From: Nitratireductor indicus C115
GTDB taxonomy: Bacteria > Pseudomonadota > Alphaproteobacteria > Rhizobiales > Rhizobiaceae
Direction: 5' to 3'
Assembly (NCBI RefSeq): GCF_000300515.1
Contig: NZ_AMSI01000012.1
Span: forward strand, 62,001 to 126,000
DNA length: 64,000 nt
Shown in pieces: positions 1 through 64,000 of the stretch. The notes beneath the pieces were generated by a model, which was given only the letters and a program-made list of their open reading frames with translations, had not been told where the DNA came from and ran no database searches. The translations under genes were made by a program, and so were the position numbers. Numbering within the stretch: the stretch's first letter is position 1; every line of letters starts with the position of its first letter.

Positions 1-214
1 CGCTGCCAGATTTCGGCGCAGCGGCAGGCGTTTGCCCGCGCGCCACTGACGCAGCTTCTTCTTGGCGGCATCGAAATCTTCCTTGCTGCTGCGGCCCGAA
101 AGGCGGCACATCTCTGCTGCGAGAGCCTGATTGTCAAAATGCCCCCGCCGGTTGCAGACTTCATCGAACAATCGGTGCCAGCAGCTATAGCCGCCCCAGT
201 CTCCCGCAGTCACG
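1..214 (-). CDS. Hypothetical protein, N-terminal part only (possible HTH-type regulator)
   Basis: An open frame runs on the minus strand from a GTG at 214 off the left edge of the window, giving 71 codons. The GTG follows a good ribosome site (GGGAGA, six bases upstream), and an in-frame stop lies further upstream, so this start is likely. The visible part begins VTAGDWGGYSCWHRLF and later has a basic stretch (KKKLRQWRAGKRLPLRR). The spacing of hydrophobic and basic residues would suit a small DNA-binding helix-turn-helix domain, but I do not recognise a named family. The 19-bp tandem duplication at 199-236 covers the start codon and ribosome site. The frame is supported; the function is a guess. 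Confidence 0.5.
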
Positions 215-236
215 ATAGTCTCCCGCAGTCGCGATT
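199..236. repeat. 19-bp tandem duplication over a start codon
   Basis: Two adjacent 19-bp copies, AGTCTCCCGCAGTCACGAT (199-217) and AGTCTCCCGCAGTCGCGAT (218-236), differ at one base. On the minus strand each copy carries a GGGAGA ribosome-site-like block. The inner copy supplies the GTG start of the partial gene at 1-214. The outer copy has CGA at that place and so no start codon. Confidence 0.85.
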
Positions 237-448
237 CTTCCCCATGGCCAGTGCTTTGAAGCTATCGGCCTTCGCCCGGAATCGGAATGGAAAGAAGCCC
301 GAATTTTCCGGTTTTTCCGAGAATGGCCCGATTTTTCAGTAGGCGCGCGCGCAGGTTGAGCGGTCTATTCGCGGCGTGGGGAGGCTCAGCTTCGTTTCGC
401 GAGGAAAGAGCGGGTCAGACCCTTCACCCAAAGATGAGGGAAGCGCTT

Positions 449-793
449 ATGAAAACTGTACAAATCCTGCTGGCCGGCCTTGCCGCTCTCTCCGTGTCGG
501 GCTGCGTCAGCGCCGGCAATGTGGACAAGACCGTCGAGCTTTCGGTGGGGCAGACGCGGCATCTGACGGCCTATCGCGCCGAAGGCTGCGGGGGAACGCC
601 GCCGAGCTTCGCGGCCCTTGCGCCGCGACTGCCGAAATCGAAGGTGGTGCGCTATTCTGATGGCGGTCCGTCCAGTCGCAACAGCCGCCAGTGCGGCAAG
701 CGGGTGCCCACACGCGCCATCAACGCGACGGGCATCGCCAAGGGTGAGGAGGTCAACCGTTATCAGGACACGATCCGCATCGTGGTTCGCTGA
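449..793 (+). CDS. Small outer-membrane-type lipoprotein of unknown function
   Basis: Encodes 114 residues. The first 19 (MKTVQILLAGLAALSVSGC) form a lipoprotein signal peptide with a lipobox ending at Cys19. The mature part has two further cysteines (in GCGG and RQCG), which could form a disulfide, and ends in a short beta-rich segment. I chose the ATG at 449 because GAGGGA lies just upstream and the signal peptide starts there; an in-frame ATG at 434 would add five residues. No family is recognised. It is probably a periplasm-facing lipid-anchored protein. It is transcribed alone and followed by a small palindrome and a strong hairpin. Confidence 0.7.
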   Translation: MKTVQILLAGLAALSVSGCVSAGNVDKTVELSVGQTRHLTAYRAEGCGGTPPSFAALAPRLPKSKVVRYSDGGPSSRNSRQCGKRVPTRAINATGIAKGEEVNRYQDTIRIVVR

Positions 794-822
794 AGCGTTT
801 CCGGTCGAACGGAAGCATTTAA
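794..822. repeat. Small palindrome of the rhizobial intergenic type
   Basis: Just after the stop codon of the lipoprotein gene the sequence TTCCG-GTCGAA-CGGAA (799-814) forms a short hairpin followed by an AT-rich stretch. Similar palindromes are common in rhizobial intergenic regions, and it may help end transcription. The rest of the gap up to 943 shows nothing I can assign. Confidence 0.35.
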
Positions 823-943
823 GCCGCATCTCTCGGAGGCAGAAGGTGGTCGCGAGGGACGCGGTGAAATCGAAGACCTGACGTGCGCAGAGCTAGTCCA
901 AAAGATTGCGCGCTTTGGGGGAAGGCGAACGAGTTTCGCCGAG

Positions 944-973
944 GGGCCGCCGGGTGGGGTGGGCGGCCCTTTC
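944..973. terminator. Hairpin terminator between convergent genes
   Basis: A perfect 8-bp stem, GGGCCGCC (944-951) and GGCGGCCC (962-969), encloses a 10-base loop and is followed by TTTCC on the plus strand. It lies between the lipoprotein gene (plus) and the EamA transporter gene (minus), whose stop codon is at 974, so it could serve both directions. Confidence 0.6.
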
Positions 974-1879
974 CTATCCGACGATAACCAAAAGCAAAAT
1001 GCCCGCCACAATCAACGCGCAGCCGGCAACTTCGGTTCTGTTGATGTGTTCCTTGAAGATGAAAACCGAGGACGCGAATGTGAAGATCATCTCGATCTGC
1101 GCCAGCGCCTTCACGATCGCGGCTTGCTGCAATGTCATGGCCGAGAACCAGCCGAGTGATGCAGATGCCCCGACGAAGCCGACGAAGAGCGAAGGCTTCC
1201 AGGCCTTGGCGATGCGGACCACCTCGGAACTGTCCTTCCAAAGCATGTAGGCCAGCATGATCAGCGTCTGAAACGAGATGGTGACGGCCAGCGTCATGGC
1301 TGCCTGCATAAGATAGTTCGGTCCGCCGAGCGAGAGGGACGCGCCGCGATAGGCGACCGCCGCAACGCCGAACAGCGTGCCGGAGGCAAGTCCGATGAGC
1401 GCGTTGCGGCTGACGAGCGAGGCGAACAGATTGCGCCAGCTCATCGTCACGCGAGCCACCGAGATCAGCATTACCCCCACCACGGTGACGGCGATGGCAA
1501 GCAAAGCGCCCGGCCGTACGACTTCTCCCAAAAGAACGAGGCCGAAAATCGCGGCCTGCGCGGGCTCCGTGCGCGAATAGGCGGTACCCACCGCGAAATT
1601 CCGGAAAGAAAAAAGATAGATCAGCAGGAATTGCGCCGCAATCTGGCCAAGTCCGCCGATCACGATCCAGGTGAGAAAGGTGCCGTTGAGCGCAGGAATC
1701 GGAAAACCGGCGAAGCGATGCAGGCAGGCCACGAGCAGAATGGCGAAGGGCATGCCGAAACCGAAACGAACGAAGGTCGCGCCGGTTGTACCCAGCACGC
1801 CTTTGAGATGTTTTTGCCCCACGGAACGCAGGTTCTGCAGGAAGGCGGCGGCAATTGTTATCGGGATCCATAATTCCAT
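974..1879 (-). CDS. EamA/DMT-superfamily transporter
   Basis: Encodes 301 residues with about ten hydrophobic helices and the two-fold repeat of drug/metabolite transporters (first half to about residue 140, second half beginning near LIGLASGTLFGVAAVAYRG). This is the usual length for EamA permeases, which typically export amino acids or metabolites across the inner membrane. The substrate cannot be read from sequence. It is divergent from the HAD nucleotidase gene at 2029, with a shared 149-bp promoter region. The start is the first ATG of the hydrophobic frame, with a weak AGG upstream. Confidence 0.85.
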   Translation of the reverse strand: MELWIPITIAAAFLQNLRSVGQKHLKGVLGTTGATFVRFGFGMPFAILLVACLHRFAGFPIPALNGTFLTWIVIGGLGQIAAQFLLIYLFSFRNFAVGTAYSRTEPAQAAIFGLVLLGEVVRPGALLAIAVTVVGVMLISVARVTMSWRNLFASLVSRNALIGLASGTLFGVAAVAYRGASLSLGGPNYLMQAAMTLAVTISFQTLIMLAYMLWKDSSEVVRIAKAWKPSLFVGFVGASASLGWFSAMTLQQAAIVKALAQIEMIFTFASSVFIFKEHINRTEVAGCALIVAGILLLVIVG

Positions 1880-2028
1880 GGAATGCCTGTTCTGCCGCTA
1901 TGCGTAAGGCGGCAAGGGGCAGGGGGCGGGGAAGCTGTGGTCCAGAACCGGGGAGGCCCTGATGCCAGAAGCATTCGGGCAACCCTGCGGAGATTGCACG
2001 CAGCCATGGGGCTTGCCATAAGGATGTC

Positions 2029-2730
2029 ATGACAAATCAACCCTCCCGCGAGCGCTTCGCCCATATCACCGACTGGGTGTTCGACCTCGACAACACGCTC
2101 TATCCCCATCACACCAATCTGTTCTCGCAGATCGATGTGCGCATGACGGCCTATGTCTCGGATCTTCTGCAGATGAACCGGGAGGAGGCGCGCAGCCTGC
2201 AGAAGGAGCTTTATCGCGAATATGGCACCACGTTGAACGGGCTGATGACGCGTTATGAGATAGACCCCGACGATTTCCTGCAGAAGGTGCACGACATCGA
2301 TTATTCCTGGGTCGCGCCCGATCCGAGCCTTGGCGAGGCGATCAAGGCTCTGCCCGGCCGCAAGTTCATCTTCACCAATGGCGACCGGGGCCATGCCGAG
2401 CGCACCGCGCGCCAATTGGGCGTGCTCGACCAGTTCGACGATATTTTCGACATCGTTGCCGCAGGCCTTGTGCCAAAACCTGCGGCTGCCACCTATGACC
2501 GCTTCATGGCTCTGCACCGGGTGGCCGGTCCGAATGCGGCGATGTTCGAGGATCTGGCGCGCAATCTTGCCGTGCCCAAGAAGAGCGGCATGACAACGGT
2601 CCTTGTGGTGCCGAACAACTTTGAACCCACTTTTTCCGAAATATGGGAACAGGATGCGGACGAGGAGGACGATGTCGATTTCGTCACCGACGACCTCGCC
2701 TCTTTCCTGCGCTCGGTGATCGGGACCTGA
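2029..2730 (+). CDS. HAD-family pyrimidine 5'-nucleotidase
   Basis: Encodes 233 residues. Motif I is FDLDNTLYP with the nucleophile Asp19 and Asp21. Motif II is the threonine of FTNGDRGH near residue 117, followed by a lysine in LVPKP and an acidic MFED motif. The DLDNTLYP signature and size match the SDT1/PPM1-like branch that dephosphorylates pyrimidine nucleoside monophosphates in the cytoplasm. The C-terminal acidic stretch (EQDADEEDDVDFV) is common in rhizobial members. The DUF817 gene follows four bases after its stop, so the two are probably co-transcribed. The exact substrate is inferred from the family. Confidence 0.82.
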   Translation: MTNQPSRERFAHITDWVFDLDNTLYPHHTNLFSQIDVRMTAYVSDLLQMNREEARSLQKELYREYGTTLNGLMTRYEIDPDDFLQKVHDIDYSWVAPDPSLGEAIKALPGRKFIFTNGDRGHAERTARQLGVLDQFDDIFDIVAAGLVPKPAAATYDRFMALHRVAGPNAAMFEDLARNLAVPKKSGMTTVLVVPNNFEPTFSEIWEQDADEEDDVDFVTDDLASFLRSVIGT

Positions 2731-2734
2731 CCGC

Positions 2735-3604
2735 ATGCGTCGCTTTACGTCGCTTGAGGCGCGCATCGATGCGGCCGCGCACCGGGTGCTCGACGCGCTG
2801 CCGCGCCACGGCCTTTCGGGCGCTCTGGTCGAGTTCCTCGTCTTCGGCCTGAAACAGGCGTGGGCCTGCCTCTTCGGCGGTCTGCTCCTCGCGTTGATCA
2901 TCGCGACCCACTATGTATGGCCCAGGGATGCGCTGCTCGCGCGCTACGATTTTCTCTTTCTGGCCGCGCTCGGCATTCAGGTCGCCATGCTGGCTGGCCG
3001 GCTTGAAACCTTTTCCGAAGCGAAGGTCATCCTGATTTTCCATGTGGTCGGCACGGCGATGGAGGTTTTCAAGACCTCGGTCGGCTCATGGATTTATCCC
3101 GAGGACAGCTTCTTCCACATCGGCCCCGTGCCGCTGTTTTCCGGTTTCATGTACGCGGCGGTGGGTTCCTATCTGGCGCGTGTCAGCCGCATTTTCGACA
3201 TGCGCTACACGAATTACCCGCCATTATGGACGACGGTCCTGCTGGCGGTCGGAATTTATGTGAACTTCTTCGCCCACCACTACACGGTGGATATCCGCTA
3301 TGGCCTGTTTGCGCTGACGGCAGTGCTTTATCTGCGCACGGTGGTGCACTACCGGGTGTTCCGCTTTCGTCACCGGATGCCACTGCTGCTGGGGTTTCTC
3401 CTGGTTGCACTCTTCATCTGGTTCGCTGAGAATATCGGCACATGGTCGCGCGCCTGGATCTACCCTTCCCAGTCCCATAGCTGGACCCCGGTTTCGCTCG
3501 GCAAACTGGGGGCCTGGTATCTTCTGATGATCATCTCTTTCGTACTGGTCTCGTTGGTGCACCGCCCGACCGAACCGGACATTGAGGAACGAGACCCGAA
3601 ATGA
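2735..3604 (+). CDS. DUF817 integral membrane protein
   Basis: Encodes 289 residues with about eight membrane segments and the conserved aromatic-rich motifs of DUF817: VFKTSVGSWIYPEDSFFHIG, SGFMYAAVGSYL, and WFAENIGTWSRAWIYPSQ near the C-terminus. The function of this family is unknown. The repeated GSW.YP/GTW..AWIYP motifs look like an internal duplication of a functional site in the membrane. It starts four bases after the nucleotidase stop, consistent with an operon, and is followed by a perfect 10-bp hairpin. Confidence 0.85.
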   Translation: MRRFTSLEARIDAAAHRVLDALPRHGLSGALVEFLVFGLKQAWACLFGGLLLALIIATHYVWPRDALLARYDFLFLAALGIQVAMLAGRLETFSEAKVILIFHVVGTAMEVFKTSVGSWIYPEDSFFHIGPVPLFSGFMYAAVGSYLARVSRIFDMRYTNYPPLWTTVLLAVGIYVNFFAHHYTVDIRYGLFALTAVLYLRTVVHYRVFRFRHRMPLLLGFLLVALFIWFAENIGTWSRAWIYPSQSHSWTPVSLGKLGAWYLLMIISFVLVSLVHRPTEPDIEERDPK

Positions 3605-3606
3605 AA

Positions 3607-3633
3607 CGGCGAGGCCCAAAACCGGCCTCGCCG
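3607..3633. terminator. Hairpin after DUF817 gene
   Basis: A perfect 10-bp stem, CGGCGAGGCC (3607-3616) and GGCCTCGCCG (3624-3633), has a 7-base loop and begins three bases after the stop codon. There is no clear T-run, so it may be a weak or bidirectional terminator. Confidence 0.6.
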
Positions 3634-3720
3634 CTTGAAGGAGTTGTCAGGTAAAATCATCCAGGTCCGCATGGATGCGGGAAAACAGGAAGATTGAACC
3701 GAAGAGACAGGGAACCGGGC

Positions 3721-4749
3721 TTATTTGCCGTGGCTGTGGCCGGAGTGATCCATGGCCGGTCCGTCGCCGCGGGCCGAGCCTACAGCCAGTTCCAGTTCCA
3801 CTTTTCCGGCTTTCTCGAACTCCAGCGTCACCGGAACCGAAGCGCCTTCCTGAAACGGCTTCGCCACCTGCATGAACATGATGTGCAGCCCGCCGGGCTT
3901 CAGCGTCACGGTTTCGCCTGCTGGAATTTCGAGCCCTCCCTCGACGGGACGCATGACCATCACATCGTTCTTCATCTCCATCGTATGCACTTCCACCTTG
4001 CCGGCGGCGGAAGACGAGATGCCGACGAGCCGGTCAGACGCGTCGCCGGTGTTTTCGATGGTAAGATAGCCGCCGCCAGACGGTTGTCCGGGCAGCATGG
4101 CGCGTGCGCGCGCCTCCGTGATCCTGAGATCGCCGGCCGCAACCTGTGCTAGGGCCATATGATCATGGGCCTGTGCCGCACCCATATGCTCGTGCGCCTG
4201 TGCAGCACCATGGCCGTGGTGCCCCGCGGCCGGTTCCGCAGCCAGGATCGTCAGGCCGGGTGCGGGGTTCTCAAGCGCGTGCGCATCCTGCCCTTCGGCC
4301 GGAATGTCGGTCCAGGTCACTTCGCCGTCGGCGCATTTCTGAACGGTCTTGAAGAAGAGCTTTTCGCCTGCTTCCACCCCGGACAAGGTGCCGCGCAAGG
4401 AGAATTCGTCGAATTGATCATCCGGCAGGTCGCCGCCGCTCCAACTGACGGCTTTCACGCCGCTCATAACCGGCTTCCCGTGGGAAGAGTAGGATTTTGC
4501 ATAGTCGCCGGTCTCGACATTGATGGTCCAACCGGGCTTCGGCATCGGCTTCACCGATATGAACCCTTCCGGAACCTCGACATGCACCGAATTGGTGGCT
4601 TGTCCGGCGCACCCGTGAGGAATGACGAGCACGGCCTTGTAGCTGCCGGGTTTGGCGGCAGGGGTCTCCAGCACGGCATGGGCACCGGCACTGGAAATGG
4701 AAAACAGGGGCAGCAGGGTTGCCGCCGAAGCGAAAAGAAACTGGCGCAT
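3721..4749 (-). CDS. Fused YcnI (DUF1775) and PCuAC copper-chaperone protein
   Basis: Encodes 342 residues. A signal peptide (1-23) probably ends at AGA, which would leave His24 as the mature N-terminus; YcnI proteins bind copper through such an N-terminal histidine. Residues 24-170 are the DUF1775 domain. Residues 177-198 are a His/Met linker made of two near-identical units (AAQAHEHMG, AAQAHDHMA). Residues 203-325 are a PCuAC domain with likely ligands His255, Met266, His289 and Met291. The tail DHSGHSHGK adds more histidines. It is predicted to carry Cu(I)/Cu(II) in the periplasm, probably for cytochrome oxidase assembly or copper tolerance. The DUF2946 gene lies 57 bp upstream on the same strand. 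Confidence 0.88.
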   Translation of the reverse strand: MRQFLFASAATLLPLFSISSAGAHAVLETPAAKPGSYKAVLVIPHGCAGQATNSVHVEVPEGFISVKPMPKPGWTINVETGDYAKSYSSHGKPVMSGVKAVSWSGGDLPDDQFDEFSLRGTLSGVEAGEKLFFKTVQKCADGEVTWTDIPAEGQDAHALENPAPGLTILAAEPAAGHHGHGAAQAHEHMGAAQAHDHMALAQVAAGDLRITEARARAMLPGQPSGGGYLTIENTGDASDRLVGISSSAAGKVEVHTMEMKNDVMVMRPVEGGLEIPAGETVTLKPGGLHIMFMQVAKPFQEGASVPVTLEFEKAGKVELELAVGSARGDGPAMDHSGHSHGK

Positions 4750-4806
4750 GATTGGCCTTTCAGGTCTGAATATGGGGTCTGTCCCGGCGGTGCCGGGTGC
4801 AAGCGT

Positions 4807-5211
4807 TCAGACTGGAAGGGGCGGTGCGCGGATCGAGGGGGGTGGATCGTTCGTCCGCGCGGCAGGCACATGAAGCGCCCAATGCGGTTCGGCGGGAACG
4901 GCGACGGGTGAGGGAAGGCCGATCGCGGCGGGCGAGGCCGGGGCGCTGGCGACGATCTGGAAGCTGCAGGAATGGCCCGTCAGGCAGAGTGGACACTCGA
5001 TATTGCGCGGGTGCTCGCGATTGTTGTCGCCTGTGGTGCCCACCCCATAGGTGGTGCAGATGACGAAGCCGCCGGGTGTCGCCGTTGCGGCAGCCGCCAG
5101 AAGCGGCTGCAGGGCGTTGAGAAAAAGCGCAAGAAACCCGACCGCCGCGAACAGGCCTGCATCGCGGCGCAGGCTTTCGAACCAGCTTGTGCGGACCTCT
5201 CCCTTGCGCAT
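4807..5211 (-). CDS. DUF2946 family protein
   Basis: Encodes 134 residues: a membrane anchor near residues 20-43, then CPLC-LTGH-SC (Cys73, Cys76, His80, Cys82), a compact possible metal site, and a proline-rich C-terminus containing RAPP, as usual for DUF2946. Members sit beside copper genes in many proteobacteria. Here it lies directly upstream of the YcnI-PCuAC fusion on the same strand, which supports a role in copper handling. The biochemical function is not known. Conserved Cys/His ligands are visible; copper as the metal is inferred from the neighbour. Confidence 0.75.
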   Translation of the reverse strand: MRKGEVRTSWFESLRRDAGLFAAVGFLALFLNALQPLLAAAATATPGGFVICTTYGVGTTGDNNREHPRNIECPLCLTGHSCSFQIVASAPASPAAIGLPSPVAVPAEPHWALHVPAARTNDPPPSIRAPPLPV

Positions 5212-5320
5212 GGCTCAGGCACTAGCCCAATGCGCGGCGCTACGCCAGCCCGCAAGATGCGGGAAAGCTTGCGACATGGACGCGCGGTCCGCCGTTTCCG
5301 GCAATCCGAGCGGCGCCGTT

Positions 5321-6160
5321 CTAAAGCTCGTAAAACTCCGCGACCTTTGCCCAGGCTTCCTCGGCTGTATCGACGAACGTAATGAGCTGGTCGTCTCCGG
5401 GCGAGATGGTGCCCTGTTCGGCAAGGAAGGCGAGGTTGATCGCGTTCTGCCAGAATTCTTTGCCGAAAAGCAGGACCGGGACGCGTTCCATACGCCCGGT
5501 CTGGATCAGCGTCAGGGATTCGAACAGTTCGTCCATCGTGCCGAAGCCGCCGGGAAACACGGCCACCGCCTTCGCCCGCATCATGAAATGCATCTTGCGG
5601 ACCGCGAAATAGTGGAAATTGAAGCACAGGTCCGGCGTGACATATTTGTTCGGAGCCTGCTCATGGGGCAGCACGATGTTGAGGCCGATGGTCGGCGCGC
5701 CGCAATCGGCAGCACCGCGGTTTCCGGCTTCCATCACGCCGGGCCCGCCGCCCGTCACCACCACATATTCCCGATAATAGGACTTGGCCGATTCTTCCGA
5801 GCAGAGCCGGGCAAAGCGCCGGGCTTCCTCGTAGTAGCGGCTGTTCTTCTCGAGGTTCTTGCGCTGGGTTTCGTTCTTGGCTGCCCATGCATCGCCGCCC
5901 GGTTCTGGCAGACGCGCGCCCCCGAACAGGATGACCGTCGAACGGATGCCGCGTTCGGCGAGTGCCATCTCGGGCTTGAGCAGTTCAAGCTGCAACCGGA
6001 CGGCGCGCAATTCGCGGCGCGTCATGAACTCCTCGTCGTCCCAGGCGAGCCTGTAGGTCTGGGCGCGGGTCTGCGGTGTGTCGGGAACCTGGCGTGCGCG
6101 TTTCAGGTCTTCGTCCGAATGCGGAAGCGGCGTCCAGCCATTCTTGTCGGTCGTATCCAT
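5321..6160 (-). CDS. LOG-family Rossmann-fold protein (TIGR00730-like)
   Basis: Encodes 279 residues from the ATG at 6160, which has AGGA five bases upstream; the frame stays open further upstream but without a better start. The LOG signature is present as TGGGPGVMEAGNRGA and PGGFGTMDELFE. This family is annotated as possible lysine decarboxylase but is known as a nucleoside 5'-monophosphate phosphoribohydrolase (cytokinin-activating LOG enzymes). It is longer than plant LOG because of an N-terminal extension of about 70 residues, which is usual for the bacterial long type. It is cytoplasmic and divergent from dapD. Confidence 0.82.
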   Translation of the reverse strand: MDTTDKNGWTPLPHSDEDLKRARQVPDTPQTRAQTYRLAWDDEEFMTRRELRAVRLQLELLKPEMALAERGIRSTVILFGGARLPEPGGDAWAAKNETQRKNLEKNSRYYEEARRFARLCSEESAKSYYREYVVVTGGGPGVMEAGNRGAADCGAPTIGLNIVLPHEQAPNKYVTPDLCFNFHYFAVRKMHFMMRAKAVAVFPGGFGTMDELFESLTLIQTGRMERVPVLLFGKEFWQNAINLAFLAEQGTISPGDDQLITFVDTAEEAWAKVAEFYEL

Positions 6161-6309
6161 GAATCCTGTCTTTTCGTCTTCTTGGCGCGGTCCCTCGCGC
6201 CATCGCGAGATTGACCCCTTGGGGCGGTTCGAATAGGTTCCGCGCGGCCTTGGGTCCAATCCCAAATTATGGCTGAGCCCTTAACAGCTTGTTCAATGGA
6301 GCCGCAAGC

Positions 6310-7164
6310 ATGACGAAGACGGATGTCGCCGCGCTGGAAAAGACAATCGAGAAGGCTTTTGACGAGCGTGACGGCGTCTCGACCTCGACCCGCGGGGAAA
6401 TCCGTGATGCGGTCGAGACAGCTCTTCTGTTGCTTGACGGTGGCAAGGCGCGCGTTGCCGAGCGCCAGGATGACGGCTCCTGGAAAGTGAACCAGTGGCT
6501 CAAGAAGGCGGTGCTTCTCTCCTTCCGCCTGAACCCGATGGAAGTCATCAAGGGCGGCCCTGGCGATTCGGTCTGGTGGGATAAGGTTCCCTCCAAGTTC
6601 GATGGGTGGAGCGCCAACGAGTTCGAGAAGGCGGGCCTGCGCGCCGTTCCCAATGCGGTGGTGCGTCGCTCGGCCTATGTGGCGCCGGGCGTGGTTCTGA
6701 TGCCGTCCTTCGTCAATCTCGGCGCCTATGTGGGCGAGGGCACCATGGTCGATACCTGGGCGACGGTCGGCTCCTGTGCGCAGATCGGCCGGAATGTCCA
6801 TTTGTCCGGCGGTGTCGGCATTGGCGGTGTTCTGGAGCCGATGCAGGCCGGCCCCACCATCATTGAGGACAATTGCTTCATCGGTGCCCGCTCTGAAGTG
6901 GTCGAGGGCTGCATCATTCGCGAGGGTTCGGTCCTTGGCATGGGTGTCTTCATCGGCAAGTCGACCAAGATCGTCGATCGCGCCACGGGCGATGTCTTCT
7001 ATGGGGAAGTGCCTCCCTATTCGGTGGTTGTCGCCGGAACCATGCCAGGCAAGCCCATGGGCAATGGCGAACCGGGGCCGGGCCTTTATTGCGCCGTCAT
7101 CGTGAAGCGCGTCGATGAAAAGACACGCTCCAAGACGTCCATCAACGAGCTCCTGCGCGACTGA
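6310..7164 (+). CDS. dapD: 2,3,4,5-tetrahydropyridine-2,6-dicarboxylate N-succinyltransferase
   Basis: Encodes 284 residues. It catalyses succinyl transfer from succinyl-CoA to tetrahydrodipicolinate in the succinylase branch of lysine/meso-diaminopimelate synthesis. The central and C-terminal parts are a left-handed hexapeptide-repeat helix ([19 protein letters not shown] through [14 protein letters not shown]), and the length is normal. The start is the ATG at 6310 behind GGAG; the frame continues seven codons upstream without a site. The DUF805 gene follows 14 bp after the stop and dapE soon after, so this is a lysine-pathway operon. Confidence 0.97.
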
Positions 7165-7178
7165 TCGGAACCGCTTCG

Positions 7179-7553
7179 ATGATGCAGAAGGGACAGATCA
7201 GCTGGCTGTTCTTCGGCTTTTCCGGCAGGGTGAGCCGCGCCGCCTTCTTCCTGGCGGGGCTCCTGCTGGCAATTATGCAGGCTTTCACCCTTTACCGGTT
7301 CACGCTCGAGCCGGAAGGCAGCGGTGCAAGCGGCCTCTGGGCGATTTCCTTCTGGGCGCTGTTCTTCGTTTCGGTCTATTCCTCCGTCGCTCTCGGCGTG
7401 AAACGACTGCATGATTTCGGCAAGCCCGGCATTTTCGCGGTTGCCCTGTTCATCCCGATGGTGTCGATCCTCGCTTTCATCATCCTGTGCGTCTATCCCG
7501 GCGACACTGGCGCAAACATTTATGGCCGGCGGACCAACGCACCGAAGGATTGA
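7179..7553 (+). CDS. DUF805 family membrane protein
   Basis: Encodes 124 residues with about three to four hydrophobic segments and the DUF805 hallmarks: an N-terminal W.FF.FSGRVSRAAFF and the motif VKRLHDFGKPG after the third segment. The function is unknown. It sits between dapD (14 bp) and dapE (51 bp). This placement is, as I recall, common in rhizobia and suggests co-transcription rather than a known part in lysine synthesis. Confidence 0.85.
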   Translation: MMQKGQISWLFFGFSGRVSRAAFFLAGLLLAIMQAFTLYRFTLEPEGSGASGLWAISFWALFFVSVYSSVALGVKRLHDFGKPGIFAVALFIPMVSILAFIILCVYPGDTGANIYGRRTNAPKD

Positions 7554-7604
7554 GGCGCAACTGGCCCGTGACAGCCGCATACGGTTCTATTATCCCTTTT
7601 CATC

Positions 7605-8792
7605 ATGACACTTCCGACCGATCCCGCCGCCAATCTTGCCGAACTCATCCGCTGCCCGTCCGTTACCCCGGCCGAGGGCAATGCGCTTTCCGTGCTTTCG
7701 GGCATGCTGAAGGCGTTTGACTGCACGGTTGAGCGCCCCGTTTTTTCCGATGAGGATACGCCCGACGTAGAAAATCTATACGCGCGCCTGTCCGGCAACG
7801 GCCCGCATCTGATGTTTGCCGGCCATACGGATGTCGTCCCCCCCGGCGACGAAGCGGCCTGGACCCATCCGCCCTTTGAAGCCGTGGTGGCGAATGGCGA
7901 GATGTATGGGCGCGGCGCGGTCGACATGAAGGGCGGCATCGCCTGTTTCGTTGCCGCGCTCGCGCGCTACGTGGAACGGCATGGCAGGCCGCGCGGCTCG
8001 GTTTCTTTCCTGATCACGGGGGATGAGGAAGGACCGGCAATCAACGGAACGGTAAAACTGCTCGAATGGGCGGCTGCCCGCGGTGAGAGTTGGGACGCGG
8101 CCATTGTTGGCGAGCCGACCAATCCCGAAAAGCTCGGCGACATGATCAAGATCGGCCGCCGTGGCTCGCTCTCCGGCCGCATCACCGTTACCGGCACACA
8201 GGGCCATGTGGCTTATCCGCATCTGGCCGACAATCCGGTGCGCGGCATGGTCGCGTTGCTCGATGCGCTGCTTTCGCCACCCCTCGATGAGGGAACGGAG
8301 GATTTCCAGGCGACGAACCTGGAGATCACCACCGTCGACGTGGGCAATAAGGCGACCAACGTCATTCCGGCGAAGGCGTCCGCCACCTTCAATATCCGTT
8401 TCAATGACAGCTGGAGCGCTGAAAGCCTTCAGGCGGAAATCCACAATCGTCTCGATCGGGCCGCCGAGGAAAACCGGCTGCGGCCGGGCCGCGAGGAACC
8501 TGCCGCCTTCGATCTCGAATGGTTGGGGCGTGCAAGCCCGGTGTTCCTGACTCGGGATGAAAAACTAATCGACACACTTTCGGCTTCCGTGGAGGTCGTG
8601 ACCGGGTCCCGCCCCGGGCTTTCCACGTCCGGCGGCACCTCGGATGCCCGCTTCATCAAGGATTATTGTCCGGTGGTGGAATTCGGTCTCGTCGGCCAGA
8701 CCATGCATATGGTGGACGAGCGCGTCGCGGTCGCCGATCTGGAGACATTGACGCAGATTTATCTGCGTTTCCTCGAAGACTGGTTTGCCTGA
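7605..8792 (+). CDS. dapE: Succinyl-diaminopimelate desuccinylase
   Basis: Encodes 395 residues of the M20 metallohydrolase family. It hydrolyses N-succinyl-L,L-2,6-diaminopimelate to release L,L-diaminopimelate. Visible active-site motifs are [10 protein letters not shown] (first zinc histidine and aspartate), [10 protein letters not shown] (bridging aspartate), [11 protein letters not shown] (catalytic Glu and metal Glu) and VGEPTN. The dimerisation domain lies around residues 180-290. [11 protein letters not shown] and the final [11 protein letters not shown] match the C-terminal zinc histidine region. It completes the dapD-DUF805-dapE cluster. Confidence 0.97.
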
Positions 8793-8794
8793 AC

Positions 8795-9385
8795 ATGCCG
8801 CCAGCCGCCGAAATCCAGCAGCAGCTTGCCGGCGTATGGCACATGATGATGGGACGAAAAGACGGGCTGAAAATGCTCGATCTTTCCGCGGATGGTTTCT
8901 GGAATTCCTTTTTCGCGATTGCGGTCGCCTTGCCGGCCCTTGCCATTGGCTGGGTCATGGCTGCCAACGATATGGTTCTTGAAGGCGCCTTTGCCTCGCG
9001 CCCGGTTTTGCTCGTCCAGTTCATCCTGACCGATCTCGGTGCCTGGGTTTTGCCCTATGGGCTGTTGGCGCTTGCCATGCGTCCTGCCGGGATCGCCGAC
9101 CGTTTCGTGCACTATGTGGTCGCAAGCAATTGGGCGCAGGCCCTGTTCTCCTGGCTGATGCTGCCAGCGCTGTTGATACGCCTTCTCCTGCCTGATGCGG
9201 AAGAACTGGCGAACGGCATCACATTCTTCCTCTTTCTGCTGACGCTCGTGCTCGCATGGCGCCTCACCAACATCGCGATAGGCAAGGGCGCTGCCGTTGC
9301 GACCGCCGTTTTCGTGTCGATGTTCATCGCGTCCATTGGCGTGTTGGTCGCCTTCGAGGCGATCTGGAGCTCGTCACGTTTTTAG
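8795..9385 (+). CDS. Conserved membrane protein of unknown function
   Basis: Encodes 196 residues starting at an ATG two bases after the dapE stop, so translation is probably coupled. Five hydrophobic segments can be seen (near residues 35-55, 68-88, 100-125, 135-160 and 168-190). The N-terminal 30 residues are soluble and include a WHMMMGRKDGLKMLDLSADGF-like region, shown here only in part. I do not recognise a transporter or enzyme motif. Its place at the end of the dap cluster is the only functional hint. A repeat element begins directly after its stop codon. Confidence 0.7.
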   Translation: MPPAAEIQQQLAGVWHMMMGRKDGLKMLDLSADGFWNSFFAIAVALPALAIGWVMAANDMVLEGAFASRPVLLVQFILTDLGAWVLPYGLLALAMRPAGIADRFVHYVVASNWAQALFSWLMLPALLIRLLLPDAEELANGITFFLFLLTLVLAWRLTNIAIGKGAAVATAVFVSMFIASIGVLVAFEAIWSSSRF

Positions 9386-9487
9386 TGCATTTTGCAGTCA
9401 GCTGGAATCACCTGACGTCTGCATAAATGCAGAAAAACAAAGAGATAGATCGGTTCAGAGCTCCCGTGAAACGGTGAACCGATCTAG
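9386..9487 (+). repeat. Dispersed intergenic palindromic repeat, full copy A
   Basis: This element fills the gap between the dapE-linked membrane gene and truA. Its left part is a near-palindrome: TGCATTTTGCAG (9386-9397) against CTGCATAAATGCA (9418-9430), with GTCAG/CTGAC inside. Its right part is a perfect 10-bp inverted repeat, GATCGGTTCA (9448-9457) and TGAACCGATC (9475-9484). The linker contains AAAACAAAGAGATAG. A second full copy lies at 47778-47869 in the opposite orientation, and partial copies at 28288-28330 and 46193-46229. It can fold strongly and may end transcription from both sides. Confidence 0.8.
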
Positions 9488-9533
9488 GAGTGCTTACGGT
9501 CGGAAGAATTGATGAAGTGATCCAGCGCAGGGA

Positions 9534-10277
9534 TCAGTAATCGACCTTGATGAGATAGAGGCCGTAGGGAGGGGCCACCGGGCCGCAGGCTTTACGATCG
9601 CGAGCTTCAAGTGCCCTCGTGACGTCATCGGCATCCCATCCGCCTTCGCCCACCCGCTTCAGCGTACCCACAAGGGAACGCACCTGGTTGTGCAGGAAGG
9701 AGCGGGCGGATGCACGCACCTCCACAAATTCGCCGTCGCGGCTCACGTCGAGCCTGTCCAGTGTCTTGATCGGGCTTTTGGCCTGGCACTGGGCGGCGCG
9801 GAACGTGGTGAAGTCATGAGTGCCGAGAAGTCTTTTGGCCGCCTCGTGCATTGCCGCGTGGTCGAGTGGCGCACTGACATGCCAGGCCTGGCCAAATCCG
9901 ACGGTCAGCGGCGGGCGCCGGTTATGAATGCGGTAGAGATAGTGCCTTGCCTTGGCGGAAAACCGCGAATTGAAGTCGTCCGGCACTTCCTGTGCGGCAA
10001 GGATCGCGATGCGTTCGTCTTCCTTGACGAGCAGCGCGTTGATCGCGTTCTGGACGGTGTGGTCAGGCCATTCGCGGGAGAGATCGAAATGCGCGACCTG
10101 TCCCGTGGCGTGAACGCCCGTGTCGGTGCGGCCCGCGCCAAACAACGTCACCGTCTCACCGGAAAATCCGGCAATGGCCGTCTCGATGGCTTCCTGCACG
10201 CTGTGCTGGCCGGCCTGCCGCTGCCAGCCGAAATAGGGCCTGCCGTCATATTCAATGTCGATGCGAAAGCGTGGCAT
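9534..10277 (-). CDS. truA: tRNA pseudouridine(38-40) synthase TruA
   Basis: Encodes 247 residues from the ATG at 10277. It converts uridines 38-40 of the tRNA anticodon arm to pseudouridine. The catalytic aspartate lies in [18 protein letters not shown], and [14 protein letters not shown] is the conserved C-terminal motif. Length matches the family. The reading frame stays open about 88 codons upstream towards fmt, but that part is not conserved and no better start exists. It is third in the minus-strand set def, fmt, truA, 130 bp after fmt. Confidence 0.95.
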
Positions 10278-10407
10278 GGCTACCGCCCGCCAGAACGTTT
10301 TGAGGCTGGATGCTTTCCCTGCACTGCGCGTGAAGGCGCAAAATCGAGAGAAGGTGCCATCGTCTGAGCCTTCACGGGGGTGCTCAAGGTTCCGGAGGAG
10401 GGCGTTT

Positions 10408-11346
10408 TCATGAGAGCCTGGTCCCGCGTTCAAGCTTGGCGCCGCGCAGGAAATCGCGCGCTTCCATCGGTTTGCCGCCCGCCCGCTGCAACTGGGTGAG
10501 CCGCACCGCTCCGCTATCGCACGCGATTGCCAGCGCGTCATCGAGCACCGTGCCGGCTTCCCCTGACATGTCTTTCTGCAAGGTCGAGCGCAGCAGCTTC
10601 ACCCGTTCGTCCTTGTCGCCAAAGGGCATCTCGCACCATGCGCCGGGAAATGGGGCGAGCCCGCGGATATGGTTGTGAACGGTTTCGGCCGTCTGCGCCC
10701 AGTCAACCCGCGTCTCGTCCTTCAGGATTTTCTTCGCATAGGTCGCGCCGTCTTCGCCCTGCGCAGTCAGGGAAAGCGCACCGGCTTCAAGCGCGGCCAT
10801 GGCGCGAACCATGAGGCCCGCACCCATTTCCTTCATCGCGTCATGCAGTTCGCCTGCCGTCATGTCAGGGCCGATGGCGCATTTTTCCGTCATGGCGACA
10901 GGTCCGGTGTCGAGCCCCTCGTCCATCTTCATCACCATCATGCCGGTTTCCCGGTCGCCTGCCATGATGGCGCGCTGAATGGGCGCCGCACCGCGCCACC
11001 GCGGGAGGAGGGAGGCGTGGGCGTTGAAAGCACCGCGCCGCGTTCCTTCCAGAATGGCTTTGGGCAGGAGAAGGCCGTAGGCCACGACGATGGCTGCATC
11101 GGCGTGAAGATCGGCAAAGGCTTTCTGTTCGTCTTCGCCTTTGAGCGATTTTGGCGTGCGCACCTCGATCCCCAGCGCTTCGGCAGCCTGATGCACGGGG
11201 GATTTCGTGAGCTCCAGCCCGCGCCGTCCGGCAGGGCGTGGCGGCTGCGAATAGACGGCAGCGATCTCATGGCCGGCTGCCGACAGCGCCTGAAGCGTCG
11301 GAACCGAAAAATCGGGCGTTCCCATGAAGATGAGGCGAAGGGACAT
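10408..11346 (-). CDS. fmt: Methionyl-tRNA formyltransferase
   Basis: Encodes 312 residues. It formylates initiator Met-tRNA using 10-formyltetrahydrofolate. The N-terminal formyltransferase domain contains [11 protein letters not shown] and the catalytic region [17 protein letters not shown] (Asn/His followed by the SLLPRWRG signature). [16 protein letters not shown] follows, and an OB-like C-terminal domain covers roughly residues 205-310. The start ATG at 11346 is the conserved one. It lies 52 bp after def, its usual operon partner, with which it forms the formylation/deformylation pair. Confidence 0.97.
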
Positions 11347-11398
11347 AGGCTTTCCCGCCGGATATAGGGGGCTGCTCGGCGGCAGGTCCCTGTTGGGC

Positions 11399-11929
11399 TC
11401 AGCCGACCATGCGCGCGGGCGGACGGTTGTTGGCCAGTTTCCTGAACTTGCGCACCACCATGTCACGCTTCAGCTTCGACAGATAGTCGATGAACAACAC
11501 GCCGTTGAGATGGTCGATTTCATGCTGCAGGCAGGTCGCCAGAAGTCCGTCGGCCTCCACCGTCTGCATTTTTCCCTCGATGTCCATGTAATTGACCGTC
11601 ACACGTGCAGGGCGTTCGACATCGGCATAATAATCGGGAATCGACAGGCAGCCTTCCTCGTGGACGTTGCGCGCATCCGAGCGCGCCACAATCTCGGGAT
11701 TGAGCACCACCAGCGGTGCCGGTTCCTCGTCCTTGTCCGAAACGTCGACAACGAGCATGCGCAACGGCTCGCCCACCTGAATGGCGGCGAGGCCGATCCC
11801 CGGCGCGTCATACATCGTGTCGAGCATGTCGTCGGCGAATTTGCGCAAAGCCTCATCCACGCGTTCCACCGGCTTTGAGGTTTCACGCAGGATCGGGTCG
11901 GGAAGAAGAACAAGCGGTTTGATCGTCAT
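11399..11929 (-). CDS. def: Peptide deformylase
   Basis: Encodes 176 residues. It removes the N-formyl group from nascent proteins and acts near the ribosome exit. All three deformylase motifs are visible: [13 protein letters not shown] (metal cysteine) and QHEIDHLNG (HExxH with two metal histidines). Length and spacing are typical for type 1 deformylase. The ATG at 11929 begins [12 protein letters not shown], the conserved N-terminus. It leads the def-fmt-truA group and is divergent from rmuC. Confidence 0.97.
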
Positions 11930-12026
11930 GCCCGTCAGGTAATCCCTGGGCCGGGGAACGTCAATACGCAAGGCGTGTTCACGTTTTGGTCTTATGCCGG
12001 TATAGCGAATCGCCTAAAGTGCGCGC

Positions 12027-13307
12027 ATGAACCAGATTTCCGACATCCTTTCTGCCCCCGTGGCGCAACTTGGCGCGAGCACCTTCACTCTTGGTCAGTT
12101 TCTGCTGGCGGGCGGTTTTTTATTCGCCGTGCTTTTTTGTGTTTTGGTGGTGGCGCTGTGGCGTTCGGCGCGCGCCCGTGCGGTGGCCGCAGCCGAGGCT
12201 GCCGATCATGCGCGTGACGCTGAGGCGCGGATGGTCGAGCTCACTCGCGCCCAGGCGGAGCTGCAGGGCCGTATGGGCTCGATTGCCGAAGTTTTCGGCG
12301 CACGCCAGGCGGAGTTGACGAAGGCCATCTCCGACCGGCTCGACGGCATGACCAACCGCCTTGGCCAGTCGATCACCGAGCAGACCAAGTCCACGCACGA
12401 AAACCTCGCCCGGCTCCAGGAGAGGCTGGCGGTGATCGATACGGCTCAGAACAACATCCAGTCGCTTGCGGGGCAGGTTGTCCAGCTGCAGCAGATCCTG
12501 TCCAACAAGCAGACGCGCGGGGCCTTCGGCCAGTCCCGCATGGAGGCGATCATTGCCGATGGCCTGCCGCACAACGCCTATGAGTTCCAGGCAACGCTTT
12601 CCAATGGAAGCCGGCCTGACTGCCTCGTGAAGATGCCCAACGACGCGCCTTCGCTGGTCATCGACGCCAAGTTTCCCCTTGAGGCCTGGAATGCGATCCG
12701 CGCTGCCTCCGAGGGAGAAGGTGCTGCGCCCGAGGCGCGCAAGGCTGCCGAAAGCGCCTTTCGCCGCGACGTGGAAGTGCATATTCGCGCCATTGCCGAC
12801 AAATATCTGCTGACCGGCGAGACCCAGGACACGGCGTTCATGTTCGTGCCCTCGGAATCGATCTTCGCCGAAATCCACGAGAATTTCGAAACGCTCGTCC
12901 AGCGCGCGCATCGTTCGCGCGTCGTCATCGTTTCGCCATCGCTTCTGATGCTGTCGATCCAGGTCATCCAGGCGGTGCTCAAGGATGCGCGCATGCGCGA
13001 GCAGGCCCATCTGATCCAGGCGGAGGTGGTGCGGCTGATGGAAGACGTGACCCGCCTCGACGATCGTGTGCGCAAATTGCAGACTCACTTCATGCAGGCC
13101 AACAAGGATATCGACCTTATCCTGACCTCCACCGACAAGGTGACGAAGCGGGGCGCCAGGATCGAGGCATTGGAACTGGGAGCGGAGGCGGCAGGAAAAG
13201 CGGCGGATGGCGAGCGCCGTTCGCTCTCCGGCAAGGAGCCGTCTGAAACTGGTTCGGACGGCGGGCCGGGCAGCGGCCAGCTTCGCCTGCGCGTCGTTGA
13301 CGAATAG
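12027..13307 (+). CDS. rmuC: RmuC-family DNA recombination protein
   Basis: Encodes 426 residues. A membrane helix near residues 20-45 is followed by an Ala/Glu-rich coiled coil (about 45-140). The RmuC domain (about 150-370) includes PDCLVKMPNDAPSLVIDAKFPLEAW and YLLTGETQDTAFMFVPSE, a restriction-endonuclease-like fold. RmuC limits inversions at short inverted repeats; the biochemistry is poorly known. The C-terminal 50 residues are low-complexity (GSDGGPGSGQ). It is transcribed divergently from def with a 97-bp promoter region. Confidence 0.92.
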   Translation: MNQISDILSAPVAQLGASTFTLGQFLLAGGFLFAVLFCVLVVALWRSARARAVAAAEAADHARDAEARMVELTRAQAELQGRMGSIAEVFGARQAELTKAISDRLDGMTNRLGQSITEQTKSTHENLARLQERLAVIDTAQNNIQSLAGQVVQLQQILSNKQTRGAFGQSRMEAIIADGLPHNAYEFQATLSNGSRPDCLVKMPNDAPSLVIDAKFPLEAWNAIRAASEGEGAAPEARKAAESAFRRDVEVHIRAIADKYLLTGETQDTAFMFVPSESIFAEIHENFETLVQRAHRSRVVIVSPSLLMLSIQVIQAVLKDARMREQAHLIQAEVVRLMEDVTRLDDRVRKLQTHFMQANKDIDLILTSTDKVTKRGARIEALELGAEAAGKAADGERRSLSGKEPSETGSDGGPGSGQLRLRVVDE

Positions 13308-13354
13308 CGGCTTCCGGTTTTCGCCTGCACAAGGCTGGATGGGCAGGCTGCAAC

Positions 13355-13415
13355 GCGAAATTCGCCCGTTTCTTCTCTCGCCGGTGGAATTATTCCCGCA
13401 AGGCGCGAATTTCGC
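13355..13415. promoter_or_regulatory. Paired inverted repeats upstream of the TAXI TRAP gene
   Basis: GCGAAATTCGC (13355-13365) and its exact reverse complement GCGAATTTCGC (13405-13415) lie 50 bp apart, centre to centre, in the gap before the binding-protein gene at 13488. Each is itself almost palindromic (GCGAA/TTCGC). Two such sites about five helical turns apart suit binding by a dimeric regulator with looping; as RNA they could also form a large stem-loop. No regulator gene is adjacent. Confidence 0.45.
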
Positions 13416-13487
13416 CGAAGCTTAACTTGGCGAACCGTTCCTGTGCCTGCTATTCGGAAAGCGGCAACACAGGGAGGTCTTCCAGAA

Positions 13488-14450
13488 ATGTTTGGTTCAG
13501 CCACAAAATTCGGGCTCGCGCTCGTCCTCGCGGCCGGCACGGCCATGACTGTCGCGCAGGCGGAAACTCGCGTCACCTATAAATCCGCCAAGGCCGGTTC
13601 ATCCTACTACCAGATGGGCGTTGAGATCGCCGAAGCCCTCAAGAAGGGCACGAATGGCGAGATCATCGCCACCATCGAGGAGAGCCAGGGCTCGGTCCAG
13701 AACGTCATGGAAGTGCGCGCCCGCGGCGGCGATTATGTTTTTACCACGCCGCCGGCGCTGGCCGAAGCCGCACGCAATGGCAAGGGTGCTTTCGAAGGGA
13801 AGGGCGATCCGAAATTCGCCGAGATCCGGGCATTGTTCCCGATCCCCTCGCTGACCATGCACTTTGTCATGGCGAAATCCTCCGGCGTTGAGGATTTCGC
13901 CGACATGGAAGGCAAGACGGTGCTGCTTGGCAAGGGCACTTTCGGCGCCACCGAAGGCGAAAAATATCTGACCCTGTTCGGCCTTGAAGGCAAGGTCAAG
14001 CTGGCTGACGCGGAGCTCTCCAACGCGGTTGCCGCGCTCAAGAATGGCCAGATCGACGGCTTCGTGACGTCGGGCTCCTGGCCGGCACCCAATGTGGTCG
14101 AGGCTGCGGCAAGCCTGCCGGTCAACATCCTTTCGCTGACGCCCGATCAGGTCGCCGAGACCAAGCGCGCTTCCATCAATATTCCCGCCGGCACCTATGC
14201 GGGGCAGGAGAGCGACATCCTCACCACCTCGCTGCCGGTCGTGGCCTACACCACGACTGCGATGGACGAGGAGACCGCCTATCAGCTTACCAAGACCTTC
14301 TGGGAGCAGAAGGCCGCGATGAGCGATAGCGCGCCCTGGTGGAAGGGTGTCGACAAGGCGTTGATGGTCAATATCACCGGCAAGCTGCACCCCGGTGCGG
14401 TCCGCTATTACAAGGAAGCGGGCTTCGAGCTGACCGAAGGCCAGATGTGA
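13488..14450 (+). CDS. TAXI-family TRAP transporter solute-binding protein
   Basis: Encodes 320 residues with a signal peptide (1-25, ending AQA before ETRVTY). The mature protein is a periplasmic two-lobe binding protein of the TAXI type, with the N-terminal YKSAKAGSSYYQMGVEIAEAL region and the C-terminal SDSAPWWKGVDKALM/HPGAVRYYKEAG region typical of the family. It delivers an unknown solute, often a dicarboxylate or amino acid, to the membrane permease at 14523. The ATG at 13488 is preceded by AGGGAGG. A hairpin lies between it and the permease gene. Confidence 0.87.
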   Translation: MFGSATKFGLALVLAAGTAMTVAQAETRVTYKSAKAGSSYYQMGVEIAEALKKGTNGEIIATIEESQGSVQNVMEVRARGGDYVFTTPPALAEAARNGKGAFEGKGDPKFAEIRALFPIPSLTMHFVMAKSSGVEDFADMEGKTVLLGKGTFGATEGEKYLTLFGLEGKVKLADAELSNAVAALKNGQIDGFVTSGSWPAPNVVEAAASLPVNILSLTPDQVAETKRASINIPAGTYAGQESDILTTSLPVVAYTTTAMDEETAYQLTKTFWEQKAAMSDSAPWWKGVDKALMVNITGKLHPGAVRYYKEAGFELTEGQM

Positions 14451-14457
14451 GGGCGCC

Positions 14458-14481
14458 GGGGCGCGGCGTGAGCTGCGCCCC
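14458..14481 (+). terminator. Intercistronic hairpin between TAXI binding protein and permease genes
   Basis: GGGGCGCGGC (14458-14467) and GCTGCGCCCC (14472-14481) form a 10-bp stem (one G-T pair) with a GTGA loop, eight bases after the binding-protein stop. It is followed by GTCCCGTTTG, so it may act as a partial terminator or as an mRNA end stabiliser that gives more binding protein than permease. Confidence 0.6.
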
Positions 14482-14522
14482 GTCCCGTTTGCCCGTCCTC
14501 TTCCATCGTCGTTGATCCTGTC

Positions 14523-16289
14523 ATGTCCAAACGCATCTTCCTTGCAGCCCTCGCCGGGGTGCTGGTGGCTTTCCATCTGTCGCTGATCTTTTCCGGTCTC
14601 GTGCCGAACCTCGTCAGCAGGCCCTTGCATATGGCGTTGATCCTGCCATGGCTTCTGGTGTTCGTGCCGGCCAGCGGCTTTTTGCGGTGGTCCGGGTTGC
14701 TTTTGGCGGGAGCCGGCATTGCGGCGAGCCTGTGGGTCGCGGTGAACCAGCAGAGCCTGGGCGATCAGTACGGTTTCCTCGAAGGCCCCTGGCAGATTGC
14801 GATCGCTGCCACGCTGCTGATCGTGGTTCTGGAAACGGCCCGGCGGGCTATCGGCTGGGCCTTGCCGACGGTGGCGGCTCTTTCTCTGCTCTATGGGCTC
14901 TTCGGTCAGTATATTCCCGGCGAGTTCGGCCACGCAGGAACGCCGCTGGCGAGCTTCCTCGGCACGCTCACCATTGCCGAAGGCGGTATATGGGGCAGCC
15001 TGACGGGTGTCTCCGTCGGCACGGTGGCCATCTTTGTCATCTTCGGCGCTGTGTTGAACGCAGGCGAGGCCGGTCAGGGCTTCATGAATGTCGCGGCCGC
15101 TGCGGCTGGTCGCCTGAAAGGCGGTGCGGGCAAGGTTTCGGTCATTTCCTCGGCGTTGTTCGGCTCCATTTCCGGGTCCGCTTCCGCCAATGTCGCCTCC
15201 ACCGGCGCGATCACTATCCCGGCCATGGTGGGCCTTGGATATCCTAAGCGGCTTGCAGGCGCCATCGAGGCGGTGGCGTCCTCGGGTGGGCAGATCATGC
15301 CGCCTCTCATGGGGGCTGGCGCATTCGTGATGGTCGAACTCACCAGTACGCCCTACACGAGCATCATGGCAGCGGCCATCCAGCCCGCCATCCTCTATTT
15401 TCTGGCCGTCTGGGTCGGCATCAACGCCTTCACCACGCGCTATGCGCTGAAGGGCCTGCCTGAAGAGCAGAAGCCGGCGCTGCGCGATGTGGCGGTCACC
15501 TCCGCATTCTTCCTTGTGCCCTTTTCCATTCTGCTGTGGGGCATGTTCATGGTGGGATATACGCCGCAATACGCAGCCGTGTTCGCCATCCTCGCCGGCG
15601 CGCTTCTGCTGCTGGTCGACGGGCGGTTGCGCTTTCGCCCCGGTGAGGTGATCCTGCGCCTGGAAAGCGCGCTTCTTACGGCAGCTCGCCAGGTCTCCAT
15701 GATCGCCGCGATCATCCTGTGTGCCTCCATCATCATCGGCATCCTGTCGATCACCGGCCTTGGCGTGAAGATCACTTCGCTCATTCTGTCGGGTGCGGGC
15801 GGGATGCTGTGGCCCTCGCTGTTCCTGACGGCGCTCGCCTGCCTGATTCTCGGCATGGAGGTGCCGACCACGGCGGCCTATGTCATCTGTGTGTCGGTGG
15901 CAGGCCCCGCGCTCACGCAGCTGGGCCTTGCGCCATTGCAGGCGCATCTCTTCGTGTTCTGGTTCGCGCTTCTGTCCACCATCACGCCGCCTGTCTGCGG
16001 CGCGGTGTTCATCGCCGCCGGAATGGTGCGCGAGGATTGGCTCAAGGTTGCCTTCACCGCCATGGCGCTCGGTGTCGGCCTCTATCTGATCCCGCTCGCC
16101 ATGATCGCCAACCCGGCGCTGCTCATGACGGCGGAAGAGCCGGTAGCGGCGATCCTTGCCGCCGCCAAGGTTGCGGTAGGGCTTTCCTGCGTTTCCTACG
16201 GGCTCATTGCCGCCTACAGGGCACCGCTGCGCGTTCTGTTGGTCGCAGCCGGTCTCGCTGTCCTCTTCGTGCCGCTCAGCCTGCTGTAG
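14523..16289 (+). CDS. TAXI-type TRAP transporter fused permease
   Basis: Encodes 588 residues, an inner-membrane permease in which the small DctQ-like part (first about 130 residues, four helices) and the large DctM-like part are fused, as is normal for TAXI systems. Glycine-rich motifs of the large subunit are visible: [36 protein letters not shown] and the later [14 protein letters not shown] and [16 protein letters not shown]. It uses ion gradients for uptake. It works with the binding protein at 13488. Its 3' end overlaps the convergent hisG gene by 14 bp. Confidence 0.92.
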
Positions 16290-16977
16290 CGTCGAGCCGC
16301 GCCGCCAGTTCGGCAACGAGAGCGCTATCCTCGGTCGAACGCTCCTTGAGGGCGGTCACGAGGCAGGCCTGGGAACGCAGGATGACCCCGTCCTCGAGCA
16401 CCTTCAAGTGATTGGCGTGCAGCGTCGAGCCGGTCGAGGTGATGTCGACGATGATGTCCGCCGATCCCGCTGCCGGCGCGCCTTCGGTGGCTCCCAGGCT
16501 CTCGACGATGCGATAGACCTGGATACCGTGCTTCTGCGAGAAGAACTGCTGGGTCAGCCGCCAGTATTTGGTGGCGATCCTCAGGCGGCGCCCGTGGCGG
16601 TGGCGGAAATCAGCCGCCACATCGTCGAGATCGGCCATCGTGGCGACGTCGAACCAGACTTCCGGAACGGCGACGACCACATCGGCGCGGCCGAAACCGA
16701 GGCGGGCGGAAATCTCCACCTTGCTGTCCCAGTCGGGAATGGTCTCGCGCACCAGATCCTCGCCGGTGACGCCCATATCCACGGTGCCGCGTTCGAGCTC
16801 GCGGGCAATTTCCGAAGCGGACAGGAAGGCGATCTCGATACCCGAAAGCCCTTCCAGCGTGGCGCGGTAACGCCGGTCGTTCTCGGGCAGGCGAACGGGA
16901 AACCCGGCTTTGGAAAGCTTTCCGAGCGCGTCTTCCTTGAGGCGGCCCTTGGAGGGCAGGGCAAGGGTAATGCTCAT
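16276..16977 (-). CDS. hisG: ATP phosphoribosyltransferase, short (HisGS) form
   Basis: Encodes 233 residues. It catalyses the first step of histidine synthesis, joining ATP and PRPP. The short form lacks the C-terminal regulatory domain and needs HisZ as regulatory subunit; hisZ overlaps it by 4 bp (ATGA) upstream. The PRPP-binding segment is seen as [28 protein letters not shown] at the start and GVTGEDLV are also conserved. The gene ends inside the end of the convergent TRAP permease gene. Confidence 0.95.
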
Positions 16978-18095
16978 CGGCCGGCCTCCCGGAGTTTGGC
17001 GACGCGGTCGAGCCAGATCGAAAAGCCGACGCCGGGAATGGGTTTTCCCGCCCCAAGCAGGGTGAGCAGCCGGTCATACCGCCCGCCGCCGGCAAGCGCC
17101 TGTTTGCCCGCTTCGCCGGTGATCTCGAAGATGAAGCCCGTATAGTAATCGAGCGGCCGGCCGAAGCCCGCATCATAGGTGAGTGTGTCGAGGGGCAGGC
17201 CCTGTTCGACGATGCGCTGCGCGCGCGCGTCGAAGGCTTCAAGCGCTTCATCGAGGATGAGGCTGTTTTCGGCGGCAAAGCCGGCAAGCACGGCGCTTGC
17301 CTGCGCGAACGGAACCTTGAGGCCCACAAAGCGCTTCAGTGCGGCCATGGCTTCGGCGCTCAGCCGCACGCTGCGCAATTCGGCCTTTTCAATGAGCCTG
17401 CGCGCAATCTCCTGAGGGTTGCGACCCGCGGAAGGCGAAAGGCCGGTTTCCTCCATGAAGGCTGCCACATGTTCGGAAAGCGCGGTTTCGTCGCCGCGCG
17501 TCACCAGACCGGCCACCTCGCGCGGCAAGCCGGGCGATGCATGTGGATTGGCCAGATCGTCGATCGCGGCCTGAAGGAGCTTTTGTGAGCCGAAGGCCCG
17601 TGTCAGGCGCTTCTGCCAGCCGCGCGGCAGGCCAAGCGCGGCGAGCACGGCTTCGAACATTCCCTGATCGCCGAGCGTGGCGATCAACGGACGATCAGGC
17701 AGAACACGCGAAAGGAGCGCGTGCGCATCGGCGAGCGAACGGGCATCCGCGCTTGCGCTGTCCGTCTCGCCCAGGTCCTCGATGCCCGCCTGGAAGAACT
17801 CGGCTCCGCCTGCGCGTTGCTGGCGGAAGACCTCGCCCAGATAGGCATAGCGCTGTGGCGTCGCGGCGCGCTTCTCGATGTGATCGAGGCAGACGGGAAT
17901 GGTGAATTCCGGGCGCAGGCAAAGTGCTGCGCCCGTCTCGCTCTCGGTCAGGAAGATGCGCCGGCGCAGGTCCTCGCCGGCCATGTCCAGAAACGGGTCC
18001 GCCGGCTGGATGATGGCGATATCCGTCAGCGCGGCGTTTCGTTCGGCAAAAAGCGCGACGATCTCGTCGGCGAAATCGGGAATGCGCGAGGTCAT
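16974..18095 (-). CDS. hisZ: ATP phosphoribosyltransferase regulatory subunit
   Basis: Encodes 373 residues, a HisRS-like paralogue without tRNA-synthetase activity that activates short HisG and senses histidine. It keeps class II motif remnants ([32 protein letters not shown] and the C-terminal [13 protein letters not shown]) but is much shorter than HisRS and lacks an anticodon-binding domain. The start ATG at 18095 gives [13 protein letters not shown]; the frame stays open into hisS without a better start. It lies 31 bp downstream of hisS, so synthetase and paralogue are side by side. Confidence 0.93.
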
Positions 18096-18126
18096 CGCGG
18101 TTCCCCCGATGCTGAAATGGCGGGTA

Positions 18127-19608
18127 TCATTGCGCGGCGCCCTCGCGCTCCGCTTTTTGCTCGGCAAGCACCTTGCGCACGGCGTCCACAAGGGCATCTT
18201 CCTTGACGGTGAACTGCGCAACGCGCGCCTCGCGCCATTCCTCGTTGCTCTCGATCTCCTCGGAGAGCCTCTTGCCTTCGATGAGGTCCTTGATCTGCAC
18301 CTCGCCATTGGCGCGTTCGTCGGCGCCCTGGATGATGGCGACGGGACTGCCGCGCCGGTCGGCATATTTGAGCTGATTGCCGAATTTCTTCCAGTTGCCC
18401 TGATACATCTCGGCGCGGATACCGGCCTGCCGCAGTGCCTGCGTGAACTGCTGGTATTTGGCCATCGCTTCCGTGTCGCCGTCCATCACGGTCACGAGCA
18501 CCGGCGGCAGCACCGTGTCGCGACCGAGCTTGCCGAGGTTCTTGAGCGCCGTCGCCAGCCGCGACACGCCGATGGAAAAGCCCGTCGCCGGCACCGGCTG
18601 ACCGCGAAAGCGAGAGACGAGCCCGTCATAGCGCCCGCCGCCGCCGACGGAGCCGAAGCGCACGATCTCGCCCTTTTCGTTGGGAATCTCGGCCAGAAGC
18701 TCCGCCTCGAAGACGGGACCGGTATAGTATTCGAGGCCGCGGACCACGGAGGGGTCGATCTTGATGCGCGCCGTGTCATATCCGGCAGCGCGGCAGAGAT
18801 TGTCGATTTCCGAAAGCTCCGAAGCGCCCGCCTTGAAGGTTTCGTTGTCGAGCGATCCGGCATCACCGGCAATGTAGTCGAGCACGATCTGCGCGTTCGC
18901 CTCGCTAAGCCCAGCGCCCTTCGTGAAGTCGCCTTCGCCTTCCTTGCCGCCGTCCCAGCGTCCTGCACCGAGCAGCAGCTTCACGCCCTCGGGGCCGAAC
19001 TTGTCCAGCTTGTCGATGGCGCGCAGCACGGTGAGCTTCTGCGCATCGTCGGAAACGCCGATGGCCTCCATCACGCCGTCGAGCACCTTTCGGTTGTTGA
19101 CGCGGATCACATAGTCGCCGCGCGCAATGCCGAGCGCTTCCATCACATCGGCCATCATCATGCACATCTCTGCGTCGGCGGCCACGCCCGGCGCGCCCAC
19201 CGTGTCGGCGTCGAACTGCATGAACTGGCGGAAGCGGCCCGGTCCCGGCTTCTCGTTGCGGAAAACATAACCTGCCCGGTAGGTCCGGTAGGGAAGCTGG
19301 ATCTCGTTGAAATTCTCCGCCACGTGGCGGGCGAGCGGTGCCGTAAGATCGTAGCGCAGCGAAAGCCACTGCTCGTCGTCGTCCTGCAGCGAGAACACGC
19401 CTTCATTGGGCCGGTCCTGGTCCGGCAGGAATTTGCCGAGCGCATCCGTATACTCGAAGATCGGCGTCTCAACCGGGTCGAAACCGTAGCGTTCATAGAC
19501 TTCGCGGATACGCGCACACATCTCGTCCACGGCCCGGATATCGTCCGCATGGCGGTCGACAAAGCCGCGCGGGAGCCTCGCTCTGGTCTTGCCAGCCTTG
19601 TTCGCCAT
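18127..19608 (-). CDS. hisS: Histidyl-tRNA synthetase
   Basis: Encodes 493 residues. It charges tRNA-His. Class II motifs are visible: motif 2 in [19 protein letters not shown], the HisRS signature around [14 protein letters not shown], and motif 3 in [13 protein letters not shown] ... [12 protein letters not shown]. The insertion domain lies at about 180-250 and the anticodon domain after residue 390. The form is the longer alphaproteobacterial one. In several alphaproteobacteria tRNA-His lacks G-1 and HisRS is adapted; whether that holds here cannot be seen. It leads the hisS-hisZ-hisG set. Confidence 0.95.
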
Positions 19609-19638
19609 ATCGAAAATCCGTCTGTAGACAAAAGAAAA

Positions 19639-19660
19639 CCGCGCCCGGGAAGGGGCGCGG
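19639..19660 (-). terminator. Rho-independent terminator of the TadG-like gene
   Basis: CCGCGCCC (19639-19646) and GGGCGCGG (19653-19660) form a perfect 8-bp stem with a 6-base loop. Read on the minus strand it is followed by TTTTCTTTTGTC. It lies between the end of the TadG-like gene (19699) and the start of hisS (19608), so it separates the two minus-strand genes. Confidence 0.85.
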
Positions 19661-19698
19661 CTGTCCTAGCCGATCATGGCCGAAGCGGCAAGTGCGGG

Positions 19699-21576
19699 TC
19701 AGCCCACGATGCGCAGGTTGGAAAGCTCGTCGCCGATCTCCTTGAATTTCTGATCGAGATCGCCGCCCGTGGCGTTCCAGAAAAGCTTTACCGGCTTGCC
19801 GTCGCCGTCGCGGCGGCTGCGCGAGTCCGAAGCGCATTCCTTCAGCGCGTCGATCTGCTTTTTCTCCGTCTGGTCGCTCGACTTCAGATCGAGGGCGACC
19901 GTCATAACGATGATGTTTTTCGCCTTCGCGTTCTCGCATATCGCGCTCATATGCTGGGTCATGGCGGTGGAGAAATTGTCGTTGGAGAAATCGGTCTTGT
20001 TGATGCTGCTTGTGCCGTCGAAGATGCGGCTGTCGCCGCTCCGGTTCTTGGCATAGCCATAATTGGAATAGATCGATTTCGCGCCGGCGAGATCGTTGCC
20101 GCCATAGCGATAGTTCGAGCCGGAATAGTCCTGGGCCACGACGCTTGTCGGCGTGTAATAGGTGTTGGCGCCGTCCGTCAGGACGATGACCACCTTGTCA
20201 TTGCCCTTTTCCGTGTCGGCGCGGGCTTCCGTGAACGGTGCGCTGCCCGAGACGACGCGCCACCCCCAGGCGATGCCTTCCGTCACATTGGTGGCGCCGC
20301 TTGCCTCCATCGCATCGATGGCGTCGTAGACCGAATTGAGGCCGGTTGTGGTGCCCACATCCTTGAGCGTGGTGATCGCCTTGGTCGTGCAGCCCGCATT
20401 GGGACCCTCAAGATTGCCGGTCGCGCTGGTTTCCGATGGCGTGAAATATTTCGGCATGAAGGCCTGCCGCGTCGCCGAGCTGGTGCTGCTCGTCAGGTCC
20501 GCCCACCAGTTGTTGTTCGCCGGCCGGCCGGAAGAATCCGTGCGATCCGTCTCGTCGGGCGCGAACATCGGCACGAAATAGGTTTCCGGCTTCGCTGACG
20601 ATGGCGCCTCGTTGTTCAGATTGTACGGGTAGGGGCGCATTTCGACGCAACCCGCCCAGTCGGGCATCTTGGTGTAGCTCCAGCTTTTGCAGTTGCCATA
20701 CCAGTCCCGCTTCGTGCACTCCTTGCGTTGCAGGCCGGCATAAAGCGTGAAGCGGGTAACCTTCTGGTTTTCCTCCGAACCCCAGCCGCTGCCACGCTTG
20801 TAGTAGACGCCGCCGCTCTGTTCCACACGCTTGTTGGAATCCGTCGAACCCATCGAACTCCAGTCGAAATTCTCGTGGTGAATGGGCGAACGGCCATCCG
20901 TATCCATCCAGCTTGCGGTGGCGTTCTGCGTTCCCACATTCACCGCCCCGGCAAACGGCACAACGCCGAACTGCACCGGCTTTGAAACCTGCTTCATTTG
21001 CGCGCCTTCGGCGGCGATGGTCTTCACCAGTTCCTTTGCGGCTTTCTTCAGGATGGAGAGGCGTTTTTCCGTGGAGCCTGTGCCGACATAGTCCATCGAG
21101 CCGGAATTATCGAGAACGAGCGCCACTTCCAGCGTGTTCTGCATGCGGATTTCCGATTGGGCGCGGAAATCGATGTTGATGTCCTCCGCAGGTCCGTCAC
21201 GCATCAGCGCCTTGAAGGCTGGAAAGAAGATCGGCTGATAGGTGAGGTCCGCCGTAAGCAGCAGCGTTCCCCCGCCCGAACTGTTGTTATTGGGCAGGAC
21301 CACATGGAGTATCGCGTTTTCCGGCTTCACGCTCTTCAGATTCGTGCGGAAGAAGCTCTCGGCATATTGCAGCGTGTCGGAATCCGTAGCCCCGGATGAA
21401 AGAAAACGCGCCGTGGCGAGCCCCGCCGCATCGAGCGCATTCTGTGTCTGCTGCTTTTGCCGCGACATCTGCGTGTAGTCGACCGCCAGCGCCACAGCGC
21501 CCAACATCGGCGCCATGAGCAGGCCCGTCATCATTGCGAAATTGCCGCGGCGATCGCGTAGGAAAGACATCAACAT
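19699..21576 (-). CDS. TadG-like pilus/Flp-associated protein with a von Willebrand A domain
   Basis: Encodes 625 residues from the ATG at 21576, which has AGGTGG five bases upstream; the frame is open 70 codons further up but without conserved sequence. The N-terminus RRGNFAMMTGLLMAPMLG is the TadE/TadG prepilin-like segment, with one membrane helix. A split von Willebrand A domain follows, with MIDAS motif DNSGS, the DATNVTEGIAWGW-like loop region and VVIVLTDGAN. A long insertion (about 190-370) between the first MIDAS loop and the second half is rich in Asn, Ser and Gly. It is probably exported and involved in Tad-type adhesion or cell-surface integrity. No other tad genes are nearby. Confidence 0.82.
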   Translation of the reverse strand: MLMSFLRDRRGNFAMMTGLLMAPMLGAVALAVDYTQMSRQKQQTQNALDAAGLATARFLSSGATDSDTLQYAESFFRTNLKSVKPENAILHVVLPNNNSSGGGTLLLTADLTYQPIFFPAFKALMRDGPAEDINIDFRAQSEIRMQNTLEVALVLDNSGSMDYVGTGSTEKRLSILKKAAKELVKTIAAEGAQMKQVSKPVQFGVVPFAGAVNVGTQNATASWMDTDGRSPIHHENFDWSSMGSTDSNKRVEQSGGVYYKRGSGWGSEENQKVTRFTLYAGLQRKECTKRDWYGNCKSWSYTKMPDWAGCVEMRPYPYNLNNEAPSSAKPETYFVPMFAPDETDRTDSSGRPANNNWWADLTSSTSSATRQAFMPKYFTPSETSATGNLEGPNAGCTTKAITTLKDVGTTTGLNSVYDAIDAMEASGATNVTEGIAWGWRVVSGSAPFTEARADTEKGNDKVVIVLTDGANTYYTPTSVVAQDYSGSNYRYGGNDLAGAKSIYSNYGYAKNRSGDSRIFDGTSSINKTDFSNDNFSTAMTQHMSAICENAKAKNIIVMTVALDLKSSDQTEKKQIDALKECASDSRSRRDGDGKPVKLFWNATGGDLDQKFKEIGDELSNLRIVG

Positions 21577-21847
21577 GTGTGCCACCTGAAATCCAAGACA
21601 CTCAGCCCCAAACTGAATGTTCGAGGCCCAATCTCGGAGAAACTGCTTAATCGGGTGTAACCGCCGGCTGGTCATTGTTGGGCTTGGTTCCCGCAAGGTT
21701 AAGCCGGTTCTTAGAATGCGCGGCAAAGTGGCGAAGGGCACAAAAGCGGGTGACAGTTCGCCCCCCTTCCGATAATCCCCCGCCATGCTATTACTCCGCC
21801 CGAGCCTTCACGCCCGAAACGATGCACTCTCCCAAGTCTGAATCCTG
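21577..21847. other. Divergent promoter region, no gene seen
   Basis: The gap between the TadG-like gene (minus) and the HAD hydrolase gene (plus) is 271 bp. It contains AACCGCCGGCT near 21659 and AAGCCGGTT near 21700, a loose inverted repeat, and AT-richer blocks consistent with two promoters. No open frame with a ribosome site or recognisable RNA was found. Confidence 0.5.
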
Positions 21848-22708
21848 ATGTCCGAAGCTCCGAAGATGATCGATACGCTGGATGACCTTGCCGGCGATTA
21901 CGCAGTGCTCCTGTGCGATGTGTGGGGCGTGATCCACAATGGCGTGGCCGCCTTCGAGCCTGCCTGTGCTGCGCTCGCGCGTGCCCGCGCGGCGGGAAAG
22001 GCCGTGGTTCTGATCACCAATTCGCCGCGCCCGCGTCAGGGTGTGGAAGAACAGCTCGATCTTCTGAGTGTGCCGCGCGAAGCCTGGGACAGGGTGGTGA
22101 CCTCGGGCGATGTGACGCGCGACCTGATCCGCTCGGGCCCACGCCGTATCTTCCATATCGGACCCGAGCGCGACGAAGCCCTTTACGACGGGCTTGACGT
22201 GGAACTGGTGGAGGATTTCGAGGCATCGGGTGTCGTCTGTACCGGTCTGTTCGACGACGAGACCGAGACGCCTGAAGATTATGCCGAGCTTCTTCAGCGT
22301 TTGCGTATGCGCGATCTTCCGTTCATCTGCGCCAATCCGGATATCATGGTCGAGCGTGGCGACAAGCATATATGGTGTGCGGGCGCGCTGGCGCGCGATT
22401 ATGGACTATTGGGCGGCCGGACCCTGATCGCCGGCAAGCCGCATCGCCCCATCTACGATGCGGCCTTTCGTGTTGCAGGTGCCTTTCTTGGCCGCGATGT
22501 CGCGCATGGGGAAGCGCTCGCCATCGGTGATGGCATCCTGACCGACGTCAAGGGTGCGGACAATTATGGCCTCGACGTTCTCTATGTGTCGGGCGGTATC
22601 CATGCGCGCGAATACGGTCCGCTCGAACGGCCCGATGCCGCGCTTCTCGCCGCTTTCCTGGAAAAGCACGGGCATATGCCCGTCGCCGCCATCACGCGTC
22701 TGAAATAG
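21848..22708 (+). CDS. HAD-superfamily class IIA hydrolase (TIGR01459-like)
   Basis: Encodes 286 residues. Motif I is LLCDVWGVIHNG (nucleophile and second Asp replaced in the class IIA style, D-x-W-G). Motif II is the Thr/Ser of LITNSPRP, the cap segment follows, and motif III is IAGKPHRPIYD with GDGILTDVKGAD as motif IV. This matches the TIGR01459 group, found in alphaproteobacteria and of unknown substrate (NagD-like phosphatases). It lies one base before ribF, and RibF-adjacent members might act on flavin nucleotides or sugar phosphates; that is only an inference from position. Confidence 0.85.
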   Translation: MSEAPKMIDTLDDLAGDYAVLLCDVWGVIHNGVAAFEPACAALARARAAGKAVVLITNSPRPRQGVEEQLDLLSVPREAWDRVVTSGDVTRDLIRSGPRRIFHIGPERDEALYDGLDVELVEDFEASGVVCTGLFDDETETPEDYAELLQRLRMRDLPFICANPDIMVERGDKHIWCAGALARDYGLLGGRTLIAGKPHRPIYDAAFRVAGAFLGRDVAHGEALAIGDGILTDVKGADNYGLDVLYVSGGIHAREYGPLERPDAALLAAFLEKHGHMPVAAITRLK

Positions 22709-22709
22709 G

Positions 22710-23717
22710 GTGAGGCCCGTGCCGTCTGCGATCCAGCGCATCGAAGGTTCCGCAAACCTGCCCGCCCCGCTCCGTGGGGGCGTGGTTGCGATTGGAAATT
22801 TCGACGGCGTCCATCGCGGACATCAGGCTGTTCTGGAACCCGCCCTCAATATCGCCCGGCAACAAGGCGTTCCCGCACTCGTTCTTACCTTCGAGCCGCA
22901 TCCCAGAAGCGTTTTCCGCCCTGAACAGGCGATGTTCCGCCTGACGCCTGCGCCCATGAAGGCGCGCCTGCTTGGCGCGCTCGGCTTCGATGCCGTGGTG
23001 GAGCAGGAATTCACCCGAGAATTTTCCGGCCTGTCGCCCGACGACTTCATTCGCTCCGTCCTGATGGAGGGGCTCGGCATTTCCCATGTGGTCACCGGCT
23101 TTGATTTCCACTACGGCAAGAACCGGGGCGGCACGCCGCAGACACTGGCCGAGGCGGGGCGGAACATGGGCTTCGGTGTCACCACGGTCGAAGCCTTCTC
23201 GGACGAAGGCGGGGCCGTCATTTCCTCAAGTCGTATCCGTGAGCTTCTGTCGGGCGGTGAGGTTGCGGAGGCGGCCGGCCTGCTTGGCTATCGCTACACG
23301 GTCGAGGCCGAGGTGACGGGAGGCAAGAAGCTTGGCCGCACGCTGGGCTTTCCCACCGCCAATATGGCGCTAGTCCCCGAGGCGGCGCTGCGGCATGGCA
23401 TTTATGCCGTCCGCTTCCGCCGCGCCGATGGCACGCTTCACGACGGCGTGGCGAGTTTCGGTCGCAGGCCCACAGTGGACGAGGACGGTGCGCCGCTTCT
23501 GGAAACCTTCCTGTTCGATTTTTCGGGTGACCTTTATGGCGAGACCTGTGCGGTCTCACTGTTCGGTTTCCTGCGCGGAGAGATCAAGTTCGATGGTCTG
23601 GACGCTCTGGTCGCGCAGATGAAGCGCGACGAGGAAGAGGCCCGCGCGCTCCTTTCGGGCGTGCGTCCGCTGTCCGCGCTCGATCTGGAAACCGCCTTCG
23701 ACGGGCTGGTCGCTTGA
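22710..23717 (+). CDS. ribF: Bifunctional riboflavin kinase / FAD synthetase
   Basis: Encodes 335 residues. The N-terminal adenylyltransferase domain contains AIGNFDGVHRGHQ (nucleotide-binding GNFDGVHRGH) and ISSSRIRELLSGG. The C-terminal kinase domain contains GRTLGFPTANM (PTAN motif) and the catalytic glutamate region LETFLFDF. It makes FMN from riboflavin and then FAD. The start is uncertain: GTG at 22710 is used here and GTG at 22719 is an alternative closer to a GGTGAGG block. It is tightly coupled to the HAD gene upstream. Confidence 0.95.
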   Translation: MRPVPSAIQRIEGSANLPAPLRGGVVAIGNFDGVHRGHQAVLEPALNIARQQGVPALVLTFEPHPRSVFRPEQAMFRLTPAPMKARLLGALGFDAVVEQEFTREFSGLSPDDFIRSVLMEGLGISHVVTGFDFHYGKNRGGTPQTLAEAGRNMGFGVTTVEAFSDEGGAVISSSRIRELLSGGEVAEAAGLLGYRYTVEAEVTGGKKLGRTLGFPTANMALVPEAALRHGIYAVRFRRADGTLHDGVASFGRRPTVDEDGAPLLETFLFDFSGDLYGETCAVSLFGFLRGEIKFDGLDALVAQMKRDEEEARALLSGVRPLSALDLETAFDGLVA

Positions 23718-23843
23718 CGGGCTTTTGATGCCGCGCGGTCAGGCCGCGCCAATCGCCTCTTTATTCTTGGGCAAGCCTCGGCTAAAAGCGCTTCCCATGA
23801 TGATGAGCGCCGGTTTCTACCCGATAGCCATACGAATTATTGG

Positions 23844-23884
23844 CCCGGCCTTCCTTGCTGCCTGAGCGCGGCGGAAGGTCCGGG
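23844..23884 (+). promoter_or_regulatory. Leader hairpin upstream of ileS
   Basis: Within the 256-bp gap before ileS, CCCGG-CCTTCC (23844-23854) pairs with GGAAGG-T-CCGGG (23873-23884), an 11-bp stem with a single bulged T and an 18-base loop. There is no T-run, so it is not a simple terminator of ribF. It ends about 90 bases before the ileS start codon. I know of no named leader RNA matching it. Nothing else was recognised in 23718-23973. Confidence 0.35.
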
Positions 23885-23973
23885 TATTTCAGCGCGTTCC
23901 TTGCGCGCCCTCCGCTTCAAGATACTGGCATCGGCGAAGCCCGTTTGCGCTTCGCTTCTTCCACGGCGAGACA

Positions 23974-26886
23974 ATGACCGATACGTCCGAAAAGATCGAC
24001 TATTCCAAGACCCTTTATCTGCCGCAGACCGACTTCCCCATGCGCGCAGGCCTGCCCCAGAAGGAGCCCGAGATGGTGGCCCGCTGGCAGGAAATGGATA
24101 TTTACCGCCTGATGCGCGAGGACGCAGCCGGCCGGCCGAAATTCGTCCTGCATGACGGCCCGCCCTATGCCAATGGCAACATTCATATCGGCCATGCGCT
24201 GAACAAGGTTCTGAAGGACGTCATCACCCGTTCCTTCCAGATGCGCGGCTATGATTCAAACTATGTGCCGGGCTGGGACTGCCACGGCCTGCCCATCGAA
24301 TGGAAGATCGAGGAGCAGTATCGCGCCAAGGGCAAGAACAAGGACGAGGTTCCCGTCAACGAGTTCAGGCAGGAATGCCGCGAGTTTGCCGCGCACTGGA
24401 TCAAGGTGCAGACAGGCGAGTTCCAGCGTCTTGGCATCGAGGGCGATTTCAAGAATCCCTACACGACGATGAATTTCCACGCCGAGGCACGGATCGCCGG
24501 CGAACTTTTGAAATTCGCCATGTCCGGCCAGCTCTACCGGGGTTCCAAGCCGGTCATGTGGTCGGTCGTCGAGCGCACGGCGCTGGCCGAGGCCGAGGTC
24601 GAATACCACGACCATGAGAGCGACACCGTCTGGGTGAAATTCCCGGTGGCAAGTAACGCCCCGCAGCTCGATGGTGCCTTCGTTGTCATCTGGACGACCA
24701 CGCCCTGGACACTGCCTGGCAACCGCGCCATCTCGTTCTCGCCGCGCATTTCCTACGGCCTCTACGAGGTGACGGCAGCAGAGAATGATTTTGGCCCGCA
24801 GGCGGGCGAGAAACTGATCTTCGCCGACGCGCTCGCCGAGGAGTCTTTCGCCAAGGCGAAGCTGCAATACAAGCGTCTGCGCGATGTCTCTGGCGATGAG
24901 CTCGGTGCGGCGGTCTGCGCCCATCCTCTGAAGGGTGTCGGCGGCGGTTATCAGTTCGCTGTTCCGCTCATCGCGGGCGATCACGTCACCGATGATGCCG
25001 GCACCGGTTTCGTGCACACCGCGCCCGGTCATGGGCGCGAGGATTTCGAGGCCTGGATGGACGCGCGTGCCGAGCTCGAGGCGCGCGGCATCGACAGTGC
25101 CATCCCCTTCACGGTCGACGATGCGGGCTACTACACCAAGGACGCGCCGGGCTTCGGTCCCGACCGCGAGGGCGGTCCCGCGCGTGTCATCGATGACAAG
25201 GGCAAGAAGGGCGATGCGAACGATGCCGTCATCAAGGCGCTGATCGCTGCGGACACGCTTTTTGCACGCGGCCGGCTCAAGCACTCCTATCCGCATTCCT
25301 GGCGCTCCAAGAAGCCGATCATCTTCCGCAACACGCCGCAGTGGTTCGTTTACATGGACAAGGAGCTGGGCGACGGTTCCACGCTGCGCACCCGCGCGCT
25401 GAAGGCCATCGACGAGACGCGTTTCGTGCCGACCGCCGGTCAGACGCGCCTGCGCGCCATGATCGAGGACCGGCCCGACTGGGTGCTTTCGCGCCAGCGC
25501 GCCTGGGGCGTGCCGATCTGCGTTTTTGCCGATGAGGATGGCAATGTCCTCAAGGACGATGCGGTGAACCAGCGCATCATCGATGCTTTCGAGGCCGAGG
25601 GCGCCGATGCCTGGTTTGCCGAGGGCGCGCGCGAGCGCTTCCTGGGTAACCGCGCCGGCGAAGGCTGGAAGCAGGTGATGGACATTCTGGACGTGTGGTT
25701 CGATTCCGGCTCCACACATACCTTCACGCTGGAGGACCGCCCCGACCTCAAATGGCCGGCGGATGTCTATCTCGAAGGCTCCGACCAGCATCGAGGCTGG
25801 TTCCACTCCTCGCTGCTGGAATCCTGCGGTACCCGTGGGCGCGCGCCCTACAATGCCGTCATCACCCATGGCTTCACCATGGATGAGGAAGGCCGCAAGA
25901 TGTCGAAATCGCTCGGCAACACGGTTGTTCCGCAGGATGTGATGGCCAAGTCCGGCGCCGATATCCTGCGCCTGTGGGTCATGACCACCGATTACTGGGA
26001 AGACCAGCGCCTCGGCCAGAACATCATCCAGACCAACATCGATGCCTATCGCAAGCTGCGCAACACCACGCGCTGGATGCTCGGCACCCTGGCCCATGAC
26101 GAGGGAGACACTGTCCCGCTTGCCGATATGCCGGAGCTGGAAAGGCTGATGCTGCATCGCCTTGCCGAGCTTGATGAGGTGGTGCGCCGCGGCTACGACA
26201 ATTTCGACTTCAAGCGCATTACGCGCTCGCTGCTGGATTTCATGGTGGTCGAGCTTTCGGCCTTCTATTTCGACGTGCGCAAGGATGCGCTCTATTGCGA
26301 CGCGCCTTCCAGCCTTCGCCGCAAGGCATCGCTGCAGGTGGTCCGCCAGCTGTTCGATTGCCTCGTGACGTGGCTCGCGCCGATGCTTCCCTTCACCACG
26401 GAAGAAGCCTGGCTTGAGCGTTATCCGCAGCAGAAATCGGTGCATCTTGCCCAGTTTCCGGAAATTCCGGCCGAGTGGCGCGATCAGGCGCTGGCGGAGA
26501 AGTGGCGCAAGATCCGTCTGGTTCGCCGCGTGGTCACTGGCGCGCTGGAAATCGAGCGCAAGGAAAAGACCATCGGCTCCTCGCTTGAGGCCGCCCCTGT
26601 CGTTTATGTGAGCGATGAAGCGCTGAAGGCGGCGATTGCCGATGCGGACATGGCCGAAATCTGCATCACGAGCGGTATCGACATTCGCGGAGATGCCGCG
26701 CCGGAAGGCGCCTTCGCACTCGATGACGTGCCGGGCGTGGGAGTGGTGTTTGCACGCGCTTCCGGTACGAAGTGCGCGCGCTCCTGGCGCTACACCGGCG
26801 ATGTCGGCAGCGACACGGAATTTCCGGACGTGTCGGCGCGTGATGCGGCGGCCTTGCACGAATTGCAGGCGCTCGGACGTCTTTAG
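23974..26886 (+). CDS. ileS: Isoleucyl-tRNA synthetase
   Basis: Encodes 970 residues, a class I synthetase that charges tRNA-Ile and edits Val-tRNA. HIGH is at 71-74 (NGNIHIGH) and KMSKS at 642-646 ([10 protein letters not shown]). The CP1 editing domain is at about 200-420 with the tract [13 protein letters not shown]. The C-terminus keeps only [15 protein letters not shown] and lacks the paired cysteines of the zinc knuckle seen in many bacterial IleRS; from memory this loss is usual in rhizobia. It is of bacterial type 1. A strong terminator follows directly. Confidence 0.97.
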
Positions 26887-26893
26887 ACGGCAT

Positions 26894-26924
26894 AAGCGGG
26901 GCGCGGTGATTGCGTCCCGCTTTT
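26894..26924 (+). terminator. Rho-independent terminator of ileS
   Basis: AAGCGGGGCGC (26894-26904) pairs with GCGTCCCGCTT (26912-26922), 11 bp with one G-T pair and a 7-base loop, ending in TTTT. It starts eight bases after the ileS stop codon. Confidence 0.88.
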
Positions 26925-27075
26925 GGCTTCGCTACAACTTCCGCCGGTCGGGGAGATGCCACGTTGTCGCCGGATTTTTGGGCGACACGGCAGGCAAGGC
27001 TCTGCCGGCAACATAAAACGGGACGTCAGACAGGGTGGCGAGCGTAGGCGTTTACCCCCTGGGAGAGAGGTAGCA

Positions 27076-27744
27076 GTGAAGAGAATGGAATCCAGTGCAC
27101 CGCGGCGTGCCGCCCGCCTTGTTGCGGCGTCGGGCGTGCTTTCCGTGTCCGCTGCCTTGCTTTCCGGCTGCCTGGGCGCTCCCACTTACGGTACGGGCAA
27201 GGCGGCTGACCAGCAGCTTCTTGAAGACGTCACCGGCGTGCTGTCGATCGGTCCCAAGAACAAGGAACGCATCGAATACAAGCCGCGCGCCGGCCTCGTC
27301 ATGCCCGCTTCCACCGAGGTTCTGCCGCCTCCGCAGCAGGAAGTTGCCGCTTCGGGCAACCCCGCCTGGCCCGAGTCGCCCGAACAGCGCCTTGCGCGCA
27401 TTCGCGCCGAAGCGACCGAGAACCAGGACAATCCGCTTTATCGCTCCTCCGTGGTGCGTGACATCGGCGTCAACGCCCGCAAGGACGACGGCACGATCGA
27501 TCCCGCCATGGCCAAGGCGCAGCGTGAGGAAGTCATGAAGCGCCGTGCCGAGGCAACGCAGCTCAATCCGACCTCCCGTCGTTATCTGAGCGAGCCCCCG
27601 GTCGATTATCGCCGTCCCGCCGACAGCGCCCCCGTTGGCGAGCTCGGTGTGGATGAGGTGAAGAAGCAGCGCGAGGCAAAACGCGCCGCCCAGAAGGGTG
27701 GTGGCGGTTTCGATCTCGGCCGTCTCTGGCCCTGGGGCAAATAA
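27076..27744 (+). CDS. Conserved lipoprotein of unknown function
   Basis: Encodes 222 residues from a GTG at 27076 with GAGAGG upstream (an ATG three codons later is possible). The signal peptide ends in the lipobox LLSGC. The mature part is hydrophilic and Pro/Gln/Arg rich, with LLEDVTGVLSIGPKNKERIEYKPR near the start (shown in part), PPPQQEVAASGNPAWPESPE and a C-terminal basic region ending FDLGRLWPWGK. It resembles conserved rhizobial lipoproteins found after ileS but I cannot name a family. It is likely exported and membrane-anchored. Confidence 0.72.
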   Translation: MKRMESSAPRRAARLVAASGVLSVSAALLSGCLGAPTYGTGKAADQQLLEDVTGVLSIGPKNKERIEYKPRAGLVMPASTEVLPPPQQEVAASGNPAWPESPEQRLARIRAEATENQDNPLYRSSVVRDIGVNARKDDGTIDPAMAKAQREEVMKRRAEATQLNPTSRRYLSEPPVDYRRPADSAPVGELGVDEVKKQREAKRAAQKGGGGFDLGRLWPWGK

Positions 27745-27759
27745 ACCCTTTTTGTTTCG

Positions 27760-27782
27760 AGCGGGGGCTCAATCCCCCCGCT
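27760..27782. terminator. Hairpin between convergent lipoprotein and tadA genes
   Basis: AGCGGGGG (27760-27767) and CCCCCGCT (27775-27782) form a perfect 8-bp stem with a 7-base loop; on the plus strand it is preceded by CCCTTTTTGTTTCG. It overlaps the last codons of tadA (stop at 27769) and can terminate or stabilise both converging transcripts. Confidence 0.65.
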
Positions 27783-28203
27783 GTGCGCGAAAGAAGCTTT
27801 TCAGGAGATCTCCGGCTTCGCTTTCGCCGATGCCGGCATAAACATCCGGCGCATGGTGGCAGGTGGGCAGCGAATAGAAGCGCGCGCCGTTCACCACGGC
27901 CCCGCCTTTTTCGTCCTCCGCTCCGAAGTAAAGCCGCCTGATGCGGGCGAACGAGATCGCGCCGGCGCACATGGCGCAGGGCTCCAGCGTTACATAGAGA
28001 TCGGCATCGACAAGCCGCTCGCTGGAAAGTCGTTCGCACGCTTGCCGGATTGCCACGATTTCCGCATGGGCGGTCGGATCGTTGAGTTCGCGCGTGCGAT
28101 TGCCGGCGCGCGCAAGTATCTCGCCATCACGCACGATAACCGCGCCGACAGGCACTTCCCCACGGGAGGCGGCGAGGCGGGCTTCTTCCATCGCGGCGTC
28201 CAT
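27769..28203 (-). CDS. tadA: tRNA adenosine(34) deaminase TadA
   Basis: Encodes 144 residues from the ATG at 28203. It converts A34 to inosine in the wobble position of tRNA-Arg(ACG). The zinc deaminase motifs are HAE (with TAHAEIVAIRQA) and PCAMC (LEPCAMCAGAI). A TTG 17 codons upstream could extend it. Length and motifs match the family. It converges on the lipoprotein gene with a hairpin over the junction. Confidence 0.93.
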   Translation of the reverse strand: MDAAMEEARLAASRGEVPVGAVIVRDGEILARAGNRTRELNDPTAHAEIVAIRQACERLSSERLVDADLYVTLEPCAMCAGAISFARIRRLYFGAEDEKGGAVVNGARFYSLPTCHHAPDVYAGIGESEAGDLLKSFFRAQRGD

Positions 28204-28287
28204 GAAGGCGCTGTATCTGGCTTTCGTGCTCTTGCTCAATCTTTTTGCTCGCAACGGGCGGTCCGAATTGATACCTAGCCGCCTCTA

Positions 28288-28330
28288 TAGCATTTTGCAG
28301 TCGGACGGAATCGTCCGGTAAGGCAGAAAC
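28288..28330 (+). repeat. Partial copy C of the intergenic repeat
   Basis: TAGCATTTTGCAGTCGG followed by a small palindrome GGACGGAATCGTCC (about 28302-28315) and GGTAAGGCAG matches the left half of the element at 9386. The right half is absent. It lies in the divergent promoter region of tadA and the RluB-like gene; the rest of the 239-bp gap shows no gene. Confidence 0.6.
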
Positions 28331-28442
28331 GCCGCCCGAACGCCCATCATGTATGATAATGCGGGACGGCGATCCGAGGTTTTATCGAACCGGGGCAGAT
28401 TTCGCATGCCGAAAGACGGCGCGTCCCCGCAGCAAGGCCATC

Positions 28443-30134
28443 ATGAGCAGCGACCGACCCAAGAAGACATTCAGCCCGAAAAAGGCATCTCGCGAAGACA
28501 AGCAAGAACGACGCGGGCAAGAGGGCCGCGGACCTGAAGCTGCGCAGGCAGACAATGGCAAGGTCGAGCGCATTGCCAAGCGCCTGGCTCGTGCCGGTGT
28601 CGCCTCGCGGCGAGATGCCGAAGCCTTGATCGAGGCCGGCCGCGTCACGCTGAATGGCAAGGTTCTCGACACGCCCGCAGTCAATGTTGGGCCTTCCGAC
28701 AACATTTTGCTGGACGGCAAGCCTCTGCCTGCGGTCGAGCGCACGCGCCTGTTCCTGTTCCACAAGCCTGCGGGCCTCGTTACCACCAACCGCGACCCGG
28801 AAGGACGCAAGACGGTGTTCGACGTGTTGCCTGAGGGCTTGCCGCGCCTGATCACGGTTGGCCGGCTCGATATCAACACCGAAGGGCTTCTGGTGCTGAC
28901 GAACGATGGCGGTCTTGCGCGAACCCTTGAACTGCCCTCCACCGGCTGGCTGCGCCGCTATCGCGTGCGTGTTCATGGCAAGGTCGATGCGGCTGCGCTC
29001 GAAGGCCTGAAGGACGGCATCGCCGTTGATGGTGTGTTCTACGGCGCCATCGAAGCTTCGCTGGATCGGGAGCAGGGGTCCAATGCCTGGCTGACCATCG
29101 GTCTGCGTGAGGGCAAGAACCGGGAAGTCAAGAATGTGCTCGGCGCGCTGGGCCTCGATGTTACCCGACTGATCCGCATTTCCTACGGTCCGTTCCAGCT
29201 CGGCATGCTGGAGGAAGGGGCGGTTCAGGAGATCAAGGGCCGCACCCTGCGCGAGCAGCTGGGCGAAAGGTTGATTTCCGAGGCGGGAGCCGATTTCGAA
29301 GCGCCGATCGCCACGCCGTTCTCCAACAAACCGGTGCGCGCCGGACGCCGCGAAGAAGCGGTGGAGAAGGAGGATCGGAGGGGGCAGCGCTCTGAGCGAC
29401 CTGAACGGTCTGGGGGGCAAGGCGGGTTCCGCAATCGCAAGAGCGAGCGCGAGGACCATCGCGAGGAAATGCGTGGCCGCCTGCAGACAAAGCCGGGTCC
29501 ACGCGGCGAGGATCGCGAGCGCCGTGAAAGTCCGGCCCGCCATAACCGTGGCACCCATGTGTGGATGGCGCCGGGCGCCCGCCCGCTGGGCAAGCGAAAG
29601 GCTGCTGAAGCTGCCGAGGCCGCCGAAAGCGCGCAGAAGGAAGCGAAACCCTTCAAGGGGAGGCCGGGCAAGGGGGCAGGACAGAAGCGCTTCGGAGGCG
29701 ATGCTGCCCGTATTGGCGGGAAACCTGGATTTGCCAAGCGTCCACGCCCCGAGGGCGAGCGCGCCGAAGGCGGTTTCGAAGGACGCAAGAAGCCCTTCCG
29801 CAAGCGCGAGGAAGGTGAGGGCCGCCGCGATGGCGACCGGCCCTTCGCCAAGGAGGGCGGACGTTTCTCCCGAGGTGACAAGCCCCGGTTTGAACGCGGC
29901 GAGACGCGCGAGGGTGGCCGCCCGCCGCGTCGCGATGGCGACCAGCCTCGCGCCGCGCGCACGGAAGGAGACCGCAAGCCCTTCGCGAAATCCTCGGGCA
30001 AACCCGGAGGCAAGCCTTTCGGCAAAGGGAGCGGTCAAGGAGCAGGCCGGGGATCGGATAAGCCGGGTGCCCGTCCGGGCAATCGCCCCGGCGGCAGGCC
30101 TCCGCGTTCCGGCAAGCCACGCGGAGAACGGTGA
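28443..30134 (+). CDS. RluB-like 23S rRNA pseudouridine synthase with long basic tail
   Basis: Encodes 563 residues. An S4 RNA-binding domain (about 41-88) is followed by the RsuA/RluB pseudouridine synthase domain (about 100-265) with catalytic Asp143 in GRLDINTEGLL. The homologous RluB targets U2605 of 23S rRNA. After residue about 300 there is a roughly 260-residue low-complexity tail rich in Gly, Arg, Lys, Pro and Glu, with many KPF, RKPF and GDKPRF units. This is longer than the E. coli protein (under 300 residues) by about two-fold. Tails of this kind are seen in alphaproteobacterial homologues. rsmD follows three bases later, so an RNA-modification operon is likely. Confidence 0.88.
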   Translation: MSSDRPKKTFSPKKASREDKQERRGQEGRGPEAAQADNGKVERIAKRLARAGVASRRDAEALIEAGRVTLNGKVLDTPAVNVGPSDNILLDGKPLPAVERTRLFLFHKPAGLVTTNRDPEGRKTVFDVLPEGLPRLITVGRLDINTEGLLVLTNDGGLARTLELPSTGWLRRYRVRVHGKVDAAALEGLKDGIAVDGVFYGAIEASLDREQGSNAWLTIGLREGKNREVKNVLGALGLDVTRLIRISYGPFQLGMLEEGAVQEIKGRTLREQLGERLISEAGADFEAPIATPFSNKPVRAGRREEAVEKEDRRGQRSERPERSGGQGGFRNRKSEREDHREEMRGRLQTKPGPRGEDRERRESPARHNRGTHVWMAPGARPLGKRKAAEAAEAAESAQKEAKPFKGRPGKGAGQKRFGGDAARIGGKPGFAKRPRPEGERAEGGFEGRKKPFRKREEGEGRRDGDRPFAKEGGRFSRGDKPRFERGETREGGRPPRRDGDQPRAARTEGDRKPFAKSSGKPGGKPFGKGSGQGAGRGSDKPGARPGNRPGGRPPRSGKPRGER

Positions 30135-30137
30135 TCC

Positions 30138-30692
30138 ATGCGCATTGTCGGGGGGGAGTTTCGCGGACGCACGCTGGCAACGCCGCGCAGTGATGCGATC
30201 CGTCCGACGACGGACCGCACGCGTGAAGCCCTCTTCAACGTCCTCGAGCATCGCTATCCGGAAAAACTGGAGGGCGCGCGCGTGCTCGATCTTTTTGCCG
30301 GCACCGGCGCATTGGGGCTGGAAGCATTGTCGCGAGGTGCGAGTTTTGCGCTCTTCATTGAAGAGGCCGCTGCCGCCCGCGCTCTGATCCGCACCAATGT
30401 CGAGGCGATGGGGCTTCAGGGGCGCAGCAAGATTTTCCGCCGCGATGCGACGAGGCTTGGCGAGGTGGGCACCATGCTGCCTTTCGACCTCGTGCTCGCC
30501 GATCCGCCCTATGGAAAGGGATTGGGCGAGAAGGCCCTCTCCGCGGCCATTTCCGGGGGGTGGCTCGTTCCGGGCGCCCTTGTCGTGGTTGAGGAGGCTG
30601 CGGCTTCTCCGTTCGAGCCGCCGCGGGGGCTCGAACTGATGGACCGGCGCGAATACGGAACCTCCTGCGCCACCTTTGCATCCATCGCCTGA
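30138..30692 (+). CDS. rsmD: 16S rRNA (guanine(966)-N2)-methyltransferase
   Basis: Encodes 184 residues. It methylates G966 of 16S rRNA with S-adenosylmethionine during 30S assembly. The SAM-binding motif is VLDLFAGTGALGLEALSRGA, and the catalytic motif IV is DPPYGKGL. RPTTDRTREALFNVL is the conserved N-terminal signature. It starts three bases after the RluB-like gene, and a promoter-type gap follows before the M16 peptidase gene. Confidence 0.95.
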   Translation: MRIVGGEFRGRTLATPRSDAIRPTTDRTREALFNVLEHRYPEKLEGARVLDLFAGTGALGLEALSRGASFALFIEEAAAARALIRTNVEAMGLQGRSKIFRRDATRLGEVGTMLPFDLVLADPPYGKGLGEKALSAAISGGWLVPGALVVVEEAAASPFEPPRGLELMDRREYGTSCATFASIA

Positions 30693-30782
30693 GTTTGGTC
30701 ACTTTTGCGCCGATAGCTTTCACATGCCGTGTGGACATGCGATGTTCCGCGGGCGCCGAACCGAACGAAACGGGATTTGTTC

Positions 30783-32159
30783 ATGAGATACTCAATTGCG
30801 GATGCCGCGCGCCGGGCGGCACTCGCCCTGGTCGTGTCGGCAGCCCTGCCGCTCGCCGCCCTTGCCGAAGAGGCCGGGGAAAAGACGGATGTTTCAAGTT
30901 TCACCCTGGATAATGGCATGCAGGTGGTGGTGATCCCCGATCACCGAGCCCCGGTCGTTACCCATATGGTGTGGTACAAGGTCGGAAGTGCCGATGAGGC
31001 GCCGGGCAAGTCCGGCATCGCGCATTTCTTCGAGCATCTCATGTTCAAGGGCACGAGCACCTATACGAACGGCGAGTTCTCCAAGGCTGTCGCCGATGTC
31101 GGTGGCAATGAGAACGCCTTCACCTCTTATGACTACACGGCCTATTATCAGCAGGTCGCGCCCAGCGAGCTTGGCGAGATGATGGGCTTCGAGGCTGACC
31201 GGATGCGTCATCTGGTCCTGTCGGAAGAAAACATCGAAACCGAACGCCAGGTCGTGCTTGAAGAGCGCCGCCAGCGCACCGACAATGTGCCAAGCGCGAT
31301 CCTGTCGGAAGAGCTTAACGCGACCCTTTACCAGAACCATCCCTACGGTATCCCCGTGATCGGATGGGAGCGGGAGGTCGAGGGGTTAACCCATGACGAT
31401 CTGAAGGCGTTCTACGACCGTTTTTACACGCCGAATAACGCCATTCTCGTTGTCGCCGGCGATGTGGAGCCCGATGAGGTGCGCCAACTTGCCGAGAAGA
31501 GCTATGGCGCCATCCCGCGCGGCCCCGATCTGCCGCAGCGCACGCGCCCGATGGAACCCGACCAGAAGACGGCGCGCAGCGTGACCTTCAGCGACCCCCG
31601 CGTGACCGTGCCCAATCTGTCGATCAACTGGTTCGTTCCCTCCCAGAGACGTGCCGAAAAGGGCGAGTTCGAAGCGCTCGCCATCCTGTCGGAAGTGCTG
31701 GGCGAAGGCCTGCGGAGCCGCCTTTACCAGGAGCTCGTGGTCAAGCAGGGCATTGCCGCGAGCGCAGGCAGTTATCTCCAGGCGAGCGCCTATGATTATT
31801 CCGGACTGGTTGTCTATGGAGAGCCGCGTGGCGACGCCGATCTGGCGGCAGTCGAAAAGGCTCTGGCCGCCGAGATCGAGCGGATCAAGAAGGACGGCAT
31901 CACCGCAGAAGAGCTTGAGACAGCGCGCAAGAAGATCGAGCGGGACATGATTTTCGCGCGGGACAGTCAGGTCCGTACGGCCAACATATTCGGAGCGACG
32001 CTCGCGACCGGCGGTTCCGTTGAGGATATCACCGGGCTTTCCGAGCGGCTTGCCGCGGTTACGCCCGACAGCGTGAAGGCGGTCGCCCAGCGCTATCTCG
32101 ATCTGTCGCATGCCGTGAAGGGCTATCTCCTTCCCAAGGAAGAGGAGAAGCGGTCATGA
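30783..32159 (+). CDS. M16 zinc peptidase, catalytic partner
   Basis: Encodes 458 residues with a signal peptide (about 1-28, ending ALA). The inverted zinc motif is HFFEH (His81, Glu84, His85) with the distal glutamate in NIETERQVVLEERRQRTDN (shown as separate parts). It belongs to the M16 pitrilysin family (PqqL/processing-peptidase-like) and should cleave short unfolded peptides in the periplasm. It overlaps the next gene by 4 bp (ATGA), which encodes a non-catalytic partner; such pairs form a clamshell heterodimer. Confidence 0.92.
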   Translation: MRYSIADAARRAALALVVSAALPLAALAEEAGEKTDVSSFTLDNGMQVVVIPDHRAPVVTHMVWYKVGSADEAPGKSGIAHFFEHLMFKGTSTYTNGEFSKAVADVGGNENAFTSYDYTAYYQQVAPSELGEMMGFEADRMRHLVLSEENIETERQVVLEERRQRTDNVPSAILSEELNATLYQNHPYGIPVIGWEREVEGLTHDDLKAFYDRFYTPNNAILVVAGDVEPDEVRQLAEKSYGAIPRGPDLPQRTRPMEPDQKTARSVTFSDPRVTVPNLSINWFVPSQRRAEKGEFEALAILSEVLGEGLRSRLYQELVVKQGIAASAGSYLQASAYDYSGLVVYGEPRGDADLAAVEKALAAEIERIKKDGITAEELETARKKIERDMIFARDSQVRTANIFGATLATGGSVEDITGLSERLAAVTPDSVKAVAQRYLDLSHAVKGYLLPKEEEKRS

Positions 32160-33505
32160 TGCGTTCCCATTTTCACGGAAGAGTTTCTCCCATGCGCGGA
32201 TTTTCCATGGCTGGCGTCCTGTTCGCCTTCATTCTGCTTCTCGTCGCGCCGGTTCAGGCGGCGGTGAAGATACAGGAAGTGAAGTCCGAAAAGGGCGTGA
32301 CCGCCTGGCTGGTAGAGGATCATTCGATCCCCATCGTGACATTCCAGTTCGCGTTCGAAGGCGGGTCTGTTCAAGATCCCGTCGGCAAGGAAGGCCTCGC
32401 CAATCTTATGTCGGGCTTGTTTGACGAAGGGGCTGGCGACCTTGATTCGGAAGCATTCCAGAAAAAGCTGCAGGATCTGGGTGCGGAGATGTCCTTCCGT
32501 GCCGGTTCGGATGCGATCACCGGTCAGGTGCGCATGCTTTCGGAAAACAGCGATGAAGTGTTGAAGCTTCTCCGCCTCGCCATCACCAGCCCGCGCTTCG
32601 ACACCGACCCCGTCGAGCGTATCCGTGGCCAGATCGCGGTGCAGATTCGCTCTGACGAGAAGGACCCCAACAAGCAGGGCTATCGCGCGCTTGAAAAGGC
32701 GATCTACGGGGATCACCCCTATGCCCGCCCCGATGAGGGCACGCTGGAGAGCATCGGCAGCATCACCACTGCCGATCTGAAGGCTTTTCACCGGAAGCTT
32801 TTTGCCCGCTCCAACATCACCATCGGCGTCGTCGGCGACATCGACGCTGCAACACTCGGCAAGGCGCTGGATGAAGTCTTCGGAAATCTGCCGGAGACGG
32901 CGGATCTGACGCCGGTCGCAACTGTGGAGCCGACGCTTGATCAGGAAGTGAATGTCGACTATCCGCTGCCGCAATCCACCATCCAGCTCGTTTATCCCGG
33001 CATTGAGCGCGACGATCCCGAGTTCTTCGCCGCCTATCTCATGAACCACATATTGGGTGGCGGAACCTTCTCCTCGCATCTTTTCACCGAAGTGCGCGAG
33101 AAGCGGGGCCTCGCCTATGGCGCGACCTCATATCTGATGAGCCGCAACCACGCCCAGACACTGGCGATCCAGACGGCCACCCGCGCCGAGCAGGCAAGCC
33201 AGGCTCTCGCGGTAATCGAGGACGTGGTTGCCAAAATGCGCGACAAGGGGCCGAGCGAGGCGGAGCTCGCGGCTGCGAAGACCTATGTCATCGGCGCCTA
33301 TGCGATCAACAACCTCGATTCCTCAGCCTCCATCGCGCGAACGCTCGTGGGGCTTCAGCAGGACGATCTGGGTATCGATTACATCGAAAAGCGTGCCGAT
33401 CTCATCAATGCGGTAACGCTCGACGATGTGAAACAGGCAGCCCGCCGTCTCTTGACGGCCAAGCCTGCGGTGCTCATCGTCGGACCAGCTCAAAACGGAG
33501 GCTAG
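32156..33505 (+). CDS. M16-family peptidase homologue without zinc motif (inactive partner)
   Basis: Encodes 449 residues with an N-terminal signal/anchor (residues 13-38). At the place of HxxEH it has GLANLMSGLFDEG, so it cannot bind zinc. It keeps the Arg-Tyr pair near the C-terminal half (EKRGLAYGATSYL) that holds substrate in M16 enzymes. It is thus the beta-type subunit of a heterodimer with the protein at 30783. Overlapping genes support equal expression. An ATG 12 codons later is an alternative start. Confidence 0.9.
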   Translation: MMRSHFHGRVSPMRGFSMAGVLFAFILLLVAPVQAAVKIQEVKSEKGVTAWLVEDHSIPIVTFQFAFEGGSVQDPVGKEGLANLMSGLFDEGAGDLDSEAFQKKLQDLGAEMSFRAGSDAITGQVRMLSENSDEVLKLLRLAITSPRFDTDPVERIRGQIAVQIRSDEKDPNKQGYRALEKAIYGDHPYARPDEGTLESIGSITTADLKAFHRKLFARSNITIGVVGDIDAATLGKALDEVFGNLPETADLTPVATVEPTLDQEVNVDYPLPQSTIQLVYPGIERDDPEFFAAYLMNHILGGGTFSSHLFTEVREKRGLAYGATSYLMSRNHAQTLAIQTATRAEQASQALAVIEDVVAKMRDKGPSEAELAAAKTYVIGAYAINNLDSSASIARTLVGLQQDDLGIDYIEKRADLINAVTLDDVKQAARRLLTAKPAVLIVGPAQNGG

Positions 33506-33511
33506 AGCGAA

Positions 33512-34414
33512 GTGGGGCAGGCGGCCGAAACCGGGCGGCATTCATCGCAGATCGCTGCGTCGGGCGGCCCGTCCTTTGCGCTGGCGCTTGGCGGCGGCGG
33601 CGCGCGCGGGCTGGCGCATCTCCATGTCATCGAAGTGCTCGACGAACTTGGCATTCGACCGCGGGTCATCGCCGGTTCGTCGATAGGCGCCTTGATGGGA
33701 GCAGGCCTTGCCGCCGGCATTACCGGTAAGGAAATCCACGCGCATGCGCGCGCGATCCTCGAAAGCCGCGCCGAGGTGGCGAGCCGTCTTTGGCGCGCGC
33801 GCCCCGGCAATCTGTCGGAAATGGTTGAAGGGGGCTTCCGTTTCGGCCAGTTCAATGCAGAGCGCATCATCAAGGCCTTCCTGCCTGCGGCCGTGCCGGC
33901 CACATTCGAGGAATTGAAGATACCGCTCAGGGTTACCGCGACGGACTATTTCGGCCACGAGCTGGCTGTTCTGGATCGGGGGCCGCTTGGTCAGGCGCTG
34001 GCGGCCTCAGCGGCAATCCCTGCTGTCTTCCGGCCCGTGGTTCGCAATGGTCGCACCCTCATCGATGGCGGCATCTACAATCCGGTGCCGTTCGATCTGG
34101 TGGAGGGCGAGGCGGACATTCTGATCGCGATAGACGTGGTCGGCGCCCCGACCGATACGGGTGGCAAGGCACCGACCTCCATCGAACTGATGTTCGGGGC
34201 GAGCCAGCTGATGATGCAGTCCATCATTGCGATGAAATTGTCGCAGCGGCATCCCGATATCTTGATCCGCCCCCCGGTCTCCCGCTTCCGGGTGCTCGAT
34301 TTCCTGAAGATCGACGCCATACTGGCGGAAACGGCCAGCATTCGCGATGAGTTGAAATATGCCATCGACAAGGCGGTCGCAGCCCATGGTCGGCAGGAGA
34401 AGGCAGGCGCGTGA
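33512..34414 (+). CDS. Patatin-like phospholipase
   Basis: Encodes 300 residues from a GTG at 33512 with GGAGG ten bases upstream. The oxyanion-hole motif is GGGGARGLAH, the nucleophile Ser is in GSSIG (AGSSIGAL), and the catalytic Asp is in DGGIYNPVP. It hydrolyses acyl esters of phospholipids; members of this RssA-like branch are usually cytoplasmic or membrane-bound. It lies six bases after the M16 pair and is probably co-transcribed. The specific lipid is unknown. Confidence 0.87.
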   Translation: MGQAAETGRHSSQIAASGGPSFALALGGGGARGLAHLHVIEVLDELGIRPRVIAGSSIGALMGAGLAAGITGKEIHAHARAILESRAEVASRLWRARPGNLSEMVEGGFRFGQFNAERIIKAFLPAAVPATFEELKIPLRVTATDYFGHELAVLDRGPLGQALAASAAIPAVFRPVVRNGRTLIDGGIYNPVPFDLVEGEADILIAIDVVGAPTDTGGKAPTSIELMFGASQLMMQSIIAMKLSQRHPDILIRPPVSRFRVLDFLKIDAILAETASIRDELKYAIDKAVAAHGRQEKAGA

Positions 34415-34453
34415 GTTTCCGATTTCATGCGATCTCAGGCGGAAAGCCGGATT

Positions 34454-36274
34454 TTAATTTTCGTCCGCCTGCTGCAACGTCTCTTCGCCGGCTTCCTTGT
34501 CGAGACGGCGGGATTCGCGTGTCGGCTTGATCAAGGGTTCCGGCGTGACCGGCCTGACGCGCATCTTGTCGTTGCCGGCATAAATTCCCTCGACCGCCTG
34601 GATTTCCAGCCGCTCTTCGTCGCGCCGACGCACATCCTCCACAATCGACCGGGAAAGCTGCTCTTCCGTACCGAGCGCTTCGAGCGTTTTACGACCGAAT
34701 GTCAGCGCTGATTCCGCTGTTTCACGAATTTCGTACTCGACATCGCGGGCCCGCAGCGAAAGCGTGTGGGCGCGATCATAGGAGCGGACGAAAAGGCGCA
34801 CATGCGGAAACTCGTCGCGGATGAGGTTGACGATCCTGTCGGTGGTGGCAACGCCATTGGTGCAGACCGCGACAAGCTTGGCACGCCGGATGCCGGCCGC
34901 TTCCAGAACTTCCTTGCGGCGGCCGTCCCCGAAATAGATGCGGAAACCGAACAATCCGGCTGCGCGCACCCGGTCTGCGGAATGGTCGATGATGGTCACC
35001 TCGGTTCCGCCTGAAAGCAGCACTTGCGAGGCGACCTGCCCGAAGCGCGAGAAGCCGATCAGCATCACGTCGGCGCCCGCGCCTTCGAAGTCCTCGTCCA
35101 TTTCCTCTTCTTCCACCGTCCGCATCAGCATGGAGCCGATCTTCACCGAAAGCGGTGTAAGCGCCATCGAGACGGTGACGATGGCAATCAGCAGCGAGGC
35201 CATGGAGGAGGGGAAGATGAAAGCGGAGGCGGCAGCCGTGAAAAGCACGAAGCCGAACTCGCCGCCCTGCGGAAGCAACGCGGCGACGCGCACCGCGTCG
35301 TTGTGATCGGATCCGAATATGCGGCAGAGCCCGTAAAGCACGATGGCTTTGACAATCATGAGAACGGGTACGGCGATCAGGATCTGCAGCCAGCTCGACA
35401 GGATCATGCCGAGATCGAGCGAAAGACCGATGGCCATGAAGAACAGGCCGAGCAGAATGCCGCGAAATGGCTCGATATCGGCTTCGAGTTCATGCCGGAA
35501 CGACGATTCGGCAAGAAGCACACCCGCTATGAAGGCGCCGAGCGCCATGGAAAGCCCCGCCATCTGCATCAGTGTTGCCGAGCCGAGTACCACGAGCAGG
35601 GCGGCCGCGATCATCACTTCCTTGGCCCCCGCATTGGCGATGACGCGGAAAATGGGATTGAGCAGGTAGCGACCCGCCGCAATGAGCGCCACGACGGCTC
35701 CGAGCGCCAGGAGGAAGCGCTCGCCGCTGATCGCTTCGGCGCCTTCGCCGCCGGGTGAAAGCAGCGGGATCAGGGCCAGCAGCGGTGCGATGGCCAGATC
35801 CTGAAAAAGCAGGATCGAAAAGGAGGTCTGGCCGTAATGCCGGTTGAGCGAACCCTGCTCCTCGAGCATCTGGACCGAGAAGGCCGTCGAGGAGAGCGCG
35901 AGGCCAAACCCGATGATAAGTGCCGCGCCATAGCTGAAGCCGAGGACGAACGAGCCGATTGCGGCCAGCGCGAGCCCGGTGATCAGCACCTGTGCCAGAC
36001 CAAGCCCGAAAATGCTGCGCCGCATGGCCCAGAGTCGTGCGGGTTTGAGTTCCAGGCCGATGATGAACAGAAGAAGCACCACGCCGAGCTCGGCCACATG
36101 CAAAAGTTCCTCGCCATCGGAGATGAGGCGAGCGAGCGGTCCGATGACGATGCCGGCAGCCAGATAGCCAAGGATGGTGCCAAGTCCAATGCGCTTGAAC
36201 AACGGCGCGGCAATGACCGCGCCACCGAGCAGCAGCAGAGGTTCATAGTAGAGAGGCGCGGCTTCGACGGCCAT
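34454..36274 (-). CDS. Kef-type cation:proton antiporter (CPA2) with RCK domain
   Basis: Encodes 606 residues. The first about 390 form 12-13 membrane helices of the CPA2 fold, with motifs LLLFIIGLELKPARLW and SSTAFSVQMLEEQG and QDLAIAPLLALIPLL. A TrkA-N/RCK nucleotide-binding domain follows (about 410-530) starting VMLIGFSRFGQVASQVLL. The C-terminal 70 residues are charged. KefB/KefC antiporters exchange potassium for protons and are gated by glutathione adducts; gating here is inferred from homology. The ATG at 36274 gives MAVEAAPLYYEP. It converges on the patatin gene. Confidence 0.9.
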   Translation of the reverse strand: MAVEAAPLYYEPLLLLGGAVIAAPLFKRIGLGTILGYLAAGIVIGPLARLISDGEELLHVAELGVVLLLFIIGLELKPARLWAMRRSIFGLGLAQVLITGLALAAIGSFVLGFSYGAALIIGFGLALSSTAFSVQMLEEQGSLNRHYGQTSFSILLFQDLAIAPLLALIPLLSPGGEGAEAISGERFLLALGAVVALIAAGRYLLNPIFRVIANAGAKEVMIAAALLVVLGSATLMQMAGLSMALGAFIAGVLLAESSFRHELEADIEPFRGILLGLFFMAIGLSLDLGMILSSWLQILIAVPVLMIVKAIVLYGLCRIFGSDHNDAVRVAALLPQGGEFGFVLFTAAASAFIFPSSMASLLIAIVTVSMALTPLSVKIGSMLMRTVEEEEMDEDFEGAGADVMLIGFSRFGQVASQVLLSGGTEVTIIDHSADRVRAAGLFGFRIYFGDGRRKEVLEAAGIRRAKLVAVCTNGVATTDRIVNLIRDEFPHVRLFVRSYDRAHTLSLRARDVEYEIRETAESALTFGRKTLEALGTEEQLSRSIVEDVRRRDEERLEIQAVEGIYAGNDKMRVRPVTPEPLIKPTRESRRLDKEAGEETLQQADEN

Positions 36275-36406
36275 CAGCGTGCATTCTGTCCGGTCATGAA
36301 AATCAACGATGCCATTGCACATATGTCGACCGAATCATAAATGGAAGCAAGGCGAAGCCCGTTGCTCCGCCTCACGCGCAAAGTTTTTCTCCATCCAGGA
36401 ACATCG

Positions 36407-37753
36407 ATGACGGCGAATTCTGACAAGCAGCATCTGGTCGACCGTGTGGCCGCCCTCGTGGAAGCGGCGCGCCGCGCCGGCGCCAATGAAGCGGATGCGG
36501 TGGTGGTGCGCGCGCGCTCCCGCAGCGTGTCGGTCCGTCTTGGCAAGGTGGAGGGCACGGAAGCTTCCGAAAGCGATGACATGTCCTTGCGCGTTTTCGT
36601 TGGCAAGCGTGTCGCCAGCGTTTCGGCCCCCTCCAACGCCGATCCGGCACCCCTTGCCGAACGCGCGGTCGCCATGGCGCGGGTCTCGCCGGAAGATCCC
36701 TATCAGGGGCTTGCCGATCCGGACCGCCTGGCCGCTGAGGTGCGCGATCTCGACCTGTTCGATGCCACCGAGGTTTCCACCGAGGCGCTCAAGGAGGCCG
36801 CTCTCGCTTCTGAGGCGGCGGCCCTTGCCGTGGAAGGCGTCACCAATTCCTCGGGGGCAGGCGCAAGCGCTGGTTCCGGCGGGCTTGTGCTCGCAACTTC
36901 GGGCGGCTTTCTCGGCCAGTATGAAGCGACGCGGTTTTCCCGGTCCGTCAGCGTGATCGCCGGCGAGGGAACGGGTATGGAGCGCGACTACGATTTTTCT
37001 TCGCGTCTTCATTATGCCGATCTCGACCGCCCGGAAGATATCGGCCGGCGCGCGGGAGAGCGGGCGGCCGGTCGTCTCAACGCGCGCAAGGTCGCCACCG
37101 GGCGGTTCCCGGTCGTGTTCGATCCTCGTGTCGCTCGTGGCATTGCTGGCCATCTGGCCTCTGCGATCAATGGCGCGTCCGTTGCCCGCAAGTCCAGTTT
37201 CCTTCGGGACATGATGGGCAAAAAGGTCGCCGCTTCCGGCATCACCGTCACGGATGATCCCATGCGCCTGCGCGGCCAGTCCTCGCGTCCCTTCGATGGC
37301 GAGGGCGTTGCCGGCGAAAGGCTCGTGATGATCGATGATGGTGTGCTGAACCAGTGGTTTCTCGCCACCGCCGCCGCGCGTCAGCTCGGTCTTCCCGGCA
37401 CCAATGGGCGTGGCGTGCGCGCATCGTCCTCCGTGACACCCGCTTCCACCAACCTGGCTCTGGAAGCGGGCATGGCGGCACCCGAAACCCTGATTGGCGC
37501 AATCCCCTCGGGCTTCTACGTCACCGAGGTTTTCGGCCAGGGCGTCAATCTCGTAACCGGCGATTACAGCCGGGGTGCCGCTGGCTTCTGGATCGAGAAT
37601 GGGGCACTTTCCTATCCGGTTTCGGAGGTTACCATCGCTTCGAACCTGAAGGACATGTTCCTGAACATGACGGCCGCGAACGATCTCGACCGGAATTTCG
37701 GAACGGCTGCACCCACACTTCTGATCGAGGGCATGACGCTTGCCGGAAAATGA
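36407..37753 (+). CDS. pmbA: TldE/PmbA-family metallopeptidase subunit
   Basis: Encodes 448 residues. PmbA (TldE) pairs with TldD to form a heterodimeric metalloprotease that degrades unfolded peptides and matures peptide antibiotics. The family features VVVRARSRSVSVRLGKVE in the N-terminal half and the C-terminal GIPSGFYVTEVFGQGVNLVTGDYSRGAAGFWIENG (seen in part) are present; TldE lacks the HExxxH motif, as here. The start ATG at 36407 follows AGGAA. tldD is not in this window. The next gene overlaps by 14 bp. Confidence 0.92.
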   Translation: MTANSDKQHLVDRVAALVEAARRAGANEADAVVVRARSRSVSVRLGKVEGTEASESDDMSLRVFVGKRVASVSAPSNADPAPLAERAVAMARVSPEDPYQGLADPDRLAAEVRDLDLFDATEVSTEALKEAALASEAAALAVEGVTNSSGAGASAGSGGLVLATSGGFLGQYEATRFSRSVSVIAGEGTGMERDYDFSSRLHYADLDRPEDIGRRAGERAAGRLNARKVATGRFPVVFDPRVARGIAGHLASAINGASVARKSSFLRDMMGKKVAASGITVTDDPMRLRGQSSRPFDGEGVAGERLVMIDDGVLNQWFLATAAARQLGLPGTNGRGVRASSSVTPASTNLALEAGMAAPETLIGAIPSGFYVTEVFGQGVNLVTGDYSRGAAGFWIENGALSYPVSEVTIASNLKDMFLNMTAANDLDRNFGTAAPTLLIEGMTLAGK

Positions 37754-38579
37754 AAAACGGGCACCGGAGCTCTCCGATGACCTCGTCCTGATAGCCGACG
37801 CCGCCCGCAAGGCGGGCGAAATCGCGCTCGGCTATTTCCGGCAGGACCCGGAAGTGTGGTGGAAGGGCGGGAAATCCCCCGTCAGCGAAGCCGATCTCGA
37901 GGTGGACCGCTTTCTGAAAGAGGTGCTGCTTTCGGCAAGGCCTGATTATGGCTGGCTGTCGGAGGAGACCGCACCGTCGCAGGACCGTTTCGCCGCCGAG
38001 CGCCTCTTCGTGGTCGATCCCATCGACGGTACACGCGCCTTCATCGACGGCCGCCCCACATGGTGCGTCAGCATTGCCGTGGTCGAGAAGGGGCGCACTT
38101 TTGCAGGCGTCCTCGATTGCCCGGTTCTCGAAGAGCGTTACACGGCTCTGGAAGGTGGTGGCGCTTTTATGAATGGCTTGCCCATATTGGCGCGAACCCA
38201 AGGGGATGAGCCGGGGGATGAGATAATCATTGCCGGCCCGAAGGCCATGCTGGCGTTGCTTCCGGCCGATCTTTCCGCGCGCACGCGCCCGCATGGCCAT
38301 GTGCCATCGCTGGCCTACCGAATTGCGATGGTCGCAAGCGGCGCGCTCGATGCGACCTTCGTGAAACCCAACGCCCATGATTGGGATATTGCGGCGGCCG
38401 ACCTAATTCTGCGCGAGGCGGGCGGAGCCATAGTGAATTCCGCAGGTGAAAGCCTGCTCTACGGCGGGAAGATACTTCAGCACGGTGCGCTGCTTGCAGC
38501 AAGCCGCGCCTTGCTCGAACCGCTCAAGCTCGTGCTGTCGCAACAGCCGGGATCAGAAGCCGGGGGAAGCGGCCTCTAG
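37740..38579 (+). CDS. Inositol-monophosphatase-family protein (CysQ-like)
   Basis: Encodes 279 residues. The start is a TTG at 37740 inside the end of pmbA, with GAGGG upstream; no other start is near. The metal-binding motifs are WLSEETA (Glu), DPIDGTRAF and WDIAAADLILREAGG. These define the IMPase/3'(2'),5'-bisphosphate nucleotidase family. CysQ-type enzymes recycle PAP from sulfate assimilation, but inositol or histidinol phosphatase activity is possible. Overlap with pmbA suggests translational coupling. Confidence 0.85.
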   Translation: MPENEKRAPELSDDLVLIADAARKAGEIALGYFRQDPEVWWKGGKSPVSEADLEVDRFLKEVLLSARPDYGWLSEETAPSQDRFAAERLFVVDPIDGTRAFIDGRPTWCVSIAVVEKGRTFAGVLDCPVLEERYTALEGGGAFMNGLPILARTQGDEPGDEIIIAGPKAMLALLPADLSARTRPHGHVPSLAYRIAMVASGALDATFVKPNAHDWDIAAADLILREAGGAIVNSAGESLLYGGKILQHGALLAASRALLEPLKLVLSQQPGSEAGGSGL

Positions 38580-38663
38580 ATGGTTTCAAAATCGCGGGAA
38601 TTCCTCTACACGAGCGGGTAGCGATTTGCATCCCTCCGTATTCCCTTGCAAACGGGTTTCGTC

Positions 38664-38936
38664 ATGACCGAAGAAAACGGAAAGCAGCAACTTCTTCATT
38701 TGGTGTTTGGCGGCGAGCTTTCCTCGTTGGCCGGCATGAATTTCCGCGACCTCGATGCGCTCGACATCGTTGGCATTTTCCCGGATTTCAAATCCGCCGA
38801 AAAGGCTTGGCGGGCCAAGGCTCAGGAAACCGTGGACAATGCGCATATGCGCTATTTCATCGTTCATCTGCACCGCCTGCTCGATCCCAGTGCTGGCTCC
38901 AGTTCTGGCCCCGGCGCTGGAACTGAGCAGGGATAA
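38664..38936 (+). CDS. DUF4170 small protein
   Basis: Encodes 90 residues from the ATG at 38664 (an in-frame TTG lies at 38646). The body, LVFGGELSSLAGMNFRDLDALDIVGIFPDFKSAEKAWRAKAQ in overlapping short segments, is the compact alpha/beta DUF4170 domain of alphaproteobacteria. A Gly/Ser-rich tail follows. Function is unknown. It sits between the phosphatase gene and the lipid A-linked genes, and the DUF374 gene starts 12 bp after it. Confidence 0.82.
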   Translation: MTEENGKQQLLHLVFGGELSSLAGMNFRDLDALDIVGIFPDFKSAEKAWRAKAQETVDNAHMRYFIVHLHRLLDPSAGSSSGPGAGTEQG

Positions 38937-38948
38937 GAAGGGCAGTCG

Positions 38949-39734
38949 ATGGACAACAAGGCGACAGCGCCTTCGCATGCAATGAGCGTCGAACGCAAGA
39001 AAACAGGCAAGCGTCCTTTAAAGGAATTGTGGCGACGCATTCGCAAGCCGCTTGCCCGCTCGCGCGTCGTCAAGCAGCTCCTGGCAACCGTCATGGCATG
39101 GGCGGTGCGCTTCATCGACCTCACGAATCCGCGTGTCGCCGGCTCGCACGATCTCGAAGCCGCCATTTCCGAATATTCGCCGGCAATCGCTGCCCTGTGG
39201 CATGGGCAGCATTTGATGGGGCCTGCCATCAATCCGCGCAAGCACCGGCTCGTGGCGCTGTTCTCGCGCAGCGCCGATGCCGAGCTGAATGCACTGGTTG
39301 CCGAGAAGCTTGGCTTCGGCATCGTGCGCGGTTCGGGTGGACGCAAGGGTGTCCACGATCATCGCAAGGGCGGGGCCCAGGCGCTCATTGCCTTGAAAAA
39401 GACCATCGAGCGTGGTTGCAACGTGGCCATGATCGCAGACATACCCCATGGCACCCCGCGCGAGGCGGGGCTTGGCATAGTCACGCTTGCCCGCATTTCT
39501 GGCCGCCCCATCGTGCCGGTGGCCATCGCCACGAGCCGCCGCAAGGTGCTTGAGCGCACATGGGACAAGACAACCATCAACCTTCCCTTCGGCAAAAGCG
39601 CCGTGGTGCTTGGTGAACCCGTTCTCGTTCCGGGCGATGCCGATCAGGAGGAGCTGGAACGCAAGCGCGTTGAGCTGACCGTCTCTCTCAACGAGGCAAC
39701 GCGGCAGGCCTACGTTCTCGTAGACGGCAAGTGA
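38949..39734 (+). CDS. DUF374 / lysophospholipid-acyltransferase-like protein
   Basis: Encodes 261 residues. The DUF374 core contains ALWHGQHLMGPA (an HxxxxxG variant in place of the usual NHxxxxD), LVALFSRSADAELNALV, FGIVRGSGGRKGVHDHRKGGAQAL and IPHGTPREAGLGIVTLARISG. It belongs to the PlsC-like acyltransferase superfamily and lies three bases before waaA, so it probably modifies lipid A or Kdo-linked lipid in the inner membrane. In rhizobia very-long-chain acyl chains on lipid A are made by acyltransferases nearby; whether this is one is open. Confidence 0.82.
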   Translation: MDNKATAPSHAMSVERKKTGKRPLKELWRRIRKPLARSRVVKQLLATVMAWAVRFIDLTNPRVAGSHDLEAAISEYSPAIAALWHGQHLMGPAINPRKHRLVALFSRSADAELNALVAEKLGFGIVRGSGGRKGVHDHRKGGAQALIALKKTIERGCNVAMIADIPHGTPREAGLGIVTLARISGRPIVPVAIATSRRKVLERTWDKTTINLPFGKSAVVLGEPVLVPGDADQEELERKRVELTVSLNEATRQAYVLVDGK

Positions 39735-39737
39735 CCG

Positions 39738-41057
39738 ATGAGCGAGCGGTGGGCGCGGACTATACTGACCACGTATCGCTGGCTTGGCGCCGCGGCCTTC
39801 CCGCTGGTCGGCGGCTACATCGTGTGGCGTGCAGGCAAGGGCAAGGAAGATCGTACCCGCAGGCATGAGCGGTATGGACGTGCGGGCCGGGCGCGTCCCG
39901 AAGGGCCGCTGATCTGGATGCATGCCGCCAGCGTGGGCGAGACCGTGGCGGTGCTGGGGCTCATCGATCATCTTCTTGGATACGGTATCAACATCGTGCT
40001 CACTACCGGCACCGTGACCTCTGCGAAGGTCGCGGAGGAGCGGCTGGGTGACCGTGTCATTCACCAATATGTGCCGCTCGATCTGAAGCCTGCTGTCAGC
40101 CGCTTCCTCGATCACTGGAAGCCCGACCTCGCCATCATGGCGGAATCGGAAATCTGGCCGATGACCATTCTCGAGCTTGGTGCGCGCCGCGTGCCGCAGG
40201 TACTGGTCAATGGCCGCCTGTCCGACCGTTCCTTCGCAAGCTGGCAGAAACGCTCCTATCTCGCCGAAGCCCTGTTTGAAAACCTGGCCCATGTGATTGC
40301 CCAGTCCGAGCTGGACGGTGAGCGTTTCCGCGCTCTCGGCGCGCGTCCGGTCACCGTCTCGGGAAATCTGAAGGGCGATACCGGGGTGCCTCCCGTGGAC
40401 AAGGCGGCGCTTGAGTTTCTTGAGGATGGCATCGGCGACCGGGAAACCTGGGCGGCGGTATCGACCCATGAGGGCGAGGAGACGATCGCCGCCGATGTCC
40501 ACGTCAAGCTGAAGCCGCGCCATCCCGATCTTCTCACCATTGTCGTACCGCGCCATCCCGAGCGCGGTGATGAGCTGGAACAGCAGTTCAAGGCCCGCGG
40601 CCTCAAGGTGGGGCGGCGCAGCCGCAATGATTTCATTACGCCCGATACGGACATTCTGCTGGGTGATTCCATCGGTGAGATGGGGCTGTATCTGCGCTTG
40701 ACCGAAGTGGCCTTTGTCGGCCGTTCTCTGGTTCAGGAGGGCGGTCAGAACCCGCTTGAGCCGGCGCGTCTGGGGACCGCGGTGCTGTCAGGCACGAATG
40801 TCCAGAACTTCCGGGATGCCTATCGCCGCCTCATCGATCGTGGCGGGGCTCGTCTCGTTCGCGACGGTGAAATGCTGGCGGGCGGCGTGAACTACCTTCT
40901 GAACAACTACAAGGCGCGCCGCGCCATGATGCAGGCGGGCCTCGCTGCGGTGGAGGATATGTCCGGCGCGTTGAAGCGGACCTTGCAGGCGCTCGATCCC
41001 TACATTCATCCGCTCATCGTCAAGAGCCGCCTCAATGGCGGGGACGATTATGGCTAG
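39738..41057 (+). CDS. waaA: 3-deoxy-D-manno-octulosonic acid (Kdo) transferase
   Basis: Encodes 439 residues. It transfers Kdo from CMP-Kdo to lipid IVA on the inner-membrane cytoplasmic face. Visible are the N-terminal membrane anchor, the catalytic glutamate in WMHAASVGETVAVLGLI, the MAESEIWP motif, and the C-terminal donor-binding SGTNVQNFRDAYRRL and EGGQNPLEPA. The length is as expected for GT30. lpxK overlaps its end by 8 bp. Confidence 0.94.
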   Translation: MSERWARTILTTYRWLGAAAFPLVGGYIVWRAGKGKEDRTRRHERYGRAGRARPEGPLIWMHAASVGETVAVLGLIDHLLGYGINIVLTTGTVTSAKVAEERLGDRVIHQYVPLDLKPAVSRFLDHWKPDLAIMAESEIWPMTILELGARRVPQVLVNGRLSDRSFASWQKRSYLAEALFENLAHVIAQSELDGERFRALGARPVTVSGNLKGDTGVPPVDKAALEFLEDGIGDRETWAAVSTHEGEETIAADVHVKLKPRHPDLLTIVVPRHPERGDELEQQFKARGLKVGRRSRNDFITPDTDILLGDSIGEMGLYLRLTEVAFVGRSLVQEGGQNPLEPARLGTAVLSGTNVQNFRDAYRRLIDRGGARLVRDGEMLAGGVNYLLNNYKARRAMMQAGLAAVEDMSGALKRTLQALDPYIHPLIVKSRLNGGDDYG

Positions 41058-42087
41058 GACCACCGAGGCGCCCCCCTTCTGGTGGGAAAAGGCGGATTGG
41101 CGCGCCTGGTGTCTGTGGCCGTTCTCTACGCTATACGGCACGGCGGCGGGCTACCGTATGGCATCTGCGCGCCGCATGCCCGTCAATGCCCCGGTTCTGT
41201 GCGTGGGTAATTTCACGGTGGGCGGTGAAGGCAAGACGCCGGTCTCCATAGCGCTTGCAGCCGAGGCAAAGGCCGCCGGACGCAACCCCGGTTTCCTGTC
41301 GCGCGGGCATGGCGGCACCTTGTCCCGGCCCCATGTGGTCGAGCCGAAGGCCGATGCGGCGCGGCATGTGGGCGATGAGCCCTTGCTGCTTGCCCGTCAT
41401 GCGCCGACGGTCGTGACGCCGGACCGGCTGGCTGGCGCCCAGCGTCTTCTTGAGGAAGGCTGCGATTTCATCATCATGGACGATGGCTTCCAGAGCGCGC
41501 GCATCCATATGGATTATGCGCTGATGGTGGTGGATGCACGGCGCGGGCTTGGCAACGGTCATGTCATTCCCGGAGGGCCGCTGCGCGCCAGGCTGATCGA
41601 TCAACTGCGTCGGGCCGACGCTGTCGTTACCATGGGCGAAGGCGACGCGGCCGAATATGTGGTGCGTCAGACATCGCGCGCCGGCAAGCCGGTTTTCGAT
41701 GCGCGGTTGAAGCCGTATGGTGTGCGCTCGATAAAGGGTGCGAGATTTCTCGCATTTGCCGGCATCGGCAATCCGGCCAAATTCTATGACAGCCTGCGCG
41801 AAGCGGGCGGCGAGGTGGTGCTGGAGAAAAGCTTTCCCGATCACCACCCCTATCTTGAGGAAGAGCTGCAGGAGCTCGTCGCCACAGCCGATGCTGAAGG
41901 TCTGAATCTGATCACCACGGAAAAGGATCTGGTGCGTCTTGCCCATGGGGGCGAGGCGCTGGAGGCTTTTGCGGCCCGGTGCCGGGTGTTGAAGGTGCAG
42001 GCTGTGTTTTCCGCGCCGGATATGGCGCCGACGATTATCAACAACACCGTCGAGGCGTGGCGCGAGCGCAGTCTGAAAAGCGCTTGA
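41050..42087 (+). CDS. lpxK: Tetraacyldisaccharide 4'-kinase
   Basis: Encodes 345 residues from the ATG at 41050 (another ATG lies at 41035). It phosphorylates the 4' position of the lipid A disaccharide. The Walker A motif is GNFTVGGEGKTPVS. FIIMDDGFQSARIHMDYALMVVDA-type sequence, shown in part, follows, and FPDHHPY is the C-terminal conserved motif. It starts inside the end of waaA, consistent with the lipid A operon of rhizobia. Confidence 0.94.
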   Translation: MARTTEAPPFWWEKADWRAWCLWPFSTLYGTAAGYRMASARRMPVNAPVLCVGNFTVGGEGKTPVSIALAAEAKAAGRNPGFLSRGHGGTLSRPHVVEPKADAARHVGDEPLLLARHAPTVVTPDRLAGAQRLLEEGCDFIIMDDGFQSARIHMDYALMVVDARRGLGNGHVIPGGPLRARLIDQLRRADAVVTMGEGDAAEYVVRQTSRAGKPVFDARLKPYGVRSIKGARFLAFAGIGNPAKFYDSLREAGGEVVLEKSFPDHHPYLEEELQELVATADAEGLNLITTEKDLVRLAHGGEALEAFAARCRVLKVQAVFSAPDMAPTIINNTVEAWRERSLKSA

Positions 42088-42116
42088 ACCCGTGCACTCC
42101 CGTCAAAGGGGCTTGG

Positions 42117-42347
42117 CTATTTGCGTACCCTGAGGGCGGGATTCTCTTCGATCTCGCGGGCAAGAGAGACATCCGCGTTGATATAGGGTTCCTGCCGCGC
42201 GACGCTCCAGTATTTCAACTCGTCGAGCGGAATTTCCTGCCCCGTTACCGCGCAGCGCACGAAGGCGCCGGGCGCCATCACCTGGAAATCGCCATCCAGA
42301 TAGCGAATACGCGCCTCGCGCGCGCCGGAGCCTTCGAAACGGTTCAT
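42117..42347 (-). CDS. DUF2093 protein
   Basis: Encodes 76 residues from the ATG at 42347. The whole protein is a DUF2093 domain with YLDGDFQVMAPGAFVRCAVTG and IPLDELKYWSVARQEPYI. Function is unknown; it is small, cytoplasmic and common in alphaproteobacteria. A possible metal or nucleic-acid role is not supported by visible ligands. It converges on lpxK. Confidence 0.85.
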   Translation of the reverse strand: MNRFEGSGAREARIRYLDGDFQVMAPGAFVRCAVTGQEIPLDELKYWSVARQEPYINADVSLAREIEENPALRVRK

Positions 42348-42396
42348 GATCTGAGCCTCATTTGATGACCCGTTGCGCCACAAAATCGCGCCTGCG

Positions 42397-43008
42397 TCAA
42401 GTCAGCGGAAGTCCGTCGGATGCGAAGAGTGTCACGAACCGCTGTACGGCGCGGCGCGAACGCGCCTGACACTCCAGCGCATCGGGCAGCGGTGAAAGCG
42501 CGCTATGCAATGCGCGAATCTGCAGATCGCCCACAAGCAGCCCGTAGAAGCCTTGATAGGCGTCCTGCATATCGTTCACCATGATTGTTCCGTTCGCACG
42601 CAACTTCTCGATGATCGAGACGATTTTGGGAGCGGAACGGTCACGTCCCTGGGCAATCAGGATAGCGGACAGGGTGCCGCTGGAATCGGCGAGAGCCGCC
42701 CGGTTGATCGAAAGCGATTCCGGCGATGTAAGAAGGGACAGAAGCTGTGCGCCGGCCTGCACGAGCGCCTGGGTTGGGTCTCCCGCCCCTGGTTGCAGGC
42801 TGGCATTGAGCGCGTCGGCCTGCCTTTGGACCAGGGCCGCAAGTATCGCCTCCCGGTTTTCGAACAGCGTGTAAAGCGTGTCCTTCGAACAGCTCGCCCG
42901 CCTTGCAAGTGCTGTCGTGGTGACAGCGGCGAGGCCGCCTTCGCCCAGAAGCGCCAGCGCTGCATCGAGAATGTCGTCGCGCCTCTCCGGCGTTATTCGC
43001 TTGGGCAA
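42397..43008 (-). CDS. TetR-family transcriptional regulator
   Basis: Encodes 203 residues. The N-terminal helix-turn-helix is ILDAALALLGEGGLAAVTT followed by ALARRASCSKDTLYTLFENREAIL, the TetR pattern. The C-terminal part should bind a small ligand. It is divergent from the DUF1772 gene at 43113, and the 104-bp gap holds two matching palindromes (43037-43052, 43063-43078) that are its most likely operators. It probably represses both genes. Confidence 0.9.
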   Translation of the reverse strand: MPKRITPERRDDILDAALALLGEGGLAAVTTTALARRASCSKDTLYTLFENREAILAALVQRQADALNASLQPGAGDPTQALVQAGAQLLSLLTSPESLSINRAALADSSGTLSAILIAQGRDRSAPKIVSIIEKLRANGTIMVNDMQDAYQGFYGLLVGDLQIRALHSALSPLPDALECQARSRRAVQRFVTLFASDGLPLT

Positions 43009-43036
43009 AATATCTCTCCCATCACTTGTTGAGATG

Positions 43037-43052
43037 AGTACTGTATGGTACT
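43037..43052. promoter_or_regulatory. Putative TetR operator 1
   Basis: AGTACTGTATGGTACT is an inverted repeat (AGTAC-N6-GTACT) in the TetR/DUF1772 divergent promoter. It matches the second site at 43063 with the consensus AGTACY-N4-GGTACT. Centres are 26 bp apart. Confidence 0.7.
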
Positions 43053-43062
43053 AAAAAAATCA

Positions 43063-43078
43063 AGTACCAAGCGGTACT
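43063..43078. promoter_or_regulatory. Putative TetR operator 2
   Basis: AGTACCAAGCGGTACT is a perfect 6-bp inverted repeat (AGTACC-N4-GGTACT) and the better of the two sites. It is 34 bases upstream of the DUF1772 start codon and is separated from site 1 by a run of seven A residues. Confidence 0.75.
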
Positions 43079-43112
43079 CAGAGAGTGATACCTATAGCGA
43101 CGGAGACCCCCA

Positions 43113-43658
43113 ATGACTGGACAGCTTCATGAAACGGCCCCTTGGGCTCGGGCCATTGCATTCCTTCTTTCTCTGGCCGCGCTTTTGCTGATGGGCGCTA
43201 TCGCTGGTTTTTTCTATGCTTATTTCTGCTCAGTGATGTGGGGCCTCGACGCAAGTCCGCCACAAGCGGCCATGGCGGCTATGCAGGGTATCAACGCAAC
43301 GGTGCGCAATGCCGCCTTTGCACCGGCCTTCTTCGGTACGCCCGTGGTTTCGCTGGCGGCGGCGGCAGCACTTTTTGTTTGCCGTTTCCGGTTGTCCGCA
43401 GTGCTCATGCTGGCCGGCGCATGCATTTACGGTTTTGGCGCATTCTGGCCGACCTTTGCCGTGAATGTAGCGATGAACGAGGCGCTGGCAGGCGTCCCGG
43501 TCCCAGAAGGTCCGGCCGAGGCTGCTCGTCTCTGGGCAGAATACGCCGAACCCTGGAAATGGTGGAACGGATTGCGCACGGCGTTCAGCTTCGTGAGCCT
43601 GGCATGTGTCGGCGCGGCTTTGTGGTTCGCCCGCCCGAATGGACAAATGACTGCATGA
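43113..43658 (+). CDS. DUF1772-family membrane protein
   Basis: Encodes 181 residues with four hydrophobic segments. The motif NVAMNEALAG, followed by WAEYAEPWKWWNGLRTAF, is the DUF1772 signature (family also related to anthrone oxygenases). The second hydrophobic stretch carries SVMWGLDASPPQAAM. It is likely an inner-membrane protein, controlled by the divergent TetR regulator through two operators. The substrate, if any, is unknown. Confidence 0.82.
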   Translation: MTGQLHETAPWARAIAFLLSLAALLLMGAIAGFFYAYFCSVMWGLDASPPQAAMAAMQGINATVRNAAFAPAFFGTPVVSLAAAAALFVCRFRLSAVLMLAGACIYGFGAFWPTFAVNVAMNEALAGVPVPEGPAEAARLWAEYAEPWKWWNGLRTAFSFVSLACVGAALWFARPNGQMTA

Positions 43659-43672
43659 AGGCAGACGCGGGG

Positions 43673-45541
43673 TCAACGCCGTCCGAACAGCTTCTCGATG
43701 TCGCTGAGTTTCAGCTCGATATAGGTCGGGCGGCCATGATTGCAGGTGCCGGAGCCGGGAGTGGCTTCCATCTGCCGCAGGAGCGCATTCATCTCCTCGG
43801 GCCGCAGGCGGCGGCCTGAGCGCACCGAACCGTGGCAGGCCATGGTGGCTGCGATATGATCGATGCGTTCCTTCAGTGTGTCGGCAGTGTCATGCTCGGC
43901 GATTTCGTCAGCCAGATCGCGCACGAGCTGCGGCACATCCACCTTGCCGAGCATCGATGGCGTTTCGCGCACAGCGATGGCGCCCGGGCCGAAGCGCTCA
44001 AGCCCGAGCCCGAACCGGGCAAGGAATTCCGCATGCGAGGCAACGCGTTCGGCATCCTCTTCAGGCAGATCCACGATCTCGGGCATCAGCAGCATCTGTG
44101 AAGGCAGGGGGCGTGAATGCAGCGCCTCCTTCAGCGCTTCATAGACGAGCCTCTCATGGGCGGCGTGCTGGTCGACGATGACAAGGGAATCCTCGGTTTG
44201 CGCGACGATATAGTTTTCATGCACCTGCGCGCGCGCCGCACCGAGCGGATTGCGTGTCAGCTCCGGTGGCGCCTCCTCGATGCCGGCACGGGCATCGGCG
44301 CTCAATCCCGGACCGACGTCGAAAGTTTCCTGCCGTGGCGCTGAAAAACCGCCTTCCGTGCGGTGCGCCGTGCCGAAGCCGTCCAGTGGGCGGGTGGGAG
44401 AGCGTTCAAGGCTCCAGTCGCGGGCTGGTCGGTCTGCGGGAACATAGTTGCCGCGAGGCCATGCTGCCGCAGGTGCGCTGCCGGCTTCCGTTTCGGGACG
44501 GCGGAACGCGGAAAGCATCGCTTCTGCGCCGGATGTCGAGGCGCGCATGCCACTCGTTTCCAGGGCGTGCCGGATGGCGCCGACGATCAGGCCGCGCACG
44601 AGGCCGGGGTCGCGGAAGCGGACATCAGCCTTGGCCGGATGCACGTTCACGTCCACAAGGGCTGGGTCGAGCGAGAGGAACAGGGCCACCACCGCATGGC
44701 GGTCCCGCGGCAGGACGTCCATATAGGCGCCGCGAATGGCGCCCGCGAGCTGCTTGTCGCGCACCGGCCTCCCGTTCACGTAGAAATATTGCTGCATGGC
44801 GTTGCCGCGGGTGAAGGATGGAATGGAGGCATAGCCCGAAAGAGCCACGCCTTCGCGCTCTGCCTCGATGGCGAGAGCGTTTTCCGAAAATTCCTTTCCC
44901 ATCACCTGCGCGATGCGGCGCAGCAGGCCGTCGCCGTCGGCGGACACGGAAGGCAGCTCCAGCGAATTGCGGTCGGTGCCTGAAAGCGAGAAACGCACCT
45001 CCGGAAAAGCCAGCGCCATGCGCTTCACCACCTCGGTGATGGCAGCGGTCTCCGCGCGTTCCGTCTTCATGAACTTGAGGCGGGCCGGCGTCGCGAAAAA
45101 GAGGTCGCGGACCTCCACCGTGGTGCCGGGATTGGCGGCAACGGGGCGCACGGATGAAACACGCCCGCCCTCCACGCCAATTTCGGCGGCGCTGTCGGCT
45201 CCCTGCGTGCGCGAACGCATCGAAAGGCGGGCCACCGATCCGATGGAAGGAAGCGCTTCACCACGGAAACCGAGGGAGCGGATATCGTGAATATCCTCCG
45301 AGAGCTTCGAAGTGCAGTGGCGCGAAACCGCGAGCGGCAATTCGTCGGGCGTGATCCCCGAGCCGTTGTCGATGATGCGGATCAGGCTGAGGCCGCCCCC
45401 GGCGGTCGCCACCTCGATGCGGCTTGCCCCCGCGTCGAGCGCGTTTTCAACGAGTTCCTTCACCACGCTTGCCGGCCGCTCGATCACTTCGCCGGCGGCA
45501 ATCTGGTTGATGACGGTGTCGGAGAGCTGGCGAATGGTCAT
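43673..45541 (-). CDS. mutL: DNA mismatch repair protein MutL (endonuclease type)
   Basis: Encodes 622 residues. The N-terminal GHKL ATPase motifs are [21 protein letters not shown] and [16 protein letters not shown] Pro/Arg-rich linker spans about 335-430. The C-terminal dimerisation domain has [12 protein letters not shown], matching the metal motif DQHA-x2-E-x4-E of nicking MutL proteins, as well as ACHGSVRSG and CNHGRP. Strand nicking by MutL is expected where MutH is absent, as in alphaproteobacteria. Confidence 0.96.
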
Positions 45542-45871
45542 GCGGCGATTTTACGGGGATTCGGACAGGTTGCGAAGGGTGACATGGCGCGCTGCTGCCA
45601 TTTGTGCGCAGCCTTTATTCATCATTAAACGCTGTGCGCCGGCATCCTTTGCAGCCGCGCGAAGTTCCGGTGCTCGGGGACAGGGGAGGGTGACGTCCGC
45701 ACAATGGCCACCACCATGGCGACCACCATGGCCACCACCATGGGATGACTGCCGCCTAAACCGAATTTCGCGAGGTTCGAGAGCCATCGAAAAAATAAAT
45801 GAGATTTTTTTGAACCTTCTTCTGGCCCCAGGCGACTGACGCTTGAAGGGATCATTCAACAGGAGAAAATC
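45542..45871. other. 330-bp gap: mutL promoter, 12-bp tandem repeats, promoter for the small secreted protein
   Basis: This region holds the mutL upstream region, three copies of the 12-bp unit ATGGCCACCACC (45704-45739, the middle one with G for C) and an AT-rich block (about 45790-45815) that could be the promoter of the gene at 45872. Minus-strand frames through the repeat would encode a HGGGH-like run, but I saw no ribosome site or conserved start, so I do not call a gene. Confidence 0.6.
45704..45743. repeat. 12-bp tandem repeat, 3.3 units
   Basis: Units start at 45704, 45716 and 45728, then ATGG at 45740. The middle unit differs by one base. In one minus-strand frame it reads as repeated HGGxHGG and in another as repeated MVVA. 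It is probably neutral, but it could vary in copy number between strains. Confidence 0.9.
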
Positions 45872-46144
45872 ATGAAACCTTTCTACAAGCACCTCGTCGC
45901 CACTTTCGCTCTCGCCGTCATCGGAGGCGTTGCGCTTCCGGGAGCCGCCAATGCCAACGGTACCCATTCGGATGGTCACGGCGGAGCCGTCTGTAAGGGC
46001 GCAGGCCCGTGTCTCGTGCTGGAACTCGACTGTAAGGGCACCTATACGGACGCAACCGACAGCAACGGCACGGTCTACGGCAAGTGTTCCCAGGTCTCCA
46101 AGACCAAGGCCACGCGGGGCATGAAGGCGCTCAAGCAGCGCTAG
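45872..46144 (+). CDS. Small secreted protein of unknown function
   Basis: Encodes 90 residues behind AGGAG (eight bases upstream). Residues 1-28 form a signal peptide ending ANA, followed by NGTHSDGHGG. The mature part has four cysteines (VCKG, GPCLVL, ELDCKG, YGKCSQ), enough for two disulfides, and a basic C-terminus (TRGMKALKQR). It is probably periplasmic or secreted. No family is recognised. A hairpin of the repeat family and a strong terminator-like hairpin follow. Confidence 0.65.
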   Translation: MKPFYKHLVATFALAVIGGVALPGAANANGTHSDGHGGAVCKGAGPCLVLELDCKGTYTDATDSNGTVYGKCSQVSKTKATRGMKALKQR

Positions 46145-46192
46145 ACCAAAGGCAGTCAGGCAAGTTCGCCTGCTGCACGCCGGAAGGGGATG

Positions 46193-46229
46193 GATCGGAA
46201 CAGGGTTTCTGAGAAACGCTGAACCGGTC
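46193..46229. repeat. Partial copy D of the intergenic repeat (right half)
   Basis: GATCGGAACAGGGTTTC and GAAACGCTGAACCGGTC (46193-46209 and 46213-46229) form an imperfect 17-bp inverted repeat like the right half of the elements at 9448-9484 and 47778-47869. It lies 49 bases after the stop of the small secreted protein gene and may end its transcript. Confidence 0.55.
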
Positions 46230-46273
46230 TGACACCCTGGAAAAATCCCTGCCAAACCCTCCCTTTTGCCTAT

Positions 46274-46316
46274 GAGCCTGTCGCCCTGTTGGGTGGCGGG
46301 CTCATTCCATTTTTGT
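46274..46316 (+). terminator. Terminator-like hairpin after the small secreted protein gene
   Basis: GAGCCTGTCGCCC (46274-46286) pairs with GGGTGGCGGGCTC (46291-46303) through 13 pairs, three of them G-T, with a TGTT loop and a following ATTCCATTTTTG. It is either the true terminator of the gene at 45872 or an attenuator in a long gcdH leader. Confidence 0.6.
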
Positions 46317-46511
46317 CGGAAAGAGCCTCGATCCATCTGCTACCGGAACAATTCCCTTCCAAAAAATCATTCTAGATGCGGGTCAACTTCGCCTCGGATA
46401 CTGTATTGTGCGCCGCGAGCCGAGGGCAGCTCTTCTGCCTGGTCGATGTCGTATTGTTGCGTTGCCGTCTCAAAGGGGAACGCAGACCGCTTCAGGGAAG
46501 GCATAGCGAAT

Positions 46512-47717
46512 ATGGAAGCATCCAAGTCCAAATCCTCTCAGGCCAGCTTCGTCTGGGACGATCCGTTCCTGCTTGAGGATCAGCTCACCGATGAAGAGCG
46601 CATGATCCGCGACGCGGCGGCCGCCTTTGCGGCCGACAAGCTCGCGCCTCGCGTCGAGCACGCTTACATGAACGAGGAAACGGATCCGGCGATCTTCCGC
46701 GAAATGGGTGAGGCCGGTCTGCTCGGCGTTACCATTCCCGAGGAATATGGCGGCGTCGGTGCCGGCTATGTGTCCTACGGGCTCGTCGCCCGTGAGGTGG
46801 AGCGCGTCGATTCCGGCTACCGTTCCATGATGAGCGTGCAGTCCTCTCTGGTCATGCACCCGATCTATGCCTATGGCTCCGAGGAGCAGCGCAAGAAGTA
46901 CCTGCCCAGGCTTGCTTCCGGCGAGTTCATCGGCTGCTTCGGCCTGACGGAGCCGGATGCCGGTTCCGATCCCGGTTCCATGAAGACGCGTGCCGAAAAA
47001 ATCGATGGCGGCTACCGCCTGAGCGGCTCCAAGATGTGGATTTCCAACGCGCCCATCGCCGATGTGTTCGTCGTCTGGGCAAAATCCGCAGCCCATGACA
47101 ACAAGATCCGTGGTTTCGTGCTCGAAAAGGGCATGAAGGGCCTTTCCGCTCCCAAGATCGGCGGCAAGCTCTCGCTCCGCGCTTCCATTACCGGCGAAAT
47201 CGTCATGGACGGTGTCGAAGTCGGGGAAGACGCGCTTCTGCCTAACGTTTCCGGCCTCAGCGGCCCCTTCGGCTGTCTGAACCGCGCCCGCTACGGCATT
47301 TCCTGGGGTGCGATGGGCGCTGCCGAGGATTGCTGGCATCGTGCCCGTCGGTACGGCCTCGACCGCAAGCAGTTCAACCGCCCGCTTGCCCAGACGCAGC
47401 TCTTCCAGAAGAAGCTTGCCGACATGCAGACGGAAATCGCGCTCGGCCTTCAGGGGTCGCTGCGCGTCGGCCGCCTGTTCGATGAAGGCAAGATGGCTCC
47501 GGAGATGATTTCGCTCGTCAAGCGCAACAATTGCGGCAAGGCGCTCGACATTGCGCGCCAGGCCCGCGACATGCATGGCGGTAACGGCATCCAGATCGAA
47601 TATCACGTCATGCGCCATGCGCAGAACCTGGAAACGGTCAATACCTACGAGGGCACGCATGACGTTCATGCGTTGATCCTTGGCCGTGCGCAGACGGGCT
47701 TGCAGGCGTTTTTCTGA
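46512..47717 (+). CDS. gcdH: Glutaryl-CoA dehydrogenase
   Basis: Encodes 401 residues from the ATG at 46512. It is an FAD enzyme that oxidises and decarboxylates glutaryl-CoA to crotonyl-CoA in lysine, tryptophan and glutarate breakdown, in the cytoplasm. The acyl-CoA dehydrogenase fold shows [17 protein letters not shown], the arginine-containing [15 protein letters not shown] and the catalytic glutamate in [16 protein letters not shown]. The YEGTHD motif with an N-terminal [18 protein letters not shown] is specific for GcdH. A repeat copy separates it from kbl. Confidence 0.93.
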
Positions 47718-47777
47718 TCGGCGGCAAACGGCGCTCGCCCCTCATCTGCCCGCCGGCGCCAGTATCAAAGCCACCTT

Positions 47778-47869
47778 CTAGATCGGTTCACCGTTTCACG
47801 GAAACCGCTATCTCTTTGTTTTTCTGCATTAGACGTCAAGTGATTCTACCTGACTGCAAAATGCTCTAG
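47778..47869 (-). repeat. Dispersed intergenic palindromic repeat, full copy B
   Basis: Reversed copy of the element at 9386. Read on the minus strand it gives GCATTTTGCAGTCAGG, AATCACTTGACGTC, AATGCAGAAAAACAAAGAG, then GGTTTCCGTGAAACGG and TGAACCGATCTAG. It matches copy A over most of its length, with an indel in the right hairpin. It lies between gcdH and kbl. Confidence 0.8.
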
Positions 47870-47988
47870 CCGCTCGCGGGAGAAGGTGAGGATGAGGGGC
47901 GGATACCGATGCCCGCCCTGCTTTGCGCCACCTGCTTTGCACTGACGCCGGGAGGCAATGCAAGATTGTCAATGGTCGAAAGCGACTG

Positions 47989-48035
47989 CGCTCTGTAGTA
48001 GAAGAGGGGAGGCCGTTTCTCCCTTCTTCAGAGCG
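47989..48035 (+). promoter_or_regulatory. Long stem-loop in the kbl leader, ending at the Shine-Dalgarno sequence
   Basis: Inner stem GAAGAGGGGAG (48001-48011) pairs with CTCCCTTCTTC (48019-48029) around a GCCGTTT loop; outer stem CGCTCT (47989-47994) pairs with AGAGCG (48030-48035) after a six-base bulge on the left. The right arm takes the first bases of the ribosome site GCGAGG (48033-48038), and the start codon is at 48044. This could control kbl translation. It is too purine/pyrimidine-biased to be a simple terminator and has no T-run. Confidence 0.55.
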
Positions 48036-48043
48036 AGGCATTC

Positions 48044-49231
48044 ATGTCCGACGCCTTCCTTTCCCATCTTCGCAATGAACTTGAGGGGTTGAGGCAAGCG
48101 GGACTGTACAAGTCCGAGCGCGTCATCACCTCCACGCAGTCCGCCGAGATCGAAAGCGGCGGGCGCAGGGTTCTGAATTTCTGCGCCAACAACTATCTCG
48201 GTCTTGCCGACAATGCCGAACTGCGCGAAGCGGCCAAGGCCGCGCTCGACCGCTACGGTTACGGCATGGCCTCGGTGCGTTTCATCTGCGGCACCCAGGA
48301 AGAGCACAAGGCGCTCGAGGCGCGGATATCCGGCTTTCTGGGGTTCGAGGATACGATCCTCTATTCATCCTGTTTCGATGCGAATGCGGGTCTTTTCGAA
48401 ACGCTGCTGGGGCCCGATGATGCAATCATCTCCGATGCGCTGAATCATGCCTCGATCATCGACGGCGTGCGTCTTTGCAAGGCCGAGCGCCACCGCTACG
48501 CCAACAACGATATGGCCGGTCTGGAAGAATGCCTGAAGCGGGCGGAGGGCGCGCGTTTTCGCCTGATCGCGACCGACGGTGTCTTTTCGATGGATGGCAT
48601 CATCGCCAATCTTCAGGGCGTGTGCGATCTGGCGGAGAAATACGACGCCATGGTCATGGTGGATGACAGCCATGCCGTCGGCTTCGTCGGCGCCCACGGG
48701 CGGGGCACACCCGAATATTGCGGCGTTGAGGGACGGGTCGATATCGTCACCGGCACACTCGGCAAGGCGCTGGGTGGAGCATCGGGCGGCTATACGAGCG
48801 CCCGCCGCGAAATGGTGGACTGGTTGCGCCAGCGTTCGAGACCTTATCTTTTCTCCAACACACTGGCGCCGGTCATTGCGGCTGCGTCGCTCAAGGTGTT
48901 CGATCTCGTGGAAAACGGCAACGAGCTGCGCACACGGCTCTATGACAACGCAGGCCGTTTCCGCTCCGGAATGGAGAAGCTCGGCTTCGAGCTCGCGGGT
49001 GCCGATCATCCGATCATTCCCGTGATGCTGGGCGACGCTGCATTGGCGGAGCAGATGGCGACACGGCTTCTCGAAGAGGGGATTTACGTGATCGGCTTTT
49101 CCTTTCCGGTCGTCCCGAAGGGAAAAGCCCGCATTCGCACGCAAATGTCGGCTGCCCATTCGCCCGACGATATCGACCGCGCGGTGGAGGCATTCAGCAG
49201 GGTGGGGCGGGAGCTTGGTGTGATCCCATGA
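48044..49231 (+). CDS. kbl: 2-amino-3-ketobutyrate coenzyme A ligase
   Basis: Encodes 395 residues, a PLP enzyme of the alpha-oxoamine synthase family. It cleaves 2-amino-3-ketobutyrate with CoA to glycine and acetyl-CoA. [19 protein letters not shown] holds the PLP aspartate/histidine, and the PLP lysine is in [26 protein letters not shown] is the conserved start. With tdh (53 bp downstream) it converts threonine to glycine. A long leader stem-loop precedes it. Confidence 0.96.
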
Positions 49232-49283
49232 GCGCGTGCGGCTTCAAACTCCACTTCTTCAGAACCATCGAGGAACGTTGACC

Positions 49284-50318
49284 ATGTCCAACATGATGAA
49301 GGCGCTCGTGAAATCCAGGCCCAAGGAAGGCCTCTGGATGGAGGAAGTCCCGGTTCCCGAGATCGGCCCCAACGATGTGCTCATCAAGGTCAGGAAGACG
49401 GCCATCTGCGGCACGGACGTCCATATCTGGAATTGGGATGAATGGGCAAGCAAGACCGTTCCGGTGCCCCTGGTGACCGGGCATGAATTCGTTGGCACGG
49501 TTGCCGATATCGGATCCGCCGTGACCGAATACCATGTCGGCCAGCGCGTGTCGGGCGAGGGGCACATCGTCTGCGGCCATTGCCGCAATTGCCGGGCCGG
49601 GCGGGGCCATCTGTGTCACAACACGCTGGGGGTTGGCGTTCACCGCCCCGGCGCCTTTGCCGAATATATTGCCCTGCCGCAGCACAATGTGGTGGCCATC
49701 CCCGACAACATTCCCGATGAGATCGCGGCGATTTTCGACCCGCTGGGCAATGCCGTGCATACGGCGCTGTCTTTCGACCTGGTGGGCGAGGATGTGCTGG
49801 TGACCGGCGCCGGTCCCATCGGCATCATGGGGGCTCTGGTGGCTCAGGCCGTGGGCGCGCGCAAGGTGGTGATCACCGACATCAATCCCGACAGGCTGGA
49901 GCTGGCGCGCAAGCTGGGCGTGCAACACATCGTCAATGCCGGGGAGGAAACGCTCCCCGATGTGATGCGCCAGCTCGGCATGACGGAAGGCTTCGATGTC
50001 GGCCTTGAAATGTCGGGTGCGGCACCTGCATTCCGCGACATGATCGATGCCATGAACAATGGCGGCAAGATCGCCATTCTGGGCATTGCCCCCACCGCCT
50101 TCGAGATCGACTGGAACAAGGTCATCTTCAAGATGCTGCATCTGAAGGGCATTTATGGGCGGGAGATGTTCGAGACCTGGTACAAGATGATCGCCCTCGT
50201 CCAGACGCGGCTCGACCTGCGCGACATCATCACCCATCGCATCAAGGCAGATGATTTCCGTGAAGGGTTTGCGGCCATGCGTTCCGGCGGGTCCGGCAAG
50301 GTGGTGATGAGCTGGTAG
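49284..50318 (+). CDS. tdh: L-threonine 3-dehydrogenase
   Basis: Encodes 344 residues of the zinc alcohol dehydrogenase family. It oxidises L-threonine with NAD to 2-amino-3-ketobutyrate, which Kbl uses. Visible are catalytic zinc Cys and His ([20 protein letters not shown]), the structural zinc cysteines ([15 protein letters not shown]), NAD motif [12 protein letters not shown] and ATG at 49284 behind GAGGAAC. It converges on the MarR gene with a six-base gap. Confidence 0.96.
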
Positions 50319-50324
50319 GGCGGC

Positions 50325-50774
50325 TCAACTGCGGTTGAGGGCTGCCCGCTCCAGCGCTGCCAGCCCTTCCATGAGCGCCTTGCGTTCCGCAGGCTTCATG
50401 CGCTCCAGAAGGTCGTCCTCGAAGCCCCGCGCCACCGGCACCATGTCGCGATAGGCTTTTTCACCGGCCTTGCTGAGGGCGAGTTGCTCTACCCTCCGGT
50501 CGCCCGGATCTGGCTTCCGCGTCAGCCAGCGGCGCTGTTCCAGCGCTGCCACGGCGCGGCTTACCTTGGTCTTGTGCATCGAGGAATGCGTACCGATCTC
50601 CGTTGCCGTCATGGTGCCGTATTGCCCGAGTGTGGCGAGCGTACGCCATTCGGGCCGCGTGAGGCCGAGGCGGGCCCGATAGGCCTGCGAAAAATCACGG
50701 CTGACAGCATCCGTAAGTCGCGTCAGCCGGTAAGGCAGAAAGGCTTCAAGAGCCAGAATGCTGTCGTCGCTCAT
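50325..50774 (-). CDS. MarR-family regulator, probable control of the homogentisate genes
   Basis: Encodes 149 residues from the ATG at 50774. The winged helix-turn-helix contains LTRPEWRTLATLGQYG, then TEIGTHSSMHKTKVSRAVAALEQRRWL and the wing DPGDRRVEQLAL, typical of MarR. It is divergent from hmgA. The shared 113-bp region contains the palindrome GGTTGCAACC at 50845. From position it most likely represses the hmgA operon and responds to an aromatic such as homogentisate. Confidence 0.85.
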   Translation of the reverse strand: MSDDSILALEAFLPYRLTRLTDAVSRDFSQAYRARLGLTRPEWRTLATLGQYGTMTATEIGTHSSMHKTKVSRAVAALEQRRWLTRKPDPGDRRVEQLALSKAGEKAYRDMVPVARGFEDDLLERMKPAERKALMEGLAALERAALNRS

Positions 50775-50844
50775 GGTAGCTTGGCCACTCCCTGATGAAA
50801 TCCCCACTCCCGCCTCGATTGATAGTTACATTCGCCATGGTTAC

Positions 50845-50854
50845 GGTTGCAACC
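50845..50854. promoter_or_regulatory. Putative MarR operator in the hmgA promoter
   Basis: GGTTGCAACC is a perfect 10-bp palindrome located 34 bases upstream of the hmgA start codon, in the divergent promoter with the MarR gene. TTGCAA-centred palindromes are common MarR sites. GTTAC and GGTTAC words upstream (about 50825-50844) may add half sites. Confidence 0.5.
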
Positions 50855-50887
50855 AATTTGTCGTGAGTTGAAATTGGGAGGAAGGCC

Positions 50888-52201
50888 ATGGGTGTCCAGT
50901 ACATGCCGGGCTTCGGCAACGACTTCGAGACCGAAAGCCTGCCCGGCGCTCTGCCACAGGGGCAGAATTCGCCGCAACGCCCTGCCTATGGGCTTTACGC
51001 CGAACAGCTTTCGGGCTCGCCATTCACTGCGCCGCGAGGCACCAACGAGCGCTCCTGGCTCTATCGGATCCGCCCGAGCGTGAAGCATACGGGCCGTTTT
51101 AGCGCCGTGCGTTTCGATTCCTGGAAGTCCGCGCCCAATCTCGGCGATCACGAGCTGGCGCTTGGCCAGTTGCGCTGGAACCCGATGCCTCTGCCCAATG
51201 CGGAAACGGATTTTCTTGCAGGCGTCCACACGATGACGACGGCGGGCGACGCGCAGGGCCAGGCGGGAATGGCCACTCATGTCTATGCGTTCAACTCATC
51301 CATGGTTGACGATTATTTCTTCAACGCTGATGGCGAGCTTCTATTGGTGCCGCAGGAAGGCGGCCTGCGGCTGAAAACCGAGATGGGCATCATCGAAATT
51401 CAGCCGGGTGAGATCGCAATCCTGCCGCGCGGCATGATCTTCCAGGTGGAACTGATGAGCGGGCCGGCGCGCGGTTATATGTGCGAGAATTACGGGGCCA
51501 AGTTCACGCTGCCCGATCGCGGCCCAATCGGAGCGAACTGCCTTGCCAATCCCCGCGATTTCAAGACACCGGTCGCCTGGTACGAGGACAAGGAACGGCC
51601 CTGTCGGCTGTTCGTGAAATGGTGCGGCCAGTTTCATGTGACGGAAATCGGCCATTCGCCGCTCGATGTGGTGGCCTGGCACGGCAATTACGCACCCTAC
51701 AAATATGACCTGTCGACCTATTCGCCCGTCGGCGCGATTCTGTTCGATCATCCTGATCCGTCGATCTTCACCGTCCTGACGGCACCTTCCGGTGAGGAGG
51801 GCACGGCCAATATCGATTTCGTCATCTTCCCGCCACGCTGGATGGTGGCCGAGCACACCTTTCGCCCGCCCTGGTATCACCGCAACATCATGAGCGAATT
51901 TATGGGCCTCATCAAAGGCCAGTACGATGCGAAGGAGGAGGGTTTCGTGCCCGGCGGCGCATCCCTGCACAACATGATGCTGCCGCACGGCCCCGATGCC
52001 TTCGGCTTCGACAAGGCCACGAAAGCGGAACTGAAGCCGGTGAAGCTGGAAGACACGATGGCCTTCATGTTCGAGACCCGCTTTCCCCAGCATTTGACGC
52101 GTTACGCCGCCGAGACGGATACGCTTCAGGACAACTATATCGACTGCTGGAACGACCTGAAGAAGCGCTTCAACGGGACGCCGGAGGGCGACTGGTCGTG
52201 A
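50888..52201 (+). CDS. hmgA: Homogentisate 1,2-dioxygenase
   Basis: Encodes 437 residues. It opens the ring of homogentisate to maleylacetoacetate using non-haem iron. The iron ligands lie in [20 protein letters not shown] (His and Glu, shown as 20 residues) and the third in [30 protein letters not shown] near the N-terminus is the family signature. The gene has a good ribosome site (GGGAGGAA). It overlaps the MBL hydrolase gene by 4 bp (GTGA). No maleylacetoacetate isomerase gene follows. Confidence 0.97.
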
Positions 52202-53073
52202 TCGAAAGACTGGTGCTTCTGGGCACGAAGGGCGGCCCGGCGCTGAGACCGGGCGGCCCCATGCCCACCTCCTGCCTTATCGAGATCGGTGGCCGCTCGG
52301 CGGTCATCGATTGCGGCCTTGGCGTTACGAAAGGGCTGGTGGATGCCGGCCTGTCCCTGAAGGGACTGGACCTCGTTTTCATCACGCATCTTCATTCCGA
52401 CCATGTTCTCGAACTCGGCGCGCTCATTCACACAGCCTGGACAGCCGGGCTGGCAACCCCCGTTCGCGTGTTCGGGCCGGAAGGAACACGTGACGTCTGG
52501 GCTCATTTCTGCCGCTCGCTTTCCTACGATATCGAAACCCGCATCGTGGACGAAGGCCGCCCGGATATCCGTGCGCTGGTCACGGTGACGGAGTTTTCCC
52601 AAGGGCGGGTTTTCGAAGAGGCAGACCTCTCGGTGGAGGCCCTGCGCGTCGATCATCCGCCGGTCACGGAGTGCTATGCGCTGCGCTTCAACGAGAATGG
52701 CAGGTCGGTGGTCTTTTCCGCTGACACCTGCCATTTTCAGCCGCTGGCGGCGTTTGCGGAGGGTGCCGACTATCTCGTTCACGAGGCGATGTTGCTTGAG
52801 GGCGTCGACCGCCTCGTGGCCCGCACGGGCAATGGCGCGCGGCTGAAGGAACACCTCATGGCGAGCCACACGCTTGCCGAAGATGCCGGACGCATTGCAT
52901 CCGATGCCGGCTGCGCGCATCTTGTTCTCAACCACCTGATCCCCGCCGACGATCCGCAGGTCGGACCGGAAGACTGGGAACGGGCGGTGAGAACGACCTG
53001 GGAGGGTTCCCTTACCATCGGAAGGGACGGGTTCGAACTGCCGCTGAAGCGAGCGTCCGCGCCCAGAGCATGA
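52198..53073 (+). CDS. Metallo-beta-lactamase-fold hydrolase in the homogentisate operon
   Basis: Encodes 291 residues from a GTG that overlaps the hmgA stop. The dinuclear metal motif is complete: THLHSDH (His64, His66, Asp68, His69), later ADTCHF (Asp) and NHLIPADDP (His). The N-terminal [17 protein letters not shown] resembles RNase Z/arylsulfatase-like MBL proteins. It is probably a cytoplasmic esterase, lactonase or thioesterase. Its place between hmgA and fahA suggests a role in ring-cleavage product handling, but this is inference. Confidence 0.83.
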
Positions 53074-53083
53074 AGGAAACAGC

Positions 53084-54091
53084 ATGAAACTTGCCACGCT
53101 CAAGAACGGCAGGCGCGATGGCCGGCTGGTCGTCGTTTCGCGCGATCTGACGCGCTTCGCCGACGCCTCGTTTCTTGTCCCCACGCTGCAGGCAGCACTC
53201 GATGACTGGGCGCGCATCGCTCCGCATCTGGCGGCGCTTGCCGAAAGTCTGGAGCACGGCGCGGTTCCCTCGGACCGCTTCCACGAGCATGACGCCATGT
53301 CGCCCTTGCCGCGCGCCTACCAGTGGGCCGATGGCTCTGCCTACGTGAATCATGTGGAACTGGTGCGCAAGGCGCGCGGAGCGGAGATGCCGGAGAGCTT
53401 CTGGACCGATCCCCTGATGTACCAGGGCGGCTCCGACAGTTTTCTCGGGCCCCGCGATCCCATCGTCATGGCCGATGAAACCTGGGGCATCGACATGGAG
53501 GGCGAAGTCGCCGTCATCGTCGACGATGTGCCGATGGGCGCTTCGCCGGATGAAGCGCGCAATGCGATCCGCCTCGTCATGCTGGTGAACGACGTCTCGC
53601 TGCGCGGTCTCATTCCGGCGGAACTGGCCAAGGGGTTCGGCTTCTTCCAGTCGAAGCCTTCCTCGGCCTTCTCGCCGACCGCCGTGACGCCCGACGAACT
53701 CGGCGATGCGTGGGATGGCGGCAAGCTGCATCTGCCGCTTTCGGTGGATTACAATGCCAGGCCTTTCGGCAGGGCCAACGCCGGCATCGACATGACCTTC
53801 GATTTCCCGGCGCTGATTGCCCATGCGGCAAAGACGCGGCCCCTCTCGGCGGGCACGATCATCGGTTCAGGCACCGTGTCCAACAAGCTCGATGGCGGCC
53901 CCGGCAAGCCGGTGGAGGAGGGCGGTGTCGGCTATTCCTGCATCGCCGAAATCCGCACCATCGAGACCATCGAGGACGGCAAGCCGAAGACACCCTTCAT
54001 GCGCTTCGGTGACACGGTCCGCATCGAGATGCGCGACGAGCAGGGGCACTCGATCTTCGGCGCCATCGAGCAGCGCGTCGAGCAGGGATAG
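53084..54091 (+). CDS. fahA: Fumarylacetoacetate hydrolase
   Basis: Encodes 335 residues. It splits fumarylacetoacetate to fumarate and acetoacetate. The FAH fold is visible in WGIDMEGEVAVIVDDVPMG (metal glutamates), LVNDVSLRGLIP, GFFQSKPSSAFSPTAVTPDELG in parts, and the SAGTIIGSGTVSN motif. It is the shorter FahA form common in rhizobia. It follows the MBL gene by 10 bp and precedes a small membrane protein gene by 11 bp. Confidence 0.95.
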   Translation: MKLATLKNGRRDGRLVVVSRDLTRFADASFLVPTLQAALDDWARIAPHLAALAESLEHGAVPSDRFHEHDAMSPLPRAYQWADGSAYVNHVELVRKARGAEMPESFWTDPLMYQGGSDSFLGPRDPIVMADETWGIDMEGEVAVIVDDVPMGASPDEARNAIRLVMLVNDVSLRGLIPAELAKGFGFFQSKPSSAFSPTAVTPDELGDAWDGGKLHLPLSVDYNARPFGRANAGIDMTFDFPALIAHAAKTRPLSAGTIIGSGTVSNKLDGGPGKPVEEGGVGYSCIAEIRTIETIEDGKPKTPFMRFGDTVRIEMRDEQGHSIFGAIEQRVEQG

Positions 54092-54102
54092 GGGGCGACG
54101 GG

Positions 54103-54450
54103 ATGAGCCTCTCGCCGCTTCAGCGCCTCGTGCTTCTCTTCGCGCTTTTCAATCTTGCGGGAATACCGTTTCTGCGCTGGGTGCTGCGGCCGGCCTTCGT
54201 CTACCTTAACGATGCACCGCCCTATTGGCCGAGCGTTGTGCTGGGGATCGGCTTCATCCTTTTCGTCATTGCTGTGAACATCTCTTTCACGGTTCGTGCT
54301 TCCCGCGTCGAGGGAAACGCGGCGCCCGCCCGCATTATGGCAGGCTGGACTGTCTTTTCGGCAATCTGCGGTCTCCTTCTTGGGGCCGTCAGCCCCTGGT
54401 CGATCATGCGCAGTCTCGCGCTGATGGTCAGGCTTCAACTGGGTTCATGA
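54103..54450 (+). CDS. Small membrane protein of unknown function
   Basis: Encodes 115 residues with three hydrophobic segments (about 8-28, 42-65, 78-100). The N-terminus MSLSPLQRLVLLFALF looks like a membrane entry. No family is recognised. It lies between fahA and the second MBL gene, so it belongs to the same operon. It could be a transporter part or an unrelated insertion. Confidence 0.6.
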   Translation: MSLSPLQRLVLLFALFNLAGIPFLRWVLRPAFVYLNDAPPYWPSVVLGIGFILFVIAVNISFTVRASRVEGNAAPARIMAGWTVFSAICGLLLGAVSPWSIMRSLALMVRLQLGS

Positions 54451-54463
54451 GGATAATCGTATA

Positions 54464-55414
54464 ATGGCCAAGACATTCGCTTCCGCCGGCGATCTCACGG
54501 AAAAGAAGATCTCTTTCGATGAGATCGGCAACGACCTGTGGGCCTTCACCGCTGAAGGCGATCCCAATTCGGGCATCATTATCGGCGACGAATCGGTGAT
54601 GGTGATCGAAGCGCAGGCGACGCCGCGTCTTGCCGAAAAGGTTATTGAGAAGGTGCGTTCGGTCACGGACAAGCCGATCAGCCATCTGGTGCTCACCCAT
54701 TACCATGCGGTGCGGGTTCTCGGTGCGTCCGCCTATGGCGCCCCCAACATCATCATGAGCGACAAGGCGCGCTCCATGGTGGTGGAACGCGGACAGGAAG
54801 ACTGGGATTCCGAGTTCGTGCGTTTCCCGCGCCTCTTCCAGGGGCATGAATCGATCCCGGGCCTCACCTGGCCGACCACCACCTTCTCCAATTCCATGAC
54901 GGTCTATCTCGGCAAGCGGCGCGTCGATCTGATGTTCCTGGGGCGTGCTCACACGGCTGGCGATATCGTCGCCTTTGTGCCGGACGCAAATGTCATGTTT
55001 ACAGGCGATATCGTGGAATATCATTCCGCCTGCTATTGCGGTGATGGCCATTTCCATGACTGGCCTTCCACGCTCGAGGAAATCCGCGCGTTCGATCTGG
55101 ATGCCATCGCGCCGGGCCGGGGCGATGCCCTCGTCGGAGACGCAATGGTCAATGACGCGCTCGATCTGACTGGCGATTTCGTCATGTCCACCTATCAGCC
55201 GGTGGCACGCGTGGCGCAGGGCGGTGGCACTCTGAAGGAGGCGTGGGATGCCTGCCGCGCATCCTGCGACCCAAAATTCGCCGATTACGCCATCTACGAA
55301 CATTGCCTGCCCTTCAATGTCGCGCGCGCCTATGACGAGGCGCTGGGTATCGATACGCCGCGCATCTGGACCGCCGAACGCGACAAGGCCATGTGGGAGG
55401 CGTTGCAGGGCTGA
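54464..55414 (+). CDS. Metallo-beta-lactamase-fold protein with atypical metal site
   Basis: Encodes 316 residues. The fold is clear, but the first metal motif is THYHAVRVLG: His79 and His81 are kept, whereas the Asp and second-site His of HxHxDH are Val83 and Arg84. Further ligands are the His in GRAHTAGDIV and the Asp in MFTGDIVEYHS. A single-metal site is likely. The C-terminal 90 residues are specific (ARVAQGGGTLKEAWDACRA). It precedes the flavin monooxygenase gene, and a role in aromatic breakdown is inferred. Confidence 0.8.
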   Translation: MAKTFASAGDLTEKKISFDEIGNDLWAFTAEGDPNSGIIIGDESVMVIEAQATPRLAEKVIEKVRSVTDKPISHLVLTHYHAVRVLGASAYGAPNIIMSDKARSMVVERGQEDWDSEFVRFPRLFQGHESIPGLTWPTTTFSNSMTVYLGKRRVDLMFLGRAHTAGDIVAFVPDANVMFTGDIVEYHSACYCGDGHFHDWPSTLEEIRAFDLDAIAPGRGDALVGDAMVNDALDLTGDFVMSTYQPVARVAQGGGTLKEAWDACRASCDPKFADYAIYEHCLPFNVARAYDEALGIDTPRIWTAERDKAMWEALQG

Positions 55415-55422
55415 GCCGAATT

Positions 55423-55454
55423 CAAGGCAAGGCAAGGCAGGGCAAGACGAGGCA
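55423..55454. repeat. Degenerate 5-bp repeat
   Basis: CAAGG is repeated three times in exact form (55423-55437), followed by CAGGG, CAAGA, CGAGG and CA. It lies just after the MBL gene and before the DinB-like fragment. Confidence 0.8.
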
Positions 55455-55525
55455 CAGAAATCCGCCCCGGAACGCTGGCGAGGAGGCCGCACGGGGATAT
55501 GGAACAGGTCAAGAGGGAGGAGTGC

Positions 55526-55714
55526 ATGTCGGCACAGGCTGCCTTGATGCGCCGGATGGCGCGCAACAATCGCTGGTCGAGCGACCGGCTTTATCGCGCC
55601 GTGCTTTTCGATAGCGCCGTGAAGCCGCCGCCCCGCGATGAATTTCATACCGGCTTCGGTGTACCTTTGCGGGGTGAGGAAATGATCGGGTTCCAACTGG
55701 ACGGCGAACGCTGA
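55526..55714 (+). pseudogene. DinB-like N-terminal fragment (decayed gene or small protein)
   Basis: Encodes 62 residues behind a strong ribosome site (GGGAGGAG). The first about 27 residues, MRRMARNNRWSSDRLYRAV, resemble the first helix of DinB/YfiT-family proteins, which are normally about 150-180 residues long. The rest does not look like DinB and no other frame restores it. It is therefore either a truncated remnant or a new small protein using the same start. It overlaps the flavin monooxygenase start by one base, so translation may still couple. DinB proteins include thiol-dependent maleylpyruvate isomerases, which would fit the missing isomerase step, but this is speculation. Confidence 0.45.
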
Positions 55715-57333
55715 TGCCGCGCTATTCCTACGAACCCTTTGCCTACACCACACCGCCCGAGATTGCCGGTGGCCCGTCGGGCCAATATCCCGTCGCCATC
55801 GTGGGCGCCGGGCCTGTCGGTCTTGCCGCAGCGATAGACCTCGCCCAACGCGGTGTACGGGTGGTCGTTCTCGATGACAATGACGTGGTTTCCGTCGGCA
55901 GCCGTGCCATTTGCTGGTCGAAACGCACGCTTGAGATTTTCGACCGGCTGGGCGTCGGCGAACGCATGGTGGAAAAGGGGGTGACCTGGAAAGTCGGCCG
56001 TCTCTTCCACCGCGAGCGCGAGGTGTGGAGCTTCGATCTCCTGCCCGAGGATGGGCACAAGATGCCGGCTTTCATCAACCTCCAGCAATATTACGTCGAG
56101 CAATATCTGGTGGAGCGCGCTGCGGCCCTTCCGGAGTTTATCGATTTGCGCTGGAAGAACCGCGTCGTTTCCGTTGAGCAGAGTGCCGGAGATGTGCGCC
56201 TCGGCATCGAGACACCCGATGGGCCCTACCATCTCGACGCTGCCTATGTGCTTGCCTGCGACGGTGCGCGCTCGCCGCTGCGGGCGATGCTTGGCCTCGA
56301 TTTCGAAGGGCAGGTTTTCGAGGAACGCTTTCTCATTGCCGATGTCGAAATGAAGGCGGATTTCCCGTCGGAGCGCTGGTTCTGGTTCGAACCGCCTTTC
56401 CATAAAGGGCAGTCGGCGCTGCTTCATAAACAGCCGGACGAAATTTACCGCATCGATCTCCAGCTCGGCCCGGATGCGGACCCGGAGGAAGAGAAGAAGC
56501 CTGAAAACGTCATTCCGCGCATAGCCAGGGTGATCGGTCACGACCGTTTCGAACTCGATTGGGTCTCCGTGTATACATTCCAGTGCCGCAGGCTTGCCCG
56601 GTTCGTGCATGGGCGGATCATCTTCGCCGGAGACAGCGCCCATATCGTTTCGCCGTTCGGTGCGCGCGGCGGCAATGGCGGTATCCAGGACATCGACAAT
56701 CTTTGCTGGAAGCTCGCTCTGGTCATACACGGCGAAGCGCCCCCCAGCCTGATCGCCACCTATGACGAGGAGCGCATTCACGGGGCGGATGAGAATATCC
56801 TGAACTCCGCGCGCTCCACCGGCTTCATGACACCCAAGAGCGAGATGGTGCGCATTTTTCGCGACAGCGTGCTTGAACTGGCGGCGGATCACGCGTTCGC
56901 TCGCCGGCTGGTCAATTCCGGCCGACTGTCGAAACCCTGTTCGCTGGCGGGTTTTTCGCTTCAGACGCAGCCGTCGCAGGCCGAGGGGCTGGAGCCGGGA
57001 ACGGTCATGCCCGATGCGCCTGTTCTGGATGGATCAGAACACGGTTGGCTTCTCAACCGCATCGGAAACGGGTTCGCGCTTCTGGCGGTCGATTGTGCGC
57101 CGCCCCCGGGTCTGCCAGCCGGGCTGCATGTGGTTCAGACGGTACGCGACGGGCAAGGTGCGGCTGCGGATGGGGTGACGCGCCTTGTCGATGCGCAAGG
57201 CCGTGTTGCCGAACGATATGGCGCTGGATTGCTCTATCTCGTGCGTCCGGACCAGCATATTGCCGCGCGTTTTCGCCATGCCGATGGGCAGGAGATTGCC
57301 GTGGCCATGATGCGCGCCATGGGGAGGGAATGA
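55714..57333 (+). CDS. Class A flavin monooxygenase (aromatic hydroxylase, MhaA-like)
   Basis: Encodes 539 residues. FAD-binding GAGPVG at 31-36, the DG motif CDGARSPLR near 180 and the GD motif FAGDSAHIVSPFGARGGNGG near 305 place it with aromatic-ring hydroxylases such as MhpA. The C-terminal thioredoxin-like region is present. It is followed two bases later by a DUF2783 gene, the same arrangement as the two-component 3-hydroxyphenylacetate 6-hydroxylase (MhaA/MhaB) of Pseudomonas putida U, whose product is homogentisate. Homogentisate genes nearby support this. Confidence 0.82.
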   Translation: MPRYSYEPFAYTTPPEIAGGPSGQYPVAIVGAGPVGLAAAIDLAQRGVRVVVLDDNDVVSVGSRAICWSKRTLEIFDRLGVGERMVEKGVTWKVGRLFHREREVWSFDLLPEDGHKMPAFINLQQYYVEQYLVERAAALPEFIDLRWKNRVVSVEQSAGDVRLGIETPDGPYHLDAAYVLACDGARSPLRAMLGLDFEGQVFEERFLIADVEMKADFPSERWFWFEPPFHKGQSALLHKQPDEIYRIDLQLGPDADPEEEKKPENVIPRIARVIGHDRFELDWVSVYTFQCRRLARFVHGRIIFAGDSAHIVSPFGARGGNGGIQDIDNLCWKLALVIHGEAPPSLIATYDEERIHGADENILNSARSTGFMTPKSEMVRIFRDSVLELAADHAFARRLVNSGRLSKPCSLAGFSLQTQPSQAEGLEPGTVMPDAPVLDGSEHGWLLNRIGNGFALLAVDCAPPPGLPAGLHVVQTVRDGQGAAADGVTRLVDAQGRVAERYGAGLLYLVRPDQHIAARFRHADGQEIAVAMMRAMGRE

Positions 57334-57335
57334 CG

Positions 57336-57545
57336 ATGCCTGACATTGAAATCGGTCGGGACCGGCTCGGTCCAGCGGGCGACGATTGCTACGCCGCACT
57401 GATGAAAGCCCATGAAGGGCTTTCATTCGAGCAAAGCGCAAGGCTCAACGCCCGTCTCATCCTTCTGCTCGCGAACGAGGTTGGCGATGCGGATCGCTTC
57501 AATGCGCTGCTTGCGGCTGCGAGAGCCTCGGGCATTTCGCGTTAA
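57336..57545 (+). CDS. DUF2783 small protein, possible coupling subunit (MhaB-like)
   Basis: Encodes 69 residues behind GGGGAGGG (ATG at 57336). The whole protein is helical: DDCYAALMKAHEGLSFEQSA and NARLILLLANEVGDADRFNALL are the DUF2783 signature. It starts two bases after the flavin monooxygenase stop, so it is almost certainly its partner. I suggest it is the small component of an aromatic hydroxylase. The family's function is not established. Confidence 0.78.
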   Translation: MPDIEIGRDRLGPAGDDCYAALMKAHEGLSFEQSARLNARLILLLANEVGDADRFNALLAAARASGISR

Positions 57546-57655
57546 GATGCAGAGCCTTTTGTGGTCGGATGGAGACATCCGATCCACCCATCGGTACGGA
57601 AAAACGAAGATAGGGAGCGGCGACAGACGCCGCCGCTCCATTCACGTTCGGTGCA

Positions 57656-58768
57656 TCAGCCGGCTGCGTCGACCTTGATGGCGCCCCGGCGGATCTGATC
57701 TTCCTCGATGCTCTCGAAAAGCGCGCGGAAATTGCCTTCGCCGAAACCCTCGTCGCCCTTCCTTTGGATGAACTCGAAAAAGATCGGCCCAATGACGGTC
57801 TTGGAGAAGATTTGCAGGAGGATCTTCGTCATGCCGCCATTCACGACACCTTCGCCATCGATGAGAATGCCGTGTTTCTTCATGCGCTCGATGGGCTCTT
57901 CATGGCCGCTCACGCGCTCATGGCTTTTCTCGTAATAGGTGTCCGGCGGGCCGGGCATGAATTTCAACCCGTTCTCGGCGAGCCGGTCCGTGGCGTCATA
58001 GATCGCGTCGGTTCCCACGGCGATGTGCTGAATGCCTTCGCCCTTGTATTTCTTCAGATATTCGACGATCTGGCTCGTCTCGTCCTTGGATTCGTTGAGC
58101 GGTATGCGAATCTTCCCGCAAGGCGAGGTGATGGCCCGGCTGACCAGCCCGGTGATGCGCCCGTCGATGTCGAAATAGTGGATCTGCCGGAAACCGAACA
58201 GCGTGCGGTAGAAGTCCCACCACTTGTCCATGTTGCCGCGATAGACATTGTGGGTGAGGTGATCGAGATAATAGAAACCGACGCCCTCGGGACTGGGGTT
58301 GCGCTTGTCCACCCAGTCGAATTCGGCATCGTAGGCAGAACCCTTGTCGCCATAGGCCTCGATGAAATAGAGCAGCGACCCGCCAATGCCCACGATGGCC
58401 GGCACATCCAACGCCTTGTCCTTGCCCGTATACGGCTCGGCGCCGCGCGAGATCGCATGCTCATAGGCGTGCTTCGCATCCACCACGCGCCAGCCCATGG
58501 ATGGCGCGCAGGGGCCATGCAGGTCGACAAAGCGCATGGCATGGCTGCCGGGCTCTGCGTTCAGAATGTAGTTGATGTCGCCCTGCCGCCACACGGAAAT
58601 CTTCTTGCTCCTGTGTCGGGCGACTTCCGTATAGCCCATCCGGGTGAAGAGTTCGGCGAGCTTTTCAGGTTCCGGGTGGGCGAATTCGACGAATTCGAAC
58701 CCGTCCGTGCCGGCGGGGTTTTCGTCGGTAATGCGCGCCGGTGGCGCGTCGTGCGGGAAGGGACCCAT
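57656..58768 (-). CDS. hppD: 4-hydroxyphenylpyruvate dioxygenase
   Basis: Encodes 370 residues from the ATG at 58768. It converts 4-hydroxyphenylpyruvate to homogentisate, the entry to the hmgA/fahA pathway. The iron ligands are His in YYLDHLTHNVYRG, His in GIQHIAVGTD and Glu in FFEFIQRKGDEGFGEGNF. The N-terminal half is a vestigial vicinal-oxygen-chelate domain. It is convergent to the DUF2783 gene and divergent from an Lrp-type regulator, with a shared 144-bp region. Confidence 0.97.
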   Translation of the reverse strand: MGPFPHDAPPARITDENPAGTDGFEFVEFAHPEPEKLAELFTRMGYTEVARHRSKKISVWRQGDINYILNAEPGSHAMRFVDLHGPCAPSMGWRVVDAKHAYEHAISRGAEPYTGKDKALDVPAIVGIGGSLLYFIEAYGDKGSAYDAEFDWVDKRNPSPEGVGFYYLDHLTHNVYRGNMDKWWDFYRTLFGFRQIHYFDIDGRITGLVSRAITSPCGKIRIPLNESKDETSQIVEYLKKYKGEGIQHIAVGTDAIYDATDRLAENGLKFMPGPPDTYYEKSHERVSGHEEPIERMKKHGILIDGEGVVNGGMTKILLQIFSKTVIGPIFFEFIQRKGDEGFGEGNFRALFESIEEDQIRRGAIKVDAAG

Positions 58769-58888
58769 GATCTTTCTCCTCCGGTCGTGGGACGAAAGGC
58801 GCTTATGCGCCTTATGACCAAAGTTTAACCCTCCCGTCTCGCAAGCGGCTTGCATTGTGAGGCGCATTTGATGCTATTAGCGCTTGTA

Positions 58889-58898
58889 TTGTGCACAA
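58889..58898. promoter_or_regulatory. Putative Lrp-type operator between hppD and the Lrp gene
   Basis: TTGTGCACAA is a perfect 10-bp palindrome, part of the near-palindrome TATTGTGCACAAATA, located 15 bases before the GTG start of the regulator. It may bind the Lrp/AsnC protein and control it and hppD. Confidence 0.5.
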
Positions 58899-58912
58899 AT
58901 AACGGAGAAATC

Positions 58913-59380
58913 GTGGCTCAGGCGCGTATGGACGGATATGACCGCAAGATATTGTCTCTTTTGCAGGCGGATGCGCGGCATACGAACAATGATCTTGCCG
59001 AACGGGTGAACCTGTCGCCCTCGCAATGCTCTCGCCGCCGCCAGCGTCTTGAGGAAGAGGGGTATATCAAGGGATACGCCGCACTTCTGGACCGTGATCG
59101 CCTGGGCTTCGGTCTTGTCAACATTATCACCGTCACGCTGGCGACCCACAATCCCGACAATGCCCGCCGCTTCGGTGAACTGGTTTCCCGTCTGCCGGAG
59201 GTGCAGGAGGCACACGCCCTGACGGGTGAGATGGACTATATCCTGAAGGTTGTTACATCGGATCTGAAGGCCCTGTCCGAATTCGTCAACAGCGTGCTTC
59301 TGCCGCATGAATCGGTCCAGCACGTCAAGAGCGCCATCGTCCTCCAGACGTTGAAGGAGACCGGATCCCTGCCGCTCTGA
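58913..59380 (+). CDS. Lrp/AsnC-family regulator of tyrosine degradation
   Basis: Encodes 155 residues from a GTG at 58913 (GGAG upstream). The N-terminal helix-turn-helix is ILSLLQADARHTNNDLAERVNLSPSQCSRR in short segments, and the C-terminal ligand-binding RAM domain starts near residue 70 (VNIITVTLATHN, TGEMDYILKVV). It is divergent from hppD. Lrp-family regulators usually respond to an amino acid; tyrosine is a reasonable guess from the context. Confidence 0.87.
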   Translation: MAQARMDGYDRKILSLLQADARHTNNDLAERVNLSPSQCSRRRQRLEEEGYIKGYAALLDRDRLGFGLVNIITVTLATHNPDNARRFGELVSRLPEVQEAHALTGEMDYILKVVTSDLKALSEFVNSVLLPHESVQHVKSAIVLQTLKETGSLPL

Positions 59381-59584
59381 CAGGGCTTAATGTTACGAAT
59401 ATTTTGAATCTTTCCTCTTTATTGTTACACGAATTGCGCTAAAGTCGCCTCCGGATATGCACTCCTTTCGGGAGAGGTTAGGGTGCATGGGACGGCTGGC
59501 CTGAGTTTGGGAGCTTCTGGGTCGTGCCGCTGACAGGAGGATGGCGCCAAGGGCGCTGCACGTCATGCAATCGGGAGGAGACGC

Positions 59585-60634
59585 ATGAAACCATTCCACG
59601 TGAAGAAACTGGCTTTAGCTGCCGCCGTCGCGGCAACCGGCCTGATAGCGGCCACCGCATCCTCGTTTGCGCAAGAGGTTACGCTGAGGCTGCACCAATT
59701 CCTGCCGGCCCAGGCGAATGTGCCCAAGCTGGTGCTCGACCCCTGGGCGGATAAGATCGAGAAGGAATCGGGCGGTCGCATCAAGATCGAGCGCTATCCG
59801 GCCATGCAGCTCGGCGGCACGCCGCCCCAGCTTTACGATCAGGCGCGTGACGGCATTGTCGATATCGTCTGGACGCTGCCCGGCTCCAATCCTGGCCGCT
59901 TTCCCTCCACGGAGGTGTTCGAGCTTCCCTTCATGATGACCAGCGCGGAAGCTACCTCGCGGGCCTATTGGGACCTCTTTGAAAAACACATGAAGGACAC
60001 GGAGTTCAAGGAAACCCATGTGCTTGGTGTCTGGGTTCATGGTCCCGGCATGTTGCATTCCAAGGATCCGATCAACACGATCGAAGACATGAAGGGCATG
60101 AAGATTCGCGCGCCCACGCGCATCATCAACCAGTTGCTCGGTCAGCTTGGTGCGACGCCGGTCGGTATGCCGATCCCGCAGATCACCGAAGCGCTTTCCA
60201 AAGGCGTGATCGACGGTTGTGTCATTCCGTGGGAAGTTACGCTCGCGCTCAAGGTGCCGGAGCTGGTCTCCAACCACACCGAGTTCGGCGGTGATCATGC
60301 GCTTTACACGACGACCTTCGTGCTGGCCATGAACAAGGCCAAGTATGACAGCCTTCCCGATGACCTGAAGAAGGTGATCAACGACAATTCGGGCCAGGAA
60401 TTCGCGGCCTTTGCCGGGCGCACCCAGGCGGGTGCTGATGGTCCGAGCCGCCAGGTTGCCGTCGATCGCGGCAACAACATCATCACGATCAGCGCCGAAG
60501 ATACCGAGACCTGGAAGAAGGCCGCCCAGCCGGTCTACGACAACTGGGTCGAGGAGATGAAGGGCAAGGGGCTGGATGGGCAGATGCTCATCGATGAGGC
60601 CCGCTCGCTGATCGACAAATACTCCAAGAACTGA
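59585..60634 (+). CDS. TRAP transporter solute-binding protein, DctP family
   Basis: Encodes 349 residues with a signal peptide (1-29, ending SFA before QEVTLRLHQF). The periplasmic DctP fold has MKGMKIRAPTRIINQLLGQLG, the segment carrying the ligand-binding arginine, and ALYTTTFVLAMNKAKY. The ribosome site GGGAGGAG precedes the ATG. It supplies the DctQ/DctM membrane proteins downstream. The ligand is unknown; a carboxylic acid is typical. A strong terminator separates it from dctQ. Confidence 0.93.
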   Translation: MKPFHVKKLALAAAVAATGLIAATASSFAQEVTLRLHQFLPAQANVPKLVLDPWADKIEKESGGRIKIERYPAMQLGGTPPQLYDQARDGIVDIVWTLPGSNPGRFPSTEVFELPFMMTSAEATSRAYWDLFEKHMKDTEFKETHVLGVWVHGPGMLHSKDPINTIEDMKGMKIRAPTRIINQLLGQLGATPVGMPIPQITEALSKGVIDGCVIPWEVTLALKVPELVSNHTEFGGDHALYTTTFVLAMNKAKYDSLPDDLKKVINDNSGQEFAAFAGRTQAGADGPSRQVAVDRGNNIITISAEDTETWKKAAQPVYDNWVEEMKGKGLDGQMLIDEARSLIDKYSKN

Positions 60635-60655
60635 GGCCGCTTGCGGTCTTTTCAC

Positions 60656-60683
60656 GGGGCGGGCCGGTGTCCGCCCCTTTTTT
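60656..60683 (+). terminator. Intercistronic terminator between dctP-type and dctQ-type genes
   Basis: GGGGCGG (60656-60662) and CCGCCCC (60671-60677) form a perfect 7-bp stem, 8-base loop, then TTTTTT. It lies 21 bases after the binding-protein stop, and 95 bases later the dctQ gene begins, so it should reduce permease expression relative to the binding protein. Confidence 0.85.
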
Positions 60684-60778
60684 CGCCGCTTGCGCCACGC
60701 CACGGCGCTGTCTAACGTTTTGTTGCCCGGCCGCGAGGAAACAACAATGAGCGGAACGCGAATGGCACGGGGAGGGGC

Positions 60779-61309
60779 ATGATACTATCTCGCATCGTCG
60801 TCTGGCTGGCGCGTATGCTGGCGCTTCTGGGCGGCATCGTACTGATTGCCGTCATCATCATGACCGTGGCCAGCATCACGGGGCGCGCCTTCGTGCGTTT
60901 CGGCCTTGGTCCGGTTCCGGGGGATTTCGAGCTGGTGCAGGCGGGCGTCGGCTTTGCCGTGTTCGCCTTTCTGCCCTGGTGCCAGCTCAACCGGGGCCAT
61001 GCCACGGTCGATATCCTCACGGTGTTCTTTTCCCGCAGGGTCAATCACATCATCGATCTCGTGACGGAGCTTTTGATGACGCTCGCTATCGGGCTTATCG
61101 CCTGGCAACTCTATTACGGAATGCGCGATAAGCTCGCCTATGGCGAAACGAGCTTCATTCTCCAGTTTCCGCAATGGTGGCCCTATGCGGCTTGCTTCAT
61201 GGCTTCGGTCATCGCCGCCATCGTATCGGTCTACATGGTCGCGGTGCGCTTCAATGAATTGCGCACCGGTGCGCCGATCGCCGTTTCGGGTCAGGGGAGC
61301 ATGCATTGA
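60779..61309 (+). CDS. TRAP transporter small permease, DctQ family
   Basis: Encodes 176 residues with four membrane helices and the family motif AFLPWCQLNRGHATVDILT. It anchors the large permease. The C-terminus overlaps the DctM gene by 4 bp (TTGA). Context and length fit a tripartite TRAP system. Confidence 0.92.
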   Translation: MILSRIVVWLARMLALLGGIVLIAVIIMTVASITGRAFVRFGLGPVPGDFELVQAGVGFAVFAFLPWCQLNRGHATVDILTVFFSRRVNHIIDLVTELLMTLAIGLIAWQLYYGMRDKLAYGETSFILQFPQWWPYAACFMASVIAAIVSVYMVAVRFNELRTGAPIAVSGQGSMH

Positions 61310-62628
61310 CCAATCTTGAAATCGGCCTCTGGTCCTTTCCCTTCCTTCTCGTCCTCATCTTCCTGCGCCTGCCCATCGGCCTTGCCATGCTCCTGTGCGG
61401 ACTTGGCGGAAGCTGGCTCGTTTTCGGCAATGTCACGCCTGTCCTCGCCAAGCTCAAGAACGAGACCTATTCGACCTTTTCCGGATATTCGCTGACCATC
61501 GTGCCGCTGTTTCTGCTCATGGGGCAGTTCGCCACGCTGGGGGGCATGTCGCGCGCGCTCTTCAAGGCGGCTGAAACCTGGATGGGGCATCGTCGCGGCG
61601 GCGTCGCCATGGCGGCTGTCGGCGCCTGTGCGGGTTTTGGGGCCATCTGCGGCTCCTCGCTTGCCACTGCCGCCACCATGAGCCAGGTCGCACTGCCCGA
61701 GTTGCGCCGCTATGGCTATTCGGGCGCCCTTGCGACGGGTACGCTGGCTGCCGGCGGCACGCTCGGCATTCTCATTCCGCCATCGGTCATTCTGGTCATC
61801 TATGCCATCCTGACCGAGCAGAACATCGCCAAGCTCTTCGTTGCCGCTTTCATTCCCGGCCTGCTTGCAGCCATAGGCTATATGATCGCGATTTCGGTCT
61901 ATGTGCGCCTGTGGCCGGAATCGGCCGGACGCCGTGAGCGCGCGCCCTATTCGGAGCGCTTCCGTGCGTTGCTCGATGTCTGGCCGGTCCTGCTCGTCTT
62001 TCTGGCGGTGGTGGGCGGCATTTATCTCGGCGTCTTCACCCCCACCGAAGGCGCGGCTGTTGGAGCGGCGGGCACGGGGCTGATCGCATTGATCAATGGC
62101 GGTCTCACCCGCGAGGCCTTCGTGCAGTCGATCCTTGCCACGGCGACGGCTACGGCGATGATCTTCTTCATCGTTCTGGGCGCGGGCTTCTACAATTCCT
62201 TCCTGGCGCTTGCCCAGGTGCCGCAGCAGATGGCGGCCTTCGTCACCGAGCAGGGCTTCAATCCCTGGATGGTGCTGACGTTGATCCTGGTGCTTTATCT
62301 GGTCTTCGGCTGCGTCATGGATTCGCTTTCCATGATCCTTCTGACCATCCCGATCTTCTTTCCGATCGTGACCGCGCTGGATTTCGGCCTCGGGGCGGAA
62401 GAATTCGCCATCTGGTTCGGAATTCTGGTTCTGATCGTCGTGGAAGTGGGGCTCATCACGCCGCCGGTGGGCATGAACCTGTTCGTTCTGAACTCGATGG
62501 CCAGGGATACGCCCATTGCCGCGACCTATCGCGGCGTCACGCCCTTCATCCTGAGCGACATTCTCCGGGTGGCGCTTCTGACGGCCTTCCCGGCCATCTC
62601 GCTGGTGCTGCTGCGCTGGCTCTATTGA
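61306..62628 (+). CDS. TRAP transporter large permease, DctM family
   Basis: Encodes 440 residues from a TTG start that overlaps the dctQ stop. It has about 12-13 membrane helices with motifs GFGAICGSSLATAATMSQVALPEL in parts, GGTLGILIPPSVILVIYAI and VEVGLITPPVGMNLFVLNSMA. It catalyses ion-driven uptake of the ligand from the binding protein at 59585. A perfect hairpin follows the stop. Confidence 0.95.
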   Translation: MTNLEIGLWSFPFLLVLIFLRLPIGLAMLLCGLGGSWLVFGNVTPVLAKLKNETYSTFSGYSLTIVPLFLLMGQFATLGGMSRALFKAAETWMGHRRGGVAMAAVGACAGFGAICGSSLATAATMSQVALPELRRYGYSGALATGTLAAGGTLGILIPPSVILVIYAILTEQNIAKLFVAAFIPGLLAAIGYMIAISVYVRLWPESAGRRERAPYSERFRALLDVWPVLLVFLAVVGGIYLGVFTPTEGAAVGAAGTGLIALINGGLTREAFVQSILATATATAMIFFIVLGAGFYNSFLALAQVPQQMAAFVTEQGFNPWMVLTLILVLYLVFGCVMDSLSMILLTIPIFFPIVTALDFGLGAEEFAIWFGILVLIVVEVGLITPPVGMNLFVLNSMARDTPIAATYRGVTPFILSDILRVALLTAFPAISLVLLRWLY

Positions 62629-62637
62629 AGCAGAAGC

Positions 62638-62664
62638 CGGCATGGCGTCTGTGACGCCATGCCG
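62638..62664. terminator. Bidirectional hairpin terminator after the TRAP permease gene
   Basis: CGGCATGGCGT (62638-62648) and ACGCCATGCCG (62654-62664) form a perfect 11-bp stem with a CTGTG loop between the convergent TRAP permease and TIGR01244 genes. Confidence 0.75.
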
Positions 62665-62685
62665 TGACGGTATCGGGTGGATGCT

Positions 62686-63024
62686 TCAGAGACCGCGGTC
62701 GCGAATGGCGCCGTAAAGATTGGTGCAGCGTCCGCCGGAGCGGCAATAGGCGAACACAGGACCGGGAAGTTCCTTCAGGGCGGCAGCCATGTCGGTCAGG
62801 TCGTTCATCGTGATGTTTCCGCTCACCACCGGAATATGGCGGAAGGGTAAGCCGGCTGCCTCGGCGGCCCTGGCGATGATCTCCGCTTCCGGCTGGCCCA
62901 TGTCCTCCCCGTCGGGACGGTTGCAGATAATGCTCTTGTAACCGGCCGCCTTCACGGCTGCGACGTCTTCAGGGCTGATCTGGGGGGAAACGGCAAAATC
63001 GTCTGCGATCCTGTTGATGTTCAT
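62686..63024 (-). CDS. TIGR01244-type phosphatase/sulfurtransferase (DUF442)
   Basis: Encodes 112 residues from the ATG at 63024. The fold is a small cysteine-phosphatase-like domain with SPEDVAAVKAAGYKSIICNRPD at the start and the active loop FAYCRSGGRCTNLY. TIGR01244 proteins are linked to sulfide or persulfide metabolism by fusion to MBL dioxygenases (BLH). It lies 53 bp downstream of the FadB-like gene. Confidence 0.83.
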   Translation of the reverse strand: MNINRIADDFAVSPQISPEDVAAVKAAGYKSIICNRPDGEDMGQPEAEIIARAAEAAGLPFRHIPVVSGNITMNDLTDMAAALKELPGPVFAYCRSGGRCTNLYGAIRDRGL

Positions 63025-63076
63025 AATGTTCGTTCCGCTGGTGAATGATGCTGCCAATGTAGGGGGAACCGGCCCG

Positions 63077-64000
63077 TTATGCGAGACTGGCAAAGCCACC
63101 GCCTGTCAGGGCAAGCTGTCGCAGCAGCGGCGCAGGTTCGAAGAGCGCGTTACCCGTCCGTCCATGCCAATGTTCCAGCCGTTCGACAATCCTTGCGGGG
63201 CCGAACCGTTCCGCCCAGAACATAGGCCCGCCCTTGGCCAGTGGAAAGCCATATCCATTGACCCAGACGACATCGATATCGGAAGCACGGGTCGCAATGC
63301 CCTCTTCGAGAATGCGTGCGCCTTCGTTGATCATCGGATAAAGCGTGCGCTCGATGATTTCTTCAGCGTCGATGCTCCGCCGTTCGACACCCAGTTCTGC
63401 GGCCTTCCGCTCGATCAACGCCTGCACGTCGGGATCGGGTATCGGAATGCGCGCGCCGTCTTCGTAAAGATAAAAGCCGCGTCCGCTCTTCTGGCCGAAA
63501 TGGCCGGCCTCGCAAAGTGCATCGGCAATGGGAGCGGTCTGTCCGAGCGATTTGCGGTTGTTCCAGGCGATATCGAGGCCTGAGAGATCCGCCATCTGGA
63601 AAGGCCCCATTGGCCAGCCGAATTGCGTGAACACCTTGTCCACCTGCGCCGGCGTGGCTCCTTCCAGAAGCAGCGCCTCGTTCTGTTCGCGGCGGGCGGC
63701 CAGCATGCGGTTGCCCACGAAGCCGTTGCACACGCCTACGACCACCGGAACCTTGCCGATGCGGCGGGCGAGCGCAAGCGCCGTGGCAAGCACATCTGGC
63801 GCGGTGCGGTCGCCGCGCACGATCTCCAGAAGTTTCATGATGTGCGCCGGCGAGAAGAAGTGCAGCCCCACCACGTCCTGCGGGCGCGAGGTGACGGCGG
63901 CGATCTCGTTCACATCGAGATAGGAGGTGTTCGTGGCAAGAATGGCGCCCGGTTTCAGGACCTTGTCCAGAGCGCCGAAGACCTGCCGCTTGACGTCCAT
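63077..64000 (-). CDS. FadB-like 3-hydroxyacyl-CoA dehydrogenase part (N-terminus outside the window)
   Basis: At least 307 residues are visible, reading in from the right edge. They include the NAD-domain end ([14 protein letters not shown]), the 3-hydroxyacyl-CoA dehydrogenase signature [31 protein letters not shown] and the C-terminal helical domain with [13 protein letters not shown]. These features match multifunctional FadB/FadJ proteins in which an enoyl-CoA hydratase domain comes first, and the true start lies beyond 64000. Function: beta-oxidation. The ATG at the edge is internal. Confidence 0.88.

Follow-up and report, generated by a model that had tools for sequence, protein, structure and literature searches.

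The window analyzed here is a 64,000-nucleotide stretch of the Nitratireductor indicus C115 genome (G000), and its positions 50325–59380 hold an island of genes for homogentisate breakdown. On the plus strand, hmgA (homogentisate 1,2-dioxygenase; 50888–52201) matches TIGR01015 with 708 bits against a cut-off of 510.75 and is the sole match to this family in the genome. A MarR-family regulator gene on the minus strand (50325–50807; PF01047, 57 bits) is divergent from hmgA, and is found upstream of it in many relatives too. The next plus-strand gene, MBL1 (52198–53073), encodes an RNase Z/arylsulfatase-like metallo-hydrolase with an HLHSDH motif (PF12706, 60 bits); its start overlaps hmgA by four bases and its end lies 10 bp before a plus-strand gene for a fahA-type fumarylacetoacetate hydrolase (53084–54091; PF01557 (FAA_hydrolase), 133 bits; PF18288 (FAA_hydro_N_2), 95 bits), as a preliminary description had reported. 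The joint presence of hmgA and fahA is that of a homogentisate cluster. Further along the same strand are a 115-residue, small membrane-protein-like open reading frame (ORF; 54103–54450) that matched 0 families in Pfam and NCBIfam, and MBL2 (54464–55414), a SoxH-like MBL-fold protein (PF00753, 39 bits; TIGR04559, 100 bits, under the cut-off of 280) whose motif reads HYHAVR and lacks the usual DH. The far end is occupied by the 4-hydroxyphenylpyruvate dioxygenase (HPPD) gene on the minus strand (57656–58867; TIGR01263, 405 bits; cut-off 277) and an Lrp/AsnC regulator gene on the plus strand (58850–59380; PF13412, 71 bits; PF01037, 69 bits), both given as longest frames; the true start of the regulator may be further in. 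No RNA element reached the gathering score between 48000 and 61000. Profile searches confirmed the earlier observation that HmgA, FahA (by its FAA domains) and HPPD are encoded in the island and that a glutathione S-transferase (GST)-like maleylacetoacetate isomerase (MaiA) is absent, the contig carrying the window (C12) giving 0 matches to the MaiA family, TIGR01262.

Between MBL2 and HPPD lie, on the plus strand, the genes for a flavin monooxygenase of 539 residues (55714–57333; PRK08132, 791 bits; cut-off 416) and for a DUF2783 protein of 70 residues (57333–57545; PF10932, 67 bits). By size, order and family names the pair looks like a 3-hydroxyphenylacetate hydroxylase, its substrate being putative; these three features are what the comparison consists of. 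In the accessible sections of PMC3053370, MhaAB is the 3-hydroxyphenylacetate 6-hydroxylase of P. putida U (566 and 60 residues), and MhaAB homologues adjoin hmgABC in LB400, much as the large and small proteins here are encoded beside hmgA. Our literature search found no paper that mentions both DUF2783 and homogentisate. Immediately upstream, the DinB-like gene of the preliminary description proved not to be intact: positions 55526–55714 (plus strand) encode a 62-residue remnant in which two stretches of a DinB protein of about 178 residues can be aligned, 19 residues from its N-terminal part and 29 from its C-terminus, and the middle is missing. The two blocks score 92 and 74, compared with 47 and 46 for the best of 500 shuffles, and the gene is, judged by its sequence, a dead remnant.

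When the whole genome was searched with TIGR01262 (E ≤ 0.001), 9 matches were obtained outside C12, including one full-length zeta-class GST at 226795–227424 of another contig, C2 (267.5 bits; cut-off 171.05; match spanning positions 2–210 of 211). Its N-terminal segment RSSTSYRVRIAL aligns with mouse RSSCSWRVRIAL, the cysteine being missing, and its motif RSSTSYRVR aligns with both mouse MAAI and NagL. Active bacterial zeta GSTs that lack the cysteine catalyze the same reaction, according to the accessible sections of PMC6540824. Among solved chains, the C2 GST is closest to a maleylpyruvate isomerase (2v6k, 214.5 bits), with named maleylacetoacetate isomerases at 166 bits or less; this ranking says little, because an island MaiA also has 2v6k as its best match (157 versus 152 bits). 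The 2v6k and 2jl4 structures are of NagL. Unlike a NagL-type system, however, this genome gave 0 matches to gentisate dioxygenase (TIGR02272, E ≤ 0.001), and in close kin the GST tracks hmgA. A function of the C2 GST confined to gentisate breakdown is unsupported, since gentisate dioxygenase also exceeds its cut-off in 0 of 50 relatives (E ≤ 1e-20 in 11).

These 50 genomes were chosen from 80 loci fetched with MBL1, and all carry the island-type MBL gene. Both hmgA and MaiA are over their cut-offs in the same 47, and neither is in the other three (G189, G194 and G199), an agreement that comes mostly from one genus and from genomes that are not independent, with two metagenome-assembled genomes among the three negatives. 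Two GST copies each occur in N. luteus (G198) and P. salicylatoxidans (G182): one has a gentisate-dioxygenase-like neighbor that scores under cut-off, and the other, near an rrf2/hmuVU block, has no such neighbor. A transcript table for M. huakuii 7653R, in the accessible sections of PMC3973600, lists a maiA annotated as maleylacetoacetate isomerase. We also drew 150 genomes from the wider order and applied the curated cut-offs for hmgA and MaiA. Here the link between the two is looser than in close kin: hmgA is over cut-off in 43 genomes, 10 of which have no MaiA over cut-off, and 28 genomes have MaiA with hmgA not over cut-off.

In a tree of the GSTs, the unlinked proteins form a clade of 40 rows (support 100/96) whose sister group consists of 4 rows linked to gentisate-dioxygenase-like genes (together 44 rows, 100/98), and the main island MaiA clade (100/100) lies apart. 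Three hmgA-linked MaiAs (L046, L186 and L187) also fall on the side of the unlinked clade; the MaiA of G176 (L231), with hmgA 1.3 kb away, falls in the island clade. NagL is on the same side as the unlinked clade, on a long branch that cannot be placed with certainty, and the tree puts the clade of the C2 GST in the lineage of the gentisate-pathway maleylpyruvate isomerases. With the unlinked isomerase on the same side of the zeta GSTs as maleylpyruvate isomerase, the step has probably passed to a relative of the gentisate enzyme: Mesorhizobium, Nitratireductor and their near relatives appear to have lost the island maiA and to use a NagL-side zeta GST in its stead.

Of the readings offered in the preliminary description, an isomerase encoded elsewhere is the one that the data favor, given the C2 GST over cut-off, recovered by the genome-wide search proposed there, and the pairing of hmgA with MaiA in relatives; replacement by an MBL or DinB-like protein did not hold up. 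Substitution of MBL1 for the isomerase, or its direct cleavage of maleylacetoacetate, might be suggested by its position, overlapping hmgA and followed by fahA, and by its company: 70 of the 80 loci retrieved with it contain hmgA and a fahA of >70% identity. The mutual exclusion expected between maiA and the MBL gene at 52198 was not seen, however: the two share one locus in 5/80, MaiA is somewhere in the genome of 47/50 MBL1 carriers, and in Aminobacter (G165, G180) MBL1 lies apart from a complete hmgA-fahA-maiA island. Members of its family hydrolyze phosphodiesters and sulfate esters, we know of no precedent for a cis-trans isomerase among them, and the best solved relative of MBL1 is 8gyg, an 'arysulfatase' (84 bits). 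Given its coexistence with MaiA, MBL1 was rejected as a replacement, substitution or direct cleavage being extremely improbable; MBL1 is predicted to be an accessory protein, not the isomerase. Other ORFs fared no better as new isomerases: a 421-residue ORF between hmgA and fahA in two MaiA-less genomes (L178 and L179) matches no family and is antisense to two small minus-strand ORFs, and the 196-residue ORF that occupies this position on the minus strand of L185 is a DUF2585 protein.

A thiol-dependent DinB-family enzyme that became the isomerase, like the actinobacterial mycothiol-dependent maleylpyruvate isomerase with its DinB fold, looked strong at first. A full DinB gene follows fahA in 66 of the 80 loci and MaiA is present in 5, with both in 0/80, and its place is in or near the maiA slot of Ensifer, Sinorhizobium and Hoeflea. 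The relatives' protein (PF05163, 77 bits) has a DinB/YfiT fold in its model (pLDDT 91), with H131, H135, H138, H139 and H144 invariant across 16 rows and H50 almost invariant, and a fold search with this model listed the mycothiol-dependent isomerase 2nsf at rank 22 (E 0.02, TM 0.53). In the order draw, DinB scores at least 176 bits in 13/43 hmgA genomes versus 5/107 others, and three (G019, G101 and G132) have hmgA and DinB and no MaiA. Yet DinB is not tied to the lack of MaiA (3/10 hmgA genomes without it, 10/33 with it), G041 and G081 have island MaiA and DinB (46–47% identity) in one cluster, and MaiA exceeds its cut-off in every hmgA carrier among the 50 MBL1 genomes, whether or not DinB is there. 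In four DinB loci hmgA is not close by, and G199 encodes DinB and lacks hmgA altogether. Pfam yields DinB and DinB_2 only, not the mycothiol-dependent isomerase family, and the sequence profile finds two uncharacterized DinB structures (2qe9, 3dka) and not 2nsf (E ≤ 0.1). As the gene is dead in the window, its loss already speaks against a role in this genome, and we regard the replacement as highly improbable. It is also very unlikely that the DinB protein encoded after fahA in most fetched Mesorhizobium islands, and lost here, is a second, thiol-dependent isomerase or a partner of FahA in handling a glutathione adduct, one on which certain relatives without MaiA might depend. Such a protein would correspond, in Gram-negative bacteria, to the mycothiol-dependent maleylpyruvate isomerase; our literature search found no paper joining maleylacetoacetate isomerase, homogentisate and DinB.

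Alternatively, no isomerase may be needed, either because free glutathione isomerizes the product or because FahA takes the maleyl form, and the C2 GST would then belong to another pathway. A glutathione-dependent nonenzymatic bypass has reportedly been described in MAAI-deficient mice, and the best GST in the 10 order-draw genomes with hmgA and no MaiA over cut-off reaches 85 bits. The C2 GST gene itself has an FAA_hydrolase gene 5 bp upstream and adjoins TctCBA/TctDE-like genes, and may therefore serve another substrate. Counting for the isomerase in trans, across 30 loci (L127–L156) this hydrolase gene was matched in 22 and unmatched in 8, and the GST was kept. In the window's own lineage, hmgA and MaiA are jointly present or absent in 50/50 genomes, which makes an isomerase-free route unlikely, and action of FahA on the maleyl form is an assumption that the data do not need.

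We consider it very probable that this is an ordinary homogentisate cluster with maiA in trans. HPPD would convert the keto acid of tyrosine, and the MhaAB-like pair probably 3-hydroxyphenylacetate, to homogentisate, whose ring HmgA would open to give maleylacetoacetate; the C2 zeta GST would use glutathione to isomerize this putative substrate to fumarylacetoacetate, which the island FahA would split. These last three reactions are identical to those of the P. putida U hmgABC operon, whereas the Nitratireductor island has no isomerase gene (PMC3053370, accessible sections). The same sections describe hmgAB unlinked from hmgC in S. pomeroyi, P. syringae, R. solanacearum, B. bronchiseptica and C. 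necator, so an unlinked maiA/hmgC is an already published arrangement. As in C. necator, P. syringae and R. solanacearum, the ring-cleavage and hydrolase genes are together and the isomerase gene is elsewhere; here MBL1 separates hmgA from fahA, and the isomerase encoded elsewhere falls on the maleylpyruvate-isomerase side of the zeta GST tree.

The gap in the island most likely reflects gene order, not a lost or replaced step, because the genome and its close relatives carry a candidate elsewhere, and absence from an operon should not be taken for a new enzyme. In this lineage the tyrosine-pathway isomerase seems to have its origin among those zeta GSTs that lie on the gentisate-pathway side, and annotators should therefore read neither the gene as a gentisate gene nor the island as incomplete. 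The 10 of 43 hmgA genomes without a zeta isomerase over cut-off are a better hunting ground for an isomerase-free or differently catalyzed step.

The homogentisate island has the make-up attributed to it in the preliminary description: hmgA (50888-52201), fahA (53084-54091) and the HPPD gene (57656-58867, minus strand) are present, and the MBL-fold gene MBL1 (52198-53073) lies between hmgA and fahA. The remaining genes encode MarR (50325-50807, minus strand), a membrane-like ORF of 115 aa (54103-54450), the second MBL-fold protein MBL2 (54464-55414), a DinB remnant (55526-55714), a flavin monooxygenase (55714-57333), a DUF2783 protein (57333-57545) and Lrp (58850-59380). In sequence, the metal motif is intact in MBL1, which structure-chain comparison found similar to arylsulfatase/RNase Z structures, and the motif position of MBL2 reads HYHAVR. 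The 115-aa ORF, in the interval between fahA and MBL2, has no family match, and tblastn over 126 loci matched it only to its own locus. In size and order, the monooxygenase and the small protein resemble the MhaAB pair of P. putida U (566 and 60 aa), which forms a 3-hydroxyphenylacetate 6-hydroxylase; in LB400, homologues of MhaAB adjoin hmgABC (PMC3053370).

When the whole N. indicus genome (completeness 99.96%) was searched with the MaiA model (cut-off 171.05 bits), nine matches were obtained at E ≤ 0.001, none of them on C12, the contig of the island, and the reported lack of an island maiA was thus borne out. The preliminary description had allowed for an isomerase elsewhere, and a candidate was identified: a full-length zeta-class GST at G000:C2:226795-227424, which scored 267.5 bits, well above the cut-off, with the second-best match at only 65 bits. 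A 231-aa FAA_hydrolase gene ends 5 bp before it, and upstream are tctCBA-like and tctDE-like genes (TctC by Pfam; the other tct names are our reading). Among solved structures it matches a maleylpyruvate isomerase best (214.5 bits), ahead of the top-scoring chain that bears the name maleylacetoacetate isomerase (166 bits), and a gentisate role was therefore examined; no gentisate dioxygenase (TIGR02272) was found in the genome. That ranking is weak by itself, since the same chain is also best for an island MaiA (L109; 157 versus 152 bits). The arrangement belongs to a kind already described: several bacteria have hmgAB unlinked to hmgC (PMC3053370), and a maiA is annotated in M. huakuii (PMC3973600). 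An origin of the Mesorhizobium isomerase on the maleylpyruvate-isomerase side was not found in the literature searched, which covered few subscription papers.

In a tree of 79 MaiA proteins of fetched loci plus NagL, a maleylpyruvate isomerase, the C2 GST belongs to a clade made up of 40 unlinked rows (100/96), of which 35 come from the 50 genomes searched genome-wide. This clade groups (100/98) with four rows linked to gentisate-dioxygenase-like genes, one of these genes, in G103, being above the cut-off. A separate 15-row clade (100/100) contains 13 hmgA-linked rows and two labelled unlinked, one of which (L231) is actually 1.3 kb from hmgA. Linkage and lineage do not correspond one to one: L046, L186 and L187 are MaiAs from other families that are linked to hmgA and fall on the side of the unlinked clade. 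NagL forms a long branch meeting another long branch, and its exact placement is unsure. Of 10 twenty-kilobase stretches with the unlinked gene, 7, that of N. indicus included, have an rrf2 gene (at least 72% identity) no more than 10 kb from it, and the FAA_hydrolase gene adjoins the unlinked GST in 22 of 30 loci. P. salicylatoxidans and N. luteus carry a second GST copy adjoining a gentisate-dioxygenase-like gene, from which we infer one copy per pathway.

The proposed replacement of the isomerase by an MBL or DinB-like protein was weighed against relatives fetched with MBL1 (the best 80 of 160 loci, mostly Mesorhizobium and biased to close kin). Among these 80, hmgA and fahA accompany a full DinB in 62 and a partial one in three; four have DinB and a distant fahA without hmgA, six have neither DinB nor maiA, and none has both. 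The suggested mutual exclusion of maiA and MBL1 does not hold, as both occur in five of the 80 (hmgA being within the fetched DNA in three). Genome-wide searches of 50 of these genomes placed MaiA above cut-off in 47 and hmgA in 47, with the same three negatives (G189, G194, G199); the Fisher value of 5e-5 overstates independence because most of the 50 are Mesorhizobium. None of the 50 had a gentisate dioxygenase above cut-off, and 11 had a match to it at E ≤ 1e-20. In Mesorhizobium xinjiangense (L076) the island holds MarR, MBL1, fahA and HPPD, hmgA being absent from its place and on another contig. In four loci (L069, L099, L126 and the Aminobacter locus L112), MBL1 and DinB are clustered separately, with no hmgA nearby, together with a fahA-like gene of distant relationship (42-46% identity; its product is 247 aa long in L069), and these three products may act jointly on another substrate.

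DinB was at first a real candidate isomerase by virtue of its slot, fold and association with hmgA. In Mesorhizobium the protein (178 aa, PF05163) follows fahA; among the 66 full-DinB loci the gap is 48 bp or less in 35, whereas the others have gaps of up to 1.4 kb. Ensifer and Sinorhizobium have maiA in that slot. The model (pLDDT 91) has a DinB/YfiT fold, for which the top matches are uncharacterised DinB proteins and the lower ones (E 0.02-0.07, TM 0.53-0.58) include thiol S-transferases and mycothiol-dependent maleylpyruvate isomerase. Among 150 genomes drawn from the wider order, DinB of at least 176 bits occurs in 13 of 43 with hmgA versus 5 of 107 without. As a replacement for MaiA, however, DinB was rejected: it is equally common with MaiA (10 of 33 hmgA genomes) and without it (3 of 10), it stands beside an island MaiA in two genomes (G041, G081) that combine hmgA, fahA, MBL2, DinB (46-47% identity) and the monooxygenase, and every hmgA genome among the 50 has MaiA.

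In the window, DinB is reduced to 62 residues in one frame, of which 19 align with the N-terminal part of the whole protein and 29 with its C-terminus (block scores 92 and 74; maxima of 500 shuffles 47 and 46), and H50 and H131-H144 fall in the missing part. Its position between MBL2 and the monooxygenase is shared with Nitratireductor ZSWI3 and N. luteus, both of which carry a whole DinB; the sole genomic match at E ≤ 1e-8 (G000:C5:276472, 88 bits) is distant. The remnant's stop codon shares one base with the monooxygenase start, and translation of the remnant, as a leader, may persist.

Across the 150 genomes, hmgA was above cut-off in 43 and MaiA in 61, the two together in 33, with hmgA alone in 10 and MaiA alone in 28. 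Nine genomes (G012, G020, G027, G060, G086, G097, G098, G102, G133) encode, ~1-2.5 kb from a MaiA above cut-off, a divergent HmgA-like protein, with open frames of 392-499 aa and TIGR01015 scores of 55-78 bits, that may represent a second family of the homogentisate dioxygenase type. The ten with hmgA alone (G013, G019, G040, G051, G061, G080, G101, G115, G120, G132) are all at least 97% complete, three (G019, G040, G080) being single-contig assemblies; re-searched at E ≤ 1e-10, their top GST reached 85 bits, and G019, G101 and G132 have a DinB of 184-186 bits. As these ten show, a zeta isomerase above cut-off can be absent in the order, though it is not absent in N. indicus, and they are candidates for a pathway that is isomerase-free or otherwise catalysed.
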